42,540 bases of DNA, from positions 1 to 42,540 of the forward strand of contig NZ_KE384553.1 of the NCBI RefSeq assembly GCF_000426685.1, written 5' to 3'. A model generated the notes under the pieces. It was given only the letters and a program-made list of their open reading frames with translations. It had not been told where the DNA came from and made no database searches. The stretch comes from Solimonas flava DSM 18980. GTDB taxonomy: Bacteria; Pseudomonadota; Gammaproteobacteria; Nevskiales; Nevskiaceae. Numbering within the stretch: the first letter of the stretch is position 1; every line of letters starts with the position of its first letter. Of the stretch, positions 1 to 42,540 are shown in pieces. A program made the position numbers and the translations under genes.

Positions 1-345
1 ATGGCATTTCACTTGACCCCCGGCCAAGCCTCGGACCTGGAAGGGGCCGACGCCTTGCTGCCCGGCCTGTCCGCTCAAGCATTAATCGCCGATCGGGCCT
101 ACGACGCCCACGAGCGAGTGATCGAACCGATGCAGCACATCGGCGCACAGATCGTCATCCCTTCTCATCCAACACGCAAAGTGATGCGCGATTACGATCG
201 AGCGCTGTACAAGGCTCGGCACTTGATCGAGAACTTCTTTGCCAAGCTCAAGCAATATCGGGCCATCGCCACCCGCTACGACAAAACCGCTCGAAACTTC
301 CTCGGGGCCATCTACTGCATCGCAGCCAACATCCTGCTCAATTGA
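1..345 (+). CDS. IS5-family transposase, C-terminal part
   Basis: This is the C-terminal 114 residues of a DDE transposase of the IS5 family (IS427-like group, where the protein is often made from two overlapping frames). Visible marks are the LIADRAYDAH segment around residue 30, which contains the second catalytic Asp, and the conserved tail KARHLIENFFAKLKQYR followed by IATRYDKTARNF around residues 71-99, where the catalytic Glu sits in IENFF. The window starts inside the gene, so the first Met is probably internal and the true start is upstream. The stop is at 343-345. The family assignment is firm; whether the element is intact cannot be judged here. Confidence 0.85.
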   Translation: MAFHLTPGQASDLEGADALLPGLSAQALIADRAYDAHERVIEPMQHIGAQIVIPSHPTRKVMRDYDRALYKARHLIENFFAKLKQYRAIATRYDKTARNFLGAIYCIAANILLN

Positions 346-354
346 TGACAGGCC
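1..354 (+). mobile_element. IS5-family insertion sequence, right end only (cut by window edge)
   Basis: The transposase 3' end is followed eight bases after its stop by GACAGGCCC and then TAA. Read inward on the minus strand the end is GGGCCTGTCATC, which looks like an IS5-family terminal inverted repeat next to a TNA-type target. The exact boundary is inferred because the other end lies outside the window. The element abuts the stop codon of the minus-strand dehydrogenase gene that follows. Confidence 0.6.
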
Positions 355-1257
355 CTAATCGAAGCGCGCGCGCTCGCCGCTTTCGGACTGGCCGGCGCGG
401 CGTGCGGCGAGGCGCGCGATGACCGACCAGTCGGCATCGCCGTCGCCGGCGGCGAGGCCTTCGAGCATCGCGTCGCGCAGCAGGCTGGCCAGCGGCAGCG
501 GCACCTGCGCCGCATCGCCGGCGGCCAGCGCCAGGCGCACGTCCTTGAGTCCGAGGCGCAGCTTGAAGCCGGCCGGCTCGTAGCGCCGCTCGGCGATCAG
601 CGCGCCGTAGTTCTTGTAGACCGGCGCGGCGAACAGCGTGCCGGTCAGCATTTCGATCAGCTCGGTCGGGCTGACGCCGTAGGCCTGGCCGAGCGCCGCG
701 GCTTCGCCCATCGCTTCCAGCGCGGCGGCGATCATGAAGTTGCCGGAGATCTTCAGCGCGTTGGCGCGCACCGGGTCCTCGCCGAGCCGCCAGGTCTTCT
801 GGCCGATCGCCGCGAGCAGCGGCAGCACGCGATCGACGGCGTCCTCGCGGCCGGCGGCGAGCACCTGCAGCGTGCCGGCGGCCGCCGCGTCCGGACGGCC
901 GAACACCGGCGCCGAGACGTAGCCCAGGCCGTTCTCGGCGTGACGCTCGTCGAGTTCGCGCGCCAGCGCGGTCGAGATCGTCGCCAGGTTGACGTGCACG
1001 AGGCCGGTCGCGGCGCGGCCCAGCGCGCCGCTGTCGAGCAGCACCTCGCGCAGCGCCGCGTCGTCGGCCAGCATCGAGAACAGCGCGGTGCCGCGCAGCG
1101 TCTCGTCGACGGTGGCGGCAGCTTCGGCGCCGAGCGCGACCAGCTCGCGGACCGGCGTCTGCGAGCGGTTCCAGACGACGACGCGATGGCCGGCCTTGAG
1201 CAGATTGGCGGCGATGCCGCGGCCCATGCCGCCGAGTCCGACGAAGCCGATATCCAT
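355..1257 (-). CDS. NAD(P)-dependent oxidoreductase of the 3-hydroxyisobutyrate dehydrogenase family
   Basis: A 300-residue cytosolic beta-hydroxyacid dehydrogenase. The N-terminal Rossmann motif GLGGMG is at residues 7-12. The substrate-loop segment SAPVFGRPDAA is near 115-125, and the catalytic lysine is K169 in the KISGN motif. The SAPVFGRP variant belongs to a subgroup whose substrates are mostly undefined, so a specific 3-hydroxyisobutyrate or tartronate semialdehyde role is not claimed. It lies 42 bp downstream of argB on the same strand and may be the last gene of the coaBC-dut-argB unit. Its stop codon TAG is directly against the IS5 element end, so the native C-terminus could have been altered by the insertion, although the length is normal for the family. 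Confidence 0.85.
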   Translation of the reverse strand: MDIGFVGLGGMGRGIAANLLKAGHRVVVWNRSQTPVRELVALGAEAAATVDETLRGTALFSMLADDAALREVLLDSGALGRAATGLVHVNLATISTALARELDERHAENGLGYVSAPVFGRPDAAAAGTLQVLAAGREDAVDRVLPLLAAIGQKTWRLGEDPVRANALKISGNFMIAAALEAMGEAAALGQAYGVSPTELIEMLTGTLFAAPVYKNYGALIAERRYEPAGFKLRLGLKDVRLALAAGDAAQVPLPLASLLRDAMLEGLAAGDGDADWSVIARLAARRAGQSESGERARFD

Positions 1258-1299
1258 GAGGCGTCTCCTTGAATCGGGCTCCGGGCGGCGTGCCGTCCG

Positions 1300-2686
<1,387 letters not shown>

Positions 2687-2762
2687 GGCGGAGCGGTGCG
2701 GAGTGGGGCCGGCGCGTCGGGCGCGCCGGACGGAAAGCGAAAGAGGGGCGAGCGCCTGCGCC

Positions 2763-3995
2763 TCAGGCCGGCGCGGCGGCGCGGGCGTGGAAGCGTTCGG
2801 CGACCAGCGCCGCGAGCTGGCGCGCGATCTCGGTCTTGCTGGCGTGCGGCAGCTCGCGGCCGCCGCCCGGCCAGTAGACCGACAGCGCGTTGTCGTCGCG
2901 ATCGAAGGCGCGGCCGCGGCCGACCCAGTTGGCGGCGATCAGGTCGAGCTTCTTGCGCGCGAGCTTGCCGCGCGCGTGTTCTTCGAGCTTCTCGGTCTCG
3001 GCGGCGAAGCCGGCCACGAACAGCCGCGCGTCCTGCGCGCGCACGGCGCTGATGACGTCCGGATTGCGGTGCAGCGTCAGCTGCAGGGTGGCGTCGTTCT
3101 TCTTGATCTTCTCGTCGGCGACGCCGTCGACGCGGTAGTCGGCGACTGCGGCGGCGCCGACGAAGATCTGCGCGCCGCGCGCCGCCTGCAGCGCCGCATC
3201 GAGCAGTTCCTGCGCGGTCTCGATGTCGATGCGGGCGACGCCGGCCGGCGTCGCCAGGCTGGTCGGTCCGCTGAGCAGCGTGACCTCGGCGCCGAGCGCG
3301 CGCAGCGCCGCGGCGAGCGCGTAGCCCATCTTGCCGGACGAGCGGTTGGTGATGAAGCGCACCGGGTCGATCGGCTCGCGCGTCGGGCCGGCGGTGACGA
3401 CGGCTTTCACGCCGGCGAGGGGGCCGTGCTCGAACCGCTGCGCGACCGCCTCGCGGATCTGCAGCGGTTCGGCCATGCGGCCGTCGCCGATCTCGCCGCA
3501 GGCCTGCGCGCCGGCGCCGGGGCCGATCACCTGCACGCCGCGCGCCACCAGCGTGGCGACGTTGGCCTGCGTCGCCGGGTTGGCCCACATCAGGCGGTTC
3601 ATCGCCGGCGCGATCGCGATCGGCTTGTCGCTCGCCAGGCACAGGGTGCTGAGCAGATCGTCGGCGAGGCCGTGCGCGAGCCGGGCGATGACGTCGGCCG
3701 AGGCCGGCGCGATCAGGATCAGGTCCGGCCAGCGGGCGAGCTCGATATGGCCCATCGCCGCCTCGGCGGCGGGGTCGAGCAACGAAGTGCGCACCGGGCG
3801 GCCGGACAGCGCCTGGAAGGTCAGCGGCGTGACGAACTGCTGGGCGCCGGCGGTCATCACGACCTGCACCTCGGCGCCGGCTTCGAGCAGGCGCCGCGTC
3901 AGGTCGGCGGCCTTGTAGGCGGCGATGCCGCCGGTCACGCCGAGCACGATGCGGCGTTCTGCGAGATTCGGCACGGTTGGGGTCGCGGCGTTCAT
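2763..3995 (-). CDS. coaBC: Bifunctional phosphopantothenoylcysteine decarboxylase/phosphopantothenate-cysteine ligase
   Basis: Carries out two successive steps of coenzyme A synthesis: CTP-dependent joining of cysteine to 4'-phosphopantothenate (CoaB, C-terminal half) and FMN-dependent decarboxylation (CoaC, N-terminal half). The 410-residue protein has [10 protein letters not shown] near residue 19, catalytic His83 in GHIELARW, the PAMN motif at 130-133 and the reactive Cys166 in [10 protein letters not shown]. The CoaB half begins near 190 with [19 protein letters not shown], followed by SSGKMG, and carries [17 protein letters not shown] near 300. It starts 48 bp from the divergent radC gene. 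A TAGAAT hexamer six bases upstream of the ATG would make the mRNA nearly leaderless. Confidence 0.97.
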
Positions 3996-4001
3996 CGCAA
4001 C

Positions 4002-4007
4002 ATTCTA
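4002..4007 (-). promoter_or_regulatory. Candidate -10 hexamer for coaBC
   Basis: On the minus strand TAGAAT stands six bases before the coaBC ATG. A start of transcription at the usual distance would fall at or beside the A of the ATG, giving a leaderless or near-leaderless message. No good -35 was found at 16-18 bp spacing, so this is a weak call. Confidence 0.35.
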
Positions 4008-4043
4008 GCGGGCTTGCAGCGGGGCAAGGCCCGGGGAGGAACG

Positions 4044-4718
4044 ATGGCGATCCGCGACTGGCCGGCCGGCGAGCGTCCGCGCGAGAAACTGCTGGCGCGC
4101 GGCCCCGCCAGCCTGAGCGACGCCGAACTGCTGGCGATCTTTCTGCGCACCGGCGTCGCCGGCAAGAGCGCGGTGGCGCTGGCGCGCGAGCTGATCGACG
4201 GTTTCGGCAGCCTGCGCGCGCTGCTGCGCGCCGACCTGCCGCGCTTCTGCGCCGGCAAGGGCCTCGGCGCCGCCAAATACGCGCAGCTGCAGGCGGTGCT
4301 GGAACTGGCGCGCCGCCATCTGGCCGAGGAGCTGCGCCGCGGCGAGGCGCTGAGCGATCCGCTGGCGGCCGAGCGGTTCCTGCGCGCGCAGCTGCGCGAT
4401 CTCGACCACGAGGTTTTCGCCGCGCTGTTCCTCGATGCGCAGCATCGCGTGCTGGCCTTCGAGGCGCTGGCGCGCGGCACGCTCGACGGCGCCGCCGTCT
4501 ATCCGCGCGAGGTGGTCAAGGCCGCGCTGCGCCATCAGGCGGCGGCGGTGATCTTTGCGCACAACCATCCGAGCGGCCACGCCGAGCCGAGCGCCGCCGA
4601 CCGTGCGCTGACCGAGCGTCTGCGCCAGGCGCTCGGCACTGTCGACGTGCGCGTGCTCGATCATCTGGTGATCGGCGAGGGCGCGCCGACCAGTTTCGCG
4701 GCGCGCGGCTGGCTGTAG
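4044..4718 (+). CDS. radC: RadC-family JAMM/MPN+ domain protein
   Basis: A 224-residue protein of the RadC (YicR) family. A helix-hairpin-helix-like N-terminal region ([20 protein letters not shown], residues 12-31) is followed by the MPN+ domain with the metal-binding JAMM motif His173-x-His175 in HNHPSG and Asp186. The family was once tied to DNA repair, but its chromosomal function is unproven; plasmid and phage versions are anti-restriction associated. The start at 4044 is chosen because the ribosome-binding sequence GGGGAGGA ends three bases upstream and [16 protein letters not shown] matches the usual N-terminus; the reading frame is open far upstream, which is only a GC effect. Divergent from coaBC, as is common in gammaproteobacteria. 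Confidence 0.92.
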
Positions 4719-4820
4719 GGCGATGCCCCTCGACCTCGGCCTCCGCTGCGGGCATGCTGGGCCGGTGCATCCTGCGGCGCGCGTGCGGTCGGACGCCAGC
4801 CGCGATCCGGGGAGGGCGCG

Positions 4821-5939
4821 ATGAAGCACGGACGCAGACGGTTCGGACTGATACTGGCGCTGTGCGCGGCGCTGCTCGCGCTGTATCTGGCGTTCTGGCC
4901 GGTGCCGATCCGGCCGGTCGCCTGGCAGGCGCCGCTGCCGCCGCCGACCGAGCAGTATCCGCAGAACGGCCGGCTGCGCGATCTCGAGCGCCTTGCCGAC
5001 GGCGTCGGCGTCGGCCCGGAGGGCCTGGCGATCGACACCCAGGGCCGGCTCTACGCCGGTTACGAGGACGGTCGCGTGATGCGTTTCGATCTCAACGGCG
5101 AGCACGGCGAAGTCCTCGCCGACACCGGCGGCCGGCCGCTCGGTATCAGCGTCGGCGCCAAGGGCGTGTTCGTCGCCGACGCCATGCGCGGCCTGCTGCA
5201 GATCGAGGACGGCGGCGCCGTGAAGGTGCTCAGCACCGGGGCCGACGGCGTCCCGTTCCGCTTCGTCGACGACGTCGACCAGTCCGCCGCCGACCCCTAC
5301 GTCTATTTCAGCGACGCCTCGGCGCGCTTCGGCTACCGGCAGGCGATGGCGGACGTGCTCGAGCACGGCGACAGCGGCCGCCTGCTGCGCTACGACCTGC
5401 AGACCGGCGAGACGCGCACGCTGCTGCGTGGCCTGCATTTCGCCAACGGTGTCGCCGTCGGGCCGAGAGGCGAGTACGTGCTGGTCTCCGAGATGGCCGC
5501 CTACCGCGTGCTGCGCTACTGGATCAAGGGCGAGCGCGCCGGTCAGCACGAGGTGTTCGTCGACAACCTGCCGGGCTTTCCCGACAACCTCAGCATCGAC
5601 CACGATCACGGCTGCGTGTGGCTGGCGCTGTACGCGCCGCGCCTGCCGCAACTCGATGCGATGGCCGCGCATCCGGGACTGCGCACGCTGCTGTACCGCG
5701 TGCCGACATTCCTGTGGCCGAAGCTGCGGCCGCGCAGCTGGGCGCTGTCGTTCGACTTCAACGGCCGGCTGCTGCAGAACCTGCAGTACGAGGCGCCGCC
5801 GGAGCAGATCCACGTGCATCCCGCCTACGGGCCGGTCACCAGCGTCGTCCACTACGGCGGCACGCTGTATTTCGGCAGCGTCGCCGACACCGCGATCGGC
5901 CGCCTCGCGATGCCGACCGCGGCGCCGCACGCGCCGTGA
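4821..5939 (+). CDS. Strictosidine-synthase/SMP-30-like beta-propeller protein, membrane anchored
   Basis: A 372-residue protein with one hydrophobic N-terminal segment (about residues 9-27), probably an uncleaved anchor or signal peptide placing the rest in the periplasm. The body resembles the strictosidine-synthase/APMAP calcium-dependent propeller family: GPEGLAIDTQGRLYAG near 70, the FVDDVD and YFSDASARFG pair near 148-170, HFANGVAV near 203 and NLPGFPDNLSID near 248. Bacterial members are treated as lactonases or arylesterases; the natural substrate here is unknown. The ribosome-binding sequence GGGGAGG lies just ahead of the ATG. Its stop overlaps the GTG start of the next gene (GTGA), so the two are translationally coupled and likely act together. 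Confidence 0.8.
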   Translation: MKHGRRRFGLILALCAALLALYLAFWPVPIRPVAWQAPLPPPTEQYPQNGRLRDLERLADGVGVGPEGLAIDTQGRLYAGYEDGRVMRFDLNGEHGEVLADTGGRPLGISVGAKGVFVADAMRGLLQIEDGGAVKVLSTGADGVPFRFVDDVDQSAADPYVYFSDASARFGYRQAMADVLEHGDSGRLLRYDLQTGETRTLLRGLHFANGVAVGPRGEYVLVSEMAAYRVLRYWIKGERAGQHEVFVDNLPGFPDNLSIDHDHGCVWLALYAPRLPQLDAMAAHPGLRTLLYRVPTFLWPKLRPRSWALSFDFNGRLLQNLQYEAPPEQIHVHPAYGPVTSVVHYGGTLYFGSVADTAIGRLAMPTAAPHAP

Positions 5940-7555
5940 GCGACACCTGGGATGCCGTCATCGTCGGCGCCGGGCACAACGGTCTGGTCTGCGCGGCGTA
6001 TCTGGCGCGCGCCGGCCGCCGCGTGCTGGTGCTCGAACGCCGCGAGCGGGTCGGCGGCGCGGCGGTCACCGAGGCGCTGGCGCCGGGTTATCGCGCGTCG
6101 ACCGCCTCGTACCTGATTTCGCTGCTGCTGCCCGAGGTCGAGCGCGAGCTGGCGCTGGCGCGCCACGGCTACAAGGTGCTGCCGCGCAATCCCTCGTCGT
6201 TCACGCCGCTGCCGGACGGACGCAGCCTGCTGCTCGGGCCGGACGCCGAACTCAACCGGCGCGAGATCGCCGCCTTCTCGGCGCGCGACGCCGCGGCCTG
6301 GCCGCGCTACGAGGCCTGGCTGGCACGCGTCGCCGAGGCGCTCGAACCGGCGCTCGAGGATGTGCCGCCGGAGCTGCTGCCGGTGCCGCCCGGCCTGCGC
6401 CGCCGCGGCCTGCCCGAGCGCCTGCGCAATCTGCGCCGGCTGCTGCGCTTCCATCGCGCGCTGCGCCGGCTCGGCGACGACCTGCCGGCGGCGCTGGAGC
6501 TGTTGACCGGCGCGGCCAGTCCGATTCTCGATCGCTGGTTCGAGTCCGAGGCGCTGAAGGCGACGCTGGCGACCGACGCGGTCATCGGCGCCTTCGCGCC
6601 GCCGTCGGCGCCCGGCACCGGCTACGTGCTGCTGCATCACGTGATGGGCGTCGCCGGCGGTGCGCGCGGCGTCTGGGGCTATGTCGAGGGCGGCATGGGC
6701 GCGCTCAGCGAGGCGTTGCGCGGCAGCGCCGAAGCGGCCGGCGCGACGATCCGCACCCATGCGCCGGTCGCGCGCATCGAGGTCGAGGGCGGCCGCGCCG
6801 CCGCGGTGCGCCTGGCGTCCGGCGAGCGCATCGCGGCGCGCACCATCGTCTCCAACGCCACGCCGGCGGTGACTTTCCTGCAGCTGCTCGAGGCCGGCAC
6901 GCTGCCCGACGCGTTCCGCGCCGCGGTCGAGCGCATCGACTACGCGAGCCCGGTGATGAAGATCAATCTGGCGCTGTCCGAGCTGCCGGATTTCGCGAGC
7001 CGGCCGGGCAGGGACGCGGTTGGCCCCGCGCATCGCGGCACGATCCACATCGGCCCGACGCGCGATTACATCGAGCAGGCCTACGCCGACGCGCGGCGCG
7101 GCTGGCCGTCGCAGGCGCCGCTGGTCGAGCTGACGATCCCGACGTCGGTCGACCGCACGCTGGCGCCGCCCGGCCACCACATCGCGCAGCTGTTCGTGCA
7201 GTACGCGCCGTACCGGCTCGCCGAAAGCGACTGGGACACACAGGCCGACGCCTTCGCCGAGCGCTGCATCGACGCGGTGACCGCCTATGCGCCGAACTTC
7301 CGCGACGCCGTGCTGCATCGTCAGGTGCTGTCGCCGCTCGAACTGGAGCGGCGCTTCGCGCTGACCGGCGGCAACATCTTTCACGGCGCGATGTCGCTGC
7401 ACCAGCTGTTCGGCTTCCGCCCGGTGCCCGGTTGGGGCGACTACCGCACGCCGCTGCCGGGGCTTTATCTGTGCGGCGCCGGCGCGCACCCGGGCGGCGG
7501 CGTCAGCGGCGCCCCGGGGCGCAACGCCGCGCGCGTGATCCTGCACCGCGCATGA
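5936..7555 (+). CDS. FAD-dependent oxidoreductase, phytoene-desaturase/PYROXD2-like
   Basis: A 539-residue flavoprotein of the CrtI-related amine oxidase superfamily (COG1233). The N-terminal dinucleotide motif is VIVGAGHNGLVCAAYLARAG near residues 8-27, with the ERRERVGGAAVTEA extension that contacts FAD. The C-terminal FAD signature GLYLCGAGAHPGGGVSG is near 510. The GTG start at 5936 is chosen because it overlaps the preceding stop and lies just before the Rossmann motif. No carotenoid synthesis genes (crtB, crtE) are nearby, so a carotenoid role is not supported; the pairing with the propeller protein is the only context. The substrate is unknown. Confidence 0.85.
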   Translation: MSDTWDAVIVGAGHNGLVCAAYLARAGRRVLVLERRERVGGAAVTEALAPGYRASTASYLISLLLPEVERELALARHGYKVLPRNPSSFTPLPDGRSLLLGPDAELNRREIAAFSARDAAAWPRYEAWLARVAEALEPALEDVPPELLPVPPGLRRRGLPERLRNLRRLLRFHRALRRLGDDLPAALELLTGAASPILDRWFESEALKATLATDAVIGAFAPPSAPGTGYVLLHHVMGVAGGARGVWGYVEGGMGALSEALRGSAEAAGATIRTHAPVARIEVEGGRAAAVRLASGERIAARTIVSNATPAVTFLQLLEAGTLPDAFRAAVERIDYASPVMKINLALSELPDFASRPGRDAVGPAHRGTIHIGPTRDYIEQAYADARRGWPSQAPLVELTIPTSVDRTLAPPGHHIAQLFVQYAPYRLAESDWDTQADAFAERCIDAVTAYAPNFRDAVLHRQVLSPLELERRFALTGGNIFHGAMSLHQLFGFRPVPGWGDYRTPLPGLYLCGAGAHPGGGVSGAPGRNAARVILHRA

Positions 7556-7712
7556 GTGCGCCGGTCGCGCCGCGACCGCCGGTCGGCGGTCGTCCGCCCG
7601 CCGGAGGCGGCGCGCGCACCACACTCGCGCCCGTGTCGACGTTCCCCCCATGCGCAGCCCGAGCGCGCCGGCCCGGCCGGCGGTCGGCGCGCGCGCGGCG
7701 CGGAGACCGGCG

Positions 7713-9404
7713 ATGAGGGCGTGGTCCGGCCGTCTGCCGTCGTGGCGCGCGCTGACGGCGCTGCTCGCCGCGGCGCTGGTCGTCGCGCTCTACGGCTGGG
7801 CGCTGGGTCGCTCGCCGCATGTGGCGACGCTCGCCGCGGCGCCGCCGCTGCAGGTCGACTGGCAGCCGGCCGCGGACGGCGCGACGCGCCCGGGTCCGGT
7901 CTGGCAGCGGTACGCGGCCGGCAGCCATCTGCCGCGCGGCGGCGCCGGCGGCTGGGTGCGCGTGCGCCCGGCGCGCGGCGTCTGGCCGGACGGCGAGCAA
8001 CTGCTGGCGATCGAACAGCCGGGCTTCGGCGCGGTGTCGCGCTTCGAGGCCGGGCAGGAGCGCGAGCGCCGGCGCTGGAGCGACGGCCGCGCCGCCGGCG
8101 ACTGGGGCCTGCTCGGCGGCATCGTCTTTCCGCTCGACGCCGCGGCGCGCCGCGACGGCGCGCTGCTGCTGCGCTGGTGGCCGCACGCCGAACTCGACAG
8201 CCGCCCGCAGTTCGCCCTGCTCGCGCCGCCGCAGCTGGCGCTGCGCGACACCACGGCGACGCTGAGCAGCGGCGCGCTGCTGGCGACGCTGGCGGCCTTC
8301 GCGCTGCTGGCGCTGCCGGTCGGCGCGCTGCTGCGCGAGCCGGCGTTCCTCGCGTACGCGCTCTATCTCGGCAGCTACGCGCTGCTGCAGCTGATGGTCA
8401 CCGGCCTGGCCTACTCGCCGCTGCCGGTCGCGCCGCTGGCGGCGGCGCCGCAATGGTGGGGACGCCTGGCGACCGGCATCGCGGTCTGGGCCGCGACCGT
8501 GTTCCTCAGTGGTTTCGCCGACCTGCGCCGCTACGCGCCGCGCATGCGCTGGCTGGTGCTCGCGGTCGGCTGGGCGGTGCTGCTGCCGACGCTGTCGGCG
8601 CAGTTCGGCGGCGAGGCGCTGCGGGCGCTGGTGCGGCAGATCATCAATCCGCTGCTGATGCTGTCCGGGCCGCTGCTGCTGCTCGCCGCCGGCTGGGCCT
8701 GGCGGCGCGGCTCGCGCTACGCCGGCTTCTTCTTCATTGGCTGGACGCCGTTGCTGACGATCACCGCCCTCGACAGCGCCGGCGTGCTCGGCGCGCCGCC
8801 GGGCACCGCGCTCGGCGATTACGGTGCGCTCGGCGCCGCGCTGTTCGAGGCCTTCGTGCTGATGCTCGGCCTCGGCGATCGCGCCTACGCGCTGCGCGGG
8901 GCGCTCGAACGGGCGCATCGCCTGGCCGGCACCGATGCGCTGACCGGCCTGCCGAACCGGCGCGGCTGGCGCGACGCGCTGCAGGCGCAGCCGGCCGACG
9001 TCATCGTCTATGCCGACCTCGATCACTTCAAGGCGCTCAACGACCGCTACGGCCATGCGCGCGGCGACGAGGCGCTGAGCTGGGTCGGCGCGGCGCTGAA
9101 GGCGCGCCTGCGGCGCGGCGACCGGGCGGCGCGCTACGGCGGCGAGGAGTTCGTCGTCGCGCTGTACGACTGCGGCACCGCCGAGGCGCTGGCCTGGGCC
9201 GAGGCGCTGCGCCGCGATATCGCGCGCCTCGACATCGACGCCGGCGGCCGGCCGCTGACGCTGAGCATCGGCGTCGCCGTGCGGCGGCCGGCCGAGCGCA
9301 TCGAACGCTGGCTCGAACGCGCCGACGCCGCGATGTATGCGGCCAAGCAGGGCGGCCGCGACCGCGTCGTGCTCGCCGGCGACGAAGGCGCTGCCGCGTC
9401 CTGA
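7713..9404 (+). CDS. Membrane diguanylate cyclase with 7TM-DISM-like sensor region
   Basis: A 563-residue protein predicted to make cyclic di-GMP. An N-terminal membrane segment (residues 11-29) precedes a ~150-residue periplasmic domain, then about seven hydrophobic helices between roughly 185 and 390 in the style of 7TM-DISM sensors, and a C-terminal GGDEF domain. Catalytic marks are TDALTGLPNRRGW near 407, YADLDHFKALND near 432 and GGEEF at 476-480. The product-inhibition I-site RxxD is present as R467-D470, five residues before GGEEF, so feedback inhibition is likely. The start at 7713 is preferred over 7650 because GGAGA lies seven bases upstream and the next residues lead directly into the membrane helix. 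Confidence 0.88.
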   Translation: MRAWSGRLPSWRALTALLAAALVVALYGWALGRSPHVATLAAAPPLQVDWQPAADGATRPGPVWQRYAAGSHLPRGGAGGWVRVRPARGVWPDGEQLLAIEQPGFGAVSRFEAGQERERRRWSDGRAAGDWGLLGGIVFPLDAAARRDGALLLRWWPHAELDSRPQFALLAPPQLALRDTTATLSSGALLATLAAFALLALPVGALLREPAFLAYALYLGSYALLQLMVTGLAYSPLPVAPLAAAPQWWGRLATGIAVWAATVFLSGFADLRRYAPRMRWLVLAVGWAVLLPTLSAQFGGEALRALVRQIINPLLMLSGPLLLLAAGWAWRRGSRYAGFFFIGWTPLLTITALDSAGVLGAPPGTALGDYGALGAALFEAFVLMLGLGDRAYALRGALERAHRLAGTDALTGLPNRRGWRDALQAQPADVIVYADLDHFKALNDRYGHARGDEALSWVGAALKARLRRGDRAARYGGEEFVVALYDCGTAEALAWAEALRRDIARLDIDAGGRPLTLSIGVAVRRPAERIERWLERADAAMYAAKQGGRDRVVLAGDEGAAAS

Positions 9405-9406
9405 TC

Positions 9407-9416
9407 AGCGCGCAAG
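9407..9416 (+). promoter_or_regulatory. Possible Ada box upstream of ada
   Basis: AGCGCGCAAG matches 8 of 10 positions of the E. coli Ada-binding sequence AAAGCGCAAG. It lies 68 bp before the ada start. A CATACT hexamer at 9459-9464 could serve as -10, without a good -35, as expected for an activator-dependent promoter. This is a single short match and could be chance in GC-rich DNA. Confidence 0.3.
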
Positions 9417-9483
9417 CTCCGGATGGAGCCGCGCGTCGCGCCGGACCAGACTGCCGCGCATACTTCAACGCGGAAGATCGCTC

Positions 9484-10563
9484 ATGAACACCCCGACGCT
9501 CGACGAGACCGCCTGCTGGCGCGCGCTGCAGCAGCGCGATGCCGCGCAGGACGGCCGCTTCGTCTACGGCGTGCGCACGACCGGCGTCTACTGCCGGCCG
9601 TCGTGCGCGTCGCGGCTGCCGAAGCGTGACAACGTGCGCTTCTACGCCGATGCGCAGGCCGCCGAAGGCGACGGCCTGCGCCCCTGCAAGCGTTGCCGTC
9701 CGCGCGACGACGCCGGCGCGCGCGACGCGCAGCGCATCGCCGAAGTCTGCCGCCACATCGAGGCGCACGCGCACGAGAAGCTGACGCTGGCCGCGCTGGC
9801 GCAGCGCGCGCACCTGAGTCCGTTCCATTTCCAGCGGCGCTTCAAGGCGATCGTCGGCCTCAGTCCGCGCGAGTACGCCGAGGCCTGCCGGCTGCAGGCG
9901 CTGCGCCGCGAGCTGCGCGCGGCGCCGACCGTCAGCGACGCGATCTACGGCGCCGGCTACGGCTCCGGCAGCCGCGTCTACGAAAAGATCGACACGCGGC
10001 TCGGCATGACGCCGGCCGAATATCGCGCCGGCGGCCACGGCGTGGCGATCTCGTACGCCGGCGGCGACACGCCGCTCGGCCGGGTGCTGATCGGCGCCAC
10101 CGACCGCGGCATCTGCTTCCTGCAGTTCGGTGACGACGATGCCGCGCTGCGGGCCGAACTCGCCGCCGAGTATCCGGCGGCGCGCCTGGCGCCGATGGAC
10201 ACGGCGCAGCAGGCACTGTTCGACGACTGGATGCACGCGCTCGGCGAGCATCTGGCCGGGCGCCGGCCGCAGCTCGGACTGCCGGTGCACACGCGCGGCA
10301 CCGCCTTCCAGCTCGAAGTCTGGAAGTACCTGCAGACGATCCCGTACGGCGAGCTGCGCTCGTACGCCGAGGTCGCGCAGGCGCTCGGCCGGCCGAACGC
10401 GGTGCGCGCCGTGGCGCGCGCCTGCGCGAGCAACGGCGTCGCCCTGCTGATTCCCTGTCATCGCGTGATCCGCGGCGACGGCCAGCTCGCCGGCTACCGC
10501 TGGGGCCTGCCGCGCAAGCGCGTGCTGATCGATCTGGAGCGCGCCCATCGTGAACGCGTCTGA
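9484..10563 (+). CDS. ada: Ada: methylphosphotriester/O6-methylguanine-DNA methyltransferase and transcriptional activator
   Basis: A 359-residue suicide DNA repair protein that also senses alkylation damage. The N-terminal zinc domain has all four cysteines, C37, C41, C68 and C71, in GVYCRPSC and PCKRC; C37 aligns with E. coli Cys38, which accepts methyl from phosphotriesters. An AraC-type helix-turn-helix follows (about residues 85-175, with HLSPFHFQRRFKAIVGLSP). The C-terminal alkyltransferase carries IPCHRVI with acceptor Cys325. All three modules appear intact, so it should be a true Ada regulator. The next gene, alkA, starts inside its 3' end, forming an adaptive-response operon. Confidence 0.95.
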   Translation: MNTPTLDETACWRALQQRDAAQDGRFVYGVRTTGVYCRPSCASRLPKRDNVRFYADAQAAEGDGLRPCKRCRPRDDAGARDAQRIAEVCRHIEAHAHEKLTLAALAQRAHLSPFHFQRRFKAIVGLSPREYAEACRLQALRRELRAAPTVSDAIYGAGYGSGSRVYEKIDTRLGMTPAEYRAGGHGVAISYAGGDTPLGRVLIGATDRGICFLQFGDDDAALRAELAAEYPAARLAPMDTAQQALFDDWMHALGEHLAGRRPQLGLPVHTRGTAFQLEVWKYLQTIPYGELRSYAEVAQALGRPNAVRAVARACASNGVALLIPCHRVIRGDGQLAGYRWGLPRKRVLIDLERAHRERV

Positions 10564-11353
10564 GCCGACGCTGCACCTGGCGCTGCCGGTGCGCGCGCCG
10601 TTCCCGTGGACGGCGCTGCTCGGCTATTTCGCGACGCGCCTGATCGAAGGCGTCGAGGTCATCGCCGACGGCGCCTACCGGCGCGTCGAGGCCGGCGCCG
10701 TGGTGCGCGTCGACCACGACGCGGCGGCCGCGCAGCTGATCGTCACCGGGCACGGCCTGGCCGCCGACGCGGCGCGGCGTCGCGTCGAGCGTCTGTTCGT
10801 GCCGCAGCACGACGGCACTGCGATCGCCGCGGCGCTCGGCATCGATCCGCTGCTCGCGCCGCGGCTCGCGCGCTGTCCTGGCTTTCGCCCGCCCGGCTGC
10901 TGGTCACCGTTTGAACTCGCCGTGCGCACGCTGCTCGGCCAGCAGGTCACCGTCGCGGCGGCGCGCACGCTGACGGCGCGTCTGGTCGCACGCTGCGGCG
11001 CGCTGACGCCGGCGGCGATCGTCAGCGCCGATCTCTCGGCGCTCGGCATGCCGGGCGCGCGCGTCGCCGCGATTCGCGCGTTCGCCGACGCGGTCGCGCG
11101 CGGCGACGTCGATCTCGACGCGCCGTGGCCGGCGCTCGACGCGCAGCTCGCCGGGCTGCGCGGCTTCGGGCCGTGGACGCGGGCCTATCTGGCGATCCGC
11201 CTCGGCCGCGACGGCGACGCGCTGCCGGACAGCGACATCGGCCTGCTGCGCGCCGCCGGCGTCGCCACGCCGCGCGCGCTGCGCGCACGCGCCGAAGCCT
11301 GGCGCCCGTATCGCGGTCACGCCGCGACGCTGCTGTGGGCGGTGGCGCCGTGA
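10550..11353 (+). CDS. alkA: DNA-3-methyladenine glycosylase II (AlkA)
   Basis: Excises N3- and N7-alkylated purines from DNA, starting base excision repair. The 267-residue protein has an AlkA_N-type N-terminal domain (about 7-85), the helix SPFELAVRTLLGQQ near 119, a helix-hairpin-helix LRGFGPWTRAYLAIR at 203-217 and the catalytic Asp229 in LPDSDIGL. The GTG start at 10550 overlaps the ada stop by 14 nt, and its own stop overlaps the start of the oxygenase gene. Slightly shorter than E. coli AlkA (282), with no key element missing. Expected to be induced together with Ada. Confidence 0.93.
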   Translation: MNASEPTLHLALPVRAPFPWTALLGYFATRLIEGVEVIADGAYRRVEAGAVVRVDHDAAAAQLIVTGHGLAADAARRRVERLFVPQHDGTAIAAALGIDPLLAPRLARCPGFRPPGCWSPFELAVRTLLGQQVTVAAARTLTARLVARCGALTPAAIVSADLSALGMPGARVAAIRAFADAVARGDVDLDAPWPALDAQLAGLRGFGPWTRAYLAIRLGRDGDALPDSDIGLLRAAGVATPRALRARAEAWRPYRGHAATLLWAVAP

Positions 11354-12084
11354 GCGGCGCCGGCCTGCCCGACGCGGGCGCGCTCGCCGCAAGGGTCGCG
11401 GCGCTCGACTGGCCGGCGCTGCATGCCGCGCTCGACGCCGATGGCTACGCGTTGACGCCGCCGCTGCTCGACGCCGGCGGGCGCGCGGCGCTGGCGGCGC
11501 TGTACGACGAACCGGCGCACTTCCGCTCGCGCATCGTCATGGCGCGCTACCAGTTCGGCCGCGGCGAGTATCAGTACTTCGGCTATCCGCTGCCGCCGCC
11601 GGTGCAGGCGCTGCGCGCGGCGTTCTACGCCGGCCTGCGGCCGCTGGCCGAGGCGTGGGCGCAGCGGCTCGGTGTCGCCGACCGCTATCCGCCGCGGCAC
11701 GAAGATTTCATCGCCGCCTGCCATGCCGCCGATCAGCGGCGGCCGACGCCGCTGCTGCTGCGCTACGGCGCCGGCGACTACAACTGCCTGCATCAGGATC
11801 TCTACGGCGCGCGCTGGTTCCCGCTGCAGGCGGTGCTCCAGCTCAGCGATCCCGAACACGACTTCGCCGGCGGCGAGCTGCTGCTCGTCGAGCAGCGCCC
11901 GCGCCAGCAATCGCTCGGCCACGTGCTGCGCGTGCCGGCCGGCGCCGCGGCGATCCTCGCCGTGCACGAGCGCCCGGTCGCCGGCAGCCGCGGCTGGTAT
12001 CGCGCCCGGCTGCGCCACGGCGTCAGCCGCGTGCACGCCGGGCAGCGCCACACGCTCGGCATCGTCCTGCACGACGCGGCCTGA
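11350..12084 (+). CDS. 2OG-Fe(II) oxygenase of the Oxygenase-NA (PF09859/COG3826) type
   Basis: A 244-residue non-heme iron dioxygenase. The iron ligands are visible as His148-x-Asp150 in CLHQDLYG and His223 in LRHGVS; Arg233, ten residues further on, fits the 2-oxoglutarate carboxylate contact. The FPLQAVLQLSDP segment near 157 and the C-terminal HTLGIVLHDA strand are typical of the PF09859 family, annotated as acting on damaged DNA but with little direct biochemistry. The GTG start overlaps the alkA stop (GTGA). Its position as third gene after ada and alkA supports oxidative dealkylation of DNA or a related substrate, analogous to AlkB, which is not present here. That function is inferred. 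Confidence 0.85.
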   Translation: MSGAGLPDAGALAARVAALDWPALHAALDADGYALTPPLLDAGGRAALAALYDEPAHFRSRIVMARYQFGRGEYQYFGYPLPPPVQALRAAFYAGLRPLAEAWAQRLGVADRYPPRHEDFIAACHAADQRRPTPLLLRYGAGDYNCLHQDLYGARWFPLQAVLQLSDPEHDFAGGELLLVEQRPRQQSLGHVLRVPAGAAAILAVHERPVAGSRGWYRARLRHGVSRVHAGQRHTLGIVLHDAA

Positions 12085-12166
12085 GCGGCCGGCGCCTGCC
12101 CGCCGGCCTGGCGCTGCGGCTCCGGCGCGCACGCGAAGGCCGGTTTCGCGCGCGGCGCCCCGGTGC

Positions 12167-12180
12167 TGCCGCTTGCGGCA
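12167..12180 (+). terminator. Hairpin between convergent oxygenase and quinone oxidoreductase genes
   Basis: TGCCG-CTTG-CGGCA forms a short perfect stem in the 103-bp convergent gap. There is no T-run, so intrinsic termination is only possible, not shown. Confidence 0.3.
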
Positions 12181-12187
12181 ACAGACC

Positions 12188-13165
12188 CTAATCGGCGGCG
12201 ACGACCAGCACCACGGCGCCGCCGTCGGCCGACTGCTCGATGGTGCGATGGGCCGCGGCCGCTTCGTGCAGGCCATAGCGGTGGCGCACGGGGATGCGCA
12301 GGGCGCCGGCGTCGTGCAGGTCGACCAGCTCGTCGAGCGCGGCCAGCGAGCGGCGCGGACGCAGGTGGCGGACGCCGCAGGCCTGCGCCGCCTCGGCGTC
12401 GGCGAGCGTGCCGATGCGCCCGCCTTCGACGCCGTGCGCGAGCAGCGCGGCGAGGGCGTCGTCGCCCGCGGCTTCCGGCCGCGCATCGAGCGCGGCGTCG
12501 AGCGGTGCGGCGAGCGCGCGCAGCGCCGTCGCCAGACCGGCGCCGGCGTCGAGCGCTTGCGCGCCGAGGCGGCGCAGATGGTCGTGCTGCGCGCGCGCCG
12601 CGGTGCCGATCACCGTCGCGCCGCGGCGGCGGGCCAGCTGCACGGCGGCAGCGCCGGCGTCGTTGGCGGCGTCGTGGATCAGCACGGTCTCGCCGCGGCC
12701 GACGTTCAGCGCGAGCAGCGCCGCCTGCGCGGCGAGCGGCGCCCCGGGCAGCACCGCGGCGACGTCCCAGGGCATCGCCGGCGGCTTGCCGACGATCTGC
12801 GCCGGGCTGACGACGACGTACTCGGCATAGCAGCTCAGCACGGCCCAGCCGAGCACGGCGTCGCCGACCTCGAATTCGTCGGTGCCGTCGCCGAGCGCGT
12901 CGACCGTGCCGGCGAAGGCATTGCCGAGCTGCAGCGGCAGGCGCAAGGGCAGCGGCGCGAGCCGGCCGGCGAGGCGGCCGGCGCGCAGCTGTGCATCGAC
13001 CGGCTGCACGGCGGCGGCGCGCACGCGCACGCGCAGCTGGCCGGCGCCGGGACGCGGCTGTTCGAGCGTATCGACGGCGAGCACCTCGGGCTCGCCGTAG
13101 CGCGCGAAACGCACCGCCCGCATCCGCCGCGCCGCGATCGTGTCTTCGTTCAGCGCCGCACCCAT
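12188..13165 (-). CDS. NADPH:quinone oxidoreductase-like zinc-independent medium-chain dehydrogenase
   Basis: A 325-residue member of the QOR branch of the medium-chain dehydrogenase/reductase superfamily. The GroES-like half runs to about 115 and the nucleotide-binding half is marked by GETVLIHDAANDAGAAAVQL, where the usual GGVG loop reads DAANDAG. The structural-zinc cysteines are absent, as in quinone reductases. Members reduce quinones or reactive enones with NADPH. The start at 13165 is chosen over the longer frame because AAGGAGAG lies about six bases upstream. The divergent soxR gene and the sox promoter pointing into this gene indicate induction by redox-cycling agents. Confidence 0.85.
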   Translation of the reverse strand: MGAALNEDTIAARRMRAVRFARYGEPEVLAVDTLEQPRPGAGQLRVRVRAAAVQPVDAQLRAGRLAGRLAPLPLRLPLQLGNAFAGTVDALGDGTDEFEVGDAVLGWAVLSCYAEYVVVSPAQIVGKPPAMPWDVAAVLPGAPLAAQAALLALNVGRGETVLIHDAANDAGAAAVQLARRRGATVIGTAARAQHDHLRRLGAQALDAGAGLATALRALAAPLDAALDARPEAAGDDALAALLAHGVEGGRIGTLADAEAAQACGVRHLRPRRSLAALDELVDLHDAGALRIPVRHRYGLHEAAAAHRTIEQSADGGAVVLVVAAD

Positions 13166-13213
13166 CGCGTCTCTCCTTGCGCAGTCCCTTGACCGCCGAT
13201 GATCGGGACGACG

Positions 13214-13244
13214 AGCATAGAACCTCAACTAAAGTCGAGGTCAA
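13214..13244 (-). promoter_or_regulatory. SoxR-dependent promoter with sox box and 19-bp spacer
   Basis: On the minus strand TTGACC (-35, 13239-13244) and TATGCT (-10, 13214-13219) are separated by exactly 19 bp, the lengthened spacer typical of MerR/SoxR-controlled promoters. The spacer and -35 hold the inverted repeat ACCTC-N10-GAGGT (13222-13241), close to the E. coli soxS box CCTCAAGTTAACTTGAGG. It fires into the quinone oxidoreductase gene. It also overlaps the soxR ribosome-binding region, so SoxR should repress or adjust its own expression. Confidence 0.88.
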
Positions 13245-13246
13245 GG

Positions 13247-13720
13247 ATGAAGGCAATGACGGCCGCGGAATTGACGATCGGCCAGCTTTCGGAACGCAGC
13301 GGCGTCGCCGTCTCGGCCTTGCACTTCTACGAGGCCAAGGGCCTGCTGTCGAGCCGCCGCACCGGCGGCAACCAGCGCCGCTACGCGCGCGACAGCCTGC
13401 GCCGCGTCGCTTTCATTCGCGCTGCGCAGCGCGTCGGCATTCCGCTGGCGATGGTGCGCGAGGCGCTCGCGCAGCTGCCGGACGCACGCACGCCGACGCG
13501 CGCCGACTGGGCACGGCTGTCGGCGGCCTGGCGCGGCGAACTCGACGCGCGTATCCGCCAGCTGACGACGCTGCGCGATGCGCTCAGCGACTGCATCGGC
13601 TGCGGCTGCCTGTCGATGCGGCGCTGTGCGCTCGCCAACCCCGGCGACGTCGCGGCGACGGTCGGGCCCGGCGCGCGGCGCTTCGACGAGCGCCGACCGT
13701 GCCGGACGCGGAACTCCTGA
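13247..13720 (+). CDS. soxR: Redox-sensitive transcriptional activator SoxR
   Basis: A 157-residue MerR-family regulator that senses redox-cycling compounds through a [2Fe-2S] cluster. The DNA-binding region LTIGQLSERSGVAVSALHFY (9-28) is nearly the E. coli sequence, and GNQRRYARD follows. The four cluster cysteines are present as C116, C119, C121 and C127 in CIGCGCLSMRRC, with NPGD after them. The start at 13247 has GAGG six bases upstream; 13256 is an alternative with AAGGA at eight. No soxS gene is adjacent, so this is the non-enteric pattern in which SoxR directly controls small redox genes, here the divergent quinone oxidoreductase. Confidence 0.96.
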   Translation: MKAMTAAELTIGQLSERSGVAVSALHFYEAKGLLSSRRTGGNQRRYARDSLRRVAFIRAAQRVGIPLAMVREALAQLPDARTPTRADWARLSAAWRGELDARIRQLTTLRDALSDCIGCGCLSMRRCALANPGDVAATVGPGARRFDERRPCRTRNS

Positions 13721-13750
13721 GCGAACGCGCCGTGGTGCCGCCCGCTGCGC

Positions 13751-14272
13751 CTACGGTGCGTGCGGCGTTTCCTCGTGCGCCAGGGCCTGCAGGATCGGCG
13801 CCGGCGCCCGGCACTGGCCGGCGCGGCCGCCGTCGACGAGACGGCTGCTGACGCCCGGCAGCGAGCGGCAGGCAATCCAGTTGACGTCGTTGCCGACCGC
13901 GAGGGTCGGCGACGCCAGCGCCAGCGCCAGCGTCCGATGTGCCGCGATCCGTTGCGGCGCGCCGGTCCGTGCCCCGACCGCATCGCAGGCCGGCGACGCC
14001 CGGCCGACGTCGTCGATGCAGTACGAAACGACGACCTCGTAGTCGCAGCGATTGCGCAGCGCCGGTGCGTTCTGCTCGCTGGAGCCGCGCACCGGCGGGC
14101 GTTGCGCGATGAGGCTCAGGCATTCGCTGGCGACGAGGCGCGGCTTCGAGGCGACCAGGACGGTCGGCGTATCGCTGGCATCGGCGTGGGCGAGCGACGG
14201 CATGCCGCCGAGCGGCAGCAGCAGGGATGCGGCGGCGCCGCACTGGATGATGGAGCGAAGTCTCTGGCGCAT
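13751..14272 (-). CDS. Secreted cysteine-containing protein of unknown function
   Basis: A 173-residue protein not recognised as a named family. A signal peptide is clear: MRQRLRS then a hydrophobic stretch to about residue 28, with likely cleavage after AHA. The mature part has about six cysteines (in SECLSL, NRCDYEVVVSYCIDD, PACD, IACRS and GQC), consistent with disulfides in the periplasm. The start at 14272 is used because GAGGAA stands seven bases upstream; the reading frame extends further but without a signal sequence. It is convergent with soxR, 30 bp away. No function is proposed. Confidence 0.6.
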   Translation of the reverse strand: MRQRLRSIIQCGAAASLLLPLGGMPSLAHADASDTPTVLVASKPRLVASECLSLIAQRPPVRGSSEQNAPALRNRCDYEVVVSYCIDDVGRASPACDAVGARTGAPQRIAAHRTLALALASPTLAVGNDVNWIACRSLPGVSSRLVDGGRAGQCRAPAPILQALAHEETPHAP

Positions 14273-14461
14273 GGCGTTCTTCCTCGTGGGCGGCGGGCCG
14301 GCATTGCCCGGACATGCCGGAAGCGAAGGCATGTACGCAGGCAAGGCGCATCGGCAGTGGCGAGGCATCGGCCTCGCCATGCTCTGATGCACGGGCATGC
14401 GAAACGGTTTGCGCGAGATCGCGCGCGGCCTGCGCGCTCGGGAGGCGACGGCGCGTGACGC

Positions 14462-15607
14462 TCAGCAGGCGCCGCCCTTCCTGAGCGCCGCGTAGGCGTC
14501 GTCGTCGATGCCGAGCGCGGCGAGCAGCGTGCGCGTGTCGGCGCCGAGCGCCGGCGCCGGCGTGCTGGCGCTCGGCGCGGCGTCGACGAAGCGCAGCGGA
14601 TGCGCGATCGCCGGTTTGCCGCCGCAGTCCTCGACGAGGCCGCGCGCCTGCACCTGTTCGTTGGCGAGCGCTTCTTCGAGCGTGTAGACGCCGCTGGCGC
14701 AGGCGTCGGCCGGCGTCAGCAGCACTTCCCAGGCGTCGCGCGTGCGCGTCCGGAACAGCGCCGCCGTCGCCGCGCGCGCCTGCTCGCCGGCCGCGCCCGG
14801 CGCCGGCACGCGGCGACCGAGCTCGGGCTGGCCGGCGGCGGCGCAGAAGGCCTGCCAGAACTTCGGTTCGAGCGCGCCGAGCGCGAACCATTTGCCGTCG
14901 GCGCATTCGTAGAGGCTGTAGTTCGGCAGCGCGCCGCTGAGCATGTCGGCGCCGCGCGGCTGCGTGCGGCCGAGCGCGCGCAACGTCGACAGCGCCGCGA
15001 CCTGCAGCGCCAGCGTGCCGTCGAGCATCGCCGCGTCGACGTAGCAGCCGCGGCCTGACGCACGCGCGCCGTGGACCGCGGCGAGGATGCCGAGCGCGCA
15101 GCTCAGCGCGCCGCCGGCGAGGTCGGCGATCTGCGTGTTGGCCAGCGCCGGACCGGCGGCGTTGCCGATCTGGTCGAGCGCGCCGGCGTAGGCGCAGTAG
15201 TTCATGTCGTGGCCGGCGCGGTCGCGGTACGGGCCGGTCTGGCCGTAGCCGGTCAGCGCCGCGTAGACGAGCTTCGGATTGAGGGCCTTGAGCGTGTCGT
15301 AGCCGCAGCCGAGGCGGTCCATCACGCCGGGCCGGAACGATTCGATGACGACGTCGGCCTCGGCGGCGAGGCGATGGAAGATTTCGACGCCCGGCGCCTG
15401 ACGCAGGTCCAGCGTCAGCGAGCGCTTGTTGCGGTTGACCAGCGCGAACAGCTCCGGCGACAGCGCGCGCGTGTAGTCGCCGCCGTTCGGTTCCTCGATC
15501 TTGACGACCTCGGCGCCGAGCTGCGCGAGGTAGAGCGTGCAGAACGGGCCCGGCAGCAGGCGCGAGACGTCGAGGACCTTGAGGCCGGCGAGCAGGGGAT
15601 TGGTCAT
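14462..15607 (-). CDS. Family III CoA-transferase fold enzyme, alpha-methylacyl-CoA racemase-like
   Basis: A 381-residue CaiB/BaiF-superfamily enzyme. The pattern fits alpha-methylacyl-CoA racemase rather than a plain CoA transferase: His133 in AGHDMNYCAYAGALDQIG, Asp162 in IADLAGGA and Glu247 in GALEPKF align with the catalytic His126, Asp156 and Glu241 of the mycobacterial racemase MCR. Such enzymes epimerise 2-methyl-branched acyl-CoAs so that they can enter beta-oxidation, including isoprenoid and sterol side chains. It is the last gene of the run starting at the thiolase and lies 10 bp after the hydrolase gene, in one likely operon. Racemase activity is inferred from residues and context. 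Confidence 0.82.
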   Translation of the reverse strand: MTNPLLAGLKVLDVSRLLPGPFCTLYLAQLGAEVVKIEEPNGGDYTRALSPELFALVNRNKRSLTLDLRQAPGVEIFHRLAAEADVVIESFRPGVMDRLGCGYDTLKALNPKLVYAALTGYGQTGPYRDRAGHDMNYCAYAGALDQIGNAAGPALANTQIADLAGGALSCALGILAAVHGARASGRGCYVDAAMLDGTLALQVAALSTLRALGRTQPRGADMLSGALPNYSLYECADGKWFALGALEPKFWQAFCAAAGQPELGRRVPAPGAAGEQARAATAALFRTRTRDAWEVLLTPADACASGVYTLEEALANEQVQARGLVEDCGGKPAIAHPLRFVDAAPSASTPAPALGADTRTLLAALGIDDDAYAALRKGGAC

Positions 15608-15617
15608 GGCGGCAGGA

Positions 15618-16424
15618 TCAGGCGAGGAAGTCGAGGACCGCAGCGTTGAACGGACGTGGCGCGGCGAGGTTCATCGCATGCGTGGCGCCGGCGATCGTCA
15701 CGCGCTGCGCACCGGCGATGTGGGTCTGCAGCAGGTCGAGCAGTTTCGGGAACGGCGGCGGCGTCAGCGCGCCGCCGATCAGCAGCGTCGGCTGGCTGAT
15801 CGCGGCGAGCCCGGCGCGCGTCAGCTGCAGCGGCGCTTCGCGAACCTGGCCGAGCAGCGTGCGCGCGTTGTCGGTCGCCATGCGCCTGAAGCCGGACGCC
15901 ATGCGTTCCCAGATCGGCGTGCCGCTGACGCCGTTGATGAACACGGCGAGGCCGCCGTCGACGTCGCCGGCGGCGATCAGCGCCGCCGCCGCGCGCGTGC
16001 GCGTCTCGGTGTGCGCGCGGATCGCATCGGCGGTGTCGACCAGCGAGGTATCGGGCAGGCCGCCGGGCTCGGCGAGGATCAGCCGGCCGACGCGCTGCGG
16101 CGCACGCTGCGCGACGCGCAGCGCGATGTAGCCGCCGCGCGAATGGCCGAGCAGGTCGACCGGGCCGGCGTCGAGCGCATCGATGAAGGCGATCAGATCG
16201 TCGACGTGCTGTTCGGCGCTGTAGCCGTCGCCGCTGCCGTCCCAGGCTTCCGGCCAGCAGTGGCGCAGGCTCACGGCGATCGCGCATCGCCGCGCGCCGA
16301 AGGCCTGCATCTGCGGCGACCAGTAGCGGTAGTCGCACAGCGAGCCGTGGATCATCAGCAGCGGCGTGCCGCTGCCGGTCTCGACGTAGGCGAGATCGTA
16401 GTCGTTGAGGCGCAGGGTGGGCAT
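15618..16424 (-). CDS. Alpha/beta hydrolase
   Basis: A 268-residue alpha/beta-hydrolase fold protein. The oxyanion-hole HGSLCDYRYW lies near residue 26, the nucleophile elbow GHSRGG near 100 carries the catalytic Ser, and the GATHAMN segment near 249 supplies the His. Substrate cannot be read from sequence; members include esterases, lactonases and thioesterases. It is placed between the FadE-like gene and the racemase gene, 10 bp before the latter, which suggests an accessory step in acyl-CoA or ester catabolism. The start at 16424 is where MPTLRLNDYDLAYVETG begins; the frame is open upstream only as a GC effect. Confidence 0.85.
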   Translation of the reverse strand: MPTLRLNDYDLAYVETGSGTPLLMIHGSLCDYRYWSPQMQAFGARRCAIAVSLRHCWPEAWDGSGDGYSAEQHVDDLIAFIDALDAGPVDLLGHSRGGYIALRVAQRAPQRVGRLILAEPGGLPDTSLVDTADAIRAHTETRTRAAAALIAAGDVDGGLAVFINGVSGTPIWERMASGFRRMATDNARTLLGQVREAPLQLTRAGLAAISQPTLLIGGALTPPPFPKLLDLLQTHIAGAQRVTIAGATHAMNLAAPRPFNAAVLDFLA

Positions 16425-16504
16425 CGCGCTATTGTGCCTGCGCCGTTCGCGGCGCGGCGCGACGGGCGCGCCGCGTGGCCGCGCCCGTCGTGCGGACTGC
16501 GCGC

Positions 16505-18760
16505 TCAGCCGTTGGCGACGGCGCGGTATTCGGCGGCACTGTCGCGCTTGAAGGCGCCGTAGTACTCGGCCGGCGCGAAGCTGTCGACTTCGATCGCCGC
16601 CAGGCGCGCGGCATGGGCGTCCTTGAGCTGCTGCGCCTCGGCGGCGCCGAGCAGGCCGGCGCGCACGGCTTCGTCGGCGAGTTCGGCCGGCGCGCGGCCG
16701 CGCGGCAGCTGCCTGGCACGCTGCGCCTGGACGACGCGATCGTGCGCGCCCTGCGCGGCGCCGAGCAGGCGGAAAGCCTTCAGCAGCCGGCCGATGCCGA
16801 CGCGGTCGTCGGTCGGCAGGAAGACGTTGGCGGCCAGACGCTCGTACTGCGGGCCGTAGTGCTGGACGGTGCGCGCGGCGCGCGCCGACAGCGCATCGCC
16901 CGGCATCGCGCCGACCGGATTGGCGCGCGCCTCGAACACGCCGATCGTCTTCATCCACGCGCCGAGCGGACCATCGAAGTTCTGGTAGATGCCGACGAAG
17001 GCGTCCTGCACCTGCGCCAGCGCGTATTCGCAGGCGTACTGCACCAGCGGCAGGTCCTCGGGCCTGCGGCCTTCGGCCTCGTAGCGGCGCAGCGCGCCGA
17101 CCGCGAGGATCTGCCAGGCCAGCGCGTCGGCGTAGCGGCCGGTCAGCTTGCCGCGCGCCTTGAGCTTGCCGCCGATCGCGAACATCGCCAGGTCGGTGAG
17201 CACGCCGAAGCGCGCCGCCGTCCAGCCGAGGCGCTTGTAGTAGCGGCGCGTCGGCGGCGCGACGTCCGGCACGCTGACGAAGGCGCCGCGCGTCAGGAAG
17301 TGCCACTCGGCGCGCAGCAGGCCCTTGGCGAAGTGGCCGATCCAGCCGAGCAGGTTCTTGCGGAACGCCGGCACGTCGCTGTTCTCGACCGCGTGCACGA
17401 CGTTGAGCGCGTACGGATGGCAGCGCGTGGCGCCCTGGCCGAAGATCATCAGCGTGCGCGTCATGATGTTGGCGCCTTCGACGGTGATCGACACCGGCGC
17501 CGACTTGTACATCATGCCGAGAATGTTGTTCGGGCCCTGCATGACGCCGGCGCCGGAGAACACGTCCATGCCGTCGATGACGAGCTGGCGGCCGAGCTCG
17601 GTGGTGTAGGCCTTCATCACCGACGACACGACCGGCGGCTGGATGCCCTGGTCGACCGCGGTGCAGCCGAACACGCGCGCGCCTTCCATCATGTACGACA
17701 GCGCGGCGATGCGACCGACCTTGTCCTCGACGCCTTCCATGTGGCCGATCGGGATGCCGAACTGCTGGCGGACGATCGAGTAGGCGCCGGTGACGGCGGC
17801 GGTCAGGCGCGCGCCGCCGACCGCGCCGGCCGGCAGCGAGACCATGCGGCCGCCGGCGAGCTGTTCCATCAGCATGCGCCAGCCCTGGCCGGCGTAGGCG
17901 ACGCCGCCGATGATGTTGTCGACCGGCACGACCACGTCCTTGCCGATCAGCGGGCCGTTGTAGAACGGATCGCCGATCGGTTCGTGATGGTCGCCGTTGC
18001 TGAAGCCCGGCGTGCCCTGATGCAGCAGCACGCAGGTGATGCCGACGTCCTCGCCCTTGCCGAGCAGCTGCTCCGGGTCGTGCAGGCGGCAGGCGATGGT
18101 CGCGAGATTGGCGATCGGCGCCAGCGTGATGTAGCGCTTGCGGAAGTTCAGGCGGATCTTGGTCGCGCCGTCGGCGTCGCGGAAGACCCGGCCTTCGGCC
18201 TTGATGCTGGCCGCGTCAGAGCCGGCGGTCGGCTCGGTCAGGCCGAAGCAGGGCACGTACTCGCCGCGCGCCAGCTTCGGCAGATAGTGATCCTTCTGCG
18301 CCTGCGTGCCGTAGTGCTTGATCAGTTCGGCGGCGCCGAGCGAGTTCGGGATCACCACGAAGGTGCCGACCGCGCCGTTGTACGCCGACAGCTTGGCCAT
18401 GATCGTCGAGATCGCCAGCGTCGAGAACTCAAGGCCGCCGTACTGCTTCGGAATCAGGAAGGACATGAAGCCCTTCTGCTTGATGAACGCGAAGACCTCG
18501 TCGGGAATGCGGCGCGTGCGCTGGATTTCGTAGCGGTCGAACATCGCCAGCAGCTCGTTGCACGGCCCGTCGAGGAAGGCCTGCTCCTCGGCCGTCAGCT
18601 GGCCGTAGGGCTGCGCCAGGACCTTGGCGAAATCGGCCCGGCCGGCGAAGAACGGGCCGTCGATCCAGACCGAACCGGCTTCGAGCGCCTGGCGCTCGGT
18701 GTCGGAGATCTGCGGCAGGATCCGCTTGGCCTGCATCCACTTCATCACTGTGCCGAACAT
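16505..18760 (-). CDS. fadE: Acyl-CoA dehydrogenase FadE-like
   Basis: A 751-residue long acyl-CoA dehydrogenase of the FadE type, larger than ordinary 380-residue members because of an N-terminal extension and a C-terminal DUF1974-like domain. It introduces the 2,3-double bond at the start of fatty acid beta-oxidation. Visible marks: FLIPKQYGGLEFS near 101, FGLTEPTAGSDAAS near 172, the GQGWRML segment near 291 and the catalytic Glu428 in VEGANIMTR. E. coli FadE is 814 residues, so this is a shorter relative; the gene symbol is by similarity. It is separated from the next upstream dehydrogenase gene by 193 bp carrying a hairpin and a palindromic repeat, so it may have its own promoter. Confidence 0.9.
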   Translation of the reverse strand: MFGTVMKWMQAKRILPQISDTERQALEAGSVWIDGPFFAGRADFAKVLAQPYGQLTAEEQAFLDGPCNELLAMFDRYEIQRTRRIPDEVFAFIKQKGFMSFLIPKQYGGLEFSTLAISTIMAKLSAYNGAVGTFVVIPNSLGAAELIKHYGTQAQKDHYLPKLARGEYVPCFGLTEPTAGSDAASIKAEGRVFRDADGATKIRLNFRKRYITLAPIANLATIACRLHDPEQLLGKGEDVGITCVLLHQGTPGFSNGDHHEPIGDPFYNGPLIGKDVVVPVDNIIGGVAYAGQGWRMLMEQLAGGRMVSLPAGAVGGARLTAAVTGAYSIVRQQFGIPIGHMEGVEDKVGRIAALSYMMEGARVFGCTAVDQGIQPPVVSSVMKAYTTELGRQLVIDGMDVFSGAGVMQGPNNILGMMYKSAPVSITVEGANIMTRTLMIFGQGATRCHPYALNVVHAVENSDVPAFRKNLLGWIGHFAKGLLRAEWHFLTRGAFVSVPDVAPPTRRYYKRLGWTAARFGVLTDLAMFAIGGKLKARGKLTGRYADALAWQILAVGALRRYEAEGRRPEDLPLVQYACEYALAQVQDAFVGIYQNFDGPLGAWMKTIGVFEARANPVGAMPGDALSARAARTVQHYGPQYERLAANVFLPTDDRVGIGRLLKAFRLLGAAQGAHDRVVQAQRARQLPRGRAPAELADEAVRAGLLGAAEAQQLKDAHAARLAAIEVDSFAPAEYYGAFKRDSAAEYRAVANG

Positions 18761-18797
18761 CGTGCGTCTCCTGCTTCGAATCGAAAAAGCTGCCGAC

Positions 18798-18819
18798 GGG
18801 CCTTAAGGGGCCCTTTTTT
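18798..18819 (+). terminator. Hairpin with T-run (plus-strand orientation)
   Basis: GGGCC-TTAAGG-GGCCC followed by six Ts reads as an intrinsic terminator on the plus strand, although the flanking genes are on the minus strand. On the minus strand the stem is followed by a T5 only after about 12 bases, so it would be a poor terminator for the upstream dehydrogenase gene. It could stop antisense transcription. Confidence 0.45.
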
Positions 18820-18838
18820 GAAAAAGTTCATCCATCGG

Positions 18839-18935
18839 CATCGCGAGGCGCCGCAGGCGACGAAGCCATCCAGCGGCGCACGCCACCGGCGGTGCCTCTG
18901 GATCGCCACGGCCGCTGCGCGGCCTCGCGATGACG
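18839..18935 (+). repeat. Palindromic interspersed repeat, copy 1
   Basis: A 97-bp element whose ends are inverted repeats (CATCGCGAGG and CCTCGCGATG), with inner CATCCAG/CTGGAT arms, able to fold into one long hairpin. Aligned by eye without gaps against the reverse complement of 25062-25158 (copy 2 minus its outer three bases), about 83 of 97 positions match. It resembles REP/BIME-like or MITE-like palindromes common in proteobacterial intergenic DNA. Confidence 0.85.
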
Positions 18936-18953
18936 GAGTGATTCAGCCTTTCC

Positions 18954-20111
18954 TCAGAGGAAGCGGCCGATCAGTTCCTTCATGATCTCGTTGGTGCCGC
19001 CGTAGATGCGCTGCACGCGCGAGTCGCGCCACAGCCGCGAGATCGGGTACTCGTCCATGTAACCATAGCCGCCGTGCAGCTGCAGACACAGGTCGGCGAT
19101 CTCGAACTGTTTGTCGGTGGTCCAGTACTTGGCCATCGCCGCGGTCACCGCGTCGAGCTTCTTCTCCAGCAGCAGTTCGGTGCAGCGCTCGACCAGCACG
19201 CGGCCGAGCATCGCCTCGGTGCGCGCTTCGGCGAGCTTGAAGCGCGTGTTCTGGAAGTCGATGACGCGCTTGCCGAAGGCCTTGCGGTCCTTGACGTAGG
19301 CGGTCGTCAGGTCGAGCGCCAGCTCGATCGCGCCGACCGCGCCGAGCGCGACGATCAGGCGCTCCTGCGGCAGCTGCTCCATCAGCTGCACGAAGCCCAG
19401 GCCCTCGGAGCGGCCGAGCAGATTGGCCTTCGGCACACGCACGTTCTCGAAGAACAGTTCCGAGGTGTCCTGGCCGTGCATGCCGACCTTCTCGAGATTG
19501 CGGCCGCGGCGGAAACCGTCGGCGCGGTCGGTCTCGACGACCAGCAGCGACACGCCCTTGGCTTTCTCGTTCGGATCGGTCTTGGCGACGACGATGACGA
19601 GGCCGGCCTGCTGGCCGTTGGTGATGAAGACCTTCTGGCCGTTGATGACGTAGTCGTCGCCGTCGGCGATCGCCGAGGTGCGCACGCTCTGCAGATCCGA
19701 GCCGGTGCCGGGCTCGGTCATCGCGATCGCGCCGACCAGCTCGCCGCTGGCCAGCTTCGGCAGCCATTCGAGCTTCTGCGCCTCGCTGCCGTAGGCGAGC
19801 AGGTAGTGCGCGACGATGCCGTTGTGCAGCGAGGCGCCCCAGGCGCTGCAGCCGACGCGGGCCTGTTCCTCGATCAGCACCTTCTCGAACGCGAAGTTGC
19901 CGTCGCCGCCTCCGTACGCGGCCGGCACGCTCGGGCACAGCAGGCCGAGCGCGCCGGCCTTGTGCCACAGCTCGCGGTCGACGTGGCCCTGCGCGTCCCA
20001 GCGCGCGATGTGCGGCGCGACCTCGGTCTGCATGAAGCGCCGCGCCGTGTCCTGGAACATGCGCAGCTCGTCGCTCATGTAGCGGCCCTGCATCAGTGCG
20101 GCGTTAAGCAT
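18954..20111 (-). CDS. Acyl-CoA dehydrogenase, long-chain (LCAD)-like
   Basis: A 385-residue FAD-dependent acyl-CoA dehydrogenase. [17 protein letters not shown] near residue 129, [10 protein letters not shown] near 161 and [12 protein letters not shown] near 276 are family signatures. The usual C-terminal catalytic Glu position reads YGGTNEI, which lacks the base; instead Glu263 in GAIELALDL aligns with the catalytic Glu261 of mammalian long-chain acyl-CoA dehydrogenase, so the enzyme should be active with the base on helix G. Its start overlaps the end of the multifunctional enzyme gene by 8 nt, indicating coupling. Likely substrates are long or branched acyl-CoAs; this is inference. Confidence 0.92.
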
Positions 20112-22263
20112 CGAAGCGGCTCCCGTCCTTGGCCATTTTCACCAGCAGCCGGGCCGGCTTGAAGCGGGCCCCGTAGCGCTTCTCCAGTTCGCGGCTGCGC
20201 TTGACGAAGCGCGCGACGCCATAGGCATTGATGAATTGCAGCGCGCCGCCCTGCTGCGGCGCGAAGCCCCAGCCGAAGATCGAGCCGATATTGGCGTCGG
20301 CGACGCTCTCGACGACGCCTTCCTCGTAGCACTTCGCCGCCTCGTTGGCCTGCGCGAACATCAGACGGTCGATCAGCTCGGCCTGCGCCGGCTGCGCGGC
20401 GGCGAGCGGGAACTGCGCCGCCAGGCCGGGCCACAGCTGCTTCTGGCCGCCGGCCGCAGCCGGGTAGTCGTAAAAGCCGCGGCCGGCCTTCTTGCCCGGG
20501 CGGTCGAGCGTGCGCACCATCTTCTCGATGACGGCGTCCGCCGGATGGCCGGCGTAGGTCTTGCCGTCGGCTTCGAAGTCCTTGCGCGTCTGTTCGAGGA
20601 TGTGCAGCGACAGCGACAGCGAGACTTCGTCCTGCAGCGCCAGCGGGCCGACCGGCATGCCGGCCTGCAGGCCGGCGACCTCGATCGAGCGCGGATGCGC
20701 GCCTTCCTGCAGCAGCGCCAGGCCTTCCATCACGTAGGTCGCGAACACGCGCGAGGTGTAGAAGCCGCGCGCATCGTTGACGACGATCGGCGTCTTGCCG
20801 ATCTGCTGCACGTAGTCGAAGGCGCGCGCCAGCGTTTCCGGCGAGGTCTTCTTGCCCTTGATGATCTCGACCAGCGGCATTTTGTCGACCGGCGAGAAGA
20901 AGTGCAGGCCGATGAAGTGCTGCGGCCGCGCGCTGGCCTGCGCCAGGCCGGTGATCGGCAGCGTCGAAGTGTTCGACGCGAAGATGGCCTTCTTCGTCAG
21001 CTGCGCCTCGGCCTGCCGGGTGACCTCGGCCTTGATCGCGCGGTCCTCGAACACGGCTTCGATCACCAGATCGCAGCCCTGCAGATCCTCGTACGCGGCC
21101 GTCGGCTTGATGCGGGCGAGCCGCTCGTCCTTGCCCTGCGCCGTCAGGCGGCCCTTCTTGATCGCCTGGTCGAGCAGGCCGGCCGAATAGGCCTTGCCGC
21201 GCTCGGCGTTGTCCAGCGAGGTGTCGAGCAGCACGACCTCGATGCCGGCCTGCGCCGACACGTGGGCGATACCGGCGCCCATCATGCCGGCGCCGAGCAC
21301 GCCGAGCTTTTGCACCTTGCCGCGCTCGATGCCGTCCGGACGCGAGCGGCCCTTGTTGATGCTGCCGAGCTGGAACCACAGCGTGCCGATCATGTTCTTC
21401 GACACCGGCGATACCACGCAGTTGGCGAAGTAGCGCGATTCGATGCGGCAGCCGGTGTCGAAGTCGACGATGCCGCCTTCGAACACGCACGACAGGATGT
21501 TGGCGACGGCGGGGTAGTTGCCCCAGGACTTGGCGTTGGCCAGCGACGGCGCGATCGCCCACATCTGGCCGTTCGCCGGGCTCTTCGAATCGCCGCCCGG
21601 CCATTTGAATTTCTTGTCGTCCCAGGGCTGCACCGGTTTCGGGTTGGCGGCGATCCAGGCGCGCGCCTTGGCCATCATGTCGTCGCGATCGCTGGCCAGT
21701 TCGTTGACGATGCCCTGCTGGCGTGCCTGCGCGGCTTTCAGTTCCTTGCCTTCGAGCATCAGCGGCAGCGCCGCCTGGATGCCGATCAGGCGCGGCAGGC
21801 GCTGCGTGCCGCCGCCGCCGGGCAGCAGGCCGAGCTTGACCTCGGGCAGGCCGAACTTGGCTTTCGGATCGTCGATCGCGATGCGCCAGTGGCAGCCGAG
21901 CGCGAGTTCGAGGCCGCCGCCGAGCGCGGTGCCGTTGAGCGCCGCGACCACCGGCCGGCCGCAGGTTTCGAGGCGGCGCAGCAGCGCCTTGAAGGTCTCG
22001 GCGAGCGCGTAGGCCTCCTCGGCCTGCGTCATCGCGTAGACCTTGTCGATGTCGGCGCCGGCGAGGAACTCCTTCTTGCCGGAGCTGACGATCACGCCCT
22101 TGATCGTGGCGTCCTGCTCGATGCGGGCAATGGCGTCGCCGAGCGGCGCGCTCAATGCCTCGTTGAGCACGTTCATCGAGCGGCCCGGCATGTCGAGCGT
22201 CAGCGTGACGATGCCGTCGGCGTCCTTCTCGAAACGCACGGCGCTGGGATTCGTTGCTTCCAT
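20104..22263 (-). CDS. Multifunctional enoyl-CoA hydratase/3-hydroxyacyl-CoA dehydrogenase (FadB/FadJ type)
   Basis: A 719-residue enzyme catalysing hydration and then NAD-dependent oxidation in beta-oxidation. The N-terminal crotonase domain shows [10 protein letters not shown] near residue 65, [19 protein letters not shown] near 110 and [19 protein letters not shown] near 138. The dehydrogenase domain begins near 315 with [17 protein letters not shown], and the [15 protein letters not shown] segment near 445 follows. FadB and FadJ cannot be told apart here without phylogeny. The start at 22263 is preferred because GAGGAG lies six bases upstream. It lies 11 bp after the thiolase gene and overlaps the next dehydrogenase gene, so all three are one operon. 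Confidence 0.93.
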
Positions 22264-22274
22264 GTCGGTGCTCC

Positions 22275-23480
<1,206 letters not shown>

Positions 23481-23504
23481 GGAATCCTCGGGCTTGCGCG
23501 AATA

Positions 23505-23520
23505 GGTAACTGAAATTACC
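23505..23520. promoter_or_regulatory. TetR-type operator in the thiolase leader
   Basis: GGTAACTGAAATTACC is an inverted repeat 25 bp upstream of the thiolase start. Its reverse-complement core GTAATTTCAGTTAC differs at one of 14 positions from the core at 23652-23665 near the divergent tetR gene. Two near-identical palindromes at the two ends of one divergent intergenic region are strong evidence for a shared repressor site. Confidence 0.8.
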
Positions 23521-23591
23521 ATTTGGCCGTTTCCGGTGTCGGAAGAACGGCGAAGCGAGTGCTGTCGCATCGGGGTGCGCGCGACCGTGAG

Positions 23592-23620
23592 AATGTAATC
23601 ACGAGTGCGGACGCGGTCAA
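23592..23620 (-). promoter_or_regulatory. Sigma-70-like promoter for the thiolase operon
   Basis: Minus-strand TTGACC (23615-23620) and TACATT (23592-23597) are spaced 17 bp apart. Transcription would start near 23585 and run through the operator at 23505-23520, so a repressor there could block elongation or a second promoter. Five of six -35 and four of six -10 positions match consensus. Confidence 0.6.
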
Positions 23621-23624
23621 TACG

Positions 23625-23638
23625 ATGCCGTATGGCAT
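23625..23638. promoter_or_regulatory. Perfect 14-bp palindrome in the tetR-thiolase intergenic region
   Basis: ATGCC-GTAT-GGCAT lies just upstream of the thiolase -35. Its sequence is unrelated to the two TetR operators, so a second regulator or a chance palindrome are both possible. Confidence 0.35.
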
Positions 23639-23651
23639 GACTTTCGCAGGT

Positions 23652-23665
23652 GTAATTTCAATTAC
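23652..23665. promoter_or_regulatory. TetR-type operator in the tetR leader
   Basis: GTAATT-TC-AATTAC, a perfect inverted repeat, ends 14 bp before the tetR start codon. Its near copy stands in front of the thiolase gene. Bound repressor here would block its own translation-initiation region or promoter, giving autoregulation. Confidence 0.8.
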
Positions 23666-23679
23666 TTTGGAGGCAGTGA

Positions 23680-24297
23680 ATGCGCCGTAGTGACGCAGTG
23701 CTGGCGGACCGCTCGCAGCTCGATGCGGCGACCCGGGTGCGCATCGAGCAGGCCGTGCTCGATATCTTCTCGGAGCGCGAATTCCACCGCGTCGGCCTGA
23801 TCGAGATCGCGCGCGCCGCCAACGTCTCGCTGCAGACCATCTACAAGTACTACGGCAGCAAGGAAGCGCTGCTGTTCTCCAGCCTCGACATCTGGCTCGG
23901 CAAGCTCGCCGCGCGCATGATCGATCACCTGCAGGGCATCGAGGATTACAAGGAGCGCCTGCGCAAGGTGTTCTGGGTCAGCCTCGATTTCTACGAGAAG
24001 AACCCGAAGCTGATGCAGCTGCAGATGAGCTCGGTCTACGTCAACACCTGGCGCAAGCACGAGCAGTTCGACAATCCGCAGCTGTTCGGCACCTTCCTCA
24101 AGGTGCTGCATGAAGGCCGCGAGAAGGGCGTCATCACCGACGAGGTCGACGAGAAGTACGTGCTCGACATCATCATGGGCACGCTGGCGCGCCTCGTGCA
24201 GATGTACGTGCATCGTGGCATGAAGGAATCGCTGACGGCGCAGGCCAATCCGATCTTCGAGATGCTCTGGCGCGCCATCGCCAAGCCGAAAGCCTGA
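23680..24297 (+). CDS. TetR-family transcriptional regulator of the acyl-CoA catabolic operon
   Basis: A 205-residue TetR-family protein. The N-terminal helix-turn-helix is clear: AVLDIFSEREFHRVGLIEIA (residues 24-43), then ARAANVSLQTIYKYYGSKEALL to about 65. The remaining helices form a ligand-binding and dimer domain; YVNTWRKHEQFDNPQLF and the Met-rich LQMYVHRGM segment could line a hydrophobic pocket. Divergent from the thiolase gene with twin operators between them, it probably represses the catabolic genes and itself. It is not an obvious PsrA or FadR, and the operator GTAATTTCAATTAC is unlike the PsrA motif as I know it. A GGAGG site lies about six bases before the ATG. Confidence 0.88.
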   Translation: MRRSDAVLADRSQLDAATRVRIEQAVLDIFSEREFHRVGLIEIARAANVSLQTIYKYYGSKEALLFSSLDIWLGKLAARMIDHLQGIEDYKERLRKVFWVSLDFYEKNPKLMQLQMSSVYVNTWRKHEQFDNPQLFGTFLKVLHEGREKGVITDEVDEKYVLDIIMGTLARLVQMYVHRGMKESLTAQANPIFEMLWRAIAKPKA

Positions 24298-24348
24298 GCG
24301 GCGCCGCAAGCTTTACGCGGCATGGCCTGCGGCGGAGAATCCGCCGCC

Positions 24349-25008
24349 ATGAAAGCGATCGTCGATGCGATCTACGCCGGCGCGGTGCGGCCGATGCCGG
24401 ACGACGGGCGGCCGACCGGCATCTTCAAGACCCCGCTCGCCGGCGAAGCCGAGATCGGACGCGAGGGCCTCGTCGGCGACGCGCAGGCCGACCGCCGCGT
24501 GCACGGCGGGCCGGAAAAGGCGCTGCATCATTTCCCGGCCGAGCATTACGCGCGCTTCGCTGCGGCGTTCACGGAGCAGGCCGCCGCGTTCGTGCCGGGC
24601 GCGATCGGTGAGAACCTGACGACGCGCGGCTGGACCGAGGCCGAGGTCTGCCTCGGCGACGTCTACACCTTCGGCAGCGCGCGTCTGCAACTCAGCCAGC
24701 CGCGCTCGCCGTGCTGGAAGATCGATGCGCGCTTCGGCGTCGACGGCTTGACACGCTACGTCGCCGAGCACGGCATCGCCGGCTGGTACTACCGCGTGCT
24801 CGCGCCCGGCCGCTGCCGCGCCGGCGACGCGCTCGAACTGATCGAGCGCGAGCCCGATCCGGTCACGCTCGCCGAATACTGGCGCCTGCGCGCGTCGCCG
24901 CGCGCCGATCGCGCGCGCCTGCAGCGCGTCGCCGACTCGCCGGGGCTGGCGCCCGAGCAGCGCGCCCGCTGGCAGCAGCGCCTCGACTGGCTGCGCGCGC
25001 AGCGCTGA
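24349..25008 (+). CDS. MOSC domain protein, YiiM-like
   Basis: A 219-residue MOSC-domain protein close in pattern to E. coli YiiM: EGLVGDAQADRRVHGGPEKA near residues 40-59, the HHFPAEHY segment that follows, GAIGENLTTRGWTEAEVCLG near 85 and SQPRSPCWKID near 118, whose Cys is the conserved sulfur or molybdenum-cofactor-binding residue of MOSC domains. YiiM acts in molybdenum-cofactor-dependent reduction of 6-N-hydroxylaminopurine. The start at 24349 aligns with the usual N-terminus; an in-frame ATG at 24322 is less likely. No molybdenum cofactor genes are nearby. Confidence 0.88.
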   Translation: MKAIVDAIYAGAVRPMPDDGRPTGIFKTPLAGEAEIGREGLVGDAQADRRVHGGPEKALHHFPAEHYARFAAAFTEQAAAFVPGAIGENLTTRGWTEAEVCLGDVYTFGSARLQLSQPRSPCWKIDARFGVDGLTRYVAEHGIAGWYYRVLAPGRCRAGDALELIEREPDPVTLAEYWRLRASPRADRARLQRVADSPGLAPEQRARWQQRLDWLRAQR

Positions 25009-25058
25009 GCGGCGACGCGATGCGCGTCGGCCGGCGCTGGCGGAGGTTTGCGTCAGGC

Positions 25059-25158
25059 CGTCATCGCGAGGCCGCGCAGCGGCGGCGGCGAGCCAGAGCC
25101 GTCGCCCGTGTCGTGCCCCGCTGGCCGGCTCCGTCGCCTGAGGCGACTCGCGATGACG
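25059..25158 (-). repeat. Palindromic interspersed repeat, copy 2 (inverted relative to copy 1)
   Basis: A 100-bp element with perfect 12-bp terminal inverted repeats (CGTCATCGCGAG and CTCGCGATGACG). Its reverse complement aligns without gaps to 18839-18935. It lies between the plus-strand MOSC gene and, before the IS630 insertion, the convergent LysE gene, a typical place for REP-like hairpins. Confidence 0.85.
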
Positions 25159-25186
25159 ATGGCGGCGCTTTGTCAGGGCTTCTCTA

Positions 25187-25202
25187 GTGTGCTGTTCCGT
25201 AA
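25187..25202 (+). repeat. IS630 left terminal inverted repeat
   Basis: GTGTGCTGTTCCGTAA matches the right end (reverse complement GTGTGCTGTTCCGCAA) at 15 of 16 positions. Confidence 0.92.
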
Positions 25203-25264
25203 ATAAATAGAACTATGATGGCGATGCGCTGTCGTACCTGCCGGTCAAGCAGGAGAATGGCGGC

Positions 25265-26353
25265 ATGGCGAAGACAGGGCGTCCACTGGTGGGGTTGGCA
25301 ATCAGCGACGCAGAACGCGCTGAGTTGAAGGCACGCTTGGCGCGCCGCAAGTGGCCGAGCGATGAGAAGCTGCGCATGCGCATCGTGCTGGCGTTGGCGG
25401 ACGGTGAGTCGAGCACGTCGATTGCCGCGCGCTTGCACACGACGGCGCAGACGGTGAGCAAATGGCGGCATCGTTTCCAGTCATACCGTGTGCTCGGATT
25501 GAGTGATGCGCCGCGCTCGGGCCGTGGGCGCAGCGTGGCCGATGAGCAAGTGCAGGCTATCGTGGATCGGGTCCGGCAAACGCAGCCGGAGAACGCGACG
25601 CGTTGGAGCGTGCGCAGCATGAGTGCGGCGACCGGTGTCTCGGCCACCACCGTGCATCGCATCTGGCGCGCGTTCGGGCTCAAGCCGCATCTGCAGGACA
25701 CGTTCAAGTTGTCGACCGATCCGCACTTCGTCGACAAGGTGCGCGATGTGGTTGGGCTATACCTGAATCCGCCGGATCGGGCACTGGTGCTGTGCGTGGA
25801 TGAGAAGAGCCAGATTCAGGCGCTCGATCGCACCCAACCCGGCCTACCGCTGAGTTTCGGCAAACCGTCGACTCGCACGCACGACTACAAGCGCCACGGC
25901 ACGACCTCGCTGTTTGCGGCGCTGGATGTGGCGACGGGCAAAGTCATCGGCCAGCTCAAACGGCGTCATCGCAGCGCCGAGTTCCTGCAATTCCTCAACG
26001 CGATCGACGCCGCGGTACCGAAAGACCAGGACGTCCACTTGATCATGGACAACTATGGCACGCACAAGACCGATCAGGTGCGGGCTTGGTTCGCCGCCCG
26101 CCCGCGCTACCACGTGCACTTCACCCCGACCTCGGCGTCCTGGCTCAACCTGGTCGAGCGATTCTTCTCAACTCTGAGCGAGAAGTGGATCAAGCGCGGC
26201 GCGCATACCAGCGTGAAAGATCTCGAAGCCTCGATCCGCGATTATCTGGATCGCCACAATGCCGACCCGACTCCCTTCGTCTGGCGCAAAGGCGCCGATG
26301 AGATCCTCGCGTCGGCGGGGCGGGCAGCCAAGAAGCTCGCTTCCTATTACTAA
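25265..26353 (+). CDS. IS630-family transposase
   Basis: A 362-residue DDE transposase, full length for the family. The N-terminal helix-turn-helix region has [19 protein letters not shown] near residues 49-67, with a second DNA-binding segment to about 140. The catalytic triad is Asp179 in [10 protein letters not shown], Asp262 in IMDNYGTHK and Glu298 in [10 protein letters not shown], the IS630 DDE arrangement. The frame is uninterrupted and the inverted repeats are nearly perfect, so recent insertion is likely. The coding sequence is somewhat less GC-biased at third positions than its neighbours. Confidence 0.95.
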
Positions 26354-26360
26354 TACGTAA

Positions 26361-26376
26361 TTGCGGAACAGCACAC
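26361..26376 (-). repeat. IS630 right terminal inverted repeat
   Basis: TTGCGGAACAGCACAC is the reverse complement of the left end with one difference and is followed by the TA target duplicate. Confidence 0.92.
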
Positions 26377-27026
26377 TAGCGATACAGCCATTCGCCGGCG
26401 CTGCGCAGCAGCACCAGCAGACTGAGCGCGATCAGCACCACGCCCATCGCATGGTCGATGCGGTGCGCATGCCGGCGCAGCGCGCGACGCAGGCCGGCGT
26501 GCGAGAGCAGCAGCGCCAGCGTCGCGAACCAGCCGAAGGTCGCCAGCGGCAGCCAGACCGCCAGCGCCAGTGTCAGCGGCATCGACATCGGCCCGCTGAC
26601 GACGGCGCTGAACAGCGCGACGAAGAACAGCGTCGCCTTCGGGTTCAGCACATTGGTGGCCAGGCCGGTGCCGAAGTTGTGGCGCCAGTCGCCGGGTGCC
26701 GCCGCCCGCAGGTCATCGCCGGTGTCGGCGAGCGGCGGCGCGCGCAGCGCCTTGCGGCCGATCCAGATCAGAAAGCCGGCGCCGGCCAGCGCGATCAGCG
26801 TCAGCGCCCACGGCGCGTGCGCGATCAGCCAGCGCAGGCCGAACAGGCCGTAGGCGACGTGAAAGAGAATGCCGGTGCCGATGCCGGCCGCGGTCCAGAC
26901 GCCGGCGGCGCGGCCGTAGGCGAGCGACTGGCGCGTGACGATCGCGAAGTCCGGCCCGGGGCTGACCACGCCGAGCGCGTGCGCCGCGGCGACGGTGCCG
27001 AACACGGCGAGGCTGCTAGCGAGCAT
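26376..27026 (-). CDS. LysE/RhtB-family amino acid exporter
   Basis: A 216-residue inner-membrane protein of the LysE superfamily with about six hydrophobic helices. The family start signature is visible as GVVSPGPDFAIVTRQSLAYG near residues 18-37, and NVLNPKATLFFVALFSAV near 126 is the second conserved segment. It would export amino acids or derivatives; the substrate is not predictable. Its TAG stop spans the IS630 target: the IS begins with G, so the stop is the same with or without the insertion and the protein is undamaged. Its start overlaps the GNAT gene by 11 nt, suggesting cotranslation. Confidence 0.9.
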   Translation of the reverse strand: MLASSLAVFGTVAAAHALGVVSPGPDFAIVTRQSLAYGRAAGVWTAAGIGTGILFHVAYGLFGLRWLIAHAPWALTLIALAGAGFLIWIGRKALRAPPLADTGDDLRAAAPGDWRHNFGTGLATNVLNPKATLFFVALFSAVVSGPMSMPLTLALAVWLPLATFGWFATLALLLSHAGLRRALRRHAHRIDHAMGVVLIALSLLVLLRSAGEWLYR

Positions 27027-27582
27027 CGGCGCCGGTCTCGCGGTCCCAGCCGGGCCACGGGCCGTCGGCGGCGGCCGGCAGTTCGACGGCGTGGCGTTCC
27101 TCGGCGTAGCGCGTCATGCCGCGCGCCTCGTAGTTGGCGAGCGCGTGCGGGCCGTCGAGCGAGCAGGTGTGGACCCAGACGCGGCGCGCGCCCATCGCCC
27201 AGGCGCGCTCGATGCCGACGCTCAGCAGGTGTCCGCCGAGGCCGGCGCCGGTGAATTCGCGCATCAGCCCGAAGTAGGCGATCTCGACGTCGTCGCCGGC
27301 CTGCTTCTCCAGTTCGATGTAGCCGGCCGGTGTGCCGCGCGCGTACAGCACCCAGGTCTGCACTTCGGGACGGTCGAGCCAGCGCAGCCACTGCGCGTAC
27401 GACCAGCCGAGGCGGTCGCGCCAGTGCCAGTGGCCGCCGACCGCGGTGTAGAGAAAACGGTTCAGCATCGGCAGCGGCTGCTCGGCGCGCAGGATCAGCG
27501 GTTCCGGCTGCGGCACCGCGGCGCGGCGCAGCGCGGCCGGCGTGCGCATTTCCAGATACCAAGTGGTGACGAGCTCCTGCAT
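27016..27582 (-). CDS. GNAT-family N-acetyltransferase
   Basis: A 188-residue acetyl-CoA-dependent acyltransferase. The central GNAT fold shows GYIELEKQAGDDVEIAYFGL near residues 87-106, then the acetyl-CoA loop TGAGLGGHLLSVGIERA (about 111-127) and the C-terminal HALANYEARGM motif near 145. The acceptor substrate is unknown. It overlaps the LysE exporter gene; an acetyltransferase coupled to an exporter could detoxify an amino acid analogue or antibiotic, but that is speculation. Confidence 0.87.
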   Translation of the reverse strand: MQELVTTWYLEMRTPAALRRAAVPQPEPLILRAEQPLPMLNRFLYTAVGGHWHWRDRLGWSYAQWLRWLDRPEVQTWVLYARGTPAGYIELEKQAGDDVEIAYFGLMREFTGAGLGGHLLSVGIERAWAMGARRVWVHTCSLDGPHALANYEARGMTRYAEERHAVELPAAADGPWPGWDRETGADAR

Positions 27583-27654
27583 GGCGGCGGGGCGGCGGGG
27601 CGGAGCCGCGCATGATACGGCGCCGCCGGCGCGGTGGCAGCGAGCGGCGCGGCT

Positions 27655-28440
27655 TCAGGCGAACAGTGCCGCGCCGCGCCGCAGCGCCAGCGCCGCGAGC
27701 CGGTCGAGCCGCTGTGCGGCGAGCGCGAGCAGCCGCTGTTTCAGGCGCGGCGGCAGCGTCGTCGCCTCGGCCCAGCGCTGCAGCAGCCACCAGTCGTGAT
27801 GCAGGCCCAGCGTCGCCTCCAGCGCGGCGAGCGGCGCGGTGTCGGCGAACGCCTGCGGCAGCAGTGCGCCGAGCAGTTCGTACTGATAGCCGAGACGTTT
27901 GAGATGACGCCGCCAGCGGTGCAGGACCTCGGCGCGCGGCGCGGCGGCCGCGGCCGCGAAATCGCGCCGGCAGGCGCTGCGGCTGGCGGCGATGCGCCGG
28001 CGCAGCGTCATCGCCTGCCGCGGCCAGCGAATGCCGGCGAGCGCCGCGCGGCCGTGCTTCAGCGCGTGGCGGGCTTCGGCCTGCGCTTCGGCGGCATCGT
28101 CGATCGCCGGCAGCGCGGCGAGCAGCCGGGCGTGCTCGGCGGCGTTCAGGTGCCGGCCGCGGCGCAGGCGCTGCAGCATCGCCGCCAGCACCTCGCGGTC
28201 GCGCTGCGCGGCGAGACGATGCGCGGCGTGGCGCAGCCGGCGTTCGAGACGGCGCGCCGCCGCGTCGTCGGCGGCCGCGAGCCGGCGCCAGGCGCGCAGG
28301 CGCTTGATGTGCTTGCGCACCGTGTGCGCGTTGCGGTTGCCGCCGCGCCGCAGGGGCTGGCGCGCGCGCTCGAGTTCCGCGGCGGCGGCGGCGCGCAGCT
28401 GGCGGCGGAGCGGACGCTCGACGACATCGATGGCGCACAT
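27655..28440 (-). CDS. CHAD domain protein
   Basis: A 261-residue, Arg- and His-rich alpha-helical protein with the two four-helix halves of a CHAD domain. Typical helices are HTVRKHIKRLRAWRRL near residue 39 and EVLHRWRRHLKRLGYQYELL near 171, with their conserved His, Arg and Lys residues forming the basic channel. CHAD domains bind inorganic polyphosphate and localise to polyphosphate granules; no CYTH triphosphatase domain is fused or adjacent. The start at 28440 is preferred (AGAGGG upstream); 28470 is an in-frame alternative. Confidence 0.85.
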   Translation of the reverse strand: MCAIDVVERPLRRQLRAAAAAELERARQPLRRGGNRNAHTVRKHIKRLRAWRRLAAADDAAARRLERRLRHAAHRLAAQRDREVLAAMLQRLRRGRHLNAAEHARLLAALPAIDDAAEAQAEARHALKHGRAALAGIRWPRQAMTLRRRIAASRSACRRDFAAAAAAPRAEVLHRWRRHLKRLGYQYELLGALLPQAFADTAPLAALEATLGLHHDWWLLQRWAEATTLPPRLKQRLLALAAQRLDRLAALALRRGAALFA

Positions 28441-28804
28441 GAGCCTGGCCCTCTTCACGGCAAGGGCCATGAGCTTAGGGAGGTCCGGCGCCGGCCGGCA
28501 TTGATCTGCGTCGATCCGTCGGTCGCGCCTGCGCGCGGCCGACGCGACGCGCGCGGGACCGGCGCCGGTGAGCGCCGCCGCCGGAAGGAGCGAGGTGCGC
28601 TCCGAACGGCGCCCGCCGGCGCTTCAAACGCTTTCGGCCGCTGCCGCGTCTATCAGGCGGACAAGGAACATGACGATGACGGCAAACCTCAGCACTCTGG
28701 CGGCGGGTCCGGCGGCACTCTGGCAACTCGGCGGCGACGGCGACGGCGCCGGCGGTGCTAGGCTGCCGCGCCACGCCGGGTCGGGCGTGGCCGGGGGGCG
28801 GAAC
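28441..28804. other. 364-bp intergenic region between CHAD and sigma-factor genes
   Basis: This divergent region should hold promoters for both genes. Seen in it: a 12-bp perfect palindrome ACCGGCGCCGGT at 28558-28569, and GTGCTAGGCTG at 28756-28766, whose TAGGCT (28759-28764) could be an extended -10 for the sigma gene. The sigma reading frame is open through its right part, with ATG codons at 28670 and 28676, but that stretch looks like noncoding low-complexity sequence. Nothing else is recognised. Confidence 0.4.
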
Positions 28805-29377
28805 GTGCAGGTCGCGCAGCAGGCGGACGGGGAAGACGATGATGCCGAGGCGGTGCGCCGCGCCGTGCGCGGTGACGCGCGTGCCTTCGAGCGCCTCTAC
28901 CGGCGCCATGTCGCCCGCATCCACGGTCTGTGCCTGCGCCTCGTCGACGGCGACCGCGCCAAGGCCGAGCAGTACACGCAGGACGCCTTCGTGCGCGCCT
29001 GGGAGAAGCTCGCCAGCTTTCGCGGCGACGCGCAGTTCTCGACCTGGATGCATCGTCTGACCGTCAATCTGGTGCTCGGCGAGCATCGTCTGCTGAAGCG
29101 CTGGGTGACGTTCGACGAGGCCGCGGTCGATGCCGACGACGGCAGCGAAGCCGGCGGCGCGATGCTCGGCGAGCATCCGCAGCAGCGGGTCGGCGAACGC
29201 CTCGATCTGGAGCGCGCGCTCGCCCGTCTGCCCAAGGGTGCGCGAACCGTGCTGATGCTGTATGACGTCGAGGGGTACTCGCACGAGGAGATCGCCGCAC
29301 TGAGCGGCATCGCCGTCGGCACCTCGAAGGCGCAGCTGCACCGCGCCCGCAAGCTGATGAAGGAATGGCTGTCATGA
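28805..29377 (+). CDS. ECF-type RNA polymerase sigma factor
   Basis: A sigma-70 family extracytoplasmic-function factor. Region 2 is YTQDAFVRAWEKLASFRG, continuing into FSTWMHRLTVNL; region 4 is LPKGARTVLMLYDVEGYSHE, continuing into EIAALSGIAVGTSKAQLHRA. The GTG start at 28805 gives 190 residues, normal for ECF factors, with a G-rich site six bases upstream and a possible -10 at 28759. ATGs at 28676 (AAGGA at eight bases) or 28670 would give up to 235 residues with a non-conserved N-terminus, so the start is uncertain. The stop overlaps the next ATG (ATGA), coupling it to a membrane protein of anti-sigma type. Confidence 0.88.
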   Translation: MQVAQQADGEDDDAEAVRRAVRGDARAFERLYRRHVARIHGLCLRLVDGDRAKAEQYTQDAFVRAWEKLASFRGDAQFSTWMHRLTVNLVLGEHRLLKRWVTFDEAAVDADDGSEAGGAMLGEHPQQRVGERLDLERALARLPKGARTVLMLYDVEGYSHEEIAALSGIAVGTSKAQLHRARKLMKEWLS

Positions 29378-29841
29378 ATCACCGTCGCGACGACGAGATC
29401 CCGGAAGAGGCCGACGATGTCCTGCGCGCGGCGCTGCGCGGTCTCGATTTCAGCGAGGCGCCGCAGCGCGATCTGTGGTCCGGCATCGAGGCGCGCATCG
29501 CGCCGCGCCGCCGGCTGTCGGCGAACGGCTGGATGGGCCTCGCCGCCGCCGCCTGCGTCACCGCCGTCATCGGTCTGGCGCTGCTGCCGCCGACGCCGAC
29601 GCCGCCCGCCGCCGCGCCGGCGACGCTGGCCTACGGGCCGGCCACCGCAGTGGATCTGCAGGCCGTGCCGGGCAGCCGCGCGCTGGTCAAGGCCAACCTG
29701 CAGCTGTCGCGCAGTTCCGAGCAGCAGATCCGCAAGGCTCTGCAGCAGGACCCCGATTCCGAGTCGCTGCGCCGTCTGCTGACGACGACGCAGAGCCGCA
29801 GCGACGAACTGCGCCGCATGCTCGCGGCGCAATCGACCTGA
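29374..29841 (+). CDS. Single-pass membrane protein, probable anti-sigma factor
   Basis: A 155-residue protein with an acidic cytoplasmic N-terminus (MNHRRDDEIPEEADDVLRAA), one transmembrane segment at about residues 54-73 and a periplasmic part with a Gln/Ser/Arg-rich helix (SSEQQIRKALQQDPDSESLR, near 113-132). No zinc-binding HxxxCxxC motif is present, so it is not a ZAS-type anti-sigma factor. Its translational coupling to the ECF sigma gene and its topology make an anti-sigma role likely, but this is inferred from position. It was not recognised by sequence alone. Confidence 0.65.
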   Translation: MNHRRDDEIPEEADDVLRAALRGLDFSEAPQRDLWSGIEARIAPRRRLSANGWMGLAAAACVTAVIGLALLPPTPTPPAAAPATLAYGPATAVDLQAVPGSRALVKANLQLSRSSEQQIRKALQQDPDSESLRRLLTTTQSRSDELRRMLAAQST

Positions 29842-29858
29842 TTGCACTGGAGTACAGG

Positions 29859-30743
29859 ATGAAGATGCACGTTCCGATGACGCTCGCCGCCGGCCTGCTG
29901 CTGATCGCCGCCGGCCCGGCGCTGGCCCGCGGCGGCAGCCCGATCAACGAGACGCGGGCCCTGGCCGCCGACGGCCAGCTCAGCGTCAACAACATGGCCG
30001 GCACGATCACGGTGCGCGGCTGGGACCGCAGCGAAGTCGCGATCAGCGGCACGCTCGGCGAGGACGCCGAAAAGCTGGAGATCAGCGGCGACGCGAACAA
30101 TCTCAGCATCAACGTGCGCTATCCGGGCGGTACGCGCGGTCACGTCGACCAGACCTATCTCGAACTGCGCGTGCCGGCGCGCGCCGGCCTGCGCCTCGAC
30201 GCGGTCAGCGCCGACATTGCGGTCGGCAGCACCAGCGGGCCGATCGCGGCGCGCAGCGTCAGCGGCGACGTGCAGCTGAACGTCGGCAGCGGCGAGGTCA
30301 ACGCCAGCACCGTCAGCGGCGACCTCACCGTCAAGGCGCCGTCGTTCAAGACCACGCTGAACTCGGTCAGCGGCGATCTGACGGCCAGCGGCGTGCGCGG
30401 CACGCTGAAGGCGGAGACGGTGTCCGGACAGCTGTCGATCGAGGGCGGGGCGTTCCGCGACGTATCGCTGCAGAGCGTGTCCGGCGACATGAGCCTGGAC
30501 CTCTCGCTGGAGGACGCCGCCAAGCTCAGCGCCGAGACGCTGTCCGGCGACATCGACTTGCGCCTGCCGAAGATGCCGAGCGCGCAGCTGACGATGAAGA
30601 CCTTCAGCGGCGACCTGCGCAACGCCTTCGCCGGCGGCGACGAGGGCGGCGATGTGCGCAAGGTGTCGACCACGCTCGGCGGCGGCCGCGGCAGCATCGA
30701 CCTGCATACGTTCAGCGGCGACATCCGCATCGAGCCGCGCTGA
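29859..30743 (+). CDS. DUF4097-type secreted beta-repeat protein
   Basis: A 294-residue exported protein with a signal peptide (MKMHVPMTLAAGLLLIAAGP then ALA, cleavage near residue 23). The body contains about eight short repeats around an S-G-[DQ] core: SVSGDVQ, TVSGDLT, SVSGDLT, TVSGQLS, SVSGDMS, TLSGDID, TFSGDLR and TFSGDIR, spaced about 18-30 residues apart, as expected for a beta-solenoid of the DUF4097 (putative adhesin) family. It is the third gene of the sigma/anti-sigma unit and is followed by a strong terminator, so it may be the output or a regulator of that sigma system. Biochemical function unknown. Confidence 0.85.
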   Translation: MKMHVPMTLAAGLLLIAAGPALARGGSPINETRALAADGQLSVNNMAGTITVRGWDRSEVAISGTLGEDAEKLEISGDANNLSINVRYPGGTRGHVDQTYLELRVPARAGLRLDAVSADIAVGSTSGPIAARSVSGDVQLNVGSGEVNASTVSGDLTVKAPSFKTTLNSVSGDLTASGVRGTLKAETVSGQLSIEGGAFRDVSLQSVSGDMSLDLSLEDAAKLSAETLSGDIDLRLPKMPSAQLTMKTFSGDLRNAFAGGDEGGDVRKVSTTLGGGRGSIDLHTFSGDIRIEPR

Positions 30744-30775
30744 AGCGCCGGCGCACTGCCAATCGCCCGAAAGAA

Positions 30776-30810
30776 AAGGGGCGCGGCCGCAAGGCCGCGC
30801 CCCTTCTTTT
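30776..30810. terminator. Bidirectional intrinsic terminator
   Basis: A 13-bp perfect stem (AAGGGGCGCGGCC pairing with GGCCGCGCCCCTT) closed by a GCAA tetraloop is followed by CTTTT on the plus strand; on the minus strand it is followed by TTCTTT. It ends transcription of both the DUF4097 gene (plus) and the BamE-like gene (minus). Confidence 0.93.
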
Positions 30811-30827
30811 CGTGCCGCCGGATGGCT

Positions 30828-31586
30828 TCAGTAGCCGGCCTCGTTCGGGTCGATCTGCACCTCGAGCACGCGCTGGCCGCTGCTGTAGGCGCTGGTGTTC
30901 GAGAAGATGATGCGGCCCTGGCCCTTGTAGTGGGCGATCGTGCGGTAGGCGTCGCCGCCCTTGAAGTTGAACGGGATCCAGGCCTTGCCGGTGACGTGCG
31001 CGTTGGTCGAAGTCGGCTGGCCGGCGATCGCGTAGGCCTGCTGCATCGACATGTCGGGCTTGACCTCGGTGATCGGCTTGTAGGCACCGTCGGCCGCGGC
31101 CGGCGCCGGGGCGGACGGCGCGGCGACCGCCGCCGTGCGCTTGCCGGCCGGAGCCGAAGCCGCCGCCGTCGATGCCGCCATGCCGAGCGCGTACTGCTCG
31201 CCGTCGGCGCCGCCGAGGCCGGCGGCGGCATTGCCGCAGTACTTGCGCGTCTTCTTGTGCGCCTGCGGGTTGTCGCCGACCTGCTTGAGCGCCGCGTAGT
31301 AGCGCTTGTTGCCGGTCGCGGCGAGTGCCTTGCAGCTCCACGACAGCGCGTCGACGTAGGTATTGGCGGACTGCGTCTGGTTCTGCAGCAGCGCCTCGGC
31401 GAGTGCGTCGGTGACGACCGGCGAGGCGGTGCCGGAGGCTTCGATGTTCTGTGCGGCGGCGCGGATCGCGGCCGGCGAGCCGGAGCGGATCTGGTCGAGG
31501 TTGTACTGGTCGCCGGCGCTGAGCTCGGCGTGCGCGGCGCCGGCGGTCAGCAGGCCGGCGGCGAGCGTGATGCGTAGGTGTTTCAT
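30828..31586 (-). CDS. Secreted protein with BamE/SmpA-like C-terminal domain
   Basis: A 252-residue exported protein. The signal peptide MKHLRITLAAGLLTAGAAHA ends at residue 20; there is no lipobox Cys, unlike true BamE. An alpha-helical N-terminal part with two cysteines (WSCKALAATG and RKYCGNA) is joined by an Ala/Pro-rich linker (about 150-168) to a C-terminal domain with KPDMSMQQAYAIAGQPTS near 177, WIPFNFKGGDAYRTIAHYKG near 202 and IIFSNTSAY, resembling the SmpA/OmlA fold. A role in the envelope is likely; membership in the Bam complex is not claimed. The start at 31586 has AGGGAAG upstream; the longer frame lacks a signal sequence. Confidence 0.7.
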   Translation of the reverse strand: MKHLRITLAAGLLTAGAAHAELSAGDQYNLDQIRSGSPAAIRAAAQNIEASGTASPVVTDALAEALLQNQTQSANTYVDALSWSCKALAATGNKRYYAALKQVGDNPQAHKKTRKYCGNAAAGLGGADGEQYALGMAASTAAASAPAGKRTAAVAAPSAPAPAAADGAYKPITEVKPDMSMQQAYAIAGQPTSTNAHVTGKAWIPFNFKGGDAYRTIAHYKGQGRIIFSNTSAYSSGQRVLEVQIDPNEAGY

Positions 31587-31750
31587 CGGACTTCCCTGGT
31601 TTTGGTGAACCGGGAGTCCCGAAGCCGTGATGCCCGCTCCCGGCGGAGCGCGCAGTGTAGGAAGGGCGTCCGCCGTGCTTGTGACATTTGCTTCACCACG
31701 GCGTGCGCCGCTGTGCGCTGGTTCGCGCTCGCCGCGCCAGAGCACCGCCT

Positions 31751-31782
31751 CGCCCCGCCACGCGCCGTCACGTGGCGGGGCG
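31751..31782 (-). terminator. Strong hairpin after purH
   Basis: CGCCCCGCCACG and CGTGGCGGGGCG form a perfect 12-bp stem with an 8-nt loop, beginning six bases after the purH stop. There is no T-run, so it may stabilise the mRNA 3' end or act with Rho. Confidence 0.55.
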
Positions 31783-31787
31783 TGCGA

Positions 31788-33365
31788 TCAGTGCCGGAAG
31801 TGGCGGATGCCGGTGAAGACCATCGCCATGCCGGCTTCGTCGGCGGCGGCGATCACTTCGGCGTCGCGCATCGAGCCGCCCGGCTGGATCACGGCGGTGA
31901 TGCCGGCGCGCGCGGCGGCGTCGATGCCGTCGCGGAACGGGAAGAACGCGTCGGACGCCATCACCGAGCCCGGCACTTCGAGCTTCTCGTCGGCGGCCTT
32001 GATGCCGGCGATCTTGGCCGAGTAGACGCGGCTCATCTGGCCGGCGCCGACGCCGATCGTCATGCGCTCGCGGGCGTAGACGATGGCGTTCGACTTCACG
32101 AACTTGGCGACCTTGTACGCGAAGATCAGATCGTGCAGCTCGGCCTCGGTCGGCTCGCGCTTGCTCACGACCTTGAGCTGGCCGAGCGTGACGATCAGAT
32201 CGTCGCGATCCTGCACCAGCAGGCCGCCGGACACGCGCTTGTAGTCGAGCGCCGGCGCGCGCTGCGCCGGGAACTCGCCGCATTCGAGCAGGCGCACGTT
32301 CTGCTTGGCGGCGACCGCCTGCCTGGCGGCCTCGCTGACGCGCGGCGCGACGATGACCTCGACGAACTGGCGCTCGACGATCAGCTTCGCGGTCTCGCCG
32401 TCGAGCTCGCGGTTGAAGGCGATGATGCCGCCGAAGGCCGAGGTCGGATCGGTACGGAAGGCGCGCTCGTAGGCCTCGCGGATGCCGGACTCGTTGACGG
32501 CGACGCCGCAGGGATTGGCGTGCTTGACGATCACGCAGGCCGGCTTGGTGAAGCTCTTCACGCATTCGAGCGCGGCGTCGGCGTCGGCGATGTTGTTGTA
32601 GCTGAGTTCCTTGCCCTGCAGCTGACGGGCGGCGCTGATCGTGCCGGACTCGGCGTTGCGCTCGCGGTAGAAGGCCGCGCGCTGGTGCGGATTCTCGCCG
32701 TAGCGCATGTCCTGCAGCTTGTCGAACTGCAGGCCGAATACCGGCGGGAACGCATCGCGCGCGCCGTCGTCGTGCAGGCTCGACAGATAAGCCGACACCG
32801 CGCCGTCGTAGCGCGCGGTCAGCGCGTAGGTCTTGACCGCGAGGCGGTAGCGCGTCGCCAGCGTGGTGCCGCCGGCGTCGATTTCGGCGAGCACCGCGGC
32901 ATAGTCGGCCGGATCGGTCAGTACCGCGACCCAGGCGTGGTTCTTCGCCGCCGCGCGCAGCATCGCCGGGCCGCCGATGTCGATGTTCTCGATGGCGTCC
33001 TCGCGCGTGCAGTCCGGCTTGGCGACCGTCGCCTCGAACGGATAGAGGTTGACGACCAGAAGGTCGATCGGCGCGATGCCGTGCTGCGCCATCACCTCGG
33101 CGTCGACGTCGCGGCGGCCGAGCAGGCCGCCGTGGATCTTCGGATGCAGCGTCTTGACGCGGCCGTCCATGATTTCCGGAAAGCCGGTGTGCGCCGACAC
33201 TTCGACGGCGTCGAGACCGGCCTCGCGCAGCAGCTTGTAGGTGCCGCCGGTCGACAGCAGCTCGACGCCGCGCTGTGCAAGTTCGCGCGCGAACTCGACG
33301 ATGCCGGCCTTGTCGGAAACGGAAAGCAGGGCGCGGCGCACCGGCGCGCGGGAGGTGATGGTCAT
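31788..33365 (-). CDS. purH: Bifunctional AICAR formyltransferase/IMP cyclohydrolase
   Basis: Performs the last two steps of IMP synthesis: formylation of AICAR with 10-formyl-tetrahydrofolate and ring closure. The 525-residue protein has the N-terminal cyclohydrolase (MGS-like) domain with [18 protein letters not shown] near residue 13, [13 protein letters not shown] near 38 and [13 protein letters not shown] near 68, and the C-terminal transformylase with the catalytic KHANPCGVA motif near 273. Length is normal for the family. It lies 56 bp after fis, so the two are probably cotranscribed. With guaB and guaA nearby, the window carries much of the IMP-to-GMP branch. Confidence 0.97.
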
Positions 33366-33421
33366 CGGACGGCTCGTCGGAAGCGGAGTCGGAGTGATGG
33401 CGGCGACTGATCGCAGCGCGA

Positions 33422-33688
33422 TCAGTTCAGCGCGTCAGGCTTGATCTTGTGCTGCTTGAGTTTCTTGCGCAGCGTCGCGCGGTTGAGGCCGAGCATTTCG
33501 GCGGCGCGCGACTGGTTGCCGTGGCAGTAGCGCAGCGTGGCTTTGAGCAGCGGCGGCTCGACCTGATCGAGGAACAGGTCGTACAGGTTCTTCGGCATGT
33601 GGCCGTTCAGCGTTCGGAAGAAGTCGTCCAGGCTGTCGGAGACGGAATGACCGAGCGGCTTGATGTCCGAGGACCGGAGCGAAGACAT
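33422..33688 (-). CDS. fis: DNA-binding protein Fis
   Basis: An 88-residue nucleoid-associated protein and growth-phase regulator. The C-terminal helix-turn-helix is highly conserved: [20 protein letters not shown] followed by [17 protein letters not shown] (about residues 47-83). The N-terminal beta-arm region precedes it. The start at 33688 is chosen because [12 protein letters not shown] is followed by family-like sequence; the longer frame (to 33751) adds a stretch that overlaps the probable promoter. The prmA-fis-purH order differs from the enterobacterial dusB-fis arrangement and matches other gammaproteobacteria. Confidence 0.94.
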
Positions 33689-33750
33689 GCGTAGATACTC
33701 CAACCCGCGTACGGCTCTGTCGCGGGTCTGACCGGAAAAAGGGGGCGGCA

Positions 33751-33756
33751 ATGATA
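33751..33756 (-). promoter_or_regulatory. Candidate fis promoter -10 with GC-rich discriminator
   Basis: Minus-strand TATCAT is followed by TGCCGCC up to the expected start of transcription near 33744. A GC-rich discriminator is a mark of stringently controlled promoters, and fis is such a gene in E. coli. No clear -35 at the right spacing was found, so this is a tentative call. Confidence 0.4.
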
Positions 33757-33809
33757 CTCTCGCCGCGCCCCCCGCAAAAGCCGGCGGGCGCCGCGCGGTT
33801 CTGGTGAAT

Positions 33810-35120
33810 TCAGCCCAGCGTCTCGTCGATCAGCGTCTGCCAGACCGCGTCCGGCTGCCAGACCGCGTGCAGGTCGGCCAGCGCCACGTCGCGCGCTTCG
33901 CCGCGGCGCAGCACGCGATACAGGTACACGAACACCGAGGCGCGCAGGTTCAGTGCGCAGTGCACCAGCAGGTGTTGTCCGGCGTAGCGGTCCATCAGCG
34001 CGCAGAACTGCTCGACGTGCTCGCGCGTCGGCGCCTCCCACGGAATCGGCAGCGCCGCGTACTGCACGCCGAGCGCCTGCCAGCGCGCGGCTTCATCGGG
34101 CAGATAGTTCGGCGAGGTCGGCGCCGCCAGATTGATGACGGCCTCGATGCCGGCCTGCTGGAGCGTCGCGAACTGCTCGGGCCACGGCTGCCCGGAAGTC
34201 AGCAGGCGGGCGTCGATGCGGTGGCGCCGGATCAGTGCCGGCATGCGGCACTGCGCGGCCAGCCGCGTCCAGCCGTCCTTGCTCAGATCGGCGTCGAAAT
34301 CGAACCAGGCGTCATAGGCCGCGCGCACGTCCTCGGCCTGGCGGTCGAGCAGGCCGGCGAGCACCAGGTGGCCGCCGCGCTTGATCGAACTGGCCAGCGT
34401 CGGCGCCAGCGCGATCAGCGGATTGGCGAGGATGTTGGCGACGATGATGTCGGCCGGCAGCGGCACGAAGGCGTCGGCCGGCAGCGTGACGATGCGGTCG
34501 GCGACGCCGTTGGCGGCGGCGTTGTCGCGCGTCGCCAGCAGTGCCTGCGGGTCGATGTCGACGCAGATCGCGCGTTCGGCGCCGAGCAGCAGGGCGGCGA
34601 TCGCCAGCACGCCGGAGCCGCAACCGAAGTCGAGCACGGTCTTGCCGGCGAGGTCGTAGGCGGCGAGCCACTGCAGGCACAGCGCCGTCGTCGGGTGCGT
34701 GCCGGTGCCGAACGCCAGGCCCGGGTCGAGGCGCAGGATCACCGCGTCGGGCTGCGTGACCTCGCCGACCTTCTCGTGCGGCACGACCCAGAGCTTGTCG
34801 CCGAACGGCAGCGGCGGGCAGTCCTTGAGCCAGACGCGGACCCAGTCCTGATCCTCGATCAGCTCGGTCTCGAAGCGCGCCTCGGCGCCGTCCGGCAGCA
34901 ACTCGCGCAGGCTGGCCTGCACCGGCGCCAGGTCCACGCCCTCGGCGAACAGGCCCAGCGTCACCGTCTGCGCCCACAGCGGCGTCTCGCCGGGCGCCGG
35001 TTCCAGCACCGGATCATCGACGGCGTCGATGAAGCTGACCGCCGCGGCGTCGTGCGCCAGCAGGATCTCGTCGGCGAATTCGGGGTGGCGCGTGTGCACG
35101 CGCAGTTGCAGCCAGGCCAT
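33810..35120 (-). CDS. prmA: Ribosomal protein L11 methyltransferase fused to a PTP-like phosphatase domain
   Basis: A 436-residue protein. Residues 1-290 are PrmA, which trimethylates ribosomal protein L11 with S-adenosylmethionine: FGTGTHPTTALCLQWL near 137, SAM motif VLDFGCGSGVLAIAALLLGA (162-181) and NILANPL (229-235), ending near the usual WTRL (284-287). Instead of a stop the frame continues at M293 (34244) into a ~144-residue domain with LLTSGQPWPEQFATLQQAGI (307-324 region), EAVINLA and a phosphatase-like loop HCALNLRAS (His387, Cys388, Arg393). Cys and Arg are four residues apart, not five as in classic PTPs. The start at 35120 gives the family MAWLQLRV. The fusion is unusual; the domain's activity is unproven. 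Confidence 0.88.
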   Translation of the reverse strand: MAWLQLRVHTRHPEFADEILLAHDAAAVSFIDAVDDPVLEPAPGETPLWAQTVTLGLFAEGVDLAPVQASLRELLPDGAEARFETELIEDQDWVRVWLKDCPPLPFGDKLWVVPHEKVGEVTQPDAVILRLDPGLAFGTGTHPTTALCLQWLAAYDLAGKTVLDFGCGSGVLAIAALLLGAERAICVDIDPQALLATRDNAAANGVADRIVTLPADAFVPLPADIIVANILANPLIALAPTLASSIKRGGHLVLAGLLDRQAEDVRAAYDAWFDFDADLSKDGWTRLAAQCRMPALIRRHRIDARLLTSGQPWPEQFATLQQAGIEAVINLAAPTSPNYLPDEAARWQALGVQYAALPIPWEAPTREHVEQFCALMDRYAGQHLLVHCALNLRASVFVYLYRVLRRGEARDVALADLHAVWQPDAVWQTLIDETLG

Positions 35121-35201
35121 GTCGTTCTCGCAAGGATGGGGCACGGGCCGGCAAGCCGGCGGCGCGCCCGCGGGGCGCGCATTATCGGCTCTGCGCCGGC
35201 T

Positions 35202-36593
35202 TTAGTGCGGATCTTTCGCTGACGCCGGTGTCACCGAGGTGCCGGTGACGACGGCGTCGGCGCTGCCGCGCGCGAGCAGCAGGTGCAGCGCCGCGCCGCG
35301 CTCGGTACGCGCCGCGTCGGTCAGCGCGCGGCCGTCGGCGTCGAGCGCGATCGCGTAACCGCGTTCGAGCACGGCGCGCGGGTTCAGGCTGGCCAGCACC
35401 GATTCGGCGCGTTCGAGGCGCGCGCGCGCCGCCGCCGCCTGCAGGCGCAGGGTCTCGTGCGCGCGCGCCTGCAGGCGTTCGAGGCGGTGGCGTTCGATGG
35501 CCAGGCGCCGCGCTGGCGCATGCGCGCGCAGCGTCGCCTCGCGATGTTCGAGACGCTGCGCGAGGCGCGCGAGCAGGCGCGTCTCGGCGTGCTGCAGGCG
35601 CTCGCGCAGTTCCCGCAGGCGGGCGCCGCGTTCGCGCAGGCGCCGGCCCGGATGCTGGGCCTGCAGGCGCCGCTGCTGTTCATCGAGACGTTGCGCGGCC
35701 TGCTGCAGGCGGCGCTCGGCGGCCAGCGTCACGCGGTTCTCGTGGCTGCGCAGCGCGGCGAGCCAGTCGGCGATGTCCGGCGCCGCGCGTTCGGCGGCGG
35801 CGGTCGGCGTCGGCGCGCGCAGGTCGGCGGCGAAGTCGGCGATCGTCACATCGACCTCGTGGCCGACGCCGCTGATCACCGGCACCGCGCAGGCGCGGAT
35901 CGCGCGCGCGACGCGCTCGTCGTTGAAGGCCCAGAGATCCTCGATCGAGCCGCCGCCGCGCGCCAGCAGGATCACCTCGACGGCCGGCGCGCGCCGCGGC
36001 AGTTCGGCGAGCGCCCGAACGATCGCTGGCGGCGCCTCGGCGCCCTGCACCGGCACCGGATACAGATAGACCGGTGCCAGCGGATAGCGCCGCGCCAGCG
36101 TCGTCAGCATGTCGTGGATCGCCGCGCCGCTCGCCGAGGTGACGATGCCGATCGCGCGCGGCCGTTTCGGCAGCTCGCGCTTGAGGTGCTCGTCGAACAG
36201 GCCCTCGGACGCCAGCCGGCGCTTGAGCTCCTCGAACGCGCGCAGCAGGGCGCCGGTGCCGGCCGGCTCCATGTGCTCGCAGATCAGCTGCAGATCGCCG
36301 CGCGCCGTGTAGAACGACAGCTGCGCGCGCAGCAGCACGGCGTCGCCGTCCTTCGGCGGCGGCCGCACGTGCAGATTGGCGTTGCGGAACATCGCGCAGC
36401 GCAGCTGGGCGCGCGCGTCCTTGAGCGTGAAGTACCAGTGGCCGGATGCCGGCCTCGACAGATTGGAGATCTCGCCCTGCACCCAGACCCGCGGCAGCGC
36501 GTCCTCGATCAGGGCGCGCAGCACCTCGGCGAGTTCGGAAACCTGGTAGATCGTGCGAGCGCCGGCGCGCTCGGGTGCGGGGAGTCTCGGCAT
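35202..36593 (-). CDS. xseA: Exodeoxyribonuclease VII large subunit
   Basis: A 463-residue nuclease subunit that with XseB degrades single-stranded DNA in both directions. The N-terminal OB-fold shows VWVQGEISNLSRPASGHWYF near residue 37, and the catalytic domain begins with RAIGIVTSASGAAIHD near 145 and holds LLARGGGSIEDLWAFNDERV near 210 and VISGVGHEVDVTIADFAADL near 239. The C-terminal third is a long Arg/Leu/Gln-rich coiled coil (about 275-420) that binds XseB in the known enzyme. xseB is not in the window. Divergent from guaB, as in other gammaproteobacteria. Confidence 0.96.
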   Translation of the reverse strand: MPRLPAPERAGARTIYQVSELAEVLRALIEDALPRVWVQGEISNLSRPASGHWYFTLKDARAQLRCAMFRNANLHVRPPPKDGDAVLLRAQLSFYTARGDLQLICEHMEPAGTGALLRAFEELKRRLASEGLFDEHLKRELPKRPRAIGIVTSASGAAIHDMLTTLARRYPLAPVYLYPVPVQGAEAPPAIVRALAELPRRAPAVEVILLARGGGSIEDLWAFNDERVARAIRACAVPVISGVGHEVDVTIADFAADLRAPTPTAAAERAAPDIADWLAALRSHENRVTLAAERRLQQAAQRLDEQQRRLQAQHPGRRLRERGARLRELRERLQHAETRLLARLAQRLEHREATLRAHAPARRLAIERHRLERLQARAHETLRLQAAAARARLERAESVLASLNPRAVLERGYAIALDADGRALTDAARTERGAALHLLLARGSADAVVTGTSVTPASAKDPH

Positions 36594-36606
36594 CGCGCAA
36601 GCATAG

Positions 36607-38163
<1,557 letters not shown>

Positions 38164-38261
38164 TCGCAACGCCGGGCCTTCCGGCAGCGGCGGCGCACGC
38201 CAGCGTGCGCGCGGGCGGCACTCGGAATGAGTGCACCGGGCCACGCCGGTTCGAAACCAGA

Positions 38262-38285
38262 GAAGGGCGCCTTGCGGCGCCCTTC
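38262..38285. terminator. Bidirectional hairpin between guaB and the TonB receptor
   Basis: GAAGGGCGCC-TTGC-GGCGCCCTTC is a perfect 10-bp stem with a tetraloop. The T-tracts are weak on both sides (TGCGTTCT on plus, TCTGGTTTC on minus), yet it is the only hairpin in the convergent gap. Confidence 0.7.
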
Positions 38286-38304
38286 TGCGTTCTGCGGGCC
38301 GGTT

Positions 38305-40707
38305 CTACCAGTTGTACTGGATCGACGCGGCGACGCTGCGCAGCGGGATCTGCTGGGCGACGTAACTGTTCGCGAACACGGCGTGGTCGAACACCAGATC
38401 GAGCGCGCGCTCGTTGGTCAGATTGTTGCCGCTGACGACGAACGACCAGCTGCCGCTGTCCGGCAGCAGCACGACGCGGCCGCCGACCAGCCAGTAGCCG
38501 TCCTGGTGGCTGTGCGAATCGAGGTCGACCGACGAGTACTGGCCGCTGCGGTACGACAGGTCGGCGGCGAGCTTCAGCGACAGGCTCGCCGGCAGCGGCA
38601 CGGTGACGATCGGCGACAGCGCGCCGCTGAGCTTCGGCGCGTGCGAAAGCGTCTTGCCGCTGAGATCCTGGGTCTCGGCATCGCCGTCTTCCTGCGCGGC
38701 CGGTGCGTTCTTGTAGCTGCCGTATTCGGCGCGGCCATAGGCGAGCGAGCTGACGAACTGCAGCCAGCGCAGCGCGCGCCACTGCGTTTCGAGCTCGACG
38801 CCTTCGAGGTGCGCCGTCGCCGCATTGCCGATCTGGAAGCTGGTGCCCTGGTTGTCGACGGTCTGCAGATCGTCGACCTGGGTGTAGTAGACCGTCGCGT
38901 TCAGCGTCAGGCGGCGGTCGAGCCAGCGGCTCTTGACGCCAGCTTCCCAGGCCGAGGCCTTCTCCGGCTTGAACGACAGATTGTCGGCGTTGTCGGCGGT
39001 GGCGTTGAAGCCGCCGCCCTTGTAGCCGCGCGTGTAGGTGGCGAAGCCCATCAGCTCGCGCGACCACTCATACTGGAAGCCGAGCTTCGGCGAGATGTCG
39101 GTCTCCTGGCGTTCGAGGTGCTCGGTGAAGGTGTCGGCGCCGACCACGGCGGCGACGAGGCCGAGCCCGACTTTCCGCGTGTCGAAGTCGGCGCGCTTCT
39201 TCTCCCAGCCGTAGCGCAGGCCGGCGATCGTCGACAGATGTTCGCCGAGCTTCCAGGTCATCTGGCCGAACGCCGCGTAGCTTTCCGTCGTCTGCGAGAA
39301 GCCGCGCAGCAGCTGGTCGTTGAGCGGAATCGCCGGCAGATGCGGCAGTGCGTTGAGCAGGCAGTCGTCGCGGGTCGGCAGGCCGAGCGCCTGCAGGCCG
39401 GCGCAGCTCGCCGCGAAGCTCAGCAGGTTGTCGCCGGCCAGCGTGTCGAGATGGCTGTCGAGGTCGGCGCCGTAGGCGTACAGGCCGAGCGTCCAGTCGA
39501 CGCCGCCGCCGAGGCCGAACAGCGAATCGGCCTTGCCGCTCGGCCGGAATTCGATCGAATTCTGCTGGTAGTCGACGTTGAAGCGCGTGTTGATGATGTC
39601 GGCGGCGCTGGTGTCGATGTCGAAGTACGAGCGGATCGAGAAACCGGCGTGGCCGAGCACCGTCGTGAACGACACGTCGTGCGAGCCGAGCCAGTCGCCG
39701 GCGTCGTATTCAATGACGCCGCGCGACAGATTGGAATGGCGGTTGACGTAGCCCGGCGTGTTCTGCGTGGTGTGCGCGTCGAGCGGGTTGTCCTCGGCGC
39801 TGGCGTCGTAGTCCTGCGCGAACGACAGCGCCGCCGCCGAGGCGGCGTAGAGCTGCCAGTTGTTGTAGTCGACGCTGGTATCGGACAGCTGCGAGGACAG
39901 GCTGATCTTCCAGCGCTCGCCGGGCGTCGCCTCCAGCTTCAGGCGGCCGGCCTTCTGCACGAAGCTGTTTTCCTTGCGGTTCAGCGTCGAGTTCTCGACG
40001 TCGCCGTCCTTCTTCCAGTAGACGCCGGCGGCGCGCGCCGACAGGCCGTCGATGATCGGCACCGTCACGCCGGCCTCGGCGCGGCGCTGCAGCGGGTCGG
40101 CGCCGGTCAGCATGAGGTCGCCGGTAAAGCGGTCTTCCGGCTCCCTGGTGATGAAGTTGATGACGCCGGCGATCGTGTTCTTGCCGAACAGCGTGCCCTG
40201 CGGGCCGCGCAGCACTTCGACGCGGTCGAGGTCGAACAGGCCGTCCGGCACGAATTCCGAACGGCCGATCGCGAGCTGGTCGATGACGATGCCGACCGCC
40301 GGCTCGAAGCCGACGTTGTCGGTCTCGGTCGAGAAGCCGCGAATGCCGACGACCGGCCCCTGCGGGTCGGCGTCGATCTGGACGTTGGCGACGAAGTTCT
40401 CGATCGAGCCGGCATCGAAGCTCGCCGACTCGCTGAGCGTGTCGGCACTGACGACGCCGACCGAGACCGGTACGTCCTGCAGGCTCTGCTTGCGCTTCTG
40501 CGCGGTGACGATCACCTCTTCGAGCGCGCCCGCCTCGGGGGCGTCGACGGCGACCGGCGGCGGCGTGTCCTCGGGCAGGGCGATCGTCGGCAGCGGTTCG
40601 GCCGGCGCGGCCTCCTGGGCCGCGGCCGGGCCGGCGAGGGCGGCGGCGAGGGCGGCAGCCAGCGCCGTCAGGCGCGAGGCGGGCCAGTGCGTCTCGTATC
40701 GAATCAT
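38305..40707 (-). CDS. TonB-dependent outer-membrane receptor
   Basis: An 800-residue outer-membrane transporter. The signal peptide runs to about residue 31 ([10 protein letters not shown]); a linker leads to the TonB box EVIVTAQKR near residue 64. The plug domain follows, with [39 protein letters not shown] and [10 protein letters not shown] to about 195, then a 22-strand barrel ending in the terminal aromatic IQYNW. Its type ([20 protein letters not shown]) is the large iron-complex-receptor-like group that also imports carbohydrates and other organics, so the ligand is unknown. The start at 40707 gives a proper signal peptide; 40743 is an alternative. It interrupts the usual guaB-guaA adjacency. 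Confidence 0.92.
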
Positions 40708-40821
40708 GGCTACGAAAAGGAAGGTTCCGAAAGGGAAGAACATGCGGCCCCCCGGCCGCGCTGCCGCATTGTCCATCAACAAACGCGCCAAGGTGGCCAC
40801 GACGCTGCCCAGGCCGCACGG

Positions 40822-40827
40822 TAAAAT
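40822..40827 (+). promoter_or_regulatory. Candidate -10 of a guaA-specific promoter
   Basis: TAAAAT lies 22 bp before the guaA start. It implies guaA is transcribed on its own with a very short leader, as expected once guaB is separated by the receptor gene. No convincing -35 was found. Confidence 0.5.
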
Positions 40828-40849
40828 AAGCTCTGTCCTTGGGGTTTTC

Positions 40850-42475
40850 ATGAATATCCACGCCGACCGCATCCTCATCCTCGACTTTGGTTCGCAGTTC
40901 ACCCAGCTGATTGCGCGGCGCGTCCGCGAACTCGGCGTCTATTGCGAGCTGCATCCCTGGGACATGAGCGACGAGGCGGTACGGGCCTTCGCGCCGAAGG
41001 GCGTGATCCTCTCCGGCGGTCCGGAATCGGTGTGCGACGAAGGTTCGCCGCGCGTGCCGGCAGCGGTCTGGACGCTCGGCGTGCCGGTGCTCGGCATCTG
41101 CTACGGCATGCAGGTGATGGCACAGCACTTCGGCGGCGCCGTCGAGCCGCACGATCAGAAGGAATTCGGCTACGCCGAGATCACCGTTCACGGTGATCTC
41201 CCTGGTTCGGGCGGTATCGGCGCAGCCGATACCTTGCGTGCACGCGGCCATTCGCAGCTGCTGCGCGACATCGAAGACCGCGTCAACGACGAGGGCCACG
41301 GCCTGCTCGACGTGTGGATGAGCCACGGCGACCGCGTCGTCCGCCTGCCGGAAGGGTTCAAGTGCATCGCCTCGACGCCGGACCTGCCGCTCGCCGGCAT
41401 GGCCGATGAATCGCGCCGCTACTACGGGCTGCAGTTCCATGCCGAGGTCACGCATACCAAGCAGGGCAAGCGCATCTATTCGCGCTTCGTGCATGAAATC
41501 TGCGGTTGCGGCAACGCGTGGAAGCCGGACAGCATCATCGACGACGCGATCGCGCGCGTGCGCGCACAGGTCGGCGACGGCCACGTGCTGCTCGGCCTGT
41601 CCGGCGGCGTCGACTCGTCGGTCGTCGCCGCGCTGCTGCACAAGGCGATCGGCGCGCAGCTGACCTGCGTGTTCGTCGACCACGGCCTGCTGCGCCATCA
41701 GGAAGGCGACCAGGTCATGAAGATCTTCGCCGAGCATCTCGGCGTGCGCGTCATTCGCGTCAACGCCGAGGCGCGTTTCCTCGATGCGCTCAAGGGCGTG
41801 TCGGACCCGGAAGCCAAGCGCAAGATCATCGGCAAGCTGTTCGTCGACGTGTTCGACGAGGAGTCGGCCAAGATCGAAAACGTGCAGTTCCTCGCGCAGG
41901 GCACGATCTATCCGGACGTCATCGAGTCGGCCGGCAGCAAGACCGGCAAGGCGCACGTCATCAAGAGCCATCACAACGTCGGCGGCCTGCCGGCGCACAT
42001 GAAGCTCAAGCTGGTCGAGCCGCTGCGCGAGCTGTTCAAGGACGAGGTCCGCCAGATCGGCGTCGAGCTCGGCCTGCCGCACGAGATGGTCTACCGCCAC
42101 CCGTTCCCCGGCCCGGGTCTGGGCGTGCGCATTCTCGGCGAAGTGACCAAGGCCGCCGCCGACACGCTGCGCCTCGCCGATCACATCTTCATCGAAGAAC
42201 TGCGCCGCGCCGGCTGGTACGAGAAGACCAGCCAGGCCTTCGCCGTGTTCCTGCCGGTGAAGAGCGTCGGCGTCACCGGCGACGGCCGCCGCTACGAGCC
42301 GGTCATCGCCCTGCGCGCGGTCGAGACCATCGACTTCATGACCGCGCACTGGGCGCACCTGCCGTACGACCTGCTCGACGTCTGTTCGCGCCGCATCGTC
42401 AACGAAATCAGCGGCGTCTCCCGCGTCGTCTACGACATCTCCGGCAAACCGCCGGCGACGATCGAGTGGGAGTAG
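40850..42475 (+). CDS. guaA: GMP synthase (glutamine-hydrolysing)
   Basis: Aminates XMP to GMP using glutamine and ATP. The 541-residue protein has the class I glutaminase with Cys84 in GICYGMQ and His197/Glu199 in LQFHAEV, and the ATP-pyrophosphatase with the P-loop [13 protein letters not shown] near 249, ending in the conserved KPPATIEWE. It is 16 residues longer than E. coli GuaA (525). The excess lies mainly at residues 114-131 ([18 protein letters not shown]) between FGYAEITV and the RDIEDRV helix, and coincides with two perfect DNA hairpins at 41177-41233. The start at 40850 gives [16 protein letters not shown], the family N-terminus. Confidence 0.97.
41177..41233 (+). repeat. Two perfect hairpin-forming inverted repeats inside guaA
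   Basis: GAGATCACCG-TTCA-CGGTGATCTC (41177-41200) and GGTATCGGC-GCA-GCCGATACC (41213-41233) sit 12 bases apart in the coding sequence. They fall in the region that encodes extra residues relative to E. coli GuaA, which suggests an inserted palindromic element translated in frame. Confidence 0.85.
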
Positions 42476-42497
42476 CAGCCCGAGCAGCGTGCAGGGG

Positions 42498-42514
42498 CCC
42501 CGGCGAAGCCGGGG
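42498..42514 (+). terminator. Hairpin downstream of guaA
   Basis: CCCCGGC-GAA-GCCGGGG lies 22 bp after the guaA stop, without a T-run. An outer inverted repeat GCAGCCC/GGGCTGC (42475-42481 and 42531-42537) encloses it; the structure may continue beyond the window. Confidence 0.45.
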
Positions 42515-42540
42515 ATGCTAGCGTCGCGAGGGCTGCGATC

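Follow-up and report, generated by a model that had tools for sequence, protein, structure and literature searches.

The question raised by this locus is whether the gene for PrmA, the ribosomal protein L11 methyltransferase, has been durably joined to a small phosphatase-like domain, and what such a domain might be doing there. In the window (the whole 42,540-nt stretch of Solimonas flava DSM 18980 DNA analyzed here), a minus-strand frame opens with an ATG at 35120 and continues for 436 residues, with no internal stop, to a stop codon at 33810-33812. Its parts are:

33810..35120, minus strand: fused gene, PrmA plus C-terminal PTP-like CX4R domain, 436 aa (uninterrupted frame, profile matches, relatives)
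34254..35120, minus strand: PrmA part, residues 1-289 (PF06325, TIGR00406; alignment A2 of 14 fused proteins)
34242..34253, minus strand: junction Q290-C291-R292-M293 (Cys here in 15 of 15 fused proteins)
33813..34244, minus strand: C-terminal PTP-like domain, residues 293-436 (profile matches and alignment)
34092..34094, minus strand: Glu343, candidate E-loop glutamate (same residue throughout the 46-row alignment)
33942..33962, minus strand: P-loop HCALNLR, with His387, Cys388, and Arg393 (CX4R; alignment, column counts)

A sequence-only reading of this DNA had proposed that the PrmA frame runs without a stop into a second domain, and profile searches bear this out, with PF06325 and PF22741 both matching within the single 436-residue frame. 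PF06325 covers residues 3-290 (E 8.7e-83, 278.7 bits against a cut-off of 22), and TIGR00406, the PrmA model, matches full-length (231.4 bits; curated cut-off 183.15). The GTGTHP, GCGSG, and NILA motifs, which we take to be those of the SAM site, are retained. By these matches this part appears to be an ordinary, complete PrmA, predicted to trimethylate L11. The window protein covers the whole length of the PrmA family, but continues at the C-terminus for about 147 residues more, an addition absent from 42 of the 57 PrmAs found in the organism's family.

The best Pfam match of the C-terminal domain is PF22741 (PTP-NADK; E 1.1e-7 over residues 302-416, with 31.9 bits where the gathering score is 27). 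Tc-R-P (PF22785) reaches 28 bits, against 27, with the domain alone, and 25.2 bits within the whole protein. Among 46 aligned relatives, PF22741 matches 45 and Tc-R-P 38. NAD kinase is absent among the 17 Pfam families matching the 436-residue protein up to E 0.1, and Pfam finds no toxin-system part in it; Tc-R-P takes its name from polymorphic toxin systems, and this match is the only hint of one. The fusion is a new architecture built from two known families; no description of it was found in the titles and abstract openings of literature on PrmA fusions, Solimonas phosphatases, or L11 methyltransferase-phosphatase fusions.

A joined frame might in principle reflect an assembly error or, as the sequence-only reading had suggested, the recent loss of a stop codon between neighboring genes. 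With the whole 436-residue protein as query, PrmA was found in 57 of 58 genomes of the organism's family (the other, G035, has no match at E 1e-12). In 15 of these, belonging to four genera (7 of 11 genomes in g1, 4 of 4 in g8, 2 of 4 in g9, and 2 of 2 in g12), the frame runs on into the C-terminal domain; in the remaining 42, four of them from the source organism's own genus, a stop follows within a few residues of the usual PrmA end. The joined frame is therefore not peculiar to this assembly: it recurs in 14 further family genomes, at identities down to 58%. All 15 fused proteins have 27 residues between GWTR and GQP, and 77 between GQP and the HC of the P-loop. Joined frames in 14 other genomes, with constant spacing, exclude a local error in sequencing for all practical purposes. 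The stand-alone start Met, kept in 11 of the 15, could be read as a trace of recent stop loss, but fits an old joining equally well; with frame and spacing constant across 15 genomes of four genera, both an assembly artefact and a recent stop loss can be set aside as practically excluded, and the suggestion of recent loss fails also on the constraint seen in the C-terminal domain (below). Many genomes of Solimonas, and some from related organisms, encode a PrmA with a conserved phosphatase-like C-terminal domain, and the join is real and old.

In one of the 15 genomes (G037) a contig end removes the PrmA N-terminus, and the junction is spanned; this sequence is outside alignment A2, which has 14 rows. 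Another, G041, has two equally scoring fused copies on a single contig (C1:53555-54856 and 257087-258388), a duplication or an assembly matter (its listed contamination is 9%).

Outside the family, no fusion was found in the order's 27 remaining genomes, or in samples of 368 further genomes from the class and 397 from the phylum. These two samples overlap and were searched at E 1e-28, with at most 7 candidates scored per genome, so that very divergent fusions could be missed. No second, unfused copy of the C-terminal domain was found at E 1e-12 in any genome with a PrmA fusion. Likewise, none of the 42 loci with unfused prmA has a recognizable remnant of the domain in up to 700 bases downstream, in six frames (best E 6.6). 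The remnant profile recovers the 15 fused tails at E 2.3e-56 or better, which is a check of the method rather than an independent control, since these tails are themselves rows of the profile. The lack of remnants would follow from loss without trace as well as from the domain never having been there, and the domain is accordingly either evolutionarily dispensable in those 42 of 57 genomes or was never gained there.

The second domain had also been described as complete and as beginning at the Met at 34244, and alignment agrees: this Met coincides with the start of stand-alone copies, so that the fusion probably arose by attachment of a formerly independent gene at its first codon. The junction codon is ATG in 11 of 15 fused genes, and GTG, ATT, CTG, and ACG in the other four. 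Six SD-like strings were sought in the 36 bases upstream of the inner Met, and none lies nearer than 29 bases. Given the replacement of the inner Met and the lack of a nearby SD-like string, a single fused protein that includes the C-terminal domain is the most likely product. Separate translation from the inner Met is disfavored on the same grounds, three of the genes having ATT, CTG, or ACG at this position; in the other 12 the codon (ATG or GTG) would still be usable as a start.

The Cys at the junction (Cys291, 34248-34250 in the window) is kept in all 15 fused proteins; 4 of the 42 unfused PrmA tails have a Cys within their last 10 residues. Cys291 is a possible redox partner of Cys388.

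The surroundings of the fused gene are:

35202..36593, minus strand: xseA, upstream (model match)
33422..33676, minus strand: fis, next gene downstream (tested stretch, start codon not settled; PRK01905 and PRK00430 are the best matches, both below their cut-offs)
31788..33365, minus strand: purH (model match)

The order is thus xseA, prmA-PTP, fis, purH. In all 14 of the longer loci available (8 fused, 6 unfused), prmA is followed by fis and then purH, which indicates that the prmA locus itself stayed in place; xseA is present in 8 of the same 14.

In a tree of 46 C-terminal domains, the 15 linked to PrmA form one clade (support 100/97), and 15 linked to NUDIX proteins form a separate group (84/90). 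In the PrmA tree, on the other hand, the fused proteins do not group together as a clade (AU p 4.4e-9), and at least five changes between the fused and unfused states are needed, at least two of them forced by well-supported branches. One clade of C-terminal domains on PrmA parts that do not form one points to a single joining, followed by losses or by lateral spread. On these trees the joining probably happened once, and its later history is equally compatible with several losses and with horizontal spread of the joined end.

For eight pairs of fused genes, hand-picked from 105 possible pairs, dN/dS (Nei-Gojobori) was 0.20-0.48 in the C-terminal domain and 0.09-0.28 in the PrmA part, with the former above the latter in 8 of 8. 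The C-terminal domain is under purifying selection, and is less constrained than PrmA. This bears on the possibility of a neutral passenger, a domain joined by accident which is idle as far as PrmA is concerned, or is an independent enzyme merely made together with it. The looser constraint in all eight pairs, the absence of the domain from 42 of 57 genomes, and the lack of a noticeable difference in an E. coli prmA mutant, as related in a review (PMC3347575), are in keeping with such a passenger. However, dN/dS values below 0.5, invariant active-site residues, and a junction length unchanged across four genera speak against it, and we consider this explanation very unlikely.

What, then, might the domain do? 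The active-site comparison used an alignment (A1) of 46 rows, drawn from the copies most similar to the window C-terminal domain, so its invariance counts are biased toward close relatives. Outside it are L045 (a fragment), L048, L134, the distant paralogues L002 and L003, L033-L036 (the same places as L004, L005, L007, and L008), and a number of further matches. His387, Cys388, Arg393, and Glu343 occur without exception in the 46 rows. The four-residue distance between Cys388 and Arg393 noted earlier for the window protein is correct and is likewise found in all 46, departing from the classic CX5R pattern. The description of the P-loop as shortened therefore stands as to its length, but not as to its being odd: it is usual for this type of domain, and the Neisseria meningitidis phosphatase NMA1982 has a loop of the same length. 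Kinship with stand-alone HCAxNxR proteins was also correctly proposed. The residue at Cys+3 is Asn in 45 of 46 and Gly in one, and the window domain has the HCxxNxR loop of 3GXG-type domains.

The general-acid position is less regular. The nearest candidate for the WPD acid, by NMA1982 spacing, is residue 362, where 32 of 46 relatives have an acidic side chain; an acid from elsewhere is possible. Among the 15 fused proteins it is acidic in 8 and non-acidic in 7. Because this position is not conserved, a phosphatase, a sulfurtransferase, and a binding module are all viable readings. By analogy with E53 of NMA1982, Glu343 may be the glutamate of an E-loop and hold the Arg of the P-loop in place. 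The Solimonas marina copy (G001; L007/L053) has a changed P-loop, HCALGKRAA, and a changed preceding strand (VEIPW), as if it were drifting or of changed function.

The closest solved relative is Shewanella putrefaciens 3GXG/3GXH (profile E 5.1e-38), whose loop, HCLANYRAS, is of the same type as that of the window domain, and whose Glu, Pro, and Phe positions agree with it in the alignment. It differs in being a 157-residue chain without PrmA, named a putative phosphatase, “DUF442,” by its depositors. A paper on TpbA calls this DUF442 structure (3GXG) phosphate-bound (PMC4409338). NMA1982 (2F46) is matched more weakly (E 1.5e-4), together with several dual-specificity phosphatases. It has a PTP fold and a CX4R loop like the window domain, and its published description presents it as a proven if slow PTP-type phosphatase despite that loop, with no detectable activity in the C95S and R100A mutants (PMC10716126). 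It differs in two respects. Its Asp71 was proposed and tested as general acid/base, while the equivalent position is not conserved in window-type domains; and the Gly of its loop, given by its authors as 100% conserved in its bacterial homologs (PMC10716126), is Asn in the window domain.

The reading we favor, at about an even chance of being right, is that the C-terminal domain is a phosphatase, hydrolyzing phosphomonoesters, which together with PrmA would make a two-enzyme protein; both the catalytic activity of this copy and its assignment as a phosphatase are inferred, as would be any link to L11. The N-terminal part would trimethylate L11 ahead of its incorporation into the ribosome. The C-terminal domain would be a small PTP fold of the 3GXG, NMA1982, and DUF442 kind, with a short loop (CX4R). 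Its chemistry is most likely that of a cysteine, with Cys388 attacking as the nucleophile, a phosphate-like oxyanion bound by Arg393 and the amides of the loop, and Arg393 in turn fixed by Glu343. The fusion could place the phosphatase near the substrate of PrmA, or could simply yield both activities from one protein. A phosphatase is favored by the phosphate-bound relative, the dual-specificity phosphatase matches, and the invariant Glu; the variable acid at residue 362, the replacement of the NMA1982 loop Gly by Asn, and the absence of a shared phosphate theme among the scanned neighbors of stand-alone copies speak against it. Also counting against the two-enzyme reading are the 42 of 57 family genomes that lack the fusion and the 12 of 15 junction codons usable as a start.

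As a second possibility, the domain could be a sulfurtransferase, with Cys388 carrying a persulfide. Rhodanese loops are one residue shorter than CX5R, and a general acid is not needed there, so the variable residue 362 would be no obstacle. The DUF442 domain of Blh (PF04273, NF040641) likewise combines a PTP fold with fusion to a second enzyme, although its partner is an ETHE1 dioxygenase domain rather than PrmA, and it is described as a transferase that takes sulfur from thiosulfate, with cyanide or GSH as the acceptor (PMC5823870). With CX4R in the phosphatase NMA1982 and DUF442 in the sulfurtransferase Blh, loop length does not decide the reaction. The Blh model NF040641 does match residues 301-405 of the window protein (E 3.6e-7), but at 29 bits against a cut-off of 625; PF04273 gives no match with the window domain at E 0.01, although 23 of the 46 relatives do match it. 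Further arguments against this role are the phosphate-bound description of the closest solved relative, and the replacement in the window (CALNLR) of the Gly found at Cys+3 both in NMA1982 and in the family's DUF442-like stretches. A separate DUF442-like stretch with CRTGMRS also occurs in the source genome, next to a match to the rest of the Blh model, and scanned neighbors of stand-alone copies have no sulfur-oxidation theme. We regard a sulfurtransferase as a minority possibility.

The DUF442-like stretch in question (L159, G000:C9:68668-69057) lies in an open frame of 572 codons and adjoins a stretch matching Blh model positions 138-423. The motif pattern for such stretches occurs in 7 of 10 loci, L003 included. 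The same genome encodes further CX4R paralogues, L002 (HCASSNR) and L003 (HCASGNR).

As a third possibility, the domain could be a binding or regulatory module, its P-loop binding a phosphorylated ligand or protein and so steering PrmA, with little or no turnover. The authors of the NMA1982 study raise a binding or regulatory role, in a passage on their own slow enzyme (PMC10716126), and both the non-acidic residue 362 of 7 of the 15 fused proteins and the altered S. marina loop would suit such a module. One argument against it is the invariance of His387, Cys388, Arg393, and Glu343 in all 46 rows, as these are not clearly required for binding alone. We regard this role too as a minority possibility, about as probable as a sulfurtransferase.

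A further-reaching idea would be that the domain acts on something encountered by PrmA, for instance L11 or another ribosome-assembly factor, so that methylation and dephosphorylation (or the reading of a signal given by phosphorylation or oxidation) meet at the same step, perhaps with a Cys291-Cys388 redox switch acting on the methyltransferase. This coupling is a long shot. The coupled regulation suggested in the sequence-only reading is neither supported nor contradicted by these results. PrmA acts on free L11, before ribosome assembly, and what L11 methylation is for has yet to be established even though PrmA is conserved, according to a review (PMC3347575). A partner domain kept for so long offers a handle on L11 methylation, by way of finding what the partner acts on.

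PrmA is also an additional partner for this type of CX4R domain, which in sister genera (g3 and g11) is carried by a NUDIX protein. These copies are C-terminal fusions too, with domains 42-50% identical to that of the window, but the partner is a Zn-ribbon NUDIX protein, and the domains group apart from the PrmA-linked clade. Four of the NUDIX-linked set were tested by Pfam, and 15 were grouped by their upstream residues; loci of this kind are L012:478-1911, L019:1489-2520, L031:1471-2601, and L027:889-1944 (G047, G051, G033, and G031).

Around stand-alone copies, a scan of 20 proteins at 12 of 16 loci found no common theme, phosphate and sulfur oxidation included, save for two arrangements, each seen in two loci. 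In the first (L148:3882-7085 and L151:2942-6027, from two families of the class), the stand-alone copy directly follows a GT2 glycosyltransferase gene and is itself followed by a gene for a 271-272 aa protein, with a PNP_UDP_1 match in L151 and none in L148, and then by a spore-photoproduct-lyase-like gene, making a small conserved cluster. In the second (L154:5173-6120 and L155:2355-3302, from g14, a genus in the same order), the gene immediately ahead of the stand-alone domain encodes an alpha/beta hydrolase.
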